From an uncultured Eubacteriales bacterium (lineage in GTDB: Bacteria > Bacillota > Clostridia > Peptostreptococcales > Anaerovoracaceae): a stretch of DNA of 54,946 nt. The notes under the pieces are model-generated. The model was not told the DNA's origin and ran no database searches. It was given only the letters and a program-made list of their open reading frames with translations. Location of the stretch: assembly GCA_902795135.1 (NCBI GenBank), contig CADBJW010000023.1, positions 42,399 through 97,344 of the forward strand. The letters are read 5' to 3'. A program made the position numbers and the translations under genes. Position 1 is the first letter of the stretch. Each line of letters starts with the position of its first letter. Shown here piece by piece: positions 1 through 54,946 of the stretch.

Positions 1-2
1 AA

Positions 3-191
3 CGACAGATTGAACAAGACAAAGCTACTTCCGTTTCAGCAGACGCTGACTCATATATTATTCAACCCATGGGGTTTGGATACGCTATTTCAGAATCCGA
101 TGGAAGCGGGGAAATGACCGTTTGTTATCCGCCAGGGAGTCATCCTACCAGAGAAGAACTCATCCGGTATTATAAAGTGCATCGGAAATAG
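3..191 (+). CDS. C-terminal end of an unidentified protein (partial)
   Basis: An open frame enters from the left edge and ends at TAG 189-191, giving the last 62 residues. The visible part ends REELIRYYKVHRK and has no motif I recognise. A terminator hairpin follows 30 bp later, which supports this as a real gene end. The start and most of the protein lie outside the window, so no function can be given. Confidence 0.55.
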   Translation, partial: RQIEQDKATSVSADADSYIIQPMGFGYAISESDGSGEMTVCYPPGSHPTREELIRYYKVHRK

Positions 192-220
192 CAGTCAGCC
201 CAGAATATAGGTATACTCCA

Positions 221-254
221 AAAGCATCTTCCTGAATGAGGAGGGTGCTTTTTT
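221..254 (+). terminator. Rho-independent terminator after the partial gene
   Basis: AAAGCATCTTCCT pairs with AGGAGGGTGCTTT (with some G-U pairs) and runs into six T residues. It closes the transcription unit that enters from the left edge. Confidence 0.7.
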
Positions 255-255
255 C

Positions 256-511
256 TTCTGGGCCTGGTGTCCCAGTTTTCAGCAAAGACAGAGAAAAATG
301 GGCCAAAGCCTGACGATGCGCTCTGTCTTGGGCAGCGAACCCAAGAGGATTTGTAACGAAGCAATCGAAATCATGCAGGTCGTTACTTTTTTGCAAGAGC
401 AAAGCCTTTGCAAAAGGCTTCCTGGAGAAGACACGGCACAGAAAATGACTCGATTGATCAATTCTGTGCCGTGCGGCACAAAAATTCAAACATTCGCAAA
501 ATAATGGGACA
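256..511 (+). repeat. Structured repeat R, copy 1 (candidate structured RNA)
   Basis: This is one of two near-identical copies of about 256 bp; the other is at 18462-18719. They flank the glycine-reductase island in the same orientation. The outer arms TGTCCCA (268-274) and TGGGACA (505-511) pair and enclose several nested hairpins, described under copy 2. Short open frames exist on both strands but none resembles a known protein, and the base-pairing is far more striking. It is either a structured RNA or a non-autonomous repeat element. I cannot match it to a known RNA family by eye. Confidence 0.6.
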
Positions 512-547
512 TGAAAACAAGACCCGTTAAATAGGTCCTGTTTTCAT
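511..547 (-). terminator. Terminator of the ykvI-nitrilase operon
   Basis: ATGAAAACAAGACC (511-524) pairs with GGTCCTGTTTTCAT (534-547). It lies just past the stop of the minus-strand nitrilase and abuts the end of repeat R copy 1. In the minus-strand reading the 3' arm carries a short T-rich run. Confidence 0.6.
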
Positions 548-561
548 TGCTCGTACTCTCT

Positions 562-1416
562 TTACTTTAGAGATGAACTACTTTTGTCTTTACAAATACC
601 ATTCATAGTTTCTGAATACAATTTGTATGTGTCTTCGGCGAACAGTGTAAAGAAATCATTATATGCAGGATATGTCTTCCTGCGGTCTTGACTCAAATCA
701 ATCGTATGAATCAGTATCTCTTCATGCTTGCTTGAAGCCAAAGCTGTAACATTTCCGTATTGATCTGAGAAAAGGCTGCGTCCAGGGTAATTGTCAGTGA
801 AATTGTTAACCCCGGCAACGTGCATGGAATTCTGCACCGCAATAGCGATGATATCCTTTTCCATAAGCTCGACATCCATAAAGGCAGAAGAAACGAGAGT
901 AAGTTCTGCCCCCTTTAATGCAAGTATTCTGGCCGGCTCAGGAAATTCCATTTCATAACACGTCAGCAAGCCAAGCTTTCCGAATTTCGTATCGATTACA
1001 TTAAAGCCATCACCAGGAGTTACTCTGCCAATATCCTCGATCCAAATGTACGTTTTACGATGATTTGCAATCAAATCACCCTTATCATCTATCATCATAA
1101 AAGAAATGTACAAGCTCTTCGTATCAGGATCGATTTCCGGATACCCAATGGCAATGTGGATGCTATATTCGATTGCCTTCTTCTTTAAGGTCTGAAACAG
1201 AGTTCCATCCTTTGGTTCTGCGAGTTCAAACAGCTCTTCTTTAGAGCAGTCATACCCACTATAGAACAATTCTGGAAAAACAATAATATCAGCTTTCTCG
1301 TCAGCGATATCGTCGATAACACCCATTGCGGTTTTAAGATTTCTTTCCTTATCGCCATTGATTGCAGTCACTTGTGCTAACGCGATTTTTACTTTTCTGT
1401 TTTCACAAGTCTTCAT
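562..1416 (-). CDS. Nitrilase-superfamily carbon-nitrogen hydrolase (1)
   Basis: This 284-residue enzyme of the nitrilase/amidase superfamily hydrolyses a C-N bond in an amide, N-carbamoyl compound or nitrile. The Glu-Lys-Cys triad is visible: Glu in FPELF, Lys in NHRKTY, Cys in LTCYEMEFPEPAR. The start overlaps the stop of the upstream transporter gene, so the two are translationally coupled and probably work on one imported substrate. It is a paralogue of the nitrilase at 12024, with the same CYE.E.PEPAR signature. The family includes N-carbamoyl-amino-acid amidohydrolases, so release of glycine, sarcosine or a similar product for the adjacent reductase is a reasonable inference. The actual substrate cannot be read from sequence. 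Confidence 0.85.
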   Translation of the reverse strand: MKTCENRKVKIALAQVTAINGDKERNLKTAMGVIDDIADEKADIIVFPELFYSGYDCSKEELFELAEPKDGTLFQTLKKKAIEYSIHIAIGYPEIDPDTKSLYISFMMIDDKGDLIANHRKTYIWIEDIGRVTPGDGFNVIDTKFGKLGLLTCYEMEFPEPARILALKGAELTLVSSAFMDVELMEKDIIAIAVQNSMHVAGVNNFTDNYPGRSLFSDQYGNVTALASSKHEEILIHTIDLSQDRRKTYPAYNDFFTLFAEDTYKLYSETMNGICKDKSSSSLK

Positions 1417-2534
1417 GCTACCACTTCTCCGTTCTGATTCTTATTAGCAATCGTTCTTCTAATGAACTTGACAATTACAAAGATAATAATCAGACCGCCA
1501 AGGTAACCATTCAGTACATAGATGATGTTGATGAGGCGATCGAATGGAACAGCAAGACCGATGAAGCAACCTACCGCGGCCGCAACCAGAATGATAATCT
1601 TGCCTTTTGTTGTGGTGTCATCTACGAAAGGTGCTGTGGCAGTCCACAGAAGCGGAACAGCACTGGAGTAGATGGCCAACATGATGATAATTGCGAAGAT
1701 TACTGAGAATGTTGGGCTCAGTTTCAGTGCCAATGCAAGCATTGGAACCTGTGCACCGGTAATGTCCTCCAAATTCAGGAGCAGGGCCATGCAAACGATA
1801 ACCGCTGTTCCCATGAATACGAATGCACCAAGAACCTGTCCCCAAACAGCTTCTTTCTTTGAATTCAGCGTCTTTCCAAGGGATGCCAGGAATGGCGCAT
1901 ACCACAGAAGACCGAAACCTACATAAGAGTAAGCTGCCAACCACCATGTGCTAGAAGCTTTCAGAACCGTACCTTCTTCCAAGGCCTGATCCAGAGTCTG
2001 CAGACTCGATTCGAGACTGTCGCCTCTAAACAGTGCAGGAATCGCAATGATCAAAACGATTAAAATGATACAAGGACCGATTTTACCAATAACATTTACA
2101 ACTCCCTTTAAGCCAAAGATTACAGTTAGACCTGCTGCGATACAGAGCAGGATTCCGCCGACTGCATATGGCGCATGGAAGTACTGATTGAATGTAGCAC
2201 TTGCCCCACCTACCATTACGACAAACGACATATAAACGAAAAGTGCGGTGAACCAGTCATAAAACTTTCCAATATACTTGCCGCAGTAGTATGTGTAGAT
2301 ATCGCCTCCACGATCAAACTGCTCTCTTTTTCCTGTTGTGATAAATTCCACCAAAATAAGAGCGTCAGCAATGAAGACAGCAACAGCTACGAGGATACCT
2401 TGCAGTCCATAGGATGTGAAGTATTGGAGTATTTCTTGACCAGTCGAGAATCCGGAGCCTATTGCAAAGGCTACGAAGGATCCCATGACGGCAAATACAG
2501 CACCAATACTAAAGGTTTTTGCTTTGTCTGTCAT
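1413..2534 (-). CDS. YkvI-family membrane transporter (1)
   Basis: This 373-residue polytopic membrane protein has about ten hydrophobic helices and resembles the YkvI family (APC/LeuT-like fold, possible amino-acid or amine transport). The N-terminal AIGSGFSTGQEILQYF is nearly repeated in the second YkvI protein at 46406 (LIGAGFASGQELMQYF). I chose the start at 2534 because GGAGG lies nine bases upstream; a longer open frame upstream would run across the sigma-54 promoter. It is first in a two-gene operon with the nitrilase, transcribed away from the CBS-PAS regulator, and is the likely importer of the substrate used by the neighbouring reductase system. Specificity is unknown. Confidence 0.82.
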   Translation of the reverse strand: MTDKAKTFSIGAVFAVMGSFVAFAIGSGFSTGQEILQYFTSYGLQGILVAVAVFIADALILVEFITTGKREQFDRGGDIYTYYCGKYIGKFYDWFTALFVYMSFVVMVGGASATFNQYFHAPYAVGGILLCIAAGLTVIFGLKGVVNVIGKIGPCIILIVLIIAIPALFRGDSLESSLQTLDQALEEGTVLKASSTWWLAAYSYVGFGLLWYAPFLASLGKTLNSKKEAVWGQVLGAFVFMGTAVIVCMALLLNLEDITGAQVPMLALALKLSPTFSVIFAIIIMLAIYSSAVPLLWTATAPFVDDTTTKGKIIILVAAAVGCFIGLAVPFDRLINIIYVLNGYLGGLIIIFVIVKFIRRTIANKNQNGEVVA

Positions 2535-2575
2535 ACTAATACCTCCTTCTTCAGAATAACTTTGCCTTATTAATA

Positions 2576-2592
2576 TGCAAAGAACGAACCAA
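2576..2592 (-). promoter_or_regulatory. Sigma-54 (-24/-12) promoter for ykvI-nitrilase
   Basis: Read on the minus strand the site is TTGGTTCGTTCTTTGCA, with GG and GC exactly ten bases apart as in the consensus TTGGCACGnnnnTTGCA. It lies about 40 bp upstream of the chosen start codon. An inverted repeat AAAACG (2651-2656) / CGTTTT (2668-2673) upstream could be the activator site; that is inference. Confidence 0.75.
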
Positions 2593-2713
2593 TCTACAAA
2601 AAACAGAAGATAGTTTTTTTCTATGGACTGTAAAGGGCACAATATGTTTCAAAACGTAAAAATATGCCGTTTTTAGATTGCTATAGAAAATAGTTATCAG
2701 AATAAAAGTTGTA

Positions 2714-2742
2714 TTGAACATGCATATATGCATAGATATAAT
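2714..2742 (+). promoter_or_regulatory. Sigma-70-type promoter of the CBS-PAS regulator, with palindrome in the spacer
   Basis: TTGAAC (2714-2719) and TATAAT (2737-2742) are separated by 17 bp. The spacer contains the perfect palindrome ATGCATATATGCAT (2720-2733), and further ATGCATA/CGCATA half sites follow before the gene. This could be an autoregulatory operator. Confidence 0.65.
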
Positions 2743-2783
2743 ATGTAAAAATGCATAGAAACGCATAGGAGATGAGGTATTAT

Positions 2784-4595
2784 ATGGATATTTTAGCCTT
2801 AAAGCAAATCATGAAGACACCGCCGAAAGCCCTAAAGGCAGATGACAATATTGAAAGAGCAATCGATTTCTTTTTCAAAACAGGGGTAGATTTAATCCCG
2901 ATTTATGATGAGCAGGACAACTTTATGGGAATCGTTACTCCACATGATATTATCAATCGGTACGCAATGAATAGAAAAATAAAAGGCAGAGTGGAGCAAT
3001 TTATTACTGCAGATAGATGCAGAATAATATCATTACAGGAAGCGGCTGCTGAAATTGATATGGATGAAAGAATTACATGCATCTGTGATGACGGCAAACT
3101 CGTAGGAATAGTCAGAATGGAATACCTGATGGATCAACTCAAATGGACAAATGATATTCTCAAGCAGTTTGAAGACAGGTGCGAAGAGTATGAAGTGATT
3201 TTTAAGAATTACTACGATTCTATATATGACATCGCTGCAGATGGAACGATATTGATGGCAAACCCTGCAACCAAGAGGACCATAGGAATGGATCCTATGG
3301 GAATAATTGGCCGTAACATTAGAGAAATGGAAAAAGATAAGCTATATTTTCCATCTATTTTTGACAGCGTCCTCACTAAGAGAGAGACAATAACGATTGT
3401 TCAGAATATCGAAGCAGACCGTAAGGCAATTGTAACCGGAGTACCTGTTTTCGGTGAAAATGGATCCATTACTAGAGTGATCGCAGCAACGCGTGAAATC
3501 AGCGCGCTAGTAGATAATCTTGAAAAAAGCACTCTAATAAAAGACATGGAAGCTCTTCAGTGGAAACTTCAGGAGATGGAAGAGACCGCTGAAACATATT
3601 TTTCAGAGATAAGAAAACTCCGCAAAGGTAATAAGGAGAAGATTCGAATCAAAACACAAAACAGTGAAATGAAGAGAACGATTGAAATGTGTGAAAAGGT
3701 GGCTATCACAGACAGCAATGTGCTCATTCTGGGTGAGTCAGGAACCGGGAAAGACATGCTTGCTAATTTCATACACAATTTGAGCGGACGTTCTGAAGGC
3801 CCACTTATTAAAATCAATTGCGGAGCCATACCGGAGAGTTTACTGGAGTCAGAACTGTTTGGGTATGAAAAAGGTGCATTTACCGGCGCTAACAAGGATG
3901 GCAAGGTTGGATTGATTGAACTGGCAGACGGCGGGACCCTTTTCCTCAATGAAGTTGGAGAAATGCCGCTCAATTTGCAAGTTGAACTCCTGCAGGTAAT
4001 ACAAGACAAAAAATTTATGAGAGTTGGGGGAAGTAAGGAGGTATTTATAGACATAAGGATTATTTCCGCAACTAACAAGGCGTTGGACATTGCAATAAAG
4101 AATGGGGAATTTCGCGAAGATCTTTACTACAGGCTTAACGTGGTTCCTATTGAAATTCCGGCCTTAAGAGACAGAAGAGAAGATATACCTGGCCTGTCGC
4201 TGAACTTTCTGGAATGCGCGAATAAAAAGTATAAGCGTAACAAGACATTGTCTTCTCACGCCATGAACATGCTGATCAACTATGATTGGCCGGGCAATGT
4301 GCGTGAGTTGGAAAACCTCATAGAACGATTAGTAGTAGTAAGTGAGAATGATACGATTTACCCTTACGACTTCCCGGATAATATCCGGATGATCGATCCG
4401 GTTTACGAACGATCATGGATTGAAAAACGACAAGGCGAAACCCTTAAAGACATGGTCGAGGATTTTGAAAAGGAAATCCTTAAGGACACATACATGAGAT
4501 ACAAAAGCACTATCAAATTGGCAGAAGTCTTAGGTGTAAACCAGTCAACTATTGCGAGGAAAATGAAAAAGTACAATTTGTATTTGGAAGATTGA
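2784..4595 (+). CDS. CBS-PAS sigma-54-dependent transcriptional activator
   Basis: This 603-residue enhancer-binding protein has two CBS domains (about 1-120), a PAS sensor (about 140-240), a coiled-coil linker, an AAA+ domain and a C-terminal Fis-type helix-turn-helix (about 565-600, LAEVLGVNQSTIARKMKKY). The Walker A motif GESGTGKD (about 316) and the sigma-54 contact loop GAFTGA (about 363) are intact. The Walker B motif reads LFLNEV instead of LFLDE, putting Asn at the position of the usual Mg-coordinating Asp (about residue 389). I chose ATG 2784 because GAGGT lies five bases upstream; an ATG at 2772 has no usable spacing. Its position between two sigma-54 promoters (2576 minus, 4603 plus) suggests it activates both ykvI-nitrilase and grdE1-grdB1 in response to a small ligand. 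Confidence 0.88.
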   Translation: MDILALKQIMKTPPKALKADDNIERAIDFFFKTGVDLIPIYDEQDNFMGIVTPHDIINRYAMNRKIKGRVEQFITADRCRIISLQEAAAEIDMDERITCICDDGKLVGIVRMEYLMDQLKWTNDILKQFEDRCEEYEVIFKNYYDSIYDIAADGTILMANPATKRTIGMDPMGIIGRNIREMEKDKLYFPSIFDSVLTKRETITIVQNIEADRKAIVTGVPVFGENGSITRVIAATREISALVDNLEKSTLIKDMEALQWKLQEMEETAETYFSEIRKLRKGNKEKIRIKTQNSEMKRTIEMCEKVAITDSNVLILGESGTGKDMLANFIHNLSGRSEGPLIKINCGAIPESLLESELFGYEKGAFTGANKDGKVGLIELADGGTLFLNEVGEMPLNLQVELLQVIQDKKFMRVGGSKEVFIDIRIISATNKALDIAIKNGEFREDLYYRLNVVPIEIPALRDRREDIPGLSLNFLECANKKYKRNKTLSSHAMNMLINYDWPGNVRELENLIERLVVVSENDTIYPYDFPDNIRMIDPVYERSWIEKRQGETLKDMVEDFEKEILKDTYMRYKSTIKLAEVLGVNQSTIARKMKKYNLYLED

Positions 4596-4602
4596 GACAG
4601 AG

Positions 4603-4619
4603 TTGGCATGTGAATTGCG
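4603..4619 (+). promoter_or_regulatory. Sigma-54 (-24/-12) promoter for grdE1-grdB1
   Basis: TTGGCATGTGAATTGCG has GG and GC ten bases apart and closely matches TTGGCACGnnnnTTGCA. It begins eight bases after the regulator stop, and the expected transcript starts about 28 nt before grdE1, leaving room for its ribosome-binding site. Confidence 0.88.
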
Positions 4620-4657
4620 ATTCATAAATACATACCTATTGAAAGGCAGGTGGATTT

Positions 4658-5929
4658 ATGAAGAACATGAAACTTCAACTTGAATATGTCAGGATCGATG
4701 ATTTGAGATTTGGACAGAAAACCGAGATCCAAGATCATATTCTATATGTTAATAAGGCTGAGGCGATTGCGGAATTATCTTGTAAAGAATTCTCATCGAT
4801 CGATTTGGATATAGCAAATCCAGGCGATTCCGTGCGTATCATCCCAGTCAAGGACGCTATTGAACCGAGAATCAAAGTCGATAGTAAAGGCTTTTTTCCA
4901 GGATTTCTTGATGGATTCGACAGCGTTGGCGAGGGCACGACCAGAGTCCTCCAAGGGTGCTGCGTAATCACAACAGGTAATATCGTATGTTTCCAGGAAG
5001 GCATTATCGATATGTCTGGTCCAGGTGCAGAATACAGCATCTATGCGCATATGCATAACCTGGTTCTGATCGCAGAGCCAGCAGAAGGCCTCTCAGCGGA
5101 AAAACATGAAGAAGCCGTCAGGCTTGCAGGCATTCGGCTTGCTCATTACCTTGCAAAGGCATCGCTCGAAGCAGAAATCGACGATTCAGAAGCTTTTGAA
5201 CTTGCTGAAACTGATGAAAAACTGCCGAGAGTCGCATATGTCAATCTTGTTCTGGCACAGGGATTACTCCATGACAATTATATCTATGGATCCGATGCGA
5301 AACATCTTCAGACAATGTTGATGCACCCTAATGAGATGATGGACGGTGCAATTGTATCCGGAAACTGTGTCACTGCATCTGATAAAAACACCACATATGA
5401 TCACGAAAACAACCCGGTAATCAGAGATCTTTACGCTAGGCATGGGAAAGATCTCACTTTTGCTGGTGTAATTTCATCACCAACATGCACGATGCTTGCT
5501 GAGAAGGAGCGCGGGGTTATGTCCATTGTGTCAAATGCACGGCTTTTGCAGGCAGACGCCATTGTTGTAACGGAAGAAGGCGGCGGCAACCCTGAGGCGG
5601 ACATTATGCTGATTGCCGAGAGAGCAGAAGCTGCAGGGATCAAGACAGTACTGGTGGTTCATGAAAACGCGGGAGATGACGGATCCTCCGAACCTCTGGC
5701 CAATTCCAGTCCGGCAGCAGATGCTGTTGTATCCGCGGGGAATAACAATGAATTTGTTTTGCTTCCACCGATGGACAAGACAATTGGACATCTTGAGGCT
5801 GCAAACGTACTTGCCGGCGGTATCAGTGATGCGTTGAAAGATGATGGCAGTGTTCTGGTAAGGCTAGCAGTAATCATGGACGCAACCAGCAATCTTGGAA
5901 TCACGAATTTGAGAGCAGTTACATATTAA
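4658..5929 (+). CDS. grdE: Glycine/sarcosine/betaine-type reductase component B, proprotein subunit (module 1)
   Basis: This 423-residue GrdE-family proprotein is known in the family to be cleaved into two subunits, leaving a pyruvoyl group that binds the amine substrate as a Schiff base. The cleavage region SGNCVTASDKNTTYDH is present, with the candidate Cys at residue 237. The protein aligns from end to end with GrdE2 at 9392. It is followed 13 bp later by grdB1, its selenoprotein partner. In the family, component B passes the substrate to selenoprotein A (GrdA) as a carboxymethyl-selenoether. Whether this module takes glycine, sarcosine, betaine or another amine cannot be told from sequence, so the symbol is the family name (sarcosine and betaine orthologues are called GrdG and GrdI). 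Confidence 0.9.
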   Translation: MKNMKLQLEYVRIDDLRFGQKTEIQDHILYVNKAEAIAELSCKEFSSIDLDIANPGDSVRIIPVKDAIEPRIKVDSKGFFPGFLDGFDSVGEGTTRVLQGCCVITTGNIVCFQEGIIDMSGPGAEYSIYAHMHNLVLIAEPAEGLSAEKHEEAVRLAGIRLAHYLAKASLEAEIDDSEAFELAETDEKLPRVAYVNLVLAQGLLHDNYIYGSDAKHLQTMLMHPNEMMDGAIVSGNCVTASDKNTTYDHENNPVIRDLYARHGKDLTFAGVISSPTCTMLAEKERGVMSIVSNARLLQADAIVVTEEGGGNPEADIMLIAERAEAAGIKTVLVVHENAGDDGSSEPLANSSPAADAVVSAGNNNEFVLLPPMDKTIGHLEAANVLAGGISDALKDDGSVLVRLAVIMDATSNLGITNLRAVTY

Positions 5930-5942
5930 GGAGAATGAGTAA

Positions 5943-7235
5943 ATGAAAATTGTACACTATATCAATCAGTTTTTTGGTCAGATAGGTGGCGAGGAAAAGG
6001 CAGACTACCCGTTTGAGGTCAGAGAAAAAATCGTAGGCCCGGGGATGATGCTCAATTCACTTCTGGCTGAAGAGAACAGTATCGTTGCAACGATTATCTG
6101 TGGCGACAATTATTTTACAGATCATACAGATGAAGTCAGCGAGAAAATAAAGCAAACGCTGCGGGATTATCAGGCAGACATGCTTGTAGCCGGACCGGCA
6201 TTTAATGCAGGAAGATACGGAATGGCATGCGGCGGCGCCTGCAAAGCGGCCCATGAAATGGGGTTGATCGCTGTTTCAGGAATGTTCGAAGAAAATCCCG
6301 GCCTTGAGCTTTACAGAAAATACGGATATATTTTTCCTACTGTGAATAATGCGCGCGGTATGCGTGACGCAATGAAAACCATTGCAGAATTTATCAATAA
6401 AATAGCTTCAGAAGGTGAACAATACGACTATCTGAAAGAAGGCTACTTCAGACGAGGACTCAGAAAGAATATATGGACAGACAGCAATGGTGCGCATAGG
6501 GCTGTAAATCTGGCTCTGGCAAAAGTCCGCGGAGAGGAATTCGAAACAGAACTGGAAATGCCGAAGTTCAGCCGCGTAGAACCGAGTGCTGCAATTAAAG
6601 ACCTGAGCAAAGCTAAAATCGCGGTTCTGACTACATGCGGGCCTGTTCCTGAGGGCAATCCAGACAGGATCGAAGCCCATGCGGCGACAAAATGGCGCAT
6701 ATATAAAGAGGATGATTTCGGTGAGGATATGACCGGCAGTGAAATCGCTCATGGCGGATACACTCCAGTATTCGGCACGCATAACGGAAACAGAGTCGTT
6801 CCGGTTGACGCGATGAAACGTCTGGCGAAAGAAGGCATTATAGGAGAACTGGATGAGAACATCTACGTCACAGTAGGAAATTCAATGCCTGTAACACGTG
6901 CCGCCGATTTCGGTAAAGAGATTGCACAATCGTTAAAAGACAGCAACGTCCAGGGCGCTATCCTGACCTCCGCATGAGGAACTTGTACGCGTTGCGGTGC
7001 AACGATAGTAAAAGCAATAGATGAAGCGGGAATACCTGTAGTACATCTTTGCACGATTGTACCTATTTCAAAGGCAGTAGGTGCTAACAGAATATATCCT
7101 GCGATTGCTATTCCTCATCCGACAGGATTTCCTGAAGACGATGCTGAAGTAGAAAAGGAAAAAAGGTACGAGCTTGTGAAAAAGGCGGTTGAGACACTTG
7201 CGGTCGATGTGACCGATCAGACTGTTTTCAGTTGA
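5943..7235 (+). CDS. grdB: Component B selenoprotein subunit, module 1 (UGA read as Sec)
   Basis: The frame from ATG 5943 meets TGA at 6975-6977 after 344 codons and then continues in frame for 85 sense codons to TGA 7233-7235. The extension, GTCTRCGATIVKAIDEAGIP onward and ending DVTDQTVFS, is the expected GrdB C-terminus. The in-frame TGA is therefore Sec at residue 345, and the product is 430 residues long. The active motif is U-G-T-C-T-R-C. In the family this Sec subunit works with the pyruvoyl subunit to cleave the C-N bond of the bound amine, releasing ammonia or a methylamine. A standard gene caller would truncate it. GGAG lies nine bases before the start. Confidence 0.93.
6975..7010 (+). 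promoter_or_regulatory. Bacterial SECIS element in grdB1
   Basis: The Sec codon TGA 6975 is followed 12 nt later by the hairpin CGTTGC-GGT-GCAACG, a perfect six-base-pair stem with a GGT loop. Distance and apical G residues fit bacterial SelB-binding SECIS elements. The same 15-mer occurs in grdB2. Confidence 0.8.
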
Positions 7236-7264
7236 TCCATGCGGAATCATGTAAGGAATGACCA

Positions 7265-8263
7265 ATGATCTTGTTTAAAGATATCATCACCCAAAATGAA
7301 AAGATGCTTGAAAATATTGAAAAGGCAAGGATTTATTGTGATAAGAATGTTCCGGTATTGATCTATGGGGAAACGGGAACAGGAAAGGAACTGTTTGCCC
7401 AATCTCTGCATTACGAAGGGAATAGGAAATCTAAACCTTTCATAGCGCAAAACTGCGCAAATATTGGGGAAGGTATTTTCGAGAGCGTTATGTGGGGCGT
7501 TGAGCGCGGAGCGTTTACAGGAGCGGTTGAAGGCGCAGGTCTGTTTGAAACTGCCGACAAGGGAACTCTATTCATAGACGAAATCAATTCCTTACCGCAA
7601 CATCTTCAGGCAAAGCTTTTAAGGGTCATTGAAAATCAGAAGGTTGTCAGGGTTGGCGGCACAAGGCCCCATATGGTAGATGTCAGGCTGATTTTTGCGA
7701 TGAATGATACGCCTGAAAATGTAATTAAAAATAATATAATCCGAACAGATCTGTTCTTCAGACTGTCAGAGTATTCTCTGAGGATGATTCCCCTTCGAGA
7801 CAGGAAGGACGACATACCTCTTTATGTTGAATATTGCATTCAAAAGTATAACCGTGAGAACAACAAGGGCATAAGAGGTGTAACAGATGAGTTATATGAA
7901 ATGATGTTCGATTATCAATGGCCTGGGAATGTCAGAGAACTCATGCATTACATTTCGTTTGCTTGTACGGGTTGTACTTCCGAACTGATCGGAAAAGATG
8001 ACATGCCGGATTTCTTCTTTGACTTCTATGATGATGAGGCGGAGACGGTCAATGTGAATACGGTGGAAGATATTTCTTCGAAAATTGGAATAAATGGGAA
8101 AAGCTACGAAGAACTGATGCAAGTATACAGTGAAGTCGTTCTGCGGATCACACTTGAAAAAGCTAATGGAAATGTGAGCCGAGCCGCAAGAATGCTGAAA
8201 ATGCCAAGACAAACATTGCAACATAGACTCCGAAAGGCAGGGCTGGACAATCAACGGAATTGA
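7265..8263 (+). CDS. Sensor-less sigma-54 activator (AAA+ and HTH only)
   Basis: This 332-residue enhancer-binding protein begins almost directly with the AAA+ domain: Walker A GETGTGKE (about 35), GAFTGA loop (about 81-86), Walker B LFIDE. It ends in a Fis-type helix-turn-helix (about 295-325, VSRAARMLKMPRQTLQHRL). The usual N-terminal sensor domain is missing, as in PspF-type activators, which are controlled by partner proteins or by expression level. It lies 29 bp after grdB1 in the sigma-54-driven transcript. Induction of module 1 would therefore raise its level, and it may then activate the sigma-54 promoter of module 2 at 9345. That cascade is inference. The start has AAGGAA seven bases upstream. 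Confidence 0.85.
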   Translation: MILFKDIITQNEKMLENIEKARIYCDKNVPVLIYGETGTGKELFAQSLHYEGNRKSKPFIAQNCANIGEGIFESVMWGVERGAFTGAVEGAGLFETADKGTLFIDEINSLPQHLQAKLLRVIENQKVVRVGGTRPHMVDVRLIFAMNDTPENVIKNNIIRTDLFFRLSEYSLRMIPLRDRKDDIPLYVEYCIQKYNRENNKGIRGVTDELYEMMFDYQWPGNVRELMHYISFACTGCTSELIGKDDMPDFFFDFYDDEAETVNVNTVEDISSKIGINGKSYEELMQVYSEVVLRITLEKANGNVSRAARMLKMPRQTLQHRLRKAGLDNQRN

Positions 8264-8298
8264 TAGAAGAGAGCCAATCATATGAAGCGAGGTAGTAA

Positions 8299-9210
8299 AT
8301 GGATTTCAAGCAAATAGAAGCTTTTGTAAATGTTGTTGAATATAAGGGGTTTTCAAAGGCTGCGGAGGCTTCATATCTAACACAGCCGACAATAAGCGCA
8401 CATATTAACACTTTGGAAAAAGAACTGGGCACACACCTATTTGACAGAACGGGAAAAGGGGCCACACCAACGCCGGCAGGCAGGCAGTTCTATAATTACG
8501 CATTGACAATGCTGAACACAAGGGAACAAGCAGCTTTTTTAATTAAAGATTTTATTTCTAACATCACTGGAAACATATCTATCGTCACTTCCAGCATACC
8601 AGGCGAATACATGGTCCCGGAATTGATTACACGATTCAATAGAAAATATGAAAACGCTAGGTTTCAGATTACCCAGATGGACAGCGCAGCTGTTGAAGAG
8701 TGGGTACTGAGCCACCGCGCTGAGATTGGTTTTTCTGGGCAAAAGGAAGACAATGGTTTGACCTATTCTCTGTTGATGCAGAATAGTCAGGTTCTTATCA
8801 CACCGAATTCGGAGTATTATGCAAATACATTCGACGAAAGAGCATTATTGAGTGATATTGTCAAAGAGCCGCTCATTATAAGAGAAAGCGGTTCGGGAAC
8901 AAGAAAAAGCCTGGAGAACGCGCTCAGTGAAGAGGGAATACCTGAAAAAGAGCTGAATATAATTGCCGTTATGAATAGTATCGAAGCCATAAAGAATGCG
9001 GTATCAGGAGGGTTAGGTGTTTCCGTGATTCCTAAAATAGCAGCAGATACAGAAATGGATGGTGACCGATATATGACGTTTGATCTTGATTACAGCTTTC
9101 CAAAACGAGATTTTTATCTCGTTTGTAATGACAGAATAACAATGACTCCGACGGCGGAAGCGTTCAGGTATTTTGTTTTAGATTATTTCGGCATTTCAGA
9201 CAGTGTTTGA
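8299..9210 (+). CDS. LysR-family regulator, selenium-metabolism-associated type
   Basis: This 303-residue LysR-type regulator has an N-terminal winged helix-turn-helix (about 1-60, FSKAAEASYLTQPTISAHINTLEKELG) and a periplasmic-binding-protein-like effector domain (about 90-295). It resembles the LysR subgroup that tends to lie next to selenoprotein genes, and its place between two selenoprotein modules supports this. It sits 35 bp after the sensor-less sigma-54 activator, with GAGGT before the start, and is probably in the same transcript. It may tune the locus to selenium supply or to substrate; the ligand is unknown. Confidence 0.82.
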   Translation: MDFKQIEAFVNVVEYKGFSKAAEASYLTQPTISAHINTLEKELGTHLFDRTGKGATPTPAGRQFYNYALTMLNTREQAAFLIKDFISNITGNISIVTSSIPGEYMVPELITRFNRKYENARFQITQMDSAAVEEWVLSHRAEIGFSGQKEDNGLTYSLLMQNSQVLITPNSEYYANTFDERALLSDIVKEPLIIRESGSGTRKSLENALSEEGIPEKELNIIAVMNSIEAIKNAVSGGLGVSVIPKIAADTEMDGDRYMTFDLDYSFPKRDFYLVCNDRITMTPTAEAFRYFVLDYFGISDSV

Positions 9211-9344
9211 AATAATGCTGAAAAATTAACCAAACTGCCCAAAAAACCGAGCGCCTTTTAAAAAATATAAAGAAAGATTACGCCAGATCAAAGATATCCG
9301 ATTGGTATATCAAGAGATATAGATTTTTACAATGGCAAAAAATA

Positions 9345-9360
9345 TGGCACAGCCTTTGCT
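9345..9360 (+). promoter_or_regulatory. Sigma-54 (-24/-12) promoter for the grdE2...grdD operon
   Basis: TGGCACAGCCTTTGCT is an almost perfect TGGCACGnnnnTTGCW site, with ten bases between GG and GC. It lies inside the 5' end of a longer open frame, which shows that the true grdE2 start is downstream. The expected transcript start is about 20 nt before the TTG start codon. Confidence 0.9.
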
Positions 9361-9391
9361 CTTCTATAGTTACCGAAAGGAGATGATTTTT

Positions 9392-10666
9392 TTGAATGAA
9401 ATGAAACTGGATCTTGAAGTAGTTAAAATCAAAGATGTTCAGTTTGGTGTAAGGACAGAAATCAAAAGCAATGTTCTCATTATCAATAAAGAGGAAATGC
9501 TCGATGAACTGAGCAGCGTAAAACTTCAAAACATGGATATCGATATTGCCCGTCCGGGCGAATCTGTACGAATCGTTCCCGTGAAAGATGTTCTGGAACC
9601 ACGAATCAAAGTCGATGGTGATGGAGGTTCTTTCCCGGGATATTTTGGTGATATCGGAAATTGCGGAACCGGTGTAACAAGAAGTCTTGAAGGATGTGTT
9701 GTAACGACAGTTGGAAAAATCGTTGCATTTCAGGAAGGGCTGATCGACATGACAGGACCTTGTACAGAGTATTGCCATCACTCATCAAAGATCAATGTTG
9801 TAGTAAAAGCGGACCCCGTTGAGGGTGTAGAAGGCGTTGAACATGAAGAGCAGATGCGGGTTTTAGGTGTAAAAGCAGCTGCTTATCTTGCAAAGGCTGC
9901 CTTATCAACGAAGCCGGATGAAATCAGGACATATGAAACGCCGCTAGTCAAAAAAGACCTGCCCCGGATCGCGTATATTTACTGCGTAATGGCTCAAGGC
10001 CTTTTGCACGACAGTTCTCTTTATGGTATAGACTGCAAGAAGATTCATCCTACTGTATTGCATCCAAATGAAATTATAGATTGTGCTCTAGTGTCCGGCA
10101 GTTGTGTAACCGCCGGTGATAAATGTACGACATACGATCACCAAACGAATCCTATAATAGAAGAACTTTGCAGGAGACATGGCAAGGATGTAGATTTTGT
10201 GGGCGTGGTGATTTCGCCGATTTGCCCGGGACTCGCTGACAAGGAACGCTGCGACAGCTTGTCTGTCAGAATGGCGCAGATGTTAAAGGCAGATGGAGTA
10301 GTTATTTCTGAAGAGGGGGGCGGAAATCCTGAAGCAGATGTTATGATGCTTGCCAGAAATTCCGAGAAGTCAGGAATGAAAACAGTTGTGCTGTTAAAGG
10401 AAAATGCCGGATGGGACGGAACCAGTGAGCCAATCACAGACGCAACTCCGGAAGCTGATGCCGCAATCAGCGTAGGAAATATGAATATGGAACTGATACT
10501 TCCCCCTATGGATCGGGTAATAGGATATCCGGAAGCGCTGGAGAATCTGTCCGGCGCCTGTAATCCATGCTTTTTAGAGGATGGAAGCGCGAGAGTCACT
10601 CTGGCTGTTGTTGTGTCTTCAATCAATGATACTGGGAAGACACGGTTTTCATCCAGAGTTTACTAG
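9392..10666 (+). CDS. grdE: Glycine/sarcosine/betaine-type reductase component B, proprotein subunit (module 2)
   Basis: This 424-residue GrdE-family pyruvoyl proprotein is a paralogue of the one at 4658. I chose TTG 9392 as the start for three reasons. The sigma-54 promoter lies inside the upstream extension, AAGGAG sits about ten bases before TTG, and the N-termini then align residue for residue (xNEMKLDLEVVKI against MKNMKLQLEYVRI). The processing site is SGSCVTAGDKCTTYDH with the candidate Cys at 238. It differs from module 1 around the cleavage site and in the last 30 residues, which suggests a different substrate. It heads the operon that carries the shared core genes, so it may serve the principal substrate. 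Confidence 0.9.
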   Translation: MNEMKLDLEVVKIKDVQFGVRTEIKSNVLIINKEEMLDELSSVKLQNMDIDIARPGESVRIVPVKDVLEPRIKVDGDGGSFPGYFGDIGNCGTGVTRSLEGCVVTTVGKIVAFQEGLIDMTGPCTEYCHHSSKINVVVKADPVEGVEGVEHEEQMRVLGVKAAAYLAKAALSTKPDEIRTYETPLVKKDLPRIAYIYCVMAQGLLHDSSLYGIDCKKIHPTVLHPNEIIDCALVSGSCVTAGDKCTTYDHQTNPIIEELCRRHGKDVDFVGVVISPICPGLADKERCDSLSVRMAQMLKADGVVISEEGGGNPEADVMMLARNSEKSGMKTVVLLKENAGWDGTSEPITDATPEADAAISVGNMNMELILPPMDRVIGYPEALENLSGACNPCFLEDGSARVTLAVVVSSINDTGKTRFSSRVY

Positions 10667-10696
10667 GGTTGAACGGAAGGGAGGCTTATTCATACA

Positions 10697-11995
10697 ATGA
10701 GGATCATACACTATCTTAACCAGTTTTTTGGACAAATAGGGGCTGAAAGCGCAGCCGATTATCCGCTCGAGATAAGAGAGGGAACTGTTGGACCCGGAAA
10801 AGTTTTAAATAATATGATTGGCGATCAGGCAGAAATAGTTGCAACGATAATCTGCGGCGATAATTATTTCGCTGAGAATACCGAGGAAGTTTCACCGATC
10901 ATCGAAGGGTTTTTGAGAGAATACAAAGCAGATTTGGTTGTTGCAGGGCCGGCATTTACTGCAGGGAGATACGGTATGGCATGCGGTAACGTTTGCAAGA
11001 TAGCCCACCAACAGCTTCATATTCCTGCGGTTTCAGGAATGTATGAGGAAAATCCAGGGCTTGAAATGTATCGGAAGTATGCATATATAGTACCTACAGC
11101 CAATAATGCCAGAGGTATGAAGGATGCGCTGACCAAAATCGCAGCGCTCGTAAGGAAAATGGCAAATGGAGAGACCCTTGGCAGCCCAGAAGAAGAGGGA
11201 TACTATGCTCGAGGCGTAAGGCTGCCATATTTCCGGGAGAAAAATGGCGGACAGAGAGCTGTAGAAATGCTTCTCAAAAAAATGAAAGGGGAGCCTTTCG
11301 AAACAGAGTTGGAGATGCCGAAATTCACAAAGTTCAAACCATCGAAGGCGATCAGCGATATAGGCAAAGCAAAGATTTGCATAATGACAAGCGGCGGAAT
11401 CGTTCCGGCCGGAAATCCAGATGGCATGGAAGCCTGTTTCTGTACAAAATACAATTTTTACCCGTTTGAAGCATATGGGGGAACAGATATTCCAAAGTCA
11501 GAAGTCGCTCACGGCGGATATGATCCGACGTATGCAAACGCTGATGGAAACAGAGTACTTCCATCAGATGCGATCCATGAGCTTCAGGCAGAAGGTCTTC
11601 TCGGAGAAGTCTATCCGTATGCGGGAGTTACCGTCGGCAATGCTATGGCAGTGGACCAGGCAACGACTATTGGCAATGCCTTTGCGAAACAATTGCTTGA
11701 GGATCACGTCGACGGGGTAATTCTAACAAGCACGTGAGGAACCGATACACGTTGCGGTGCAACGTTAGTAAAAGCGATAGACGCTATGGGGATCCCCGCA
11801 GTTCACATCAGTACGATTACTCCGATTTCATATTCTGTCGGTGCGAACAGACTGGTTCCAGGCATTTCGATACCTCATCCAGTTGGGAATCCGAATCTGC
11901 CTATTGATGAGGAAAAGGAACTTAGGAAGGGTATTTTGATAAAGGCGCTGGAAGCGTTATCAACCGATGTTAGTGACCAAACGATTTTTAAGTAA
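10697..11995 (+). CDS. grdB: Component B selenoprotein subunit, module 2 (UGA read as Sec)
   Basis: The frame meets TGA at 11735-11737 and continues in frame to TAA 11993-11995. The extension is GTDTRCGATLVKAIDAMGIP onward, ending DVSDQTIFK. This gives 432 residues with Sec at 347. The active motif is U-G-T-D-T-R-C; the central Cys of the module 1 motif (UGTCTRC) is Asp here, which may reflect another substrate class or another redox step. GGGAGG lies 12 bases before ATG, a rather long spacing. It is followed by nitrilase 2 after 28 bp. A standard caller would end this protein at the UGA and might call a false 70-residue protein downstream. Confidence 0.93.
11735..11770 (+). promoter_or_regulatory. 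Bacterial SECIS element in grdB2
   Basis: TGA 11735 is followed by CGTTGC-GGT-GCAACG beginning 12-13 nt downstream, the same 15-mer hairpin as in grdB1 although surrounding bases differ. Conservation of the stem and GGT loop supports a SelB-binding function. Confidence 0.8.
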
Positions 11996-12023
11996 TAGAT
12001 TTGAATAATACAGGAGGTATGAA

Positions 12024-12836
12024 ATGAGTAGAAAAGTAAAACTGGCTCTTGCCCAGCTCACGCCTAAAGACGGTGATCTCGAGTATAATCTTAGTAAGGC
12101 GATGGACTGCATCGATCAGGCGGCAGTTCAGGGCGTAGATATTATCGTTTTTTCTGAACTTTACTATTGCGGGTATAATGGGAATAGAGAAAAAATCAGA
12201 AGTTACGCAGAGCCAAAAGACGGGAAACTGTTCCAGATTCTCAGCAAAAAAGCAAAGGAAAAGAAGATTCATATTATCATGGGTTACCCAGAAAAGAATC
12301 TTCACTCGAACCGCTGTTACATCTCACAGATGTTCGTGGATGATGAGGGCAAGCTGATAGGCAACCACCAGAAAACTTTCAGATGGACAGATGATTTCGG
12401 AAGAGTATCTCCGGGAGATGACTTCCCTGTTATTGACACTAAGTTTGGCAAAATCGGTCTCCTCATTTGCTACGAGATCGAGGCGCCGGAACCTGCGAGA
12501 ATCGAAGCGCTCAAGGGAGCGGAACTACTCATCAGCATCTCAGCGTTCACAATGGCATCTATACACGAAAGAGACCTGCAAGCCCTTGCCATTCAAAATC
12601 TCGTGTATGTGGCTGGCGTCAATCAGTTCACTGATTCATGCCCGGGCAACAGCGCAGTCATCGATCAGTACGGCGAAGTGCTGGCAAGAGCATCTACCAC
12701 GTCCGAAGCATTGCTTATACAGGAAATTGACCTCGACGTTGACAGAAGAGAATCATATCCAGCATTCGATGATTTCGTAAACGAATTCAGCCCGATTGCA
12801 TATAAACGTTATTCAGAGGCCATCGAGAAACTATAA
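12024..12836 (+). CDS. Nitrilase-superfamily carbon-nitrogen hydrolase (2)
   Basis: This 270-residue paralogue of the hydrolase at 562 has the triad Glu in FSELYY, Lys in NHQKTF and Cys in LICYEIEAPEPAR. AGGAGG precedes the ATG. It lies inside the reductase operon, between grdB2 and trxB, which is unusual and implies a direct role in this pathway. The superfamily hydrolyses amides, N-carbamoyl amino acids and nitriles. One per module suggests that each reductase module has its own hydrolase to release the amine substrate, or to process the product. N-carbamoylsarcosine, N-carbamoylglycine or amides of glycine are chemically sensible candidates, but this is inference. Confidence 0.85.
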   Translation: MSRKVKLALAQLTPKDGDLEYNLSKAMDCIDQAAVQGVDIIVFSELYYCGYNGNREKIRSYAEPKDGKLFQILSKKAKEKKIHIIMGYPEKNLHSNRCYISQMFVDDEGKLIGNHQKTFRWTDDFGRVSPGDDFPVIDTKFGKIGLLICYEIEAPEPARIEALKGAELLISISAFTMASIHERDLQALAIQNLVYVAGVNQFTDSCPGNSAVIDQYGEVLARASTTSEALLIQEIDLDVDRRESYPAFDDFVNEFSPIAYKRYSEAIEKL

Positions 12837-12877
12837 AATGTTGTAAGCGGTCATATTAAGAAGAAAGAGGCAATGAA

Positions 12878-13813
12878 GTGACTAAATTGTACGATGTAAT
12901 AATTATCGGCGCAGGACCGGCTGGGCTTGCCGCAGGATTGTATGCGGGACGTGCCAGGCTGTCCACATTGATTATCGAAAAAGGCCAGGATGGCGGACAG
13001 ATATCCATTACCGATGAGATTGAAAATTATCCGGGGCAAAATCCGGAAGGCGAGTCGGGTCCTGAACTCATTGCAAGGATGGCAAAACAAGCAGAGAAGT
13101 TCGGCGCGGAGCGAGCTAGTGATACGATCAAAGAAGTCGACCTTACAGGTGACATCAAGAAGATAAAAGGCACAAAAGGCGAATATGAAGCAAAGACCGT
13201 GATTATAGCTACGGGGGCATTTCCTCGGCCTATCGGATGTAAAAATGAAGGTCAGTATATAGGTAAAGGCATATCCTTCTGCGCTACATGCGATGCTGCA
13301 TTCTTTGAGGATTTCGAAGTATATGTTGTAGGCGGCGGGGACGCTGCAGTAGAAGAGGCTGTATACCTTACCAAGTTCGCGAGGAAAGTTACGATCATCC
13401 ACAGAAGAGATGAATTGCGGGCGGCAAAATCCGTTCAGGAAAAAGCCTTTGCAAACGATAAGATAAGTTTCCTTTGGGATACAGTCGTCGACAGTGTAGA
13501 CGGCGATGGAATCTTGTCGAGCATGGTTGTTAAAAACAAGAAAACAGGTGAACTGACGACTATAACAGCTGACGAAGACGACGGCATGTTCGGTCTGTTT
13601 GGATTTATCGGTTATCTGCCTAGGTCAGAACTGTTCGAAGGACAGGTCGATATGAAGGACGGATACATAATAACAGATGAAGATATGAAGACGAATCTGC
13701 CGGGAGTTTTCGCCGCGGGAGATATAAGAGTGAAGAGCCTGCGCCAGGTAATAACTGCCGCAGCAGATGGAGCTATAGCGGCGGTGCAGGCGTATAAATA
13801 TATTGAAGGATAA
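12878..13813 (+). CDS. trxB: Thioredoxin reductase
   Basis: This 311-residue NADPH-dependent flavoprotein has an FAD-binding GAGPAGLAAGLYAGRA at the N-terminus, the redox pair CATC (in FCATCDAAFF), an NAD(P)-binding VGGGDAAVEEA followed by HRRDELRA, and a C-terminal FAD motif GVFAAGDI. It starts with GTG behind AAAGAGG. It passes electrons from NAD(P)H to the thioredoxin encoded 14 bp downstream. In glycine-reductase clusters these two proteins supply the electrons that reduce the selenoprotein A / component C intermediates. Confidence 0.93.
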   Translation: MTKLYDVIIIGAGPAGLAAGLYAGRARLSTLIIEKGQDGGQISITDEIENYPGQNPEGESGPELIARMAKQAEKFGAERASDTIKEVDLTGDIKKIKGTKGEYEAKTVIIATGAFPRPIGCKNEGQYIGKGISFCATCDAAFFEDFEVYVVGGGDAAVEEAVYLTKFARKVTIIHRRDELRAAKSVQEKAFANDKISFLWDTVVDSVDGDGILSSMVVKNKKTGELTTITADEDDGMFGLFGFIGYLPRSELFEGQVDMKDGYIITDEDMKTNLPGVFAAGDIRVKSLRQVITAAADGAIAAVQAYKYIEG

Positions 13814-13827
13814 AAGGAGGAGATTAA

Positions 13828-14145
13828 ATGCTGATTTGTGACAAAACTACATTTGAACCGGAAGTGCTGCAGGCAGAAGGAATCGTTTTGGTAGATTTTT
13901 TCGGTGACCAGTGCGTACCGTGCGAGGCACTGATGCCTCATATCGAAGGTTTCGATGAGAAGTATGGAGATAAGATCAAGTTCTGCAAACTGAATACGAC
14001 CAAGGCGAGGAGACTTGCTATAGGACAGAAGATCATGGGTCTTCCTGTGATTGCGATCTACAAAGACGGAGAGAAAGTAGAGGAACTGGTAAAGGACGAC
14101 GCCACTCCGGAAGCGGTGGAGGCGATGATACAAAAATACATTTAG
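13828..14145 (+). CDS. trxA: Thioredoxin of the glycine reductase system
   Basis: This 105-residue thioredoxin has the active-site motif C-V-P-C (in [13 protein letters not shown]) rather than the common CGPC; a CVPC-type motif is known in thioredoxins of glycine-reductase operons. The GGAG site is a few bases upstream. It lies between trxB and grdA with short gaps, in keeping with direct electron transfer from TrxB to the GrdA-linked step. Confidence 0.92.
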
Positions 14146-14164
14146 AGGAAAGGAGGGAAATCGA

Positions 14165-14626
14165 TTGGCAGTGCTTAATGGTAAAAAGGCCGTAATCATC
14201 GGTGACAGGGATGGAATCCCGGGCCCGGCGATTGCAGAATGTGCAAAGAGCGCAGGAGCGGAAGTAGTTTTCTCATCCACGGAATGCTTTGTCTGAACGG
14301 CCGCCGGAGCCATGGATCTGGAGAATCAGAAGAGAGTACTGGAATACTATGAACAGTATGGAAAAGACGATCTCGTTATTCTGCTGGGAGCAGCAGAAGG
14401 TGAGGCAGCAGGCCTCGCTGCTGAGACCGTCACTCTCGGAGATCCGACATATGCAGGTCCTCTGGCGGGAGTCTCGTTGGGACTCGAGGTATATCACATC
14501 TGTGAACCGGAAGTGAAAGCGGAAGTAGATGAGGCTGTTTATGATGAGCAGATCAGCATGATGGAAATGGTCCTCGATGTTGATGATATCATCAATGAGA
14601 TGAACATGATCAGAGAACAGCTTTAG
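14165..14626 (+). CDS. grdA: Glycine reductase selenoprotein A (UGA read as Sec)
   Basis: TTG 14165 is the start, eight bases after AGGAGG, giving (M)[19 protein letters not shown]. The frame meets TGA at 14294-14296 in the hallmark motif [16 protein letters not shown] and continues to TAG 14624-14626. The product is 153 residues with Sec at 44, the position known for GrdA. This small protein carries the carboxymethyl-selenoether between components B and C and is regenerated by thioredoxin. It is the only grdA in the window, so both grdE-grdB modules must share it. Gene callers usually split or miss it because of the TGA and the TTG start. Confidence 0.95.
14294..14320 (+). promoter_or_regulatory. 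Candidate SECIS element in grdA
   Basis: The Sec codon is followed by a GC-rich stretch that can form a short stem (GGC ... GCC, loop CGCCGGA) within 20 nt. The hairpin is weaker by eye than those in the two grdB genes, so the exact fold is uncertain even though Sec insertion is required here. Confidence 0.5.
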
Positions 14627-14640
14627 ATATGAGAAAACGA

Positions 14641-14671
14641 CGGGAAGGCTGCGCGGCGCGTGGCCTTCCCG
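14641..14671 (+). promoter_or_regulatory. Strong intra-operon hairpin between grdA and grdC
   Basis: CGGGAAGGC (14641-14649) pairs perfectly with GCCTTCCCG (14663-14671) around a GC-rich loop. No T-run follows, so it is not a classic terminator. It may stabilise or partly stop the upstream transcript so that GrdA is made in excess over GrdC and GrdD. Confidence 0.6.
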
Positions 14672-14722
14672 TATTTCAAAAAATGAGGAAAGCCCTAAAG
14701 GTATATAGAAAAGGAGAATAAA

Positions 14723-16267
14723 ATGAGCGGATACGCGGTGCTTAAAGGTGCAAGCTATACACTTGCGCATACTCCAGACATGGTACTGCATAATGGAACA
14801 ACACAGACGACAGAAAGAATAGTCAATCCGGAATCAGATTACTTGAAAGAGCTGCCACAGCATCTCAGAAGCTACGAGGATGCTCTTTCATATCTACCTA
14901 ATCAGGTATACATAGGAAACAACACGCCTGACGATTTGGCGGCAATGGAGTTTCCGTACCACGACAAAAAAGTCGAAGGAAAGAGAGATGGCAGGTTTGG
15001 TGAAATCATGCCGCAGAACGAATTCATAGGTCTTTTGCAGATCTGTGATGTGTTCGACGTAGTAAAGCTCGAAAAGGGCTTTGCACAGGAAACAGCAAAA
15101 AAACTGGCTGCACATCCTCTGATTGGTGCAGAGCGTGCAGCAGTTCTCGATAAAAATGAAGATGATGAAGCCGAAATCAAAAGGCTTGTAGACGAAGAAT
15201 CAGCGGAGCCTTTGTATGATGGTGGAAGGCTCGTCGGCGCAGTAAAGAGAGCCCATGATATCGATGTGAACTTAAGCGCTCACGTTATGCTGGAGAATCT
15301 GGTCACGAAGTCATCCAGCGTGCTTTCGCTGATGTACCTCGTTAAAACGACAGGAATCGATCCCGGCGAGATCGAGTACGTGATTGACTGCTGCGAGGAA
15401 GCGTGCGGAGACATGAACCAGAGAGGCGGCGGCAATTTCGCAAAGGCAGCAGCTGAGATCGCGGGTCTCACCGGAGCATCCGGTTCGGATGTCAGAGGCT
15501 TTTGCGCGGGACCTGCCCACGCGCTGGTCGATGCAGCGTCACTTGTCCAGGCCGGAACGTTCAAGGCAGTTGCCGTAACGGCAGGCGGCTGTACAGCGAA
15601 ACTCGGAATGAACGGCAAAGACCACGTCAAGAAGGGTCTTCCGGCATTAGAAGACTGTATTGCGGGCTTCTCAGTACTGATCGTTGCGAACGACAAGGAG
15701 AGCCCACAGATACGTACGGACATAATCGGACGCCATACGGTAGGCACAGGCTCATCGCCACAGGCGGTTATCGAGTCGTTGGTAACAGATCCGCTCGACA
15801 AAGCCGGCCTTAAGATCACCGATATAGATAAATACTCGCCTGAGATGCAGAACGCTGACATTACAAAACCTGCGGGGGCCGGCAATGTTCCTGAAGCGAA
15901 TTACAAGATGATCGCGGCTCTCGGTGTCAAGCGTGGCGAGATAGAGAGAAAGCAGCTCATAGAATTCGTTCAGGGCCACGGCCTCACCGGCTGGGCACCG
16001 ACACAGGGACACATTCCTTCAGGAGTTCCGTATCTCGGATTTGCCAGAGATGATATCATGAGCGGCAAGATAAACCGCGCGATGATAATAGGTAAAGGCA
16101 GCCTGTTCCTCGGAAGAATGACAAACCTGTTCGACGGAATCAGCTTTGTGATCGATGGGAATAGTGGAGCCGCGGAAGAAGCCGGCGCAGGAGTCAGCGA
16201 ACAGAGGATCCGCGAGCTTATCGGCGAGGCTATGGAAGAATTCGCTAAGAATCTGATGGCAGAGTGA
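14723..16267 (+). CDS. grdC: Glycine reductase component C, beta subunit
   Basis: This 514-residue GrdC-family protein is distantly related to beta-ketoacyl synthases. Component C takes the carboxymethyl group from GrdA and releases it as acetyl phosphate. Family features include conserved cysteines in CCEEACGDMNQRGGGNF and RGFCAGPAHALVDAA, and a C-terminal GKGSLFLGRMTNLFDG. AAGGAG precedes the ATG. It follows grdA after a 96-bp gap with a strong hairpin and is translationally close to grdD. As the only grdC present it must serve both component B modules. Confidence 0.93.
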   Translation: MSGYAVLKGASYTLAHTPDMVLHNGTTQTTERIVNPESDYLKELPQHLRSYEDALSYLPNQVYIGNNTPDDLAAMEFPYHDKKVEGKRDGRFGEIMPQNEFIGLLQICDVFDVVKLEKGFAQETAKKLAAHPLIGAERAAVLDKNEDDEAEIKRLVDEESAEPLYDGGRLVGAVKRAHDIDVNLSAHVMLENLVTKSSSVLSLMYLVKTTGIDPGEIEYVIDCCEEACGDMNQRGGGNFAKAAAEIAGLTGASGSDVRGFCAGPAHALVDAASLVQAGTFKAVAVTAGGCTAKLGMNGKDHVKKGLPALEDCIAGFSVLIVANDKESPQIRTDIIGRHTVGTGSSPQAVIESLVTDPLDKAGLKITDIDKYSPEMQNADITKPAGAGNVPEANYKMIAALGVKRGEIERKQLIEFVQGHGLTGWAPTQGHIPSGVPYLGFARDDIMSGKINRAMIIGKGSLFLGRMTNLFDGISFVIDGNSGAAEEAGAGVSEQRIRELIGEAMEEFAKNLMAE

Positions 16268-16287
16268 TTGAAGAAAGGAAAAGTGTT

Positions 16288-17415
16288 ATGTCAGAACAAG
16301 ATATTAAAAAAATGATAGCAACGACTTTTCTGGATTTGGCAGAAGGACTGAAGACCGGCGAATTTACGTCGGGACCCGTCATTGGTATTGCGGTCAGCGA
16401 AAGCGAGCACGGGCCTGAAGAGTTTGAAGAAGCGATCAGACTTGCTGCCGAAAAAGGCGTCAAGGCTGTACTGATAGAAGATGAATCAGAAGGCGAAGAT
16501 TCCCACGCGAAGATGGAAAAGATGCTCGAGAGCGGCGAAATCGCTGGAGCAATTACGATGCACTATCCGTTCCCAATTGGAGTATCGACAGTAGGTAAAG
16601 TGAGTACGCCCGCCAAGGGAAAGTCTATGTACATCGCAACAACAACAGGGTCCTCAGATACGAACAAAGTTCGCGCTATGATTCGTAATGCCTTATACGG
16701 CATTATTACCGCAAAGGCTGAGGGAATCAGCGAGCCGACTATAGGCATTGCCAATATTGATGGCGCCCGCCAGTGCGAAAAGGCACTTTTGAAACTTGCT
16801 GAAGGCGGTTATCCTATAAAATTCGCTGGGTCATCGCGTGCGGACGGCGGATGCATCATGCGCGGCAACGATCTATTGCAGGCATCCGCAGACGTTATGG
16901 TTATGGACTCGCTGACAGGAAATCTGATGATCAAGATATTCTCCGCTTACTCCACAGGTGGCGGATACGAGTCGACAGGCTGGGGCTATGGGCCAGGGAT
17001 AGGCGAGGATTTCAACAAGATCATCATGATTGTTTCCAGAGCATCTGGCGCTCCGCTGATTGCAAGAGCGTGCGAGTTTGCGGGACGCCTTATCAAGGGC
17101 GGCGTGTTTGAAGTTGCAAAGCGTGAGTTTGACGCGGCAAAGAAAGCGGGACTTGACGATGTTCTTAAAGAGGTATCGGAACCAAAGCAGGCGGGGGAAG
17201 CGTCAGGCCAGGTTACCGCACCGCCGACAGAAGTCGTTACTGCACAGATAGCCGGTATCGAAGTCATGGATCTTGAAGACGCTGTGCAAAAGCTTTGGAA
17301 GGAAAATATCTATGCAGAAAGCGGCATGGGGTGCACAGGTCCTATTGTATTGATAAGCGAGGCTAACGTAGAACGCGCGAAAGAGCTTTTGCGCGGGAGC
17401 GGATACATCAAATAG
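16288..17415 (+). CDS. grdD: Glycine reductase component C, alpha subunit
   Basis: This 375-residue GrdD-family protein is related to the PlsX phosphate-acyltransferase group. With GrdC it forms acetyl phosphate from the GrdA-bound carboxymethyl group, giving one ATP per turn through acetate kinase. The C-terminal SGMGCTGPIVLIS with its conserved Cys is visible. I chose ATG 16288 because AAGGA precedes it; a GTG at 16264 overlapping the grdC stop is possible. It is the last gene of the reductase operon, and I see no clear terminator after it. Confidence 0.92.
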   Translation: MSEQDIKKMIATTFLDLAEGLKTGEFTSGPVIGIAVSESEHGPEEFEEAIRLAAEKGVKAVLIEDESEGEDSHAKMEKMLESGEIAGAITMHYPFPIGVSTVGKVSTPAKGKSMYIATTTGSSDTNKVRAMIRNALYGIITAKAEGISEPTIGIANIDGARQCEKALLKLAEGGYPIKFAGSSRADGGCIMRGNDLLQASADVMVMDSLTGNLMIKIFSAYSTGGGYESTGWGYGPGIGEDFNKIIMIVSRASGAPLIARACEFAGRLIKGGVFEVAKREFDAAKKAGLDDVLKEVSEPKQAGEASGQVTAPPTEVVTAQIAGIEVMDLEDAVQKLWKENIYAESGMGCTGPIVLISEANVERAKELLRGSGYIK

Positions 17416-17558
17416 TGTTTGTAAAGGAGTCGTAGCGAGTACCTGACAAGATCGTTTTTATTGCGACAAAACGCATATAAGTAATCAAATTACAACTTCT
17501 ATTTAATGTATGGTGAACTAATTATAGACTATAAACCGAAGGGGCAAGGATAAATAGC

Positions 17559-17985
17559 ATGAGTAGATGCGAGTCGACAATTCGATACAAGTTATTAAAA
17601 GCGACAGAGCATAATTGGGGATTAGCGTGTCCGGGAGATTGGAGCACGGTTACTTGGCAAATCTATTCGGATGGATCATATAGCGTTAGAGCGGTGTTTA
17701 TTCCACTCCTAGAAGACCTGAAATGCTGCAAGAAAAGCAAGTCAATGAAAGGACAAATGGATGCAAAGGCATTTTCGGAATTGAAAAAAGCATTGAATGT
17801 AAAGCAGTGGAAAGACCCGAACATTAAGATCGATGCATGCGATGGAGTGGCCTGGGACATCAAGCAGTATGCTTCTGATGGAAAGCTTCTAAATACTAGC
17901 GGGAAAACAGGATATATATGGAGTTGATTGTCTGGAGAAAATCGTCAGCCCGCTTCCGGAAACAGATGCTTTGTTTGTCGAATAA
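17559..17985 (+). pseudogene. Small hypothetical gene with a frameshift at a TA tract
   Basis: The first frame runs from ATG 17559 to TGA 17925-17927 (122 residues, ending TGKTGYIWS-type). Immediately at the tract GGATATATATGG a second frame continues as YGVDCLEKIVSPLPETDALFVE to TAA 17983-17985. Restoring one TA dinucleotide would join the two and read GYIYGVDCLEKI. This suggests a two-base slippage deletion in a TA repeat. I do not recognise the family. The protein has no signal peptide or membrane segment. It is the first gene after the reductase island, in DNA rich in repeats. Confidence 0.55.
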
Positions 17986-18129
17986 ATGGTGAGCCTACTG
18001 CTGTTAGCAGAACAAGGAATCAATTCGCTCGCAAGGGTCTCCCTATATTACATCAAGTGGTCCGTGCAAATGATAAAGTAAAAATTCCCAGAATCACCGT
18101 ATGAATAGAAAGTGCAACAACCTCCTGAA

Positions 18130-18167
18130 GTTGAACGATCTGCCAAATTCAGCGGGTCGTTCAGAAC
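18130..18167 (+). repeat. Palindromic repeat P1, copy a
   Basis: GTTGAACGA ... GGGTCGTTCAGAAC, an imperfect inverted repeat around the core AAATTCAGC. It belongs to the family whose perfect copies are at 26736 and 26996. Confidence 0.65.
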
Positions 18168-18214
18168 TCGACTCGTTAGGACAGGTTGTATATATGTTAG
18201 TAAATGTGACGATA

Positions 18215-18244
18215 AAAAGCACCGCTTTATGAGGGTGCTTTTTT
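18215..18244 (+). terminator. Rho-independent terminator
   Basis: AAAAGCACC (18215-18223) pairs with GGGTGCTTTTTT (18233-18244), with a T-run. The loop is nine bases. It resembles the hairpin at 221-254, which also precedes a copy of repeat R. Confidence 0.7.
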
Positions 18245-18257
18245 CGTGCAAGAAAAA

Positions 18258-18335
18258 AAGGGTGTAAGCACGAAGAGGACGTTCTCTAAAAGATAAATCT
18301 TTACAACGTCAAAAGGTTGAGCATGCACACCCTTT
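18258..18335 (+). ncRNA. Two-tier stem-loop element, possible small RNA
   Basis: An outer stem AAAGGGTGT-aa-GCA (18258-18270) with TGCACACCCTTT (18324-18335) encloses an inner stem GACGTT (18278-18283) with AACGTC (18305-18310). No T-run follows. It may be a small structured RNA or the fold of a non-autonomous repeat. Confidence 0.35.
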
Positions 18336-18354
18336 CATAACAATATTCAACAAC

Positions 18355-18384
18355 GAATGACCCTTCAAGTTCAGCGGGTTATTC
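18355..18384 (+). repeat. Palindromic repeat P1, copy b
   Basis: GAATGACCC (18355-18363) and GGGTTATTC (18376-18384) flank TTCAAGTTCAGC, the same layout as the perfect copies at 26736 and 26996. Confidence 0.65.
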
Positions 18385-18461
18385 ACCTTAAGAGTAAAGG
18401 AATATTATATGGCAGTCAAGATATATGCCAGTCACTGTCCCAAATTTTTACGTAATGCAAT

Positions 18462-18719
18462 ATTTCTGGGCCCAGTGTCCCAGTTTTCAGCAAAGACAGA
18501 GAAAAATGGGCCAAAGCCTGACGATGCGCTCTGTCTTGGGCAACGAACCCAAGAGGATTTGTAACGAAGCGATCGAAATCATGCAGGTCGTTACTTTTTT
18601 GCAAGAGCAAAGCCTTTGCAAAAGACTTCCTGGAGAAGACACGGCACAGAAAATGACTCGATTGATTCATTCTGTGCCGTGCGGCACAAAAATTCAAACA
18701 TTCGCAAAAAAATGGGACA
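18462..18719 (+). repeat. Structured repeat R, copy 2 (candidate structured RNA)
   Basis: This copy is almost identical to 256-511, with about ten differences. Stems read directly are TGTCCCA 18474-18480 with TGGGACA 18713-18719; AAGACAGAG 18491-18499 with CTCTGTCTT 18527-18535; GTAACGA 18561-18567 with TCGTTAC 18588-18594; TTTTGCA 18597-18603 with TGCAAAA 18617-18623; and ACGGCACAGAA 18641-18651 with TTCTGTGCCGT 18670-18680. A closing stem around several perfect hairpins is typical of a large structured RNA. A weak protein reading exists on both strands but matches nothing I know. Confidence 0.62.
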
Positions 18720-19310
18720 AGCGCGAACGGAAGAATACGGTAAAACACAAGCAAACATCATATCAGTAAAAGGATGTATGTAGCGCAACATTTGAATACT
18801 GAGACTCGGTGGAAAGTATTAAAATGACTAGACGCTTGATTATTAATAATCAAATTACATGCAAATAACAGCAACATCAGTTTTGATTGATAATATTCGT
18901 ATCAAATGTCATTTACATAAGTCTGATTGGCAATATGCGAATTGCATGAATATGATTGCCAATGTGCGTTCTGTCGTCAACTTTGATTATCGGCATTCGA
19001 TCACAGTGGTAAGTACAAACAGTTTTTGCGATCAGACAACTATTTTGCGACAGCTTCCTAAAATGTTAAACAAGCACTTTCTCCAGAATGGGTAGGGCGC
19101 CTTGAATTAATGCTTTACCGTAGCAAAGAAACCCGATATAATTATCTTGATAGAAAACGCCTTTGAGAATAAAGGGGATTGCCGTCTTTGAAGGTGTCGG
19201 CTGTAATCAGGAACTTCTTGTCCGTAATCTTCTCGCCATCTATTTTGAGACCGCCATGTTCGATGGTCATGAAGCCTTCGCGGTTGCTTAGGACAAGACT
19301 GAGCTGTTTT

Positions 19311-19346
19311 GATGAATGACCTGCTGAATCCGGAGGTGACCGGAAT
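19311..19346 (-). repeat. Palindromic repeat P1, diverged copy c
   Basis: TGAATGACCTGCTGAATCCG then GAGGTGACC and GGAATCA resembles the reverse orientation of P1 (GCTGAAT..GGAGG core). Arms are degraded. It overlaps a possible gene remnant on the minus strand. Confidence 0.45.
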
Positions 19347-19497
19347 CAAGTTTGGAAAATATTTCAAATAATTTTTTGGTGCAGTTTCTGCTATTTATGT
19401 TGGGAACTTCTATAGTTTGTGTATCTATATCTGTAGGAGAGTTAAATAGATTATATAGATAACATGCAGATAAAACCTCGGTAGGAAGGAAGACGGG

Positions 19498-22400
19498 ATG
19501 AAACTGCAAGAAACGGAAAAGAGGATAATGATGAAAACGGGACTGAAGAAGAAAACCAGATCTTTGATTGGCGGGATGATAATGGTCCTTATAGGCCTGG
19601 CATTTTTTATCATTCTTCCGCCACAGGAAGCACACGCGTCGAGCACCATTACGCTACAGCCGGGAGAAACGTATGATTGCTCAGCGAAGAGCAGTTACAA
19701 GAAGTATGGCGCCTTGTATGTTGATATCAAGAAAGACGGATATTATACACTGGAAGGCAGCGCGTGCAACACCATGGTACGCATTGATCCTAAAAAAGGG
19801 GATACTGTAACGGTCAACCTTAATGGGGTCAGACTGACACCAAATGATGATGCTCCGGGGTATTATTCCGATCGTGCAGCAATTGAGATAGGCGATAGCG
19901 GCGGAACAGTTATATTAAGAGCAACTTACAACAAGGTCTGGGATGACAGTCAGATGGGTAATATTTTTGAAGGACAGGGCCGAATGCCTGCCATCCGCAA
20001 GGACACCACATCAACAAAGCTCGTATTTCAAGCAAAAGACAATGACCAAATCATTATAGCCAGAGCAGATCCCAAGGCTTTTCGTACCTGCGCCATCGGT
20101 TGTTATTCAAAGGACGCAGGCATAACATCCAGGCTATATTCAAATACGACCGGTAATATTTATTTCGAAATGGGAACGATTTATGCGTATGGCAGCAGGG
20201 ACTTTACGAATGGCGGCAAACTTGGATATGACAGATGGGATGGTGGTCCGGCGATCGGAGCAGGCTCATACGGCAGCGTTGATGGTCTGACGATCAATGG
20301 GGGCAACATCTACGCATATGCAGGAGATACAGGCTGCGCCGCGATTGGCACAAGTTCACAAGTAGATACCGGGCCGTTGTTTTCCTGTGCGGTCATGTGC
20401 GGACAAGCAAATAACATAACGATCAATGGGGGCAATATTACCATTGGTCATTTTGCTGAGGTCGGATCCAAGGGAGCCACTCTTTCCGGAATGGGTGCCG
20501 GCATTGGAAGCGGATATTGCGGCACTGTCGACAATTTGGTAATCAACGGCGGCAATATTACCGTCGATAAGGATTATCATTATCCATACGTTGGTATCGG
20601 CGGAGGTGAGGAAGGTGACGCAAAATATATCGAGATCAATGGAGGCAATATCGATCTTGAAGTCAAACAAGTGGGGATCGGGACCTTTGCAATCAAAGAA
20701 ACCGATGTCCTTGGCGATACCGCATGGCTTGGTGATGTCAAGCTCAAGATCAACGGAGGAGACATTAAGATAACGTCAGATAAAGAATGCCTCGGGGGAG
20801 GCGCTCCGGACAACAAAAAAAGTTATGTTGAAATCAACGGAGGAAATCTGGATCTGCATTCCAAGGCGAAAACGTCTTGTCCTGTGATCGGGCCTACGTG
20901 CTACAAGGGCAAGCTTGTACGCATAACGATCAATGGCGGTATTATCAATGCGCATAGAGATTATAATTCATATAATGATGAACATCATGTCCCGATGATC
21001 GGAACACCGCATTATCCTTCTTTAACCGATCATCTGGCTAACAACAGCATTGTAAACAAAATTGAAATTACGGGCGGTACGATCCGCTTGACAGAGACAA
21101 ATGACAAGAAACCGGGAAAGATCGGAGGCAATAAGGGCGCAGATTATAATAGGGACTATACGGATGTTTACATCAGCGGCGGAAACATTTATGCCAACAT
21201 GCTCGATGATCGTATACCGTTGGACGAATCAGGCGGCAACAAGCTTAAGTGCTACAAAATCAAGCTGAATGGAGATACAACGTATTCCGAACGGGATTTC
21301 ACCAACGTCGAAGAGGAAAAGATTGTCACCAGAGACAATGATGCGATCGCATATGGAATAAAAGACTGCCGCGTGTTCAAGGCAAGTCCGGAACTGTGGT
21401 TCTGGCTTCCGGAAGATTCTGAATGGGGAATGATCAAAACTGATTACGCTCCGTTTTCTTCATTAAGCGCAACAGTATTTTCAGGAAACTTGTATCATGA
21501 TAAAGCATTCTACATAGATGAGAACTTCTATCCACCTGTATATCTGAATCTGATAGCCGGTGAGGCCCCGGATAGAGAAAAAGACGGTTCAGGAATGCTT
21601 CTCTACGCAGACAAGGCCCTGAGCAGTTTCCAGCCTGTAGATGACAGCGGATGGCCGAAAGTCATAGACAGTTATAATTCTGCCAAAACCGGAGGATTTC
21701 CGGTTCTCGATAGAAATGGAGGATTTATAAGCCTCGAAGGATCATATTTTGAAGACGGCAGATGGGTGTACATAGGAGGAAACGGCACCTTTGATCCTGA
21801 TATCTTTGATCCTCATAAGGGCATGGATCTTTACGCAACAGTTGGAGATTTTGATCTGGCCCTGAAATTTGATGAGAATATTCCGGAGAGTACAGAGTCA
21901 AAACTGTCTGGGACCATGCCGCAGGATGCTGAGTATCATAACGATGATACCGTAACGCTTCCGACAGACTACCAGTTTCACCCATATTATCATTTCTGGC
22001 TCAACGGATATAAATTCATAGGATGGAATACAAAAGCTGACGGTACAGGCAAGCAATACGAGTCCGGGCAATCAGGAGTGCCTGCCAGTGAATTCCGCAA
22101 AAGCTCATCGGACCCTTCGGAAATCACACTTTATGCACAGTGGGAACCAATCAAGTACGAAGTCAGCTATACATCCACATCCGTAAGCGTACCAAAGAGT
22201 ATCAAGGTGGAATACACATATGATACCCCTGCGAAGGTTGCATGGAGCGATGATCTGCAAGACTGGGGAGATCAGCGCAAACTGATTGCAGGATGGTATG
22301 ATGAAGATGGCAAAATTTACGGCAACAACTCTGAACTGCTGAACTTTGTTGACTTCAACGATAACGGAGAACAGGTTACAAAAACATTGTATGCTCTTTG

Positions 22401-25400
22401 GATGGACAAGGGAGAATTGCGTATCAGGATTGCCACAGACGGACAGGGAGTCAGCGGTTTGGAAGATGATATAAGTATTGAGAACGAGAACGGGTCCATC
22501 CCTGAGACCAAGTTTGAGGAGGATTCCGATAAGCCGGGTACGTATGTGAATGTATGCGATACACCGATCCTTAGCGGCACTTACACCGTTACCGTCGGAG
22601 AAAGGCCTTTGGATCCGGACGAAGCAACCTTTGAATATGATCGAAACACGGCTGGCTTTACGGAGCTGAATTCCTATACAACAACGATCACGAAACCTGA
22701 ATACCTCACCGCAGTTACCATGGAACCAATGGATGGTACAGATGACGAGGGGAGACCATATGCTGTCCTTCCAAAAGGATATAAAATTAAAATAGACGCG
22801 CAAGGCAATTCAGAGCAGGGTCGTATTGCGGATGGCTGGAAATGTAAGGGCGTGACCCCAGAGTGGGATCCTTCTAAAACAAAACAGGTAATTACAGTAA
22901 AGGGCACGTCAGAACTTACTCCTAACGTGAGAGGCGTGAAGTATACCGTGGTATTCGATCCGAATGACGGAGCTTATCAGGGTTCAGAACCCGCAACTGG
23001 GAAGATGGATCCTCAGGAGTTCACAGTTGGTGAGCTCCAGAAGCTTTCAAAAGCAACATTTAAGAAAAAAGGATACGAGCAAGGCGGAACGGGAAAAGGA
23101 TATTGGAGCACAACTCCATCAGGTCCGGGAAGGTTCCTGTGGGATCAGGCGGAGATAGGAGATTACAGTACACCGAATGGGTATCCTTTATCGAATAAAG
23201 AAGGTGACACAGTAACGCTTTACGCACAATGGGTTCCACTGAAATATAGCGTCGTGTACCATGATCCGTCCGGCACGTATCAGGACAGCTCATTCCAGGG
23301 CTTCTATGACAGCGCCTTTGATCTTCCGAACCTGACAGATACCGCGGTTCTGCCGGGATGGGGAGAACGTGAAGGATTTGAATTGTATGGTTGGAAAGCC
23401 CGCGACATTTCCGACGAACAGATCAGAAAACCGGGTGAAAAGGCAGTCAATCTCTGTACGCTCAACGATGACGATACAGCGACTGGATACACCATGGATG
23501 CGGTATGGGTAGAGAAGGGGAGCATTGACCTTGTTTTGACACTGGATGGAGAGTCTTTGAGCGGCAAAGCATCAGATATCAAACTGACTGATGGAAGTCA
23601 GGTCTATGAAAACTACTTTACGGAGGATCCTTCTGTTGCGGGCCGTTACGTATATAAACGCAGTGATGATAAGACCCTTTCGCAGGGCACTTACAATATC
23701 GTGATCGATGGCTTTGACATTCCGCAGACGTCAGCCTTTGATTATGATCCGGCAGTTCCAAGTGAGTTAAAGTATGATTTCTATACGGTTTCAGTCGATA
23801 AGGATGATAACATTACTTCTGCCGGTGTAAGCGCGCCTGGAGGAACGCCTGCAGATTCAGTCGTTACGCTGAACGGGTCGCAGGTTGACATCAGCGCAGG
23901 GGCTGCTAAAGGCTATCATTTCGATGGCTGGTCATGGCTTGGCGACGAAGGTGAGCCTCAGTGGGAAGACGGAAAAGATAAGACGATTGCAAATCAGCGC
24001 ATCACAGTGAACAAAACACTGGAACTCACGGCTCATGCGGAGGGCAATGTCTATAGTGTAAGCTACGATCCAAACAATGAGGCTTACCCAGGCACGAATC
24101 CAGCGACCGGTAGCATGGATAATCAGGACATGGTATACGGTGAACCGCAGCGCTTGTTTAACAACGGATTCACCAAAGAGGGATATCAGTTCTTATGCTG
24201 GAACACACAACCGGACGGTGAGGGTGACTCATATGGCAATCTGAAGGCAGTGCATAACCTTACAACAGTAGAGGGTGAGACGGTCAAGTTATATGCCATA
24301 TGGGAACCTCGTGAGTACACGATTACGTATGTCGATCCTTACCGCTTTTGCAAGACCCAGAAGCAGACGGTGAAGTATGACGAACCGGCTTCGTTAAAAT
24401 CAGCAGATGATCCGGATTGGCAACCGACGGGACACGCCCTTCTTGGATGGGAAGGTGAACCGCTTGGTTCGTTCTACTCACCGGGCACGCAAGTGACAAA
24501 TTTCTGTTCAGTTAATGAGGACGGAAGTCTGACAGGAAAAGTTCTAAAAGCAGCATGGAACGATGAAGGATCGATCCGCGTCATCATAACACTGGATGAT
24601 ATCGGAGTAGACGTTGACCCTGACGATATCGAACTGATCAGCGATTCCGATGGGACAGTGTACAGCGGATGCTTTGTAGCAGAAAGCGATAATCCGGGCC
24701 GTTACATGTATGATCCGAGCGGACTAATTGACCCTGATGAACCTGACCCGGATAGTGTGGATGTAGAGGGACTGCTCCCTGAAGGGGACTACACCGTACA
24801 TCTGAACAACTACAAAAACTATGGTCTTGCTGACGCACAGGTAAAGATTTATTACGATTCGGTGTCTGCAGCATCAGCGCAATTGGCTTCGGATACAGTA
24901 GCAGTAGAGGCCGGCTCACATGTGAGCTCTGTCAAAATAAAAGACCCGGTTAGCGGCACGGAGGGCGATTCCATAGTTGTTGTCCGTGGCAATAAGGCTA
25001 TAGTCTCCGCTGTCGTCGATGAGACAGGTTATCACTTCGATAGCTACGCGTTCAGCGGCAGCATACCTGACATGAACTTGGCTGAAGCGAATCAGGAGAT
25101 TACTGTTTATGGTCCGGTAACTCTGACAGCGCAGGCAGCTCCGAACGTCTATTACATCCACTACGACGCGAACAAGGGCAAAGGCACCAAAGGCGATCAG
25201 CCGGTAACGTACGACCACAAAGACAAACTTGCAGCGAACACGTTCACGCGCGCTCACTACTACTTCACTGGCTGGAATACGAATTCGAGCGGAAGTGGTA
25301 CGGCATATAAAGACAAACAGGAAATCATCAATCTGGCGAGTGAAGAGGGCGATGTTGTCACCCTTTACGCACAGTGGAAACAGTTGCCAAAATACACCGT

Positions 25401-26163
25401 CAGCTTCGTAACGAACGGCGGCAGCAAGATTGCTTCGCAGACTGTCGAGAAAGGAAGCACCGCGAAGAAGCCAAAAGCACCTACCCGCAATGGATTCAGC
25501 TTCGCCGGCTGGTATGCGAACAAGAATCTGACCAAGCCTTATGACTTCAGCAAGAAGATTACAGCCAACACTACAATATATGCGAAGTGGAAGGAAGCGA
25601 AAGTTCCTGTACTTATGGCACAGGGCAAAGCGAGCAAGCGCACGATCAAAACATCCTGGAACAAAGTAGATGGCGCGTCGAAGTATCTGGTCTACGGGGC
25701 AAAATGCGGTGACAAGCTGAAGCGGATAAAGGTTACGAGTGCTAACAGCTTCAAGGTCAAGAAAATCAAGGGCAAGAAACTCAGGAAACACAGCCCATAC
25801 ATCTTCCGCGTCGTTGCAGTCGATAAGAAAGGCAAGGTCATTGCGATCAGCAAGGAATTCCATGTGATCGCTGGCAAGACCATGGGTGACTGCGCGAACA
25901 TCAAGAAAATCACAGCGAACAAGAGGGCAGTTACAATAAGTAAAGGCAAGAGCGTGAAAGTTAGCGCGAAGCTCACTCTGCCAAAGGGCAAGAAACACAT
26001 TGGTAAGGCACACGGACCAAAGCTGAAGTTTACATCAGACACCCCGGGCGTTGCCACCGTGAGCAAAGATGGAACGGTAAAGGCAAAAGCTCCGGGCAAA
26101 GCAACGATATACATTCAGGATACGAGCGGAATTTACTGCAAGACTGTTATAACAGTCAAATAG
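19498..26163 (+). CDS. Large secreted modular surface protein (beta-helix, InlB-type repeats, Fn3-like, Big_2)
   Basis: This 2221-residue protein has an N-terminal signal peptide: charged KKKTR, a hydrophobic stretch at about 24-41, and a cleavage-like AHA-SS near 48. Residues about 215-570 contain roughly nine INGGNI-type turns typical of a right-handed beta-helix or carbohydrate-binding surface domain. From about 800 to 2030 come InlB B-repeat (Listeria-Bacteroides) modules with GWNT and LYAQW motifs near 831, 1202, 1566, 1923 and 2003. They alternate with an unnamed module starting KGELRIRI, KGSIDLVL and EGSIRVII near 971, 1340 and 1689. The C-terminus has an Fn3-like segment (about 2035-2130) and a bacterial Ig-like Big_2 domain (about 2136-2221). 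No LPXTG motif or choline/CWB2 repeat is present, so attachment is unclear. It likely acts in adhesion. AGGAAGG precedes the start; a second ATG lies ten codons on. Confidence 0.88.
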   Translation: MKLQETEKRIMMKTGLKKKTRSLIGGMIMVLIGLAFFIILPPQEAHASSTITLQPGETYDCSAKSSYKKYGALYVDIKKDGYYTLEGSACNTMVRIDPKKGDTVTVNLNGVRLTPNDDAPGYYSDRAAIEIGDSGGTVILRATYNKVWDDSQMGNIFEGQGRMPAIRKDTTSTKLVFQAKDNDQIIIARADPKAFRTCAIGCYSKDAGITSRLYSNTTGNIYFEMGTIYAYGSRDFTNGGKLGYDRWDGGPAIGAGSYGSVDGLTINGGNIYAYAGDTGCAAIGTSSQVDTGPLFSCAVMCGQANNITINGGNITIGHFAEVGSKGATLSGMGAGIGSGYCGTVDNLVINGGNITVDKDYHYPYVGIGGGEEGDAKYIEINGGNIDLEVKQVGIGTFAIKETDVLGDTAWLGDVKLKINGGDIKITSDKECLGGGAPDNKKSYVEINGGNLDLHSKAKTSCPVIGPTCYKGKLVRITINGGIINAHRDYNSYNDEHHVPMIGTPHYPSLTDHLANNSIVNKIEITGGTIRLTETNDKKPGKIGGNKGADYNRDYTDVYISGGNIYANMLDDRIPLDESGGNKLKCYKIKLNGDTTYSERDFTNVEEEKIVTRDNDAIAYGIKDCRVFKASPELWFWLPEDSEWGMIKTDYAPFSSLSATVFSGNLYHDKAFYIDENFYPPVYLNLIAGEAPDREKDGSGMLLYADKALSSFQPVDDSGWPKVIDSYNSAKTGGFPVLDRNGGFISLEGSYFEDGRWVYIGGNGTFDPDIFDPHKGMDLYATVGDFDLALKFDENIPESTESKLSGTMPQDAEYHNDDTVTLPTDYQFHPYYHFWLNGYKFIGWNTKADGTGKQYESGQSGVPASEFRKSSSDPSEITLYAQWEPIKYEVSYTSTSVSVPKSIKVEYTYDTPAKVAWSDDLQDWGDQRKLIAGWYDEDGKIYGNNSELLNFVDFNDNGEQVTKTLYALWMDKGELRIRIATDGQGVSGLEDDISIENENGSIPETKFEEDSDKPGTYVNVCDTPILSGTYTVTVGERPLDPDEATFEYDRNTAGFTELNSYTTTITKPEYLTAVTMEPMDGTDDEGRPYAVLPKGYKIKIDAQGNSEQGRIADGWKCKGVTPEWDPSKTKQVITVKGTSELTPNVRGVKYTVVFDPNDGAYQGSEPATGKMDPQEFTVGELQKLSKATFKKKGYEQGGTGKGYWSTTPSGPGRFLWDQAEIGDYSTPNGYPLSNKEGDTVTLYAQWVPLKYSVVYHDPSGTYQDSSFQGFYDSAFDLPNLTDTAVLPGWGEREGFELYGWKARDISDEQIRKPGEKAVNLCTLNDDDTATGYTMDAVWVEKGSIDLVLTLDGESLSGKASDIKLTDGSQVYENYFTEDPSVAGRYVYKRSDDKTLSQGTYNIVIDGFDIPQTSAFDYDPAVPSELKYDFYTVSVDKDDNITSAGVSAPGGTPADSVVTLNGSQVDISAGAAKGYHFDGWSWLGDEGEPQWEDGKDKTIANQRITVNKTLELTAHAEGNVYSVSYDPNNEAYPGTNPATGSMDNQDMVYGEPQRLFNNGFTKEGYQFLCWNTQPDGEGDSYGNLKAVHNLTTVEGETVKLYAIWEPREYTITYVDPYRFCKTQKQTVKYDEPASLKSADDPDWQPTGHALLGWEGEPLGSFYSPGTQVTNFCSVNEDGSLTGKVLKAAWNDEGSIRVIITLDDIGVDVDPDDIELISDSDGTVYSGCFVAESDNPGRYMYDPSGLIDPDEPDPDSVDVEGLLPEGDYTVHLNNYKNYGLADAQVKIYYDSVSAASAQLASDTVAVEAGSHVSSVKIKDPVSGTEGDSIVVVRGNKAIVSAVVDETGYHFDSYAFSGSIPDMNLAEANQEITVYGPVTLTAQAAPNVYYIHYDANKGKGTKGDQPVTYDHKDKLAANTFTRAHYYFTGWNTNSSGSGTAYKDKQEIINLASEEGDVVTLYAQWKQLPKYTVSFVTNGGSKIASQTVEKGSTAKKPKAPTRNGFSFAGWYANKNLTKPYDFSKKITANTTIYAKWKEAKVPVLMAQGKASKRTIKTSWNKVDGASKYLVYGAKCGDKLKRIKVTSANSFKVKKIKGKKLRKHSPYIFRVVAVDKKGKVIAISKEFHVIAGKTMGDCANIKKITANKRAVTISKGKSVKVSAKLTLPKGKKHIGKAHGPKLKFTSDTPGVATVSKDGTVKAKAPGKATIYIQDTSGIYCKTVITVK

Positions 26164-26186
26164 AGTAAAACAAAACATTACAATCG

Positions 26187-26386
26187 TGTCGGGTGAAAAA
26201 TAAATGATTAGAAGTCATGTTAGATAACTGTTGAAATTGCAGTATCCAGTCTGGTTTCTAATCATTTTGTTTTTCAAAAATCGATGAAATCAAGATGATT
26301 ACAAGCCAGAATTATAATTAAACCAAATACGTAATGAAAGTTGAATGATTAGAAGTCGGAGAATTGCAATATATTTGATTAGAAGT
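26187..26386 (+). repeat. Left-end subterminal motif array
   Basis: GATTAGAAGT occurs at 26206-26215, 26347-26356 and 26377-26386, with a degenerate GATTACAAGC near 26296 and an inverted TTTCTAATCA at 26255-26264. Spacing is irregular, which fits protein-binding sites rather than a CRISPR array. Confidence 0.6.
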
Positions 26387-26735
26387 TTGAACAGTAGGAA
26401 GAATTAATCTTACTGCAGTTTTTCATTGACATTGCTGCAAGCATATGCGCTTGTTCATGACATAATCCGTAAATATTTCTATGGTATGTGAATATTTCAA
26501 TAAGCAGTCGTCGATTATATCCGCATCAAAAGAAATCCACAAATAGCATTCCTATCGTCTTTTATATATTGCTGTGTAGAATCGTTATTTAGGTATATTT
26601 TACGGACTGAACATAAATTACGATGGAACATAATAAAAGTGGTATAATAAGAGTGACAAATGGAATCAAATTTAGAAGACAGCTTATTAGACTGGCATAT
26701 ATAGTATTAACACTTTGATCGGTACAAAATGCACT

Positions 26736-26771
26736 GTTGAATGACCCTCCGAATTCAGCGGGTCGTTCAAC
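26736..26771 (+). repeat. Palindromic repeat P1, perfect copy d
   Basis: GTTGAATGACCC (26736-26747) pairs with GGGTCGTTCAAC (26760-26771) around TCCGAATTCAGC. The 36-bp unit is identical to that at 26996. No T-run follows, so it is not a simple terminator. Confidence 0.8.
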
Positions 26772-26810
26772 CTTGACTCGCGCGACTCATTTTTTTGATA
26801 AGCAGCAGGA

Positions 26811-26945
26811 AATCTGAGTCACATGGCTCGGATTTTAAGGTGCTATCCCGATTTCCGAGTCATATTGTCTACAGCTTAGAGAATCCGGCCAAGAAACTCG
26901 TTTTCTCCTGTCATACCATTAAATCTGAGTCTCTTGACTCAGAAA
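26811..26945. repeat. Palindromic repeat Q copies
   Basis: AATCTGAGTC-ACATG-GCTCGGATT (from 26811) and ATCTGAGTC-TCTT-GACTCAGA (26923-26942) are inverted repeats of one family. A third half copy ATTCTGAGTC follows near 26963. A perfect 24-bp member is at 54913-54936. Confidence 0.65.
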
Positions 26946-26995
26946 ATGGGGTGAGATGGTAAATTCTGAGTCTTTGGAGAAAACGCACTCTTGAA

Positions 26996-27031
26996 GTTGA
27001 ATGACCCTCCGAATTCAGCGGGTCGTTCAAC
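26996..27031 (+). repeat. Palindromic repeat P1, perfect copy e
   Basis: This 36-bp unit is identical to the one at 26736-26771, 260 bp away. It sits directly at the junction with a truncated coding fragment. Confidence 0.8.
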
Positions 27032-27035
27032 GGAG

Positions 27036-27140
27036 TCTAATCCTGATTTAAATAAAAATGTTGTTCTAGAGTCTTTAAAAGAACAAGAATTATTACTTCG
27101 AAAGAGTCTGACTGAATCAGGCTATCCACCAAATGGATAA
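27036..27140 (+). pseudogene. C-terminal coding remnant upstream of the DUF4176 gene
   Basis: From just after palindrome P1 a frame reads SNPDLNKNVVLESLKEQ then ELLLRKSLTESGYPPNG and stops at TAA 27138-27140. The composition is protein-like, the stop lies 15 bp before the next start codon, and there is no start codon or ribosome-binding site. It looks like the surviving C-terminus of a gene that once preceded the DUF4176 gene and was cut off by the repeat region. Genes before DUF4176 are often type VII secretion substrates or their partners, but this fragment is too short to assign. Confidence 0.45.
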
Positions 27141-27155
27141 GAAAGGAGTTTAACG

Positions 27156-27761
27156 ATGGAAACATTAACTAAGAAGGAATATTTACCTCCAGGCACGATA
27201 TTGCGGACAAAAAAAGGTAATGTTAAGGTTATGATAATTGGTTATAATGCTCTTGGGGAGAGAACCGGTAAAACTTTTGATTATGGAATTTGTCAGTATC
27301 CGGATGGTTTAAATAGCCTTGGTAGTGAAACTATAAATAACGAAGATATAGCAGAAATTTTTGCTTTGGGTTATTATGACAAGGAGAACGAAGATGTTAT
27401 AAAAAATATTGTGAACAAATATAATATAGGAACAAGGAAGTTTAAGAGTCAGAGCGAATATACTGCTCCTAATCACATATTACCTATGGGAACAATTATA
27501 CGAAGTTATGACCAAGAACTGTATATGATTGTAGATTTTTTACCACTCTTAGCAGATAATACTTTGCGTGACTATACAGTGTATAGATATCCGAATGGCG
27601 AATTTTATGATTGTATTAATCAAGATGAAATTACTGAGGTTATATCAATGGGATTTATAGACAAAAAGTGTTACAAAAATTTAAGAGCTATGCCTCAGGT
27701 TATGGATAGGATTAAAAGAGAACATGAGGCTGGTACAATAAAACCAGAAAAAAGAAGATAG
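27156..27761 (+). CDS. Tandem DUF4176 protein (type VII secretion-associated family)
   Basis: This 201-residue protein consists of two DUF4176-like domains. The first (about 8-90) has LPPGTILRTKKGNVKVMIIGY and ends EDIAEIFALGY. The second (about 105-175) has LPMGTIIRSYDQELYMIVDF and ends DEITEVISMGF. DUF4176 proteins usually sit in type VII secretion or LXG-toxin loci of Firmicutes and are cytoplasmic. AAAGGAG precedes the ATG. Base composition is clearly more AT-rich than the surface-protein and htpG neighbours, and it is the only intact gene inside the transposon-like element, so it is probably acquired cargo. No type VII machinery is visible in the window, so its present role is unknown. 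Confidence 0.75.
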   Translation: METLTKKEYLPPGTILRTKKGNVKVMIIGYNALGERTGKTFDYGICQYPDGLNSLGSETINNEDIAEIFALGYYDKENEDVIKNIVNKYNIGTRKFKSQSEYTAPNHILPMGTIIRSYDQELYMIVDFLPLLADNTLRDYTVYRYPNGEFYDCINQDEITEVISMGFIDKKCYKNLRAMPQVMDRIKREHEAGTIKPEKRR

Positions 27762-27808
27762 ATGAAAAAGAAAGGAAAAGATTATTCACGTGCGACGTGC
27801 TTATTATA

Positions 27809-27840
27809 GCCATCTCATTATTAGTGAGGTGGCTGTTTTG
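27809..27840 (+). terminator. Terminator after the DUF4176 gene
   Basis: GCCATCTCA pairs with TGAGGTGGC around TTATTAG, followed by TGTTTTG. It ends the cargo transcript just before the right-end motif array. Confidence 0.65.
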
Positions 27841-27849
27841 TTGGAAGAA

Positions 27850-28089
27850 AACTCCGGTTTATAATCAAATAGAATGAACAAATACTCTGGCTTCTAATCA
27901 AAAAAAGTTCTGATTTTGCAAAATAGAGCGCGGTTTCTAATCAATTATTTATTCATAAACAAGCGATCAGTGGCAATTATCAAGTTTCTAATCAAATTGG
28001 ATGACGCAATAGAAACGTTGATATCAGTGAGGTTCAGATTTCTAATCATTTACGTTTCATTTTTCTAATCGAAAGTTTTTCACCAAACA
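27850..28089 (-). repeat. Right-end subterminal motif array
   Basis: TTTCTAATCA-type motifs occur at 27891 (CTTCTAATCA), 27934, 27985, 28039 and 28062, with a weaker TTATAATCAAA near 27858. The terminus TTTTTCACCAAACA ends at 28089. Motif orientation is opposite to the left array, as expected for transposon ends. Confidence 0.62.
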
Positions 28090-28139
28090 GATGCACGGTG
28101 TACAAAAGAATAAAAGGAGAGAAAAAAATATAAAAAATA

Positions 28140-28181
28140 TTAGCACTCGCACTTGACGAGTGCTAACAACGGTGTTATATT
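28140..28181 (+). promoter_or_regulatory. CIRCE operator overlapping the hsp20-htpG promoter
   Basis: TTAGCACTC-N9-GAGTGCTAA (28140-28166) is a perfect CIRCE element, the binding site of the heat-shock repressor HrcA. The -35 box TTGACG (28153-28158) lies inside it and the -10 box TATATT (28176-28181) follows after 17 bp. HrcA binding would block RNA polymerase directly. Confidence 0.95.
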
Positions 28182-28256
28182 ATAGTCAAGAGGGGACGAT
28201 TAGAGAAAATAATATGGGATCACATAGAGAATATAAAATAAAAGGAGGTATTAATT

Positions 28257-28694
28257 ATGATGATGCCAAGTATTTACAATAACGGATTGTTTGATGAGTT
28301 TTTCGATGGATTCTTTGCTGAGCCGACAAGAAAGGCTCCGGAAAAGAGAAGATACGACCTGATGAGAACCGACATCAAAGAGCTGGAAGATGCTTTTGAA
28401 CTCGACATCGATATGCCGGGTTGCAGCAAGGAAGATGTGAAGGCACAGGTCGTAGACGGATATCTTGTCGTTAGCGCTTCGACAAACTCAGAAAATGAAG
28501 AAAAGGACGAACAGGGCAAGTTCATCAGACGGGAGAGATATTCCGGATCCATGAGCAGAAGATATTATGTGGGAGATCAGATCAAACAGGATGATATCAA
28601 AGCCAGATTCGAAGACGGTATCCTGAAGCTGACCATTCCAAAGGAAGAGCCAAAGAAGGATCCAGAACCAAAGTTCATCACAATCGAAGGTTAA
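28257..28694 (+). CDS. Small heat-shock protein, Hsp20/alpha-crystallin family
   Basis: This 145-residue cytoplasmic holdase has an alpha-crystallin domain (about 38-135): ELDIDMPGCSKEDVKAQV, a central RRERYSGSMSRRYYVGD and the conserved ARFEDGILKLTIPKEE. A short N-terminal region (NNGLFDEFFDGFF) may drive oligomer assembly. AAAGGAGG precedes the ATG. It is the first gene under the CIRCE promoter and is followed by htpG after a hairpin, so it is induced on protein damage. It would bind unfolding proteins and keep them refoldable. Confidence 0.95.
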   Translation: MMMPSIYNNGLFDEFFDGFFAEPTRKAPEKRRYDLMRTDIKELEDAFELDIDMPGCSKEDVKAQVVDGYLVVSASTNSENEEKDEQGKFIRRERYSGSMSRRYYVGDQIKQDDIKARFEDGILKLTIPKEEPKKDPEPKFITIEG

Positions 28695-28732
28695 TTTCAA
28701 CCGAAGGTTAACCAAAAACCAATCACGAAGGG

Positions 28733-28769
28733 ATCGGGTAGCGGCTCATTTTAGGGCTCGCTACCCGAT
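28733..28769 (+). terminator. Strong hairpin between hsp20 and htpG
   Basis: ATCGGGTAGCG (28733-28743) pairs perfectly with CGCTACCCGAT (28759-28769). Only a weak T-rich tail follows (TGAAATT), so it may act as a partial terminator or protect the hsp20 message. Confidence 0.55.
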
Positions 28770-28807
28770 TGAAATTCACGCATCACACTATAGTCGAGGA
28801 AAACACA

Positions 28808-30721
28808 ATGGCAAAAAAGCAATTCAAAGCAGAATCGAAGCGTTTACTGGATCTGATGATCAACTCAATCTACACAAACAAGGAGATCTTCCTTAGAGAA
28901 CTGATTTCCAACGCCAGTGACGCGATCGACAAAATGTATTACAACGAAATCGTAAGCGGTAAGACGGGTATCAGCCGTGACGATTACCAGATCGTCATCG
29001 AGGCAGACAAAGACTCCAGAACACTCAAAATCTCCGACAACGGAATCGGTATGAACAAAGAAGAACTGGAGAAAAATCTGGGCACCATCGCCAAGAGCGG
29101 GTCGTTAGACTTTAAGGAAAAAATGGAAGAATCCGCCGGCAAGGATGAAGAAATCGATATCATTGGTCAGTTCGGCGTGGGTTTTTATTCCGCCTTCATG
29201 GTCAGCGAGAAAGTCGAAGTGCTCAGCAAATCCTGTGACGAGGACCAGGCCTATATCTGGACATCTACAGGCGCTGACGGGTACACCATCAAAGAGGCCG
29301 AAAAAGAAGATCACGGCACGGAAATCCTGCTCACGCTCAAGCCGAACACGGAGGACGAGAACTACGATCGTTTCCTGGAACCGTACATCATCAAAGGCCT
29401 CGTCAAGAAGTATTCCGATTACATCAGCTACCCGATCAAGCTCGTGAAACAGGTCGAAGCCAGCGACGCGGATGCCGCCGAGGAGGCAGACGCCGAAGCC
29501 GACAGCAAACCAGAAACCACCCTGGAAACCCTGAATAGCAGAGTGCCGCTGTGGAAAAAGCAAAAGAGCGAGATCTCAACGGAAGATTACAACAACTTCT
29601 ACCGCGACAAGTTCGATTTCGCCGATCCGGCCAAAGTGATCCACACTAATGTGGACGGCCTGATTAGCTATACGGCGTTGCTCTTTGTTCCATCCAAGGC
29701 ACCGTACAACTACTATTCCAAAGACTATGAAAAGGGCTTGCAGCTCTATTCCTCCGGCGTTCTGATCACGGAGAAATGTCCGGAGCTTTTGCCGGATTGC
29801 TTCAGCTTCATCAAAGGCCTGGTGGACTCCCAGGATCTGTCTTTGAACATTTCCAGAGAGATGCTCCAGCACGACCGGCAGCTGAAGGCCATTGCAAAGA
29901 CCCTGGAGAAAAAAATCAAATCTGAGCTGCTGGACATGCTCAAAAAAGACCGGGACGCATACCTGGATTTCTTCAAGAACTTCGGGCTGCAGCTTAAGTT
30001 CTCCATGTATGACAACTACGGTATTTACAAAGACAAAGTCAAGGATCTGGTCATGTTCTATTCTTCCGAAGAAAAGGCTTTGGTCACTTTGGAAGAATAC
30101 GTTGGCAGAATGAAGGAAGGGCAGGATGCCATCTACTACGCCAGCGGCGAACGGATCGAGCAGATCGACCGGCTTCCGCAGACCGAGGGCCTGAAGGACA
30201 AAGGCTACGAAATCCTCTATCTGACCGACGACGTGGACGAGTTCGCACTGCAGATGCTCCACGAATACGACGGGAAACCGTTCAAATCCGTCCAGTCCGA
30301 CGACATTGAACTGGAAGGATCCGACGAAGAAAAGGCAGATATGGAAAAACAGGCCGAAGAAAGCAAAGACATGCTCCAGGCCATGCAAAAGGCTTTGGAG
30401 GGCAAGGTCACCGAAGTCAAGTTAAGCAAACGGCTGAAGGACCATCCGGTTTGTCTCACCACAAAGGGCGGTCTGAGCATCGAAATGGAAAAAGTCTTCA
30501 GTCAAATGCCAATCGACGAAGACATCAAGGCCAAAAAAGTGCTTGAAATCAATGCGGATCATTCCGTCATGGACGCTCTCGCAAAAGCTTATGAGAGCGG
30601 GGAAGAGACAATTGGCAAGTACGCGAAGCTTTTGTATGAGCAGGCCAGATTGATCGAAGGGCTTCCGGTAGAAGACCCGATTGAATTTTCCAATTCCATC
30701 TGCGAACTGATGACAAAATAG
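28808..30721 (+). CDS. htpG: Molecular chaperone HtpG (Hsp90)
   Basis: This 637-residue bacterial Hsp90 has an N-terminal GHKL ATPase domain with ELISNASDAIDK, DNGIGMNKEEL and GQFGVGFYSAFMV. The middle domain contains the NISREMLQ motif, and a C-terminal dimerisation domain follows. An acidic linker rich in Ala, Asp and Glu (about 215-235) separates the first two domains. I chose ATG 28808, since GAGGAAA precedes it; the upstream extension has no support. It is second under the CIRCE promoter, so both chaperones respond to HrcA. Confidence 0.96.
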   Translation: MAKKQFKAESKRLLDLMINSIYTNKEIFLRELISNASDAIDKMYYNEIVSGKTGISRDDYQIVIEADKDSRTLKISDNGIGMNKEELEKNLGTIAKSGSLDFKEKMEESAGKDEEIDIIGQFGVGFYSAFMVSEKVEVLSKSCDEDQAYIWTSTGADGYTIKEAEKEDHGTEILLTLKPNTEDENYDRFLEPYIIKGLVKKYSDYISYPIKLVKQVEASDADAAEEADAEADSKPETTLETLNSRVPLWKKQKSEISTEDYNNFYRDKFDFADPAKVIHTNVDGLISYTALLFVPSKAPYNYYSKDYEKGLQLYSSGVLITEKCPELLPDCFSFIKGLVDSQDLSLNISREMLQHDRQLKAIAKTLEKKIKSELLDMLKKDRDAYLDFFKNFGLQLKFSMYDNYGIYKDKVKDLVMFYSSEEKALVTLEEYVGRMKEGQDAIYYASGERIEQIDRLPQTEGLKDKGYEILYLTDDVDEFALQMLHEYDGKPFKSVQSDDIELEGSDEEKADMEKQAEESKDMLQAMQKALEGKVTEVKLSKRLKDHPVCLTTKGGLSIEMEKVFSQMPIDEDIKAKKVLEINADHSVMDALAKAYESGEETIGKYAKLLYEQARLIEGLPVEDPIEFSNSICELMTK

Positions 30722-30757
30722 TAGAAGATACACGGACCACTATGGTATAGTATTACC

Positions 30758-31846
30758 ATGGCAGCGATTAAAGAACACGCATACATAAAAATAGGCAAAG
30801 ACATCAAGACCGGCAGGATACCCGGTCTTGTTGTGTTGCACGGAGAAGAACAGTATCTGGTGAACTTCTACGGGGATCTGCTGGTCAAGAAATTTGTCAA
30901 CGAGGCAACCAAAAGCCTGGATCTGGTGGAACTGGACCGGGACAACATGTCCGCCGCAGAAGTGATCGAGAACCTGGAAACCATCAGCATGCTTTCCGAA
31001 CGAAAGGTGGTTCTGATCCGGAATTTCATCGATGCCAAAGGCAAGCTGCCAAAGAACATGGATGCCAAAAGCAACGAGTTCAAAGCCTTTGCAGAATACA
31101 TCAAAAGCGTTCCGGATAGCGCGCTGCTGATTCTAACAGCAGCCAAACAGGAAGACACCAGCGCCGCCTCCCAGAGAGGCTACGAAGCCCTGATCAAAAA
31201 AATCAATCCGGCGGGCAAAGCCTACGATTTTACGCCTCTGGACCCGCCTCAGCTGCGCGGCTTTATTGAGAAGCGGTTTCATGGGAGCGGCAAAGCCTAT
31301 CGTCCGGCAGTCATTGAGCTGATCCTGCGCGAATGCGGGTACGGAAACAAGAACATCGACTACGGCCTGTACGAACTGGAAAACGATCTCAAAAAAATCA
31401 TTGCCCACTGCGGGGCAGCACCGGAGATCACCAAGGACGATGTCATTGGAGTCATCGCATCCAATCCGGAAAACGATGTTTTTGGGATGATCGAAGCCAT
31501 TGCGATCCGTCGTAAAGACCGGGCCTTGAAGCTTTTGCATAACATTATGGAAGATGGCGGCAGCGAGTTCGCCGTACTGGCGCTGCTTACCAAGCAGCTG
31601 GAGATCATGCTCATTGCCCGGGAAATGAAAGACGAGGGGATGAGCGGAAGTGCCATCGAAGCGGCCTTAAGCAAAAGCCACAACGCCAGAGATTTTGTGG
31701 TAAGAAGAGCCCTGACCAATGCCAGCAAATTCCGGACCGAAGATTTGAAACGCATTTTGTCCGCCGCTTACGACATCGACTACAACATCAAAAGCGGACT
31801 GTATAGCGGCACTTTGGCGCTGGAACTGTTTATTGCGGGAATCTGA
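30758..31846 (+). CDS. holA: DNA polymerase III, delta subunit
   Basis: This 362-residue HolA-family clamp-loader subunit opens the sliding clamp and binds the other loader subunits. It has the usual three-part layout: an AAA-like N-terminal domain (HGEEQYLVNFYGD, LVELDRDNMSAAEVI), a middle region, and a helical C-terminal collar domain ending YNIKSGLYSGTLALELFI. There is no ribosome-binding site. A -10-like TATAGT at 30746-30751 lies seven bases before the ATG, so the message may be leaderless. The ATG is embedded in the inverted repeat ATGGTA-TAGTAT-TACCAT. Confidence 0.93.
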   Translation: MAAIKEHAYIKIGKDIKTGRIPGLVVLHGEEQYLVNFYGDLLVKKFVNEATKSLDLVELDRDNMSAAEVIENLETISMLSERKVVLIRNFIDAKGKLPKNMDAKSNEFKAFAEYIKSVPDSALLILTAAKQEDTSAASQRGYEALIKKINPAGKAYDFTPLDPPQLRGFIEKRFHGSGKAYRPAVIELILRECGYGNKNIDYGLYELENDLKKIIAHCGAAPEITKDDVIGVIASNPENDVFGMIEAIAIRRKDRALKLLHNIMEDGGSEFAVLALLTKQLEIMLIAREMKDEGMSGSAIEAALSKSHNARDFVVRRALTNASKFRTEDLKRILSAAYDIDYNIKSGLYSGTLALELFIAGI

Positions 31847-31852
31847 TTTGGA

Positions 31853-32737
31853 ATGAATCATAAAGAGAATCAACAATTCAAAGCAGACATGATGCTCGTC
31901 CTGGTCACACTGGGATGGGGTGTCTCATATTATATGATGGACCTCTGCCTGGAGGAGATGGGGCCGCTGACACTGAATGCGCACCGGTTTTTGGGAGCCT
32001 TTGTCATAGCGGCGCTTTTGATGTTTCCAAAGATCAAAAACGTAAACCGGATGACCTTGAAGTATTCGCTGTACGTTTCCCTGAGTCTGGTCTTTGTCTA
32101 TATTTTCGCGACTTACGGGGTGAAATACACCAGCCAGTCCAATGCGGGATTTTTCTGCGCCACAGCGGTTATATTCACGCCGATTCTGACATTTTTCATC
32201 AAAAAAACCCTGCCGGAGAAAAAACTGAAATTCGCCTTGGTTCTTTGTGTGATCGGCATGGCGCTCATGAGTTTTGACGCACAGTTTCACGTTGCCATCG
32301 GCGATGTGCTCTGTTTGCTGTGCGGTTTTTCCTATACCTTCGATCTTTTGATTACCGAGAAGGCCGTTGGGCACAAAGAAGTAAACGCCTTCCAGCTAGG
32401 CGTCTATCAATTGGGATTTACAGGGGTTTGGATGGTGATTTTATCCGTCATTTTCGAAGATCCCGTCCTGCCGCAGACGGCCGGGTGTTGGATCTCGACA
32501 GTATTCTTAGCGGTGTTCTGTACCGGCATAGCCTACATCGTGCAAGCCATTGCCCAGCAGTACACACCGGCCACCCATGTGGGGGTCATATTCACGCTGG
32601 AACCGGTCTTTGCACTAATCGTCGCATTTCTCTTTGCCGGCGAACGGCTGCTCCCCCGCGCCTATATCGGTGCGGCGCTTATGCTGATCAGCCTGCTGGT
32701 CATGGAACTGGATTTCAGCCGGTTTCAAAAGCGTTAG
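31853..32737 (+). CDS. EamA/DMT-family permease (1)
   Basis: This 294-residue inner-membrane protein has ten predicted helices in two EamA repeats. Typical features are the first-helix TLGWGVSYYMMD, a mid-protein FAQFHVAIGDVLCLLCG-like second repeat, and the final GAALMLISLLVMEL. The family moves small metabolites such as amino acids or drugs; the substrate is unknown. The start lies six bases after the holA stop with no good ribosome-binding site, so translation is probably coupled to holA. The 3' end of the gene overlaps a near-perfect tandem repeat of 19 bp (GTTAGTTCTATCCAAAAGC / GTTAGCTCTATCCAAAAGC). Confidence 0.85.
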   Translation: MNHKENQQFKADMMLVLVTLGWGVSYYMMDLCLEEMGPLTLNAHRFLGAFVIAALLMFPKIKNVNRMTLKYSLYVSLSLVFVYIFATYGVKYTSQSNAGFFCATAVIFTPILTFFIKKTLPEKKLKFALVLCVIGMALMSFDAQFHVAIGDVLCLLCGFSYTFDLLITEKAVGHKEVNAFQLGVYQLGFTGVWMVILSVIFEDPVLPQTAGCWISTVFLAVFCTGIAYIVQAIAQQYTPATHVGVIFTLEPVFALIVAFLFAGERLLPRAYIGAALMLISLLVMELDFSRFQKR

Positions 32738-32783
32738 TTCTATCCAAAAGCGTTAGCTCTATCCAAAAGCAGGGGAGGCGGTC

Positions 32784-33896
32784 CTAGCGGAGTGCTTCGC
32801 CGTAACGATCCATGTCTTCTTCGGCTTGCTCCATGATCTTGGCCATGGTGCGCACCACTTCCACCGGATATTCTCCGGAAGCTGTTTCTCCCGTGACCAG
32901 AAGGTCCGTGGCTCCATCAAAGACTGCGTTTGCAATATCGGATACTTCCGCACGGGTCGGAATGAGGTGATCCGTCATGGATTCGATGAGCTGGGTGGCG
33001 ATGATCACAGCCTTTCCAAGCTGCCGGCTTTTGCGAATCAGACGCTTTTGCATAGCAGGCACTTTCTCAAATCCAATTTCCACACCCAAATCACCGCGGG
33101 CGATCAGAATCTGGTCCGCGGCTTTTGCGATTTCTTCAAAATTCTGAATGGCTTCCAGGCACTCGATTTTGGCGATGATGCCGATGTAATGGCCGCCGTT
33201 GGCATCGAGAAAATCTCGGATGGCCTGTACGTCATCGGCACGTCGGATGAAAGACCCGGCAATGTAATCGGCGCCGTGGTCGATGCACCAAAGCAAATCC
33301 TCTTTATCCCCATCGCTCAGATAATCCATCTGCAGTTTTACGCCGGGAACGTTGATGCCTTTACGGCTGGCGATTACGCCGCCCCGGTCCACATAGCAGA
33401 CGATTTCGGAGTCCGATACACTCTCTACGTTCATGCTGACTTTACCGTCGTCAATCAGAATCTGACTGCCCGTTTGGACTTCTTCGCAAAGTCTGGGATA
33501 GTTGATCGCAATGCGGTTGTCCGCAAAGCCTCCGTAGCGGCTGTCAAAGGCATCTTCATAAAGGCTGTCTGAATAAAGGCCGTCTGCTTCCCCATCTGAG
33601 CGGGGATCCTCACAGCAAAGAACCAGCGTCTGGTCTTTCCAGACTTTCACGCTGCCGCCGGGCAGGTCGCAGACACGGATCTCCGGCCCGCGAAGATCGT
33701 ACATGATCGCAGCTTCCAGCTTGCCGCGAGCGTCTGCAGCGGCGCGGAAGTTTTCGAGTTTGTCCTTTTGGGAAGCGGCGCTTCCGTGGGATAAATTGAT
33801 CCGGGCGACTTCCATACCGGCATCTAACATATCTCCGAGAGTCTGTGGGTCATTGCAGGCAGGGCCGATGGTACATTGTATTTTTACTTTTCGCAT
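32784..33896 (-). CDS. pyk: Pyruvate kinase, short form lacking the C-terminal domain
   Basis: This 370-residue protein covers the catalytic A and B domains of pyruvate kinase, which makes pyruvate and ATP from phosphoenolpyruvate. Visible motifs are TIGPAC, RINLSHGS, the catalytic-lysine region IIAKIECLEAIQN, the metal-binding ARGDLGVEI and the signature IESMTDHLIPTRAEVSDIANAVFDGATD. The protein ends at VRTMAKIMEQAEEDMDRYGEALR, where typical enzymes of about 470 residues or more continue into a C-terminal regulatory domain. No remnant of that domain follows. AAGGAG precedes the ATG. It is convergent with the EamA gene and divergent from the transhydrogenase operon. Activity may be retained with altered allostery. 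Confidence 0.9.
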   Translation of the reverse strand: MRKVKIQCTIGPACNDPQTLGDMLDAGMEVARINLSHGSAASQKDKLENFRAAADARGKLEAAIMYDLRGPEIRVCDLPGGSVKVWKDQTLVLCCEDPRSDGEADGLYSDSLYEDAFDSRYGGFADNRIAINYPRLCEEVQTGSQILIDDGKVSMNVESVSDSEIVCYVDRGGVIASRKGINVPGVKLQMDYLSDGDKEDLLWCIDHGADYIAGSFIRRADDVQAIRDFLDANGGHYIGIIAKIECLEAIQNFEEIAKAADQILIARGDLGVEIGFEKVPAMQKRLIRKSRQLGKAVIIATQLIESMTDHLIPTRAEVSDIANAVFDGATDLLVTGETASGEYPVEVVRTMAKIMEQAEEDMDRYGEALR

Positions 33897-34041
33897 AGTA
33901 ATTCTCCTTCATGACGCACCTTTATTATAGCATTGGAGGGCTTCATGTATACATGGACTTTTTGTGCTGAAATTGATACAATTACTATCGAGCATGGGTT
34001 TTGTTTATGCAAAAGAACATGGATTTCGGTTCTTGGATATT

Positions 34042-34070
34042 GTATACAAGACTTGGTTCTGTTACAATAT
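34042..34070 (+). promoter_or_regulatory. Sigma-70-type promoter of the transhydrogenase operon
   Basis: TTGTAT (34042-34047) and TACAAT (34065-34070) are 17 bp apart. A small hairpin GATCTGA-CCTGT-TCAGATC follows in the leader before the GGAGG of the first gene. Confidence 0.6.
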
Positions 34071-34121
34071 ATGGGGATCTGACCTGTTCAGATCAGTATA
34101 ATTAAGATGGAGGACAATATA

Positions 34122-34640
34122 ATGAGTGACAAAGCTTGCAATTGCGATTGCGCAAAGGAAAGAGCGGCTCAGTTTACTGAACTGGCTCCGACTTTAGAGC
34201 AGTACGCAAAGGTTCCCGGCAGTCTGATCACCATACTGCAGAAAACGCAGGAGATTTATGGATATCTCTCCGTAGATGCCATAAATTACATTTCTGAAGT
34301 AACGGGTATCAAACCGGCAAAGATCTATGGTGTTGCGACATTCTATGCGCAGTTCAGACTTCAGCCAATCGGAAAGAATCTCATCATGTTATGTAAGGGC
34401 ACAGCATGTCATGTAAATGGCGCAGACATGATTGAGGAAGCTATCTGTGAACATTTGAATATTCAGGATGGCGAAACAACTGAGGACGGTGTGTTCACGC
34501 TGAACAACGTAGCATGCCTGGGCTGCTGTTCACTGGCTCCTGTAATGATGGTAAAGAGCGTCGAAGGTGATGAAACTTATGGAAATCTGACAAAGGATTC
34601 CGTAAAGAAAGTCCTCGATGAAATCAGAGAAAGAGCATAG
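34122..34640 (+). CDS. stnA: Stn-type transhydrogenase, NuoE-like [2Fe-2S] subunit
   Basis: This 172-residue thioredoxin-fold ferredoxin is related to NuoE and HydC. The four cluster ligands are seen in CKGTACHV and NNVACLGCCSLAP. The ATG at 34122 follows GGAGG by eight bases; an ATG at 34107 overlaps that site and is unlikely. It is first in a three-gene operon with a NuoF-like and a NuoG/GltD-like fusion subunit. This set matches the Stn family of electron-bifurcating transhydrogenases, which link NADH, NADPH and ferredoxin. The alternative is a hydrogenase- or formate-dehydrogenase-linked complex, but no catalytic subunit for either is present. Confidence 0.82.
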   Translation: MSDKACNCDCAKERAAQFTELAPTLEQYAKVPGSLITILQKTQEIYGYLSVDAINYISEVTGIKPAKIYGVATFYAQFRLQPIGKNLIMLCKGTACHVNGADMIEEAICEHLNIQDGETTEDGVFTLNNVACLGCCSLAPVMMVKSVEGDETYGNLTKDSVKKVLDEIRERA

Positions 34641-34651
34641 GAGGTGACAGC

Positions 34652-36400
34652 ATGAGAGTTGTAGTAGGACAGGGCAGCTGTGGTGTTGCCACCGGCGCTA
34701 GAAAAACAGCCGCAGAATTTGAAAAACAAATCGCAGCAAAAGGCCTGGACATTCCTGTATCCGTTACAGGTTGCGTAGGTACTTGTTATCTGGAGCCGAT
34801 CGTTGACGTTTACGACGACAACGATGAACTTACAAGATATGTCAAGGTTCAGCCTGACAAAGTAGAAAAGATCGTCGAAGAACATCTGGCAGGCGGCAAG
34901 CCGGTCGTAGAAGATGCCATTTCCGATGAAGACAAGCAGTTCGTTGCTAAGCAGCAGAGAGTCGTTCTCAGAAACTGCGGTGTCATCAATCCGGAAAACA
35001 TTGAAGACTACATTGCCGTTGACGGTTACAAAGCGATCGAAAAAGTATTAAAAGAAATGAAACCGGAAGATGTCATCGAAGAGATCAAGATCTCCGGTCT
35101 CAGAGGCAGAGGCGGCGCAGGATTCCCGACCTGGTTCAAGTGGAATGCTGCAAAGGCCAGCCCGGGAAATGAAAAGTATCTCGTCTGCAACGCTGACGAA
35201 GGTGACCCGGGTGCATTTATGGACCGTTCCGTTCTGGAAGGTGACCCGCATTCACTGCTGGAAGGAATGATCATCGGCGGATATGCCATGGGAGCATGCG
35301 AAGGCATTATTTACTGCCGTGCTGAGTATCCGCTGGCAATCAAGAGACTGGAAATTGCCATGGAACAGGCTAGAGAAAAGGGCTTCCTTGGCAAGAACAT
35401 CTTCGGATCCGGATTTGATTTTGACATTCGGATCAAGGCCGGTGCCGGAGCTTTTGTATGCGGTGAAGAAACGGCACTGATCGCTTCCCTGGAAGGCGAA
35501 AGAGGCATGCCTAGACTGAAGCCTCCTTTCCCTGCAGCAAAGGGCTACTGGCAGAAACCTACGGACATCAACAACGTAGAAACACTGGCAAACGTTCCAT
35601 GGATCATCTATAACGGCGGAGCGGCATTCGCGCAGTTCGGAACAGAGAAATCACCTGGAACGAAAGTATTCGCTCTCGCCGGCAAGATCAAGAAGGGCGG
35701 ACTCGTAGAGGTTCCAATGGGAATGACGATCCGTGAAGTTATCTTTGATATCGGCGGCGGCATCAAAAACGATAGAGAGTTCAAGGCCGTACAGATGGGC
35801 GGACCATCCGGCGGATGCGTTCCTGCAAGTCTGGTAGATACACCGGTAACGTATGAAGACATTACGAAGACCGGCGCCATCGTTGGTTCCGGCGGTATGA
35901 TCGTTATGGACGAAGATACCTGCATGGTTGACATGGCCAGATACTTCCTCAACTTCACCCGTGACGAATCCTGCGGAAAGTGCAACTACTGCAGAATCGG
36001 AACGAAGAGAATGCTGGAGATTCTGGAGAGAATCACAAACGGTGAAGGTAAGGACGGCGACATCGAACTCCTCGAAGAACTGGCAAACAAGATCAAGGAT
36101 GGATCCATGTGTGGCCTTGGCCAGACCGCTCCAAACCCTGTACTGACGACGATTCGCTACTTCAGAAATGAGTACGAAGATCACATTTACAAAAAGAAAT
36201 GTACAGCCAAATCCTGTAAGGCACTGATCACTTACAACATTACAGATGCATGTAAGGGATGTACGCTTTGCGCTAGAAATTGCCCGGTTGACGCAATCAC
36301 AGGCAATGTAAAAGAAGTACACGTCATCGATCATGACAAGTGCATCAAGTGCGGCAAGTGTATGGATCACTGTAAGTTCAATGCAATCGTGAAAGAATAG
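34652..36400 (+). CDS. stnB: Stn-type transhydrogenase, NuoF-like flavin/NADH subunit
   Basis: This 582-residue protein has an N-terminal [2Fe-2S] thioredoxin-like domain (about 1-85, with CGVA and CVGTC). A NuoF core carries the NADH-binding GLRGRGGAGFPTWFKW and the FMN-binding CNADEGDPGAFMDRS, then a [4Fe-4S] site ESCGKCNYCRIG. The C-terminal two-cluster ferredoxin domain (about 540-582) has CKGCTLCARNCP and CIKCGKCMDHCK. It binds NADH and FMN and is the expected bifurcation site of this class. AGGAGG precedes the ATG. It follows stnA after 11 bp and precedes stnC by 15 bp. Confidence 0.88.
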   Translation: MRVVVGQGSCGVATGARKTAAEFEKQIAAKGLDIPVSVTGCVGTCYLEPIVDVYDDNDELTRYVKVQPDKVEKIVEEHLAGGKPVVEDAISDEDKQFVAKQQRVVLRNCGVINPENIEDYIAVDGYKAIEKVLKEMKPEDVIEEIKISGLRGRGGAGFPTWFKWNAAKASPGNEKYLVCNADEGDPGAFMDRSVLEGDPHSLLEGMIIGGYAMGACEGIIYCRAEYPLAIKRLEIAMEQAREKGFLGKNIFGSGFDFDIRIKAGAGAFVCGEETALIASLEGERGMPRLKPPFPAAKGYWQKPTDINNVETLANVPWIIYNGGAAFAQFGTEKSPGTKVFALAGKIKKGGLVEVPMGMTIREVIFDIGGGIKNDREFKAVQMGGPSGGCVPASLVDTPVTYEDITKTGAIVGSGGMIVMDEDTCMVDMARYFLNFTRDESCGKCNYCRIGTKRMLEILERITNGEGKDGDIELLEELANKIKDGSMCGLGQTAPNPVLTTIRYFRNEYEDHIYKKKCTAKSCKALITYNITDACKGCTLCARNCPVDAITGNVKEVHVIDHDKCIKCGKCMDHCKFNAIVKE

Positions 36401-36415
36401 GGAGGAGGAAGAACC

Positions 36416-39400
36416 ATGGATAAATTCAGACTTAATATCAATGGCAAGGAAGTCACAGGTCTTCCTGGCCAGACAATTCTGGAAGTTGCCAGAGAAAATG
36501 ACATATTCATTCCGACTCTCTGCTACGACGAAAGAACCAGAATATACGGTTCCTGCGGCATTTGCATGTGCGAAGTAGAAGGCAATCCGAAACTGTGCAA
36601 GGCATGTGCTACGGTCATTGCCCCGGGAATGGTAGTAAAAACCAATACAGAAAGAGTTATTGAATCGAGAAAGACAAATCTGGAGCTTTTGCTTTCGAAC
36701 CATACGGGAGACTGCAGACCTCCATGCGTACTGGCTTGTCCGGCTCAGACCGACTGCCAGGGCTACGTAGGCCTGATCGCCAATGGCGAGTACGAAGCAG
36801 CTCTGGAACTGGTCAAGGATAAGATTCCGCTTCCTGCTTCACTGGGAAGAGTTTGCCCTCATCCATGTGAAAAGGAATGCAGACGCGGTCTGATCGATGA
36901 ACCGATCTCCATCCAGTGGTTAAAGAGATTTGCTGCGGATCAGGATCTGGGAGATGCAGAACCGTTTATCCCTGAGATCGACGATGAAACCGGCAAGAGA
37001 GTCGCTATCATCGGCGGTGGCCCGATGGGTCTGTCAGCGGCTTACTTCCTCAGACAGAGAGGCCATGAAGTAACCGTATTCGAATCCATGCCAAAGGCTG
37101 GCGGTATGCTGCGTTACGGCATTCCGGAATACAGACTTCCAAAGGCTGTTCTGGACGAAGAAATCACAACCATTGAAATGATGGGTGTAGATATCATCTG
37201 TAACACGAAGATTGGCGAAGACATTCCGTTTGAAACCATTCGTGAAGAATTCGATGCAGTACTGCTTGGTATCGGTGCATGGATCTCCACAGGCGTTGGA
37301 TGTCCGGGCGAAGACGCAGATGGCGTCATCGGCGGTATCGACTTCCTGAGAAAGGTCGTAAGAAACGAAGAAATCGAACTGGGCAAGAAGGTTGCCATCG
37401 TCGGCGGCGGAAACACTGCCATGGACGCTTGCAGAACAGCAGTCAGACTTGGTGCGGACGAAGTATATAACATTTACAGAAGAACCAAGGACGAAATGCC
37501 GGCAGATATGGTAGAAATCGAAGAAGCCGAAGAAGAAGGCGTTATCTTCAAGAACCTGACGAACCCTCTGGAAATCGTCAAGGACGAAAACGGACATGTT
37601 AAGGAAGTTATCCTGCAGTGCATGGAACTTGGTGAACCTGATGAGTCCGGCAGAAGACGTCCGGTTCCAATCGAAGGCAAGACAGAAACCATCGCACTGG
37701 ATAACGTGATCCTGGCCATCGGTCAGGCAGTTGATGCCAGCATCTTCGATTGCGACAAGACCCGCAAGGGCGCCATCGCATACGATAAAGAAACATTCAT
37801 GACCAGCATCCCTGGCGTATTCGCTGGTGGTGACTGCGGTAACGATAAGATCAGCATCGCCGTTGAAGCCATTGCAGACGCTAAGAAGGCTTCCGAAATC
37901 ATCGATGCATATCTGGATGGCGAAACGATCCGTTACGAAGAACCTTACTTCGTACAGAGAGACGACATCACAGAAAAGACCTTTGAAGACAGAGAAAGAG
38001 AATGCAGACCGGAAATGCCGCAGCTTTCTGCAGAAGAAAGAAAGGGCAACTTCTCAGAAGTCATTCCGGATGGATATACTCCGGAAGAAGCAGAGAAGGA
38101 AGCAAACAGATGTCTGGAATGCGGATGCCACGACTACTTCGAATGTAAGCTGATCGATCTGGCACACCAGTATGACGTAGAACCGTCCAGATTTGATGGT
38201 GACAAGAATACGATCGAATATGAAGATGATCATCCATTCATCGTCAGAGATCCGAACAAGTGCATCCTCTGCGGCCTTTGCGTCAGAGTCTGCGACGAAG
38301 TTATGGGAATCGGTGCTTTGGGACTGGTTCACAGAGGCTTCGATACGGTTGTAAAACCAAATCTGGAAAAACCTCTGGCTCAGTCCGGATGCGTATCCTG
38401 CGGTCAGTGCGTAAGCGTTTGTCCGACCGGTGCGCTTCAGGAAAGAACCACAATGGTCAAGGAAGTTCCGTTGGATACCGTCGAAACCGACACGACTTGT
38501 TCGTACTGCTCCATCGGATGCAGCCTGAAGCTGGAATCCTATGGTGACATGCTGATCAAGGCAAACCCTGACAAGTACGGCGTTGTAAACGGCGGACTGG
38601 CTTGCGGCAAGGGTAAGTGGGGATTTGACTGCGCAATGCTGGAAGACAAGCTGGATATTCCGCTCATCAAGGATGGCGATTCCTTCAGAGAAGCGGATTA
38701 CCACGAAGCACTGACTCTGATCGCGAAGAGAATGCAGTCCGTTGCTGCGAAGTACAGCCACGATCAGATTGGCGTAGCCATCTCTGACAGATACACCAAC
38801 GAAGAAGCTTATGCAATCAAGACCATGGCAGAAGCAATGGGCGCCAAGTTATTCTCCATGAACAACCGTGCAAGCGGCCTCAAGGACATTTTAGGCTACG
38901 ATGCTTCACCAAACACCATCGACGAACTGCTGAGCACAAACTTCATTCTGGCCGTTGGATATAACGCAACGGATAACCCGATTATCCAGATCAAGATGAA
39001 GCAGGCGACCGACGCTGGCGCGAAACTGGCTCTGATCAATCCGACCGACTTCCCGCAGCATCTGGCAGCCGTAAGCAAGGAAGTTTATGTGGACGATCTG
39101 GGATTCCTCAAAGAAGTCGCTAAAGCAATCATCGATGCCGGCAAAGGCAAGGATGTAGAGGGATATGAAGATCTCGCAAAGGCACTGGAATCCGTTCAGG
39201 TAAGCGACGATGCGAAGGAAATCGCCGACATGTACCTTGGTGCAAAGAAAGCTATGATCGTATTCAATCAGAATCTGGTCAGCGTAGATGCTGCGAAGCT
39301 GATTGCAGACATCGCACTTCTTTCCGGTCACATCGGTACACCGAGAGACGGTATCCTTCAGGTCAAGGCAAAGAACAATTCACAGGGTCTGGTCGACCTG

Positions 39401-39919
39401 GGTATCACAGATGGCGCAGAGACCCTCGAAGGACTCAAGGCACTGCTGGTATTCGGTGAAGAGTTCGATCTCGACAGAGATGCGCTGGAATTCCTGGCTG
39501 TTTGCGATACACACATGACAGCTCTTGGAGCCAAGGCTGACGTTGTGATCCCTGGAACCGGATTTGCTTCCACCGATGGTACTTACACCAACACAGAAAG
39601 AAGACTGCAGCTGGTACAGGCAGCCATCGACGAAGACATTTATCTGTCCAACTGGGAAGTTGCTGCAGCCATTGCACACATCTTCGAAGTTGACTGTGAA
39701 TGGGAAAACACTGAAGACATCTCCGCAGAGATGGATGACTGTGTTCCGGCTTACAAGTACGCTTCCATCGATGAAGTGCTGGGCGGCGTTCTCGCACCAG
39801 TTGACGCGAAATTGGCCGTTGTAGAAGGCAACGTATTCGGTGACAAGCTTGCATGCACCGACAGTCTGATGAACGTCATCGCGGAAAGACTTCCAAAAAT
39901 GGCAAATCCGACCGACTAA
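36416..39919 (+). CDS. stnC: Stn-type transhydrogenase, large NuoG/GltD-like fusion subunit
   Basis: This 1167-residue multi-cluster protein starts with a [2Fe-2S] NuoG-like domain (about 1-80, CYDERTRIYGSCGICMCEVEG). A GltD/NfnB-like flavoprotein follows, with cysteine clusters near 100-165, an FAD fold at about 192 (VAIIGGGPMGLSAAY) and an NADPH fold at about 323 (VAIVGGGNTAMDACR). Next come two [4Fe-4S] clusters (about 616-660, CILCGLCVRVC and CVSCGQCVSVCPTG) and a formate-dehydrogenase-like domain from about 695 (CSYCSIGC, LACGKGKWG). The molybdenum-ligand Cys/Sec expected in that last domain is not seen (the region reads MNNRASGLKDILGYD), so it is probably structural, as in NuoG. The NADPH site would exchange with the NADH/ferredoxin side. 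GGAGGAGG precedes the ATG. Confidence 0.85.
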   Translation: MDKFRLNINGKEVTGLPGQTILEVARENDIFIPTLCYDERTRIYGSCGICMCEVEGNPKLCKACATVIAPGMVVKTNTERVIESRKTNLELLLSNHTGDCRPPCVLACPAQTDCQGYVGLIANGEYEAALELVKDKIPLPASLGRVCPHPCEKECRRGLIDEPISIQWLKRFAADQDLGDAEPFIPEIDDETGKRVAIIGGGPMGLSAAYFLRQRGHEVTVFESMPKAGGMLRYGIPEYRLPKAVLDEEITTIEMMGVDIICNTKIGEDIPFETIREEFDAVLLGIGAWISTGVGCPGEDADGVIGGIDFLRKVVRNEEIELGKKVAIVGGGNTAMDACRTAVRLGADEVYNIYRRTKDEMPADMVEIEEAEEEGVIFKNLTNPLEIVKDENGHVKEVILQCMELGEPDESGRRRPVPIEGKTETIALDNVILAIGQAVDASIFDCDKTRKGAIAYDKETFMTSIPGVFAGGDCGNDKISIAVEAIADAKKASEIIDAYLDGETIRYEEPYFVQRDDITEKTFEDRERECRPEMPQLSAEERKGNFSEVIPDGYTPEEAEKEANRCLECGCHDYFECKLIDLAHQYDVEPSRFDGDKNTIEYEDDHPFIVRDPNKCILCGLCVRVCDEVMGIGALGLVHRGFDTVVKPNLEKPLAQSGCVSCGQCVSVCPTGALQERTTMVKEVPLDTVETDTTCSYCSIGCSLKLESYGDMLIKANPDKYGVVNGGLACGKGKWGFDCAMLEDKLDIPLIKDGDSFREADYHEALTLIAKRMQSVAAKYSHDQIGVAISDRYTNEEAYAIKTMAEAMGAKLFSMNNRASGLKDILGYDASPNTIDELLSTNFILAVGYNATDNPIIQIKMKQATDAGAKLALINPTDFPQHLAAVSKEVYVDDLGFLKEVAKAIIDAGKGKDVEGYEDLAKALESVQVSDDAKEIADMYLGAKKAMIVFNQNLVSVDAAKLIADIALLSGHIGTPRDGILQVKAKNNSQGLVDLGITDGAETLEGLKALLVFGEEFDLDRDALEFLAVCDTHMTALGAKADVVIPGTGFASTDGTYTNTERRLQLVQAAIDEDIYLSNWEVAAAIAHIFEVDCEWENTEDISAEMDDCVPAYKYASIDEVLGGVLAPVDAKLAVVEGNVFGDKLACTDSLMNVIAERLPKMANPTD

Positions 39920-39940
39920 TGGATTATAAGCAGCTTTAAC

Positions 39941-39982
39941 AAAATGTGTCAAAAGGGCTCGTTCCTTTTGACACATTTTTTA
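39941..39982 (+). terminator. Terminator of the transhydrogenase operon
   Basis: AAAATGTGTCAAAAGG pairs with CCTTTTGACACATTTTTT around GCTCGTT, a long perfect stem with a T-run. A sequence-related terminator follows the crotonase gene at 54296. Confidence 0.92.
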
Positions 39983-40017
39983 ATGCATCGAGAACCGTTT
40001 TTTGTTATAATTACTTC

Positions 40018-40464
40018 ATGAGCGACGTATTACAGAAGAGAGTGTGCCGCATAGGCGACAGAGCGGCTCTCACGAAGACTTTTACTCAGGATGACCTGGA
40101 TGATTTCACAAGGCTGACCCTTGATGATAACGGCATGCATACGGATCCGGATCTTGCCCGCAAAGGAATCTTTCGCAGACCGGTGGTGCATGGCGTTTTG
40201 GTGGGCAGTCTGATTTCGTCTGTGATGGGAACCAAACTTCCGGGAAATGGAACGGTTCTGCAGGGACAGGATATTCAGTATCTGGCGCCTGTGTATCCGG
40301 GTGAAACGGTTACTGCAGAAGTAGTTCTGACAGAAATCGAGGAATTCGATCATTATTACATCGCTACATTAGAAGGCAAGTGCGTCAATCAGGACGGCGT
40401 CGTGGTCGCAAAAGCAGTCAGCAAGGAACTGATGCTGAAACGCCTCTTTGAAGTTGGCAATTAA
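40018..40464 (+). CDS. MaoC-like dehydratase ((R)-hydroxyacyl hydratase family)
   Basis: This 148-residue single hot-dog-fold enzyme has the MaoC hydratase motif: the Asp of LDDNGMHTDPDLARKGIFRRPVVHG and the following His. It is expected to hydrate or dehydrate an acyl thioester on CoA or acyl carrier protein. The start at 40018 has no ribosome-binding site, and TATAAT (40006-40011) ends six bases upstream, so it may be read from a leaderless message. It lies 32 bp before an acyl carrier protein gene and opens an acyl-processing operon. Confidence 0.85.
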   Translation: MSDVLQKRVCRIGDRAALTKTFTQDDLDDFTRLTLDDNGMHTDPDLARKGIFRRPVVHGVLVGSLISSVMGTKLPGNGTVLQGQDIQYLAPVYPGETVTAEVVLTEIEEFDHYYIATLEGKCVNQDGVVVAKAVSKELMLKRLFEVGN

Positions 40465-40495
40465 GAACCAGTTTAGAACAAGGAGAATACGTAAC

Positions 40496-40741
40496 ATGAC
40501 TAATTTAGAAAAGTACGATAACGCTTTCAAGTTGAATTTCAAGGTATCTGATGAAGATCTGCCAGGCCTGGTTTATCAGGGAATCTTTGAGTGGGATTCT
40601 GTAGGACACATGGATCTGATGGCAGATTTTGAAGCAGCGTATGGCATTCAGATGTCAACAAAGGATGTTCTTGATTTCACATCTTACGAAAAGGGTAAGA
40701 AAATACTCACTGAACGATACGGTGTAAATTTTGACGAGTAG
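40496..40741 (+). CDS. Acyl carrier protein
   Basis: This 81-residue four-helix carrier protein has its phosphopantetheine Ser in EWDSVGHMDLM. AAGGAG precedes the ATG at 40496. It differs from housekeeping AcpP in sequence and context, and is probably dedicated to the LuxE-LuxC/AMP-ligase pathway of this operon. The neighbouring AMP-ligase would load it and the LuxC domain might release the acyl group as an aldehyde; that division of labour is inference. Confidence 0.85.
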   Translation: MTNLEKYDNAFKLNFKVSDEDLPGLVYQGIFEWDSVGHMDLMADFEAAYGIQMSTKDVLDFTSYEKGKKILTERYGVNFDE

Positions 40742-40750
40742 GATATAGAA

Positions 40751-41389
40751 TTGATTGAATGCATCGCTTCAGAGAGAATTGAAACAAATTGTTATTTGAT
40801 TGAAGAAGAAGGACATGCTTTGATCATCGACCCTTCCTGCGGCAAGTTTATCATCGATAAGCTTACGGAAAAGGGATGGGAGCCGGATTACATCATCCTG
40901 ACCCACGAACATTACGATCACATCTGGGATCTGGAGGAAGTCCGGGATCATTACGGGATACCGGTCATTGCTTCCAGCCTTTGCAGCGAACGGGTTCAAA
41001 GTATCCAGACAAATCTTTCTTCGATTGGAGATATTCTCATATATTTCAAAACCGGTGAGGAACCAAGCGAGCCTGGCAAGCGGTTTACCTGCAGAGCTGC
41101 TGAGATCACCTTTGATGAAACCTACACTATGAACTGGCGTGGTCACGATTTTGAATTTCAACGGATTCCCGGACATTCTCCCGGAAGTGTTTTGATTACC
41201 ATGGATCAAAACAGTGTTTTCACCGGGGACTACATGATTTACGGGGAACCGGACATGACGCGTCTAAAGGGTGGCAGCAAAAAAGATTACGATCGGATCA
41301 CGCTGCCGGTGCTTGATGCAATTCCTGCCGACTTTCATGTATATCCGGGACATGGACCGGATTATATCAAAAAGAACGACACGAAATGA
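40751..41389 (+). CDS. Metallo-beta-lactamase-fold hydrolase
   Basis: This 212-residue hydrolase has the metal-binding HEHYDH motif (in LTHEHYDHIWD), a later HSPGSV and GDYM, and a C-terminal YPGHGPD, typical of glyoxalase-II-like thioesterases. It probably starts at TTG 40751 behind AGGA. It lies ten bases after the acyl carrier gene, and its stop overlaps the next ATG (ATGA). A thioesterase acting on the carrier-bound intermediate would fit, but other hydrolytic roles are possible. Confidence 0.82.
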   Translation: MIECIASERIETNCYLIEEEGHALIIDPSCGKFIIDKLTEKGWEPDYIILTHEHYDHIWDLEEVRDHYGIPVIASSLCSERVQSIQTNLSSIGDILIYFKTGEEPSEPGKRFTCRAAEITFDETYTMNWRGHDFEFQRIPGHSPGSVLITMDQNSVFTGDYMIYGEPDMTRLKGGSKKDYDRITLPVLDAIPADFHVYPGHGPDYIKKNDTK

Positions 41390-43614
41390 ACAAGGACAAT
41401 TTTAAAACTGCAATCCATGAATTAACCAAACATCATCGTAATGCGTGTAATGCTTACGATGATATTTGTAATGGGGTATCGGGCCTATGGACTGCCGAAG
41501 GCGAAGGCCCGTTTTTGCCTGTATCGGTTTTTAAGGATCTGGATTTGATGAGCGTACCGGAAGACCAGATCCGGAGAAAGCTGACTTCATCCGGCACGAC
41601 CGGTCAAAGGGTATCCAAGATTTATCTCGATGCAGAAACATCCGCAAACCAGCAGCGGGCTCTTTGCGAGATCGTCTCCGAATACATCGGCGAGAAGCGG
41701 ATTCCCATGCTGATCATCGACTCACCCGACGTGTTACGAGACCGGACGAAGTACTCCGCGCGTGGAGCGGGCATCATGGGATTCAGCATGATGGCCTCCA
41801 AGCGGTTTTATGCTCTGGATAACAACATGGAGCTGGATCTGGATTCCATCCGGGCCTTTGCAGAAGCCGCTGACGGCGGACCATGTTTTGCCTTTGGCTT
41901 TACCTTTATGATCTGGCAGTATTTTTATGGCGGGCTGATGAAGCTGGATGAAGACCAGCGTCCGTGCCTACCAAACTGCTATTTGATTCACGGGGGAGGC
42001 TGGAAAAAGCTGGCCGATCAGGCCGTATCCAACGAGGCGTTTAAGGAAGGCCTGCAGCAATCCTGCGGAATCACCAAGGTCAGCGATTATTACGGAATGG
42101 CAGAACAGACCGGCAGCATTTTTATGGAATGCGAGTGTGGCCATCTGCATGCCAGCTCCTATTCGGATATCGTCTGCATCGATCCCATGGATTTTTCAGA
42201 AAAAGCTTATGGGGAAGAGGGGCTTTTGGCCTTATCCTCAACGCTGCCAAAATCCTATCCGGGACACCGGCTGTTGACAGAAGACTGGGGCGTTGTCCTC
42301 GGTGAGGATGACTGTCCTTGCGGCAGACCGGGTAAATATTTCAAAATCCAGGGCCGCATCAAAAAAGCGGAGATACGAGGATGCAGCGATACCTTTAGCG
42401 GCATGCAGACGGCATCAGCAGCAACGTCTTCGACTGGTGGGAAAGACAGCATTGCCGGTTCCGTCCGGCGTTTGGCAGGGTCCTATCCGGTGGCCGTCAA
42501 AACCCGTCCGAATTTCGACCCGCAGATTATCAGGTTTCTCAATGAACTGTCTCAGATTTTTATGAAAAAGCCGCGTTTCCGGCAGGTTCCGGAGATCTAT
42601 GCCCTCGGCTTTTGGTGCCGGAAGGCGCATTTGCAAAGACTGCAGAGCCGGCAGCAGGAATCCTGGGCGGATGCATCCCCTCAGATGGATCGGGGCCGAG
42701 GACTGGTGCTTCACATTGCACCGTCCAATATGCCGACTATGTTTGCCTATTCCTGGATCACTTCACTGCTTGCGGGAAACAGCAATGTAGTACGCCTCTC
42801 CGAACGGGAATCGGATATCAGCAACCTGATTCTGGAAGGAATCGAATCCCTGCTGTCCCGTGAGGAATTTCAGGAAATCAAGACCTGCAACGGCTTTGTT
42901 ACCTTCCCGCACGGGGACCGGACACTGGAGGAACTTTCCATGCAGGCATCCGGCCGGGTTGTTTGGGGCGGCGATGAAACCGTGCAGACTATTTGCCAGA
43001 TTCCGGCCCGAAAAGGGTGTGTGGACGTGACGTTCCCAGATAAATATTCCATCGCGGTGTTCGATGCAAAAGCCATGGCCGCCATGAGCGATGAAGATAT
43101 GAAACTGCAGGCCCATCTGTTTTATAACGATACTTATGGGGCGGACCAGAACGCATGCTCCAGCCCGCGAACCGTATTCTGGATCGATCCGGAAGGACAG
43201 GCGGAGATCCGGACAAAATGGTGGGATGCCGTGGCCCGCGAGTCTGAGAACTACGACTTGCAGCCTTGGATGGCCACCGAGAAATACCGGATCCTCTGCT
43301 GCGACTATGGGGAAAACAAAGGCCTGAAGCCTGCGATCTCCAACGACAACCGGCTCTATGTGATTCCGTGTGAGCAGGTCCAGCCGCCACTTTGGAATCT
43401 GGAGGCGAAGATGGGGATGTTCTTTGAACATGTTGTCGCTTCCGCAGAGGAAATAAAGCCTTTGCTGGATGGGAAAATACAGACGGCAGTGACGAATATG
43501 GATGGACTTGATTTGGATGTGGACCGTATTGTTGCAGTCGGCGAAGCCTTAGATTTCGATACCATTTGGGATCGAAAGGATATCATCCGGCTGCTTTCAG
43601 AATCGGATCGGTAG
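41386..43614 (+). CDS. LuxE-LuxC fusion: acyl-protein synthetase plus acyl reductase
   Basis: This 742-residue protein fuses two enzymes. Residues about 1-345 resemble LuxE acyl-protein synthetase (RRKLTSSGTTGQRVSKIYLD for the nucleotide loop, DYYGMAEQTGSIF in the adenylating core). Residues about 365-742 resemble LuxC fatty-acyl reductase, an aldehyde-dehydrogenase relative, with the catalytic Cys in ADQNACSSPRTVFW. In luminous bacteria the two proteins together reduce a fatty acid to an aldehyde with ATP and NADPH; here they are one chain in a non-luminous context. The ATG overlaps the preceding stop, so it is translationally coupled to the hydrolase. The product is likely an aldehyde precursor for another metabolite. 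Confidence 0.85.
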   Translation: MNKDNFKTAIHELTKHHRNACNAYDDICNGVSGLWTAEGEGPFLPVSVFKDLDLMSVPEDQIRRKLTSSGTTGQRVSKIYLDAETSANQQRALCEIVSEYIGEKRIPMLIIDSPDVLRDRTKYSARGAGIMGFSMMASKRFYALDNNMELDLDSIRAFAEAADGGPCFAFGFTFMIWQYFYGGLMKLDEDQRPCLPNCYLIHGGGWKKLADQAVSNEAFKEGLQQSCGITKVSDYYGMAEQTGSIFMECECGHLHASSYSDIVCIDPMDFSEKAYGEEGLLALSSTLPKSYPGHRLLTEDWGVVLGEDDCPCGRPGKYFKIQGRIKKAEIRGCSDTFSGMQTASAATSSTGGKDSIAGSVRRLAGSYPVAVKTRPNFDPQIIRFLNELSQIFMKKPRFRQVPEIYALGFWCRKAHLQRLQSRQQESWADASPQMDRGRGLVLHIAPSNMPTMFAYSWITSLLAGNSNVVRLSERESDISNLILEGIESLLSREEFQEIKTCNGFVTFPHGDRTLEELSMQASGRVVWGGDETVQTICQIPARKGCVDVTFPDKYSIAVFDAKAMAAMSDEDMKLQAHLFYNDTYGADQNACSSPRTVFWIDPEGQAEIRTKWWDAVARESENYDLQPWMATEKYRILCCDYGENKGLKPAISNDNRLYVIPCEQVQPPLWNLEAKMGMFFEHVVASAEEIKPLLDGKIQTAVTNMDGLDLDVDRIVAVGEALDFDTIWDRKDIIRLLSESDR

Positions 43615-43649
43615 GATAGACCGATCAGGACGTAGGATGAGGATCGATT

Positions 43650-44930
43650 ATGTACTTTTTTGACAGACACGAGGAATACAAAGACCGGATCGCCTGTATC
43701 GACGATACCGGCAGGGAATATACTTATACCGAGGTGTGGGATCTGGGCGATGCCCTGATTGGAGATGTTCCGCCACGCCAACTGGTGCTTTTGCAATGCT
43801 CCAATGACGTGGATAGCCTGGCGGCCTATCTGGCCTATTTAAGACGCGGCTGTCCGGTGATTCTGATTGGAAAGTCCGTGGACGCGTCCATGGTTTCGGA
43901 AATGAAGAAAACCTACCTCAAAGAAGATGGAGGGCCGGTGGATCCGGAGCTGGCGCTTTTGCTTTCGACATCCGGGAGCATCGGCGCGCAAAAGCTGGTC
44001 CGGCTTTCTTATAAAAACCTTCAGAGCAACTGCGATTCCATCGTAGAATATTTAGGGCTGACGAAAGAGGAACGGCCGATTACGACGCTGCCCATGGAAT
44101 ACACCTATGGGTTATCCGTGCTCCATAGCCATTTGGCAGTAGGGAGCACGATTATCCTGACCAATAAGACCCTGTTCAATGGGGAGTTTTGGGATATGGT
44201 GGAACAGTACGGCGTGACGTCTATGGCGGGCGTTCCGTATACCTACGCCATGTTTGAGCGGCTTCGACTCAGGGAGATGGACCTGCCGGCACTTAAGACG
44301 TTGACTCAGGCAGGCGGTCATTTGGCGCCGGAGCTTCAGCAGACCTATGCGGCCTGGGCAGCAGAAACCGGGCGGCGGTTTTTCGTCATGTACGGGCAAA
44401 CGGAAGCGACAGCCAGAATCAGTTATTTGCCGCCTGAGAAATGTTTGGAGAAACCGGGAAGCATCGGGTTGCCGGTACCCGGCGGCAGGCTGGAGCTGGA
44501 AAACGACGGGGAACTGATTTACTACGGTCCGAACGTATCTATGGGATACGCCACTTGCCGGGAAGATCTGGCCAGATCCGATGACAACCATGGCAGACTG
44601 GAAACGGGAGATATCGGATACCGGGATGAAGAGGGCTACTTCTATATTTCCGGCCGGAAAAAGCGCTTTATCAAATTGCAAGGCAAACGAATCAGTCTGG
44701 ACCACGTGCAGGAAATGATCCAGAAGGAATTTGGATCGGAGGAGATTGTCTGCACGGGCGTCGATGATCAGAAGGTCATTGTTTGGTCATGCGTGGATTT
44801 GGATGAGGAGAAGCTTGAGAAGCTTTTTGAAGAGAAAATGGGAATCCGGGGCAGGATGATCGAACGCCGGAAGATTTCGAAGATTCCGCGTAACCCATCG
44901 GGGAAAGTCGTGTATAAAGAACTCCAATAA
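43650..44930 (+). CDS. AMP-dependent acyl ligase
   Basis: This 426-residue adenylate-forming enzyme is short compared with usual acyl-CoA synthetases. The phosphate-binding loop reads LLLSTSGSIGAQKLVRLSY, followed by YGQTEATARISYLPPE and a C-terminal TGDIGYRDEEGYFYISGRKKRFIK with a final NPSGKVVYKEL lysine. It is expected to activate a carboxylic acid and load it onto CoA or the acyl carrier protein at 40496. AGGATGAGGA lies before the ATG. It is last in the five-gene acyl operon. No terminator is obvious before the sigma-54-controlled operon that follows. Confidence 0.87.
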   Translation: MYFFDRHEEYKDRIACIDDTGREYTYTEVWDLGDALIGDVPPRQLVLLQCSNDVDSLAAYLAYLRRGCPVILIGKSVDASMVSEMKKTYLKEDGGPVDPELALLLSTSGSIGAQKLVRLSYKNLQSNCDSIVEYLGLTKEERPITTLPMEYTYGLSVLHSHLAVGSTIILTNKTLFNGEFWDMVEQYGVTSMAGVPYTYAMFERLRLREMDLPALKTLTQAGGHLAPELQQTYAAWAAETGRRFFVMYGQTEATARISYLPPEKCLEKPGSIGLPVPGGRLELENDGELIYYGPNVSMGYATCREDLARSDDNHGRLETGDIGYRDEEGYFYISGRKKRFIKLQGKRISLDHVQEMIQKEFGSEEIVCTGVDDQKVIVWSCVDLDEEKLEKLFEEKMGIRGRMIERRKISKIPRNPSGKVVYKELQ

Positions 44931-44954
44931 GAAAAGCTTCAGTAAGATCAGAAA

Positions 44955-44993
44955 GGGTGCAGTAATGCTTCGCGCTTAGGGCAATATTGCACC
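44955..44993 (+). promoter_or_regulatory. Two candidate upstream activator sites for the opine operon
   Basis: GGTGCA-GTAA-TGC at 44956-44968 and GGGCA-ATAT-TGCACC at 44979-44993 resemble the perfect palindrome GGTGCA-ATAA-TGCACC (50934-50949) at the start of the sigma-54 regulator gene. They lie about 75-110 bp upstream of the -24 box, the usual place for activator binding. Confidence 0.6.
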
Positions 44994-45066
44994 ATAAAAG
45001 GTTCGAACAATACAGAATCAATCATAAAACCACAGAACGTTGTTGAAATTTCAACGTTCTATTTTT

Positions 45067-45084
45067 TTGGCATAATCAATGCAT
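45067..45084 (+). promoter_or_regulatory. Sigma-54 (-24/-12) promoter of the opine operon
   Basis: TTGGCATAATCAATGCAT has GG (45069-45070) and GC (45081-45082) ten bases apart. An inverted repeat AGAACGTTG / CAACGTTCT lies just upstream. The expected transcript start is about 50 nt before the first gene. Confidence 0.8.
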
Positions 45085-45145
45085 TAATACTTTAAACAAA
45101 GATAATAGTAATTGGTTTTGAATTGATTTATAAAGGAGGTCAATT

Positions 45146-46378
45146 ATGAAGGTAATCGTTTTAGGAGCAGGTTTACAGGGAATCGCGACTGCAATGGACT
45201 TGGCGTGGAATGAAAATATGGAAGCTGTAACAATCGCGGACTATGAATTTGAAAGAGCAGAAAAGGTTGCGAAAATTTGCAACGATAAGTATGGACCAAA
45301 GGTAACCCCGATCCATCTGGATGTTTCAGATTTTGACGCGCTTGTGGAAGCCATCACGCCATTTGATGTCGTCATCAATGTTGTGAACTACTATTGGAAC
45401 GTTCAGGTCATGAAAGCCTGCCTCAAAGCAAAGAAACACTACATGGATCTTGGCGGACTCTACGTTGAATCCGTAAAACAGTTAAAGCTGGATCAGGACT
45501 TCAAAGATGCAGGTCTGATCGCTATTACCGGTATCGGCGGCTGTGCCGGCGTTACGAATATCAGTTCTGCATGGGCTGTCAATCAGCTGGATGATGTGGA
45601 AGAAATCCACTTCTACTGTGGCTGCAATGACTGGTCCACCACTTCAAAAGCCTTTGAAGTCAGCTATGCAATCGAAACCATTATGGATGAATGCAGAATG
45701 AACCCGATCCAGTTCGTAGATGGGGAATTCAAAGAGCTGGAACCTCATGCAAATAAGAAGGTTATGAACTTCTCCGAACCGGTAGGGCCACAGGTTGTTT
45801 GGAACATTACACACTCCGAACTGGGAACCGTTCCGGTCAGCTTCGTCGATAAGGGCCTGAAGCAGTGTACTTACAGCATCGGCTTCCCGGATGAACTGGC
45901 TGACAGACTGGAGTTCCTGAATCTGTTAGGTTTCTCAAGCAGAGATCCACTGGAAGTAGACGGCGTGGAAGTAAAGCCTGTACGCGTTCTTAAGAAACTG
46001 ATGGATGATATGCCGGATGATCCAGATGCGGTCATCAATGATTGTGATGTTATCAAAACCATCGTAACGGGAACCAAAGACGGACAGAGAATCGAATATA
46101 CGCTGGAATCCGTATGCAGACCTGTTAAGTGGTGGCCAGAACTGATGGGTGCACAGGTTTATATCGGCGGTGCTTCCGCATGGACCGCAGAACTTCTGAG
46201 AAGAGGTCTGGTTACATTGACTGGTGTACACGGACCAGAACTGGCTGTACCAGCAGAACCGTTCTTCGAAGAAGCTGCAAAGAGAGAAATCTATGTAGAA
46301 GTCAGCAAGAAGTTCCTCGTTGGAAGCAATGACTGGGATGCAGTAGCGAAGAAAAAGCAGATTAATCAGTGGGATTAA
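45146..46378 (+). CDS. Saccharopine dehydrogenase-like oxidoreductase
   Basis: This 410-residue protein has an N-terminal Rossmann fold (VIVLGAGLQGIATAMDLA) and the saccharopine-dehydrogenase catalytic and C-terminal domains. The family splits or forms secondary-amine links between an amino acid and a keto acid, using NAD(P). AAAGGAGG precedes the ATG. It is the first gene under a sigma-54 promoter and is followed by a transporter, a racemase-like protein and an opine dehydrogenase. The group suggests uptake and oxidation of an N-substituted amino acid (an opine or related imino-linked compound), but the substrate is not known. Confidence 0.85.
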   Translation: MKVIVLGAGLQGIATAMDLAWNENMEAVTIADYEFERAEKVAKICNDKYGPKVTPIHLDVSDFDALVEAITPFDVVINVVNYYWNVQVMKACLKAKKHYMDLGGLYVESVKQLKLDQDFKDAGLIAITGIGGCAGVTNISSAWAVNQLDDVEEIHFYCGCNDWSTTSKAFEVSYAIETIMDECRMNPIQFVDGEFKELEPHANKKVMNFSEPVGPQVVWNITHSELGTVPVSFVDKGLKQCTYSIGFPDELADRLEFLNLLGFSSRDPLEVDGVEVKPVRVLKKLMDDMPDDPDAVINDCDVIKTIVTGTKDGQRIEYTLESVCRPVKWWPELMGAQVYIGGASAWTAELLRRGLVTLTGVHGPELAVPAEPFFEEAAKREIYVEVSKKFLVGSNDWDAVAKKKQINQWD

Positions 46379-46405
46379 TTATTTGATAAGTAAGGAGGAG
46401 AACCA

Positions 46406-47527
46406 ATGATTAGAATCGGAAACAGTGAAGTCCGGATCAGCATGGTTATTAAACTCGCCGGATCCTTCTGCGCTTTCCTGATCGGCGCTGGGTTTGCATC
46501 CGGACAGGAACTGATGCAGTACTTTACCAATTACGGTCTCGCCAAGTGCGTAGGCGTGCTGCTCATCAACTGTATACTGGGCGCATGGACCTGCACGGCC
46601 GTTATGAACATCGGTAATGAACAAAAGGACGTGAGAGGACTCGACTGCTATACGAACCTGTGCGGTAAATACGTAGGAACCGCTCTTTCCTGGTTCATTC
46701 CAATCTTTATGTTCCTGACATTCGTACAGATGATGTCAGGTTTCGGGGCAACCTTTAATCAATACTTTGGAGTTAACAACTGGATCGGTGCCGGGATCCT
46801 GGCGGCAGCATGTCTGGTCATCTGTCTGCTCGGACTGAATAAGATCATCGATACGCTGGGATTTGTGGGTCCTTGTATCATCATCATCGCCATCGTGTTA
46901 GCCATTGCCGTCTTAGCCACCCACGATCTGGACATCGGCCGGTGGAACGATTTCGTAGCAACCGAACATCCGCTGACAGCGGCCGGCAACTGGGTCGGCG
47001 CGGGAATCTCCTATGCACTGTGGAATATCTGCATGTGCATGCCGTTCCTGTCGGTTATGGGATCTAAGGCGCAGAATAAGACTGAAGTAGCAACGGGCGT
47101 TATTTTGGGGAACGTGCTGTTCTCAATTGGCGCTTTCATGCTGGTACTGGCCGAAGCTTCCCAGATCGAAGCAGTACAAAACTTCGAGATTCCGGCACTG
47201 CACATGGCAAATGAGCTTTCACCGGCATTTGGATTCATCTATGCAATCGTGCTTTCCTTCGCGATCTTCACGACAGCCATTCCACTTCTGTGGTCATCGG
47301 CAGCGAGAATTTTCCCGGAAGGAAGCGGCAAGTACAAGATTCTGGTAACGATCCTGATTATCGCAGGGGTATTCGGATCCTATATCCCGTTCCACTATCT
47401 TGTCAACATCATTGAACCGATGGTCGGATATGTAGGAATCCTCGGATGGCTCTTCATTATCTGGAGAGATATCAAGCTTGTCAAGGGACATTTTGCGAAA
47501 GACAAGTTGCCAGATCCAAAGGAGTAA
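46406..47527 (+). CDS. YkvI-family membrane transporter (2)
   Basis: This 373-residue polytopic membrane protein is the second YkvI-like transporter in the window, with the shared N-terminal motif LIGAGFASGQELMQYF. About ten hydrophobic helices are visible. AAGGAGG precedes the ATG. In this operon it probably imports the compound degraded by the two dehydrogenases. Its paralogue at 1413 is tied to the reductase island, so in both places a YkvI protein sits with a sigma-54-controlled amine or amino-acid pathway. This supports an amino-acid-like substrate range. Confidence 0.82.
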   Translation: MIRIGNSEVRISMVIKLAGSFCAFLIGAGFASGQELMQYFTNYGLAKCVGVLLINCILGAWTCTAVMNIGNEQKDVRGLDCYTNLCGKYVGTALSWFIPIFMFLTFVQMMSGFGATFNQYFGVNNWIGAGILAAACLVICLLGLNKIIDTLGFVGPCIIIIAIVLAIAVLATHDLDIGRWNDFVATEHPLTAAGNWVGAGISYALWNICMCMPFLSVMGSKAQNKTEVATGVILGNVLFSIGAFMLVLAEASQIEAVQNFEIPALHMANELSPAFGFIYAIVLSFAIFTTAIPLLWSSAARIFPEGSGKYKILVTILIIAGVFGSYIPFHYLVNIIEPMVGYVGILGWLFIIWRDIKLVKGHFAKDKLPDPKE

Positions 47528-47530
47528 CAA

Positions 47531-48322
47531 ATGGCTAGAAAATATAAACAATACGAATACATTCCACCGGGATTTCATGGGAAATATGGGATCAACCCGG
47601 GCTCCATCGGAACCGGAGAGGCCGTCGGAGTCATCGTGTTGAATTCCCAAATTCCATGCCCGCCCGGACATATCACAAATGCCTGGACCTTTGATTTCCC
47701 GGTCCACTACCTGCAGGTGGACGAGGCCGGATTGGATGAGGTCGTCAATAAAGGCGACCAGTCCATCGTCGAGGCAATCATCAAAGGAGCAAAACAACTG
47801 GAACTGGACGGGTGCAGAGCCATCATGGCAGACTGCGGATACTTTGGGCACTACCAGAAACAGATCGCAGCATCCGTGGACGTGCCGGTGTATATGTCCG
47901 GCGTGATTCAGGCATCCTGGATTGCCATTGCACTGAAACCGGACCAGAAAGTGGGCATCATCTGCGCCAATAAGGACGGCATTTCGGATCAGATGTTCGA
48001 GGCCTGCGGCGTCAGCGAAGAAGTCCGCAAACGGTGTGTCGTCCGGGGAGCCGGCGCGAAGCCGGAGTTTGAGAAGCTTTTGGCAGATTATGGCGAACTG
48101 GATTTTGAGATCATCAAGAACGAGGTCGTTGAAATTGCCGTGGAGATGACAACCGAGCATCCTGAAATCGGCGCGATCCTTCTGGAATGCACCGATATGT
48201 CGCCATATTCCTATGCCGTGCAGGCTGCTGTGAATCTGCCAGTTTATGATGCAGTCACGTTATTAAAATATGTGAACAGTGTGGTGACACATCGGCCATA
48301 TGGTGGATTTATTGGCGGATGA
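47531..48322 (+). CDS. Aspartate/glutamate racemase-family protein
   Basis: This 263-residue protein belongs to the Asp/Glu/hydantoin racemase superfamily. The two catalytic cysteines can be placed in IMADCGYFGHYQ and ILLECTDMSPYS. It may invert an amino-acid centre so that the product fits the opine dehydrogenase, or cleave a related compound. AAAGGAG precedes the ATG, only three bases after the transporter stop. The combination of racemase and opine dehydrogenase also occurs in opine metallophore synthesis, but the nicotianamine-synthase-like enzyme needed there is absent. Confidence 0.83.
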   Translation: MARKYKQYEYIPPGFHGKYGINPGSIGTGEAVGVIVLNSQIPCPPGHITNAWTFDFPVHYLQVDEAGLDEVVNKGDQSIVEAIIKGAKQLELDGCRAIMADCGYFGHYQKQIAASVDVPVYMSGVIQASWIAIALKPDQKVGIICANKDGISDQMFEACGVSEEVRKRCVVRGAGAKPEFEKLLADYGELDFEIIKNEVVEIAVEMTTEHPEIGAILLECTDMSPYSYAVQAAVNLPVYDAVTLLKYVNSVVTHRPYGGFIGG

Positions 48323-48346
48323 TGTTTACGGAGGAGGCGATTTTGT

Positions 48347-49468
48347 ATGACAGAAACCAATAACCTGAGAAGTGTGCCGGTCGCCGTATTAGGTGGAGGC
48401 AACGCGGCTCACGCCCTGGCAGCGGATTTAGCCGATCGAGGGTTCAAAGTCAATATGTATGAGATGCCGCAGTTTAAGCATCAGATGAAACATGTCTTTG
48501 AGACGAAAACCATTGAGTCCATGGGCGTGATCAACGGCAGGTATGAACTGAATATGGTAACGGATGTGATCGAGGATGCAATCCGGGATGTAAAATACAT
48601 CTTTATCATTACGCCGGCCTTTGCGCATAAAGGGTACGGAGAACTTCTGAAAGATGTTGCAACGAAGGACCAGGTCATTGTATCGATTCCAGGATCCTTT
48701 GCGGCACTTCAATATAAAGAAATCTTTGGAGACAGGGAATGTCCGACCTTTGTCGATGCGAACAACCTGATGTACGACACACGGCTTGTTTACGATGGAA
48801 AGGTAAACATTCTGGAGCTTGATACGATTGATGTGGGGTTCCTTCCGGCTGATCGAGAGAAATTGTATCTGGAGGAACTCCGCGAGATGGTCGATATCAA
48901 GGCGGTATTTCCGGACGTTCTTTCCTGCGGACTGGCTCTGGTGAACCCGGCTCTTCACAGCGGACCGTGTCTGCTCAATGCCGGACCGATCGAAAGTCCT
49001 CATGTGAACTTCTTCCTGTATCAGGATGGAATCACACCGTCTTCCATGAAACTGGATAAGAGGCTGGACGAGGAGCGTAAGGAAATCTGCGCGGCCCTTG
49101 GGTATGAAGGAATCAACCCGTTCCGCTGCTTCCCTCTGATTGAACGACTGGAGCAGGAGGGCAAAGACTACGAGTGGGAAGATCTTTACCGGGACGTACA
49201 TGGGGATATCGGGCTGACACCGATCTGCGGTCCCAACGATATCAAAAGCCGGTATCTGACGGAGGACGCGCCGTGCGGTCTGGTTCCATGGTCGATCATA
49301 GCCAAAACGGTAGGCGTTAAAACAACCGCGATCGATGCGATTATAGACATCTATAGCATCATACATGAAACGAACTGGTGGGATAGTGGATTTACATTAA
49401 AAGACCTTGGCCTTGAAGGACTCACCAAAGATGAGATCAGAGAGTACTGTAGGACAGGCATAAAATAA
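48347..49468 (+). CDS. NAD/NADP octopine/nopaline-type (opine) dehydrogenase
   Basis: This 373-residue opine dehydrogenase has an N-terminal NAD(P)-binding motif VAVLGGGNAAHALAADLADRG and a C-terminal helical domain with the catalytic His region LVNPALHSGPCLLNAG. The family forms or splits secondary amines between an amino acid and a 2-oxo acid. It is the last gene of the operon and is followed by a terminator shared with the convergent regulator. Under sigma-54 control and next to a transporter, the degradative direction seems more likely; this is inference. Confidence 0.87.
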   Translation: MTETNNLRSVPVAVLGGGNAAHALAADLADRGFKVNMYEMPQFKHQMKHVFETKTIESMGVINGRYELNMVTDVIEDAIRDVKYIFIITPAFAHKGYGELLKDVATKDQVIVSIPGSFAALQYKEIFGDRECPTFVDANNLMYDTRLVYDGKVNILELDTIDVGFLPADREKLYLEELREMVDIKAVFPDVLSCGLALVNPALHSGPCLLNAGPIESPHVNFFLYQDGITPSSMKLDKRLDEERKEICAALGYEGINPFRCFPLIERLEQEGKDYEWEDLYRDVHGDIGLTPICGPNDIKSRYLTEDAPCGLVPWSIIAKTVGVKTTAIDAIIDIYSIIHETNWWDSGFTLKDLGLEGLTKDEIREYCRTGIK

Positions 49469-49482
49469 TTCATCTCATTAAG

Positions 49483-49517
49483 ATTCCGGTTTGCTACTTT
49501 ATGTAGCAGACCGGAAT
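49483..49517. terminator. Bidirectional terminator at the convergent operon ends
   Basis: ATTCCGGTTTGCTAC (49483-49497) pairs with GTAGCAGACCGGAAT (49503-49517). On the plus strand TTTC follows; on the minus strand the arm runs into CTTAATG. The last codons of the minus-strand regulator (stop 49494-49496) lie inside the stem. Confidence 0.8.
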
Positions 49518-50900
49518 TTCATAACGTTTGATTTTTCTGTTCAGTGTCGTTTTATCGATGCCCAGTGCTGCGGCCAATTCCAGAGAATTCGGGTATCGTT
49601 TCATTTGATCTAAAATGATATCCCGTTCAAAGGCTTCCGTCATCTCTTTCAGAGTTTGGTTGTCTACCTGTTTCAATGAAGGAAGTGCTCTGCCGGTTAT
49701 TTCTAACTCTGCAAGGATGATTTCCTCATCGATCAGATCCTCTGTGTGTGAGACGACCATTCGTTCAATGAAATTTTCCAGTTCACGAACGTTGCCAGGC
49801 CAGGAATAGCGCGTCAGCAAAGTGATGCCTTCATTGCTGATCTGTTTGTGCGTTCCATATTTTTCATTGAAGAGAGTCAGGAAATGATTTACCAAAGGCA
49901 GAATGTCTTCGGTACGGTCTTTCAAAAGCGGCATGAAAAGGGGAACAACGTTCAATCGATAGTAGAGGTCTTTACGAAAACGTCCCTCATCGATCAGGGC
50001 TTGCAGATTGCTGTTTGTTGCAGCGATGATACGGACATCAACGTGGATCTGTTTGTTTCCACCAACTCTGAAAAATTCATTATCCTGAAGTACGCGCAAA
50101 AGCTTTGATTGCATGTGAATCGGAATCGTATCAATTTCATCCAAAAACAGAGTTCCTTTATCAGCCAGTTCAAAGAATCCGATTTTTCCCTTGTTGAGAG
50201 CTCCGGTGAAAGATCCTTTTTCGTAGCCAAACAGCTCCGATTCGATGAGATTTTCGGGGATCGTCGCACAATTGATTTTGATGAAGGGCTGATTTTTACG
50301 GTGGCTGTTTTTTTGGATCAGATTGGCGATGACTTCTTTACCGGTTCCGGATTCTCCTTGAATCAGAACCGTAGCGTCATTGGAAGCAACATGTATGGCG
50401 GTGGAAACCAGCTTTTGCATCCGATTGCTTTTGAAAATAATATCGGAGTCTTCGTAATTTTGCCGTCGGTAGTGCTCCAGTTCCGCTTCGTATTTTTCGA
50501 CACGGGAGCTCTCCGTGTCCAGCTGCTTTTGGAGGTTGGTTATATTGGTGACATCTCGTTCGGTAACGATGACATATTTGATTTGGTTGTCTTCTTTATA
50601 TGGTGTGGCAGTACTGAGAATGTCGTATTTTCCCTTTCGGCCTTGCTGGATCTGATGGGTTTTCTGACCTGTTTTCAGTGTTTTGATGCTGACGGTCTCA
50701 TCCTCGTCAAAAATGCCACGTTCAACCAGTTCGAATATGTTCCGATTTAGCATTTCTTCTTTAGGCACGTCAGTAAGACTTGCAGAGGCTTCGTTTAGGC
50801 AAACGATTTTTCCGGTGTTGTCGATTAGAAAGACACCGTCCTCGATGCAATCTAGCAACCTGTTGATTGCTGTTGAACTCAGATTCAACTCGTTTTTCAT
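49494..50900 (-). CDS. PAS-domain sigma-54-dependent activator of the opine operon
   Basis: This 468-residue enhancer-binding protein has a PAS sensor (about 12-115), a short coiled coil, an AAA+ domain with Walker A GESGTGKE (about 190) and Walker B LFLDE, and a Fis-type helix-turn-helix at the C-terminus (LELAAALGIDKTTLNRKIKRY). The sigma-54 contact loop reads GSFTGA rather than GAFTGA. I chose ATG 50900 because GAGGT lies upstream; a longer start at 50933 has no ribosome-binding site and would overlap the palindrome. Convergence with the opine operon, plus shared palindromes at 44955-44993 and 50934-50949, points to it as that operon's regulator. Confidence 0.88.
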   Translation of the reverse strand: MKNELNLSSTAINRLLDCIEDGVFLIDNTGKIVCLNEASASLTDVPKEEMLNRNIFELVERGIFDEDETVSIKTLKTGQKTHQIQQGRKGKYDILSTATPYKEDNQIKYVIVTERDVTNITNLQKQLDTESSRVEKYEAELEHYRRQNYEDSDIIFKSNRMQKLVSTAIHVASNDATVLIQGESGTGKEVIANLIQKNSHRKNQPFIKINCATIPENLIESELFGYEKGSFTGALNKGKIGFFELADKGTLFLDEIDTIPIHMQSKLLRVLQDNEFFRVGGNKQIHVDVRIIAATNSNLQALIDEGRFRKDLYYRLNVVPLFMPLLKDRTEDILPLVNHFLTLFNEKYGTHKQISNEGITLLTRYSWPGNVRELENFIERMVVSHTEDLIDEEIILAELEITGRALPSLKQVDNQTLKEMTEAFERDIILDQMKRYPNSLELAAALGIDKTTLNRKIKRYEIPVCYIK

Positions 50901-50933
50901 TTTGGAACCTCGCTTTCCAATGAAATCAAACAT

Positions 50934-50991
50934 GGTGCAATAATGCACCGTCGATTACAGTTACTATACTCCTTTAAAGTAAAAAAATCAA
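50934..50991 (-). promoter_or_regulatory. Promoter and autoregulatory palindrome of the sigma-54 regulator gene
   Basis: On the minus strand TTGATT (50991-50986) and TATAGT (50968-50963) are 17 bp apart. The perfect palindrome GGTGCA-ATAA-TGCACC at 50934-50949 lies just downstream of the expected transcript start, so binding of the regulator there would repress its own gene. Related sites lie upstream of the opine operon. Confidence 0.72.
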
Positions 50992-51063
50992 TCTTTTTCA
51001 ATTTGACATGAAACATGATGGAATAAAATCGTGTATAATTATAAAACGAAATGAGTTTATGAT

Positions 51064-52506
51064 ATGACGAAATTATCTTTTGGTGAAAAATTAGGCTATG
51101 GATCCGCGGCAGTCGGCGATGCTGCCGTATATACGTTTATTTGCACATTCCTGTTGTTTTTCCTTACAACGGTAGCTGGCATTCAGCCCGCCATTGCAGG
51201 AACGATTACCGTTGTGGCGTCTGTTTGGAATGCAATTTTTAATCCTATTATCGGCTACATTTCAGACCACTCTCGAAGTCCCTTCGGCAGGCGCAGACTG
51301 TACATGCTGGGATTTGTCATTCCTTTGTTTTTCGTAACCATTCTGCTATTCACATCCATCCATATTACCTATGGATTGCGCGTCATATATTATGGGTTTA
51401 TGACCATGGCTTTCTGGACCTGCTACACAGGATTCTTCGTTCCGTTTTATGCCCTTGGTGCCGAATACACAAGCGACTATAACGAACGAACTGTTCTGCG
51501 GTCCTATGCATCCTTTTTTAACATTATCGGATGCTGTCTGTCGATGACGGCACCGACAACGATTGTAAAAGCCCTGACCGATACGGGGCGGACCGAGATG
51601 GAGGCCTGGGCGATTACTGCATTTATTATTGCAGCGTTTTCCCTGATCAGCATTTTGGTTACGATCATCGCTTCAAAGAAAATCGATGCACCAGGAGTCA
51701 ATGCTGCAGATGCGTTGCCTCCTGCGGATGCGTTGCCTCCTGCAGGAGAGGCATCGCTGGAAGAAAACCCTGAAGAGGGGAGAAGCGCCATTCTTAAGAT
51801 CTTCCGTGAATACATTGAAGTCCTTTCTCTGAAGCCCATTCGAATCGCTTTAATGGTGTGTGTATTTTATCTGATTGGCTATACCATTATCATGTCGGAC
51901 CTGATGTATTTTCTTACCTACAACATGGGGTATTCCGGCATGCAGAACTCGATGGCTTTGTTATTCCGCAGTCTCATCGCGATGCTGCTTTTGATTCCTT
52001 CGGCCTGGTTATGCAAAATCACCGATAAACGGACGGCGTTGATTATTACTTTTCTGGTTGGGGCGGCTGGGATCAGTGTGATGCGGATGATCCATGTGGA
52101 AGGGGTGCTCTCCCTCGGTCTTCTGTTGATCATGACGGCCGTGTGCACGGTCTTTTACTGGCAGATCATGCCTTCGATTATATACGATATTTGCGAATAC
52201 GACGAATACGAAACCGGAAAGCGCAGGGAAGGGGCCATCGTTTCGATCCAGGGTCTTGTAGAGGCAGTGGCCGCTGGAATCGGTTCGCAGATTCTCGGCA
52301 TCATCCTGCAAATCGTCGGATTCGATGGAGATGCGGCTATGCAGACACCGCTGGTTGAGAGCTGGATCTTTAACTGTGCAACCCTTGTTCCGGCAGTGCT
52401 CATCGTGATCGCAGCCATTTTCATGTATCGCTTCCCAATCACCCGCAAAGTCTTTGAAGAAATTATGCAAAATTTAAAAGAACGATTGCCTGAAAGGAAA
52501 TCGTAG
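51064..52506 (+). CDS. GPH-family cation symporter (MFS)
   Basis: This 480-residue membrane protein has about twelve helices and belongs to the glycoside-pentoside-hexuronide:cation symporter family. Family features are FGEKLGYGSAAVGDAAVYTF at the N-terminus and NPIIGYISDHSRSPFGRRR after helix 2. The central loop has an exact tandem repeat of 18 bp coding ADALPP twice, in an acidic stretch. No good ribosome-binding site is seen, and a -10-like TATAAT is at 51034-51039. It is divergent from the sigma-54 regulator. Substrate is unknown; sugars are usual but not certain. Confidence 0.85.
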   Translation: MTKLSFGEKLGYGSAAVGDAAVYTFICTFLLFFLTTVAGIQPAIAGTITVVASVWNAIFNPIIGYISDHSRSPFGRRRLYMLGFVIPLFFVTILLFTSIHITYGLRVIYYGFMTMAFWTCYTGFFVPFYALGAEYTSDYNERTVLRSYASFFNIIGCCLSMTAPTTIVKALTDTGRTEMEAWAITAFIIAAFSLISILVTIIASKKIDAPGVNAADALPPADALPPAGEASLEENPEEGRSAILKIFREYIEVLSLKPIRIALMVCVFYLIGYTIIMSDLMYFLTYNMGYSGMQNSMALLFRSLIAMLLLIPSAWLCKITDKRTALIITFLVGAAGISVMRMIHVEGVLSLGLLLIMTAVCTVFYWQIMPSIIYDICEYDEYETGKRREGAIVSIQGLVEAVAAGIGSQILGIILQIVGFDGDAAMQTPLVESWIFNCATLVPAVLIVIAAIFMYRFPITRKVFEEIMQNLKERLPERKS

Positions 52507-52514
52507 TACATAAT

Positions 52515-53429
52515 ATGGATATGGACAATAACAATAATAGCAACAAAAAACTAGCACATCTTTTAATGATTTTCCTCGTGTTCGCATGGGGATTTGACTA
52601 TGTTCCGGCGAAGTGGGGACTGGCGATTTTATCGCCCTTTGGGCTTTTGTTCTGGAAATATATTATCGGTCTCCTTGCTATCGCGGTCATCATGTTTATT
52701 CGCCACAAACGGCTCATGTTTCATTTGAGAGACTTACCGATTTTCTTCATTTGCGCTTTGTTTGGAGAAGTACTGTATTATGGCTGTGAATATGCCGCTA
52801 TGGACTATATGCCGGTTTCGATCATCACGATCATCCTGGGATTTGTTCCAATCATTTCGATTGTTGTGGAGCGCATTATATACAAACGAAAGGCCAACCG
52901 GATCATAATCATCAGCATCATTTTCTGTGTCATCGGTGTCATTTTGGTGATTGGAGCAGACTTTGGCTCCTTGTTCCAGGGGAGCGCTCTTGGGTATGCC
53001 TTTGCGATTGGTGCGGTCTTTAGCTGGAATATATTCAATTTCATTACCTCATCACTGGGACGATACGATGTGTTCAGTTTGTCCTTTACACAGATTGCTT
53101 GTTCTCTGATCATTACAGCACCCATTGCTCTTCGGGAAATGCCGGCGCTCAGTGAATTTGAAGGGACGGTTATCATAGGTATTGTTTGGATCGGCGTGGT
53201 CAATTCCGGAATCGGATTCATGCTCTATGCCTTTGGGCTTTTGCGATTGGGTCCGACGACAGCGGCCCTGTATTCAGACTTTTTGCCTGTAACAACGACT
53301 TTCTTTGGAGCTATCTTCCTGAAAGAATCCATCACGGTCCTTCAGATCATTGGCGGCATCGTGGTCATTGCCGCGGCTTTTGTGGCAATCAAAGAAAAAG
53401 GGAAACTTGATGAGATGAGGCTGGAATGA
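52515..53429 (+). CDS. EamA/DMT-family permease (2)
   Basis: This 304-residue inner-membrane protein has two EamA repeats (about ten helices), starting after a short Asn-rich cytoplasmic tail (MDMDNNNNSNKK). Typical features are FAWGFDYVPAKWG in helix 1 and TAALYSDFLPVTTTFFGAIFLKE near the end. AAGGAAA at the end of the preceding gene serves as its ribosome-binding site, so the two are co-transcribed. The substrate is unknown. It is not a close copy of the EamA protein at 31853. Confidence 0.85.
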   Translation: MDMDNNNNSNKKLAHLLMIFLVFAWGFDYVPAKWGLAILSPFGLLFWKYIIGLLAIAVIMFIRHKRLMFHLRDLPIFFICALFGEVLYYGCEYAAMDYMPVSIITIILGFVPIISIVVERIIYKRKANRIIIISIIFCVIGVILVIGADFGSLFQGSALGYAFAIGAVFSWNIFNFITSSLGRYDVFSLSFTQIACSLIITAPIALREMPALSEFEGTVIIGIVWIGVVNSGIGFMLYAFGLLRLGPTTAALYSDFLPVTTTFFGAIFLKESITVLQIIGGIVVIAAAFVAIKEKGKLDEMRLE

Positions 53430-53488
53430 TACAATACTGTTAGTTGTAATGAATGGTTAATATGATTCAGATGAAAGGAATTGATATC

Positions 53489-54265
53489 ATGTACGAAACG
53501 ATCAAATATGAAGTAAAAGAAAACATCGGTTACATTACTATAAATAGACCGAAGGCGATGAATGCGCTGAACAGTCAGGTTCTCGATGAACTGCAGAGTC
53601 TCATTGAAGAAGTTTCAAAAGATGAAGAGCTGAGAGCTGTGATCCTGACGGGAGAGGGCAAAGCTTTTGTTGCCGGCGCAGATATCGTTGAAATGTCAAA
53701 GATGAATCCGGTTGAAGCCAGAGCTTTTGCGATCAAAGGCCACGGCGTCATGAACGCGCTGGAAAACCTGAGAATGCCGGTTATCGCTGCAGTAAACGGA
53801 TTCGCTCTTGGCGGCGGCTGCGAACTGTCTATGGCCTGTGACTTCAGAATCGCATCCGAAAAGGCGAAATTCGGACAGCCAGAAGTTGGCCTGGGACTGA
53901 TTCCTGGATTCTGCGGAACTCAGAGACTGTCAAGACTGGTTGGAAAGGGCATGGCAAAATATCTGATCTACACAGCAGACATGATCGATGCAGCGGAAGC
54001 ACTGCGGATCGGACTGGTCGAAAAAGTCGTTGCTCCAGAAGAACTGCTTCCGGAATGTGAGAAGATCGCCAAGACCATCGCATCCAAGGCACCGATTGCG
54101 GTAGCTGTTGCCAAGGATTGCATCAACAATGGATTCAATGCTGACATGAAGACTGCTTCCCAGTACGAAGTCAATGCATTTGGTATCCCATTCGCATCAG
54201 AAGACCTGGTCGAAGGAACTACCGCTTTCATCGAAAAGAGAAAGGCTGTATTTAAGAACAAATAA
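53489..54265 (+). CDS. crt: Enoyl-CoA hydratase / crotonase
   Basis: This 258-residue crotonase-family enzyme has the oxyanion-hole motif AFVAGADIVEMS and NGFALGGGCELSMACDFRIA. The two catalytic glutamates are placed as in 3-hydroxybutyryl-CoA dehydratase: the first in GGGCEL, the second in FGQPEVGLGLIPGFCGTQRL. It converts 3-hydroxybutyryl-CoA to crotonyl-CoA in butyrate-type fermentation. ATG 53489 follows AAAGGAA; an upstream in-frame start at 53453 is less likely. It ends with a strong terminator. No other butyrate-pathway gene is in the window. Confidence 0.92.
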   Translation: MYETIKYEVKENIGYITINRPKAMNALNSQVLDELQSLIEEVSKDEELRAVILTGEGKAFVAGADIVEMSKMNPVEARAFAIKGHGVMNALENLRMPVIAAVNGFALGGGCELSMACDFRIASEKAKFGQPEVGLGLIPGFCGTQRLSRLVGKGMAKYLIYTADMIDAAEALRIGLVEKVVAPEELLPECEKIAKTIASKAPIAVAVAKDCINNGFNADMKTASQYEVNAFGIPFASEDLVEGTTAFIEKRKAVFKNK

Positions 54266-54295
54266 ACTAAGAGCAACGCAAAATGTGTCAGAAGG

Positions 54296-54331
54296 TGTGC
54301 CAAAAGGACGGTTTCTTTTGGCACATTTTTT
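54296..54331 (+). terminator. Terminator of crt
   Basis: TGTGCCAAAAG (54296-54306) pairs with CTTTTGGCACA (54315-54325), followed by TTTTTT. It is related in sequence to the terminator at 39941. Confidence 0.92.
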
Positions 54332-54347
54332 GTGTTTAGTTGTTTCG

Positions 54348-54552
54348 CCATCCGGCTGGCGTGACAGTGCCCGCGCGTTGTCCTCACCTGCGACGATCAC
54401 CACGGCTCACTCGCAGCGCATAGAACTTCACCGAAACTCGGGGCTTCGCCCCTCAAACAGTCGGTGAAGTTTGCTATTCTCCTGGCTCGTTTCGCCTGTG
54501 ATCGTTACATCGCCTGCGGATTCGCTCCGGCACGATCCCGCCAGCCGGTTGG
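54348..54552. repeat. GC-rich foldback element of about 205 bp
   Basis: Outer arms CCATCCGGCTGGCG (54348-54361) and CGCCAGCCGGTTGG (54539-54552) enclose GACGATCAC / GTGATCGTT and an inner AACTTCACCGA (54424-54434) / TCGGTGAAGTT (54461-54471) with a GGGGC-TTC-GCCCC tip. The whole is one imperfect palindrome. It is probably a dispersed non-autonomous repeat or a structured transcript. Confidence 0.6.
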
Positions 54553-54828
54553 CTAAAACCATACACTCAAAAGCGCAAAGAACCGTCCCGTTTGTCACAG
54601 CCTGAAAGCATTCTTGTTGGGGGATCGGTGCTTGAGGGATGCTTTCGTTGATCTTCCTCTGGTTGTCGGCTTCTTACGGATCAGCGATGGATCCCCACGG
54701 ATACGGTCGATGTAAAATAATACTTTACTGTGTTATAATGGCAGTGTGACAGGAAGGGGCACATTGGCCGACGGGTTAAGAATGATAGATGTGGTAGGAG
54801 AGTATGAGGGGAGTACGAAATGTACTAC

Positions 54829-54863
54829 CTGAATGACCCGCTGAAACTGGGAGGTTGTATAAC
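54829..54863 (-). repeat. Palindromic repeat P1, degraded copy f
   Basis: TGAATGACCCGCTGAAACTG then GGAGGTTGTATAA matches P1 in reverse orientation with a decayed right arm. It is followed 50 bp later by a Q palindrome, the same pairing as at 26736-27031. Confidence 0.45.
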
Positions 54864-54912
54864 TTAGTTCCTTTCCAGATTCATAGACTCAGGTTTTGGC
54901 CATTCAATTAAT

Positions 54913-54936
54913 AATCTGAGTCTCTAGACTCAGATT
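54913..54936. repeat. Palindromic repeat Q, perfect copy
   Basis: AATCTGAGTC-TCTA-GACTCAGATT is a perfect 10-bp inverted repeat with a 4-base centre. Diverged members are at 26811 and 26923. Confidence 0.75.
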
Positions 54937-54946
54937 TTGCTCAACG

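What the first reader, a model, noticed from the sequence alone, without database searches (positions are those of the whole stretch)
26187..28089. Transposon-like element with Tn7-like ends but no transposase
Inverted ends TGTnnGGTGAAAAAnnnnnGATTAGAA with several inward GATTAGAA-type motifs on each side are the end architecture of multi-site DDE transposons (Tn7, Tn552, Mu relatives). The 1.9-kb interior has no transposase and one cargo gene. It would need a helper in trans. It is inserted between a surface-protein gene and the CIRCE-controlled operon.
Basis: partly seen in the sequence, partly recalled or inferred. Interest (0 to 1): 0.8.

Follow-up and report, generated by a model that had tools for sequence, protein, structure and literature searches.

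The report
Transposase-less transposon carrying one gene
A 1.9-kb stretch of bacterial DNA has the paired, multi-site ends of a Tn7-type jumping element but no jumping enzyme of its own, and carries a single gene related to helpers of secreted antibacterial toxins; it looks like a passenger that needs another element's enzyme, which is a known kind of thing.

Summary
26187-28089 is bounded by inverted TGTnnGGTGAAAAAnnnnnGATTAGAA ends. Eleven copies of a bipartite ~26-bp site (tGAAA-n7-tGATTAGAArYCtGA) lie in its outer ~204 bp (left, five, one inverted) and ~237 bp (right, six). The interior (element GC 0.34; 2-kb flanks 0.49 and 0.46) holds one intact gene, a 201-aa tandem DUF4176 protein (family of LXG-toxin chaperones), and no transposase. 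Terminus and site spacing agree with published Tn7/Tn402/Tn5053-type ends. Best reading: a non-autonomous element of that type, needing a TnsB/TniA-like enzyme in trans. Not shown: no second copy, helper, empty site or target duplication was found. The flanks AATCG/GATGC are not a repeat; the own genome (91% complete) has no rve or Mu-transpos_C match; the patterns tried did not find the ends in the GTDB contigs, viral contigs or sampled relatives. Mobility is inferred from anatomy alone, and this copy may be a stranded or rearranged remnant. Helper-dependent, tni-defective Tn402/Tn5053 elements are known, so this is a new member of a known kind. The new points are an unmatched site sequence and an orphan T7SS-chaperone-like cargo in a genome with no detectable LXG or WXG100 protein.

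The parts
26187..28089 (.). whole element, 1903 bp
   Evidence: inverted ends and paired site arrays; GC 0.339, against 0.491 and 0.460 in the 2 kb left and right
26187..26213 (+). left terminus TGTCGGGTGAAAAATAAATGATTAGAA
   Evidence: 20 of 27 identical to the right terminus
28063..28089 (-). right terminus TGTTTGGTGAAAAACTTTCGATTAGAA (read inward)
26194..26219 (+). putative transposase-binding site L1
   Evidence: matrix score 26.5
26250..26275 (-). putative binding site L2, inverted (points outward)
   Evidence: matrix score 29.2
26285..26310 (+). putative binding site L3 (GATTACAA)
   Evidence: matrix score 28.4
26335..26360 (+). putative binding site L4
   Evidence: matrix score 28.2
26365..26390 (+). 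putative binding site L5
   Evidence: matrix score 28.5
28057..28082 (-). putative binding site R1
   Evidence: matrix score 20.0
28034..28059 (-). putative binding site R2
   Evidence: matrix score 29.8
27980..28005 (-). putative binding site R3
   Evidence: matrix score 24.3
27929..27954 (-). putative binding site R4
   Evidence: matrix score 23.1
27886..27911 (-). putative binding site R5
   Evidence: matrix score 26.1
27853..27878 (-). putative binding site R6 (GATTATAA)
   Evidence: matrix score 25.3
27156..27761 (+). cargo gene, 201 aa, two DUF4176 (Ltc-chaperone family) domains
   Evidence: Pfam PF13780 E 3.7e-23, two stretches; two separate domain hits in the own-genome scan; PDB 9dcs_A DUF4176 protein E 3.2e-7
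27806..27836 (+). terminator-like hairpin after the cargo gene
   Evidence: 14 pairs followed by a T-rich tail
26772..26995 (+). nested 224-bp stretch, pieces of which recur in the genome (probably not part of the original element)
   Evidence: pieces match the ends of contigs C27 (98 bp, 100%), C28 and C19 (54 bp, 94%); the unit's limits are inferred from where those matches stop
26736..26771 (.). 36-bp hairpin sequence, first copy
   Evidence: identical to 26996-27031, which folds at -18 kcal/mol, z -5.15
26996..27031 (.). 36-bp hairpin sequence, second copy
   Evidence: relatives of it elsewhere in the genome

Best explanation
A small non-autonomous transposon of the multi-site DDE kind (Tn7/Tn402/Tn5053-like). 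Shown: inverted TGT termini and 5 + 6 copies of a bipartite site confined, within this window, to the two ends, around one intact cargo gene and no transposase. Inferred: a TnsB/TniA-like transposase encoded elsewhere (not found in this assembly) binds the sites, pairs the ends, cuts at the TGT/ACA termini and joins the segment to new DNA, probably with an AAA+ partner. The cargo gene, a tandem DUF4176 protein, is carried passively or gives some benefit tied to LXG toxins of type VII secretion. The missing target duplication suggests that this copy is old, was rearranged after insertion, or is a remnant left by internal deletion of a larger element.
For: Termini and arrays. The site is bipartite, with information at tGAAA and at tGATTAGAArYCtGA. 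[quoted passage not shown] PMC10201428 (passages) describes an 8-bp TG-starting terminus next to the first site; here the first site starts at position 8. In 173 distinct held sequences (1,002,215 bases) an opposed-array scan for any 8-mer rang only at this element (window plus three loci that overlap it) and in two viral contigs fetched because they carry GATTAGAA arrays (L138, a 12-bp tandem repeat, and L153, TGATTAATCAATCA-rich; neither has these ends). A low-GC island coincides with the element. No rve or Mu-transpos_C match in the own genome. tni-defective elements moved in trans are described in PMC7765201 (passages).
Against: No target duplication: AATCG / GATGC agree at 2 of 5 positions. 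Single copy in the genome. No helper with these ends by the patterns and collections tried. The 12 Mu-transpos_C stretches from 11 family genomes do not carry this motif as an array. No empty site could be read. Published Tn7-like elements mostly carry their tns genes and are far larger.
Confidence: 0.72

Rival explanations
1. The arrays are binding sites of a regulator or nucleoid-type protein that controls the DUF4176 gene and/or the neighbouring genes, not transposon ends.
For: Only one copy, no helper, no empty site, no target duplication; one site is in the opposite orientation.
Against: The two arrays are near mirror images that share an outermost TGTnnGGTGAAAAA terminus at the edges of a low-GC island. 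The right array lies behind the cargo gene's terminator-like hairpin. No other place in this genome matched the three-site or end patterns.
Confidence: 0.1
2. A non-autonomous relative of another DDE element with repeated end motifs (IS21-like, or a Mu-like phage remnant) rather than of Tn7/Tn402.
For: IS21 and Mu ends also start with TG and hold repeated sites (recalled); without a helper the family cannot be fixed. No rve match exists in the own genome either way.
Against: Eleven sites spread over about 200-240 bp at each end, with an ~8-bp terminus before the first site, fit the published descriptions of Tn7-like ends; IS21 and Mu ends were not compared here.
Confidence: 0.13
3. An internally deleted, immobile remnant of a larger autonomous Tn7-like element, or two ends from different copies brought together by recombination (overlaps with the main explanation).
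For: No target duplication; genome-dispersed repeats nested inside; no trace of tns genes is needed if they were deleted.
Against: All 11 sites and both termini are still well kept; ten of the 61 short frames listed around the element were searched and none reached a Pfam cut-off, so no transposase trace was seen.
Confidence: 0.3

Closest known systems
tni-defective Tn402/Tn5053-family elements (class 1 integrons such as In0/In2; Tn6606)
   Same: Keep inverted ends, lack a complete transposition module, carry cargo, and rely on transposition functions in trans (PMC7765201, passages).
   Different: Those have known helpers, 5-bp target duplications and res-site targets; here none of these was found. 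Their site sequences were not compared in a call.
Tn7-like transposons (Tn7, CASTs)
   Same: Arrays of ~20-bp transposase-binding sites just inside both ends, TG terminus, ~8-bp spacing to the first site.
   Different: Those are defined through tnsB, usually carry tnsC and tnsD, and have median lengths of 14-29 kb; here 1.9 kb with no tns genes, and 5 + 6 sites instead of the 3 + 4 of Tn7.
MITE-like mobile insertion cassettes (terminal repeats around a passenger gene, no transposase)
   Same: Same layout of ends plus passenger gene (papers seen as a search listing only; definition partly recalled).
   Different: Described cassettes have simple terminal repeats (recalled); here there are multi-site arrays.
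Ltc chaperones (formerly DUF4176) of LXG toxins
   Same: The cargo protein belongs to Pfam DUF4176; PMC13355648 calls this family Ltc chaperones of a subset of LXG toxins (passages).
   Different: Here two domains in tandem and alone, with no LXG or WXG100 match in the genome.

Membership tests
Tn7-like / Tn402-like transposon | Inward arrays of ~20-bp sites within both ends | tested here: met
   5 left (one inverted) and 6 right sites; criterion from PMC8649781 passages
Tn7-like / Tn402-like transposon | TG(T) terminus about 8 bp before the first site, at both ends | tested here: met
   criterion from PMC10201428 passages
Tn7-like / Tn402-like transposon | TnsB/TniA-type DDE transposase in the element or genome | tested here: not met
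   no PF00665 and no PF09299 match in the own genome, which is 91% complete; no coding trace seen in the interior
Tn7-like / Tn402-like transposon | 5-bp target-site duplication | tested here: not met
   AATCG / GATGC
Tn7-like / Tn402-like transposon | Related elements sharing the end sequence | tested here: not met
   limited to the patterns and samples used
Tn7-like / Tn402-like transposon | Occupied versus empty site | tested here: inconclusive
   in 5 relatives read, the region upstream of hsp20 differs or the contig ends there
Non-autonomous (helper-dependent) transposon | Transposition by an enzyme supplied in trans | not testable with these tools
   needs a helper and an experiment
DUF4176 / Ltc chaperone | Sequence match over the family's cut-off | tested here: met
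   81.8 bits against a cut-off of 25
DUF4176 / Ltc chaperone | Linked LXG toxin and type VII secretion genes | tested here: not met
   no LXG or WXG100 match in the own genome; by eye such linkage is seen in family relatives G330 and G271, not in G317

The most novel reading that the evidence does not exclude
The ends belong to an undescribed branch of multi-site DDE transposons with near-symmetric 5 + 6-site ends, whose small helper-dependent members ferry single genes. Here the cargo is an orphan tandem Ltc-type chaperone, which could act on LXG toxins of other bacteria or of an incoming element (for example by binding them) in a host in which no type VII toxins were detected.
Probability: 0.1. 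Interest if true: 0.55.

Novelty: new member of a known kind. Interest (0 to 1): 0.36.

Why it matters
If confirmed it shows that transposase-less Tn7/Tn402-type carriers, best known from class 1 integrons in Gram-negative bacteria, also occur as very small single-gene elements in other bacteria (the organism here was not named), and that genes of type VII toxin biology can travel alone on them. It also shows that paired site arrays alone can reveal such elements, which searches anchored on the transposase gene miss.

Tried and rejected
Other copies. The end pattern in the own genome with up to 3 mismatches gave only the two ends (the reversed control pattern gave 2 chance matches). In 149 relatives with up to 2 mismatches, 8 of 149 genomes matched including the own one; the other 7 loci have no array. 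GTDB genome contigs, one exact relaxed pattern: 19 contigs, none with a second GATTANAA within 400 bp. Viral contigs: 6 contigs with the end pattern, none with an array; 26 with three GATTAGAA, none with these ends by site positions, though L138 and L153 rang in the opposed-array scan with other 8-mers and proved to be simple or palindromic repeats; 1 with two extended sites, which did not ring in that scan; 3 with a single extended site and no second one scoring above 15; 0 with the last pattern. The cargo protein in viral contigs: 3 stretches matched a peptide pattern, none confirmed. Order, degenerate three-site pattern: 24 of 393 genomes including the own one, with the reversed control ringing at a similar rate; none of the 30 loci it returned scores above 15 on the site matrix except those of the own genome. 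Phylum, strict three-site pattern: 1 of 398, the own genome. Whole element by BLAST in 349 family genomes: 6 matched including the own one, the others by 25-39-bp pieces; the tool scored only two candidates per genome, so weak relatives may be missed. The one piece over the left array lies at the start of an unrelated gene. Plasmids: none by DNA or protein. Phages: one weak DUF4176 protein, 34% over 43% of the query.

Helper. Mu-transpos_C was found in 11 of 247 family genomes (12 places); all 12 stretches were fetched and none has a GATTANAA array. Four of the 12 printed some other repeated 9-mer (L093, L099, L101, L104). A looser scan found no opposed arrays in any of the 12, so that method gave no positive control there; most of these contigs are only about 4-6 kb long.

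Empty site. hsp20 matches in 27 of 49 genus genomes including the own one; upstream DNA was read for 5 (G031, G013, G044, G003, G045), and contigs end 104 bp (G031) and 317 bp (G013) upstream in the two nearest.

Others. Structure of the cargo: single-sequence model too poor to use (mean pLDDT 38). Rfam: four matches, all below their gathering scores. tRNA near the site: none. Promoter-like sites are at chance level (11 against 10.3). Searches of print for transposase-less Tn7-like or Tn402-like elements: (listings); only open-licence PMC papers are searched, so absence from print is not claimed.

Full report
OBSERVATION. The sequence at 26187-28089 is as described. The two termini, read inward, are TGTCGGGTGAAAAATAAATGATTAGAA and TGTTTGGTGAAAAACTTTCGATTAGAA. 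Nine of the window's 11 exact GATTAGAA octamers lie inside the element, plus two one-base variants. Measured from each terminus, the octamers start at 20, 70 (inverted), 111, 161 and 191 on the left and at 20, 43, 97, 148, 191 and 224 on the right. Aligning the 11 sites shows a bipartite motif: tGAAA, about seven loose bases, then tGATTAGAArYCtGA. All 11 score 20.0-29.8 on the matrix made from them, and nothing else in 54.9 kb exceeds 8.5. Of 2000 dinucleotide shuffles, one reached the observed count of 8 and one reached 6, both with runs of T; the only top 8-mer at 4 or more that was not a homopolymer had a count of 4. An opposed-array scan of 173 distinct held sequences (1,002,215 bases, enriched for this motif by the way they were fetched) rang only at this element and in two viral contigs chosen for GATTAGAA arrays.

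ANATOMY. GC is 0.339 in the element (0.318 without the nested repeat) against 0.491 and 0.460 in the 2 kb on either side. The only long frame is a 201-aa protein with a ribosome-binding sequence before its start (by eye) and a terminator-like hairpin after it. It matches Pfam DUF4176 at 3.7e-23 with two stretches and PDB 9dcs_A at 3.2e-7. Ten of the 61 short frames listed in and around the element were searched, and none gave a match over a Pfam cut-off. Between the left array and the gene lies a 224-bp stretch (26772-26995) flanked by two identical 36-bp hairpin sequences; pieces of it recur at the ends of contigs C19, C27 and C28, and the hairpin recurs elsewhere in the genome. The element has therefore probably been resident in this lineage long enough to be hit by, or to take up, host repeats (inference). 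On the left lies a 2221-aa surface-type protein gene whose stop is 23 bp before the terminus; on the right a CIRCE, hsp20 and htpG.

WHAT IT IS. A survey of 6,549 Tn7-like transposons calls arrays of ~20-bp inverted repeats inside both ends a general feature that unites them, with outermost sites a median 12 bp from the border (PMC8649781, passages). Work on VchCAST describes an 8-bp terminus starting with TG before the first binding site (PMC10201428, passages). This element meets both descriptions. It fails three others: no transposase, no 5-bp duplication (AATCG/GATGC) and no sister copies found. The own genome (2.08 Mb, 91% complete) has no rve and no Mu-transpos_C match. In the same taxonomic family, 11 of 247 genomes have Mu-transpos_C, none of the 11 in the same genus, and the 12 stretches fetched lack the motif as an array. 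The end or array patterns did not find a relative in 149 relatives, in the GTDB contig collection (one exact pattern), in viral contigs (five pattern scans), or in 393 order-level and 398 phylum-level genomes apart from the own one. BLAST of the whole element against 349 family genomes found only 25-39-bp pieces outside the own genome, with two candidates scored per genome. A relative whose ends have drifted further would have escaped all of these.

HOW IT WOULD WORK. By analogy with tni-defective Tn402/Tn5053 elements, which move when tni functions are supplied in trans (PMC7765201, passages), a TnsB/TniA-like enzyme from another element would bind the arrays, pair the ends and move the segment. 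That step is inference. The lack of a duplication means that this copy may be old, rearranged, or an internal-deletion remnant. I put 0.72 on a non-autonomous multi-site DDE element of this type in the broad sense, remnants included.

CARGO. DUF4176 proteins are called Ltc chaperones of a subset of LXG toxins in PMC13355648 (passages); an earlier paper says they are often found among type VII secretion genes (PMC9600955, passages). DUF4176 occurs in 4 of 247 family genomes including the own one. Of the other three, G330 and (by the frame that follows) G271 look type VII-linked by eye, and G317 does not. The own genome has neither LXG nor WXG100 matches, so the cargo is an orphan here. What it does is unknown; binding a foreign LXG toxin is speculation.

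VERDICT. A real and well-formed structure. Helper-dependent carriers of this kind are known, so novelty is that of a new member.

Noticed in passing
window 26736-27031: A 224-bp stretch (26772-26995) sits between two identical 36-bp palindromic sequences; pieces of it end contigs C19, C27 and C28. It looks like a MITE-type repeat inserted with, or next to, a 36-bp hairpin duplication.
   Followed up: partly
L018 102, 5456, 7785, 8661; window 18122; L174: The 36-bp hairpin (GTTGAATGACCC...GGGTCGTTCAAC) belongs to a dispersed repeat family of this lineage, with a match also in the same-genus genome G031.
   Followed up: partly
L018 1172-5419: A paralogue of the large surface protein left of the element; its 3' end is 80% identical over 85 bp, and a 36-bp hairpin follows its stop codon after about 37 bp.
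   Followed up: no
L167 and L168: In family genome G271 two contigs end in the same ~950-bp DUF4176 + next-gene block (95% identical), which suggests a duplicated cassette.
   Followed up: no
L101 4137-4280: A Mu-transpos_C contig of a family relative (G281) carries its own repeated motif CGGATTTGGGA, a possible end array of another multi-site transposon.
   Followed up: no
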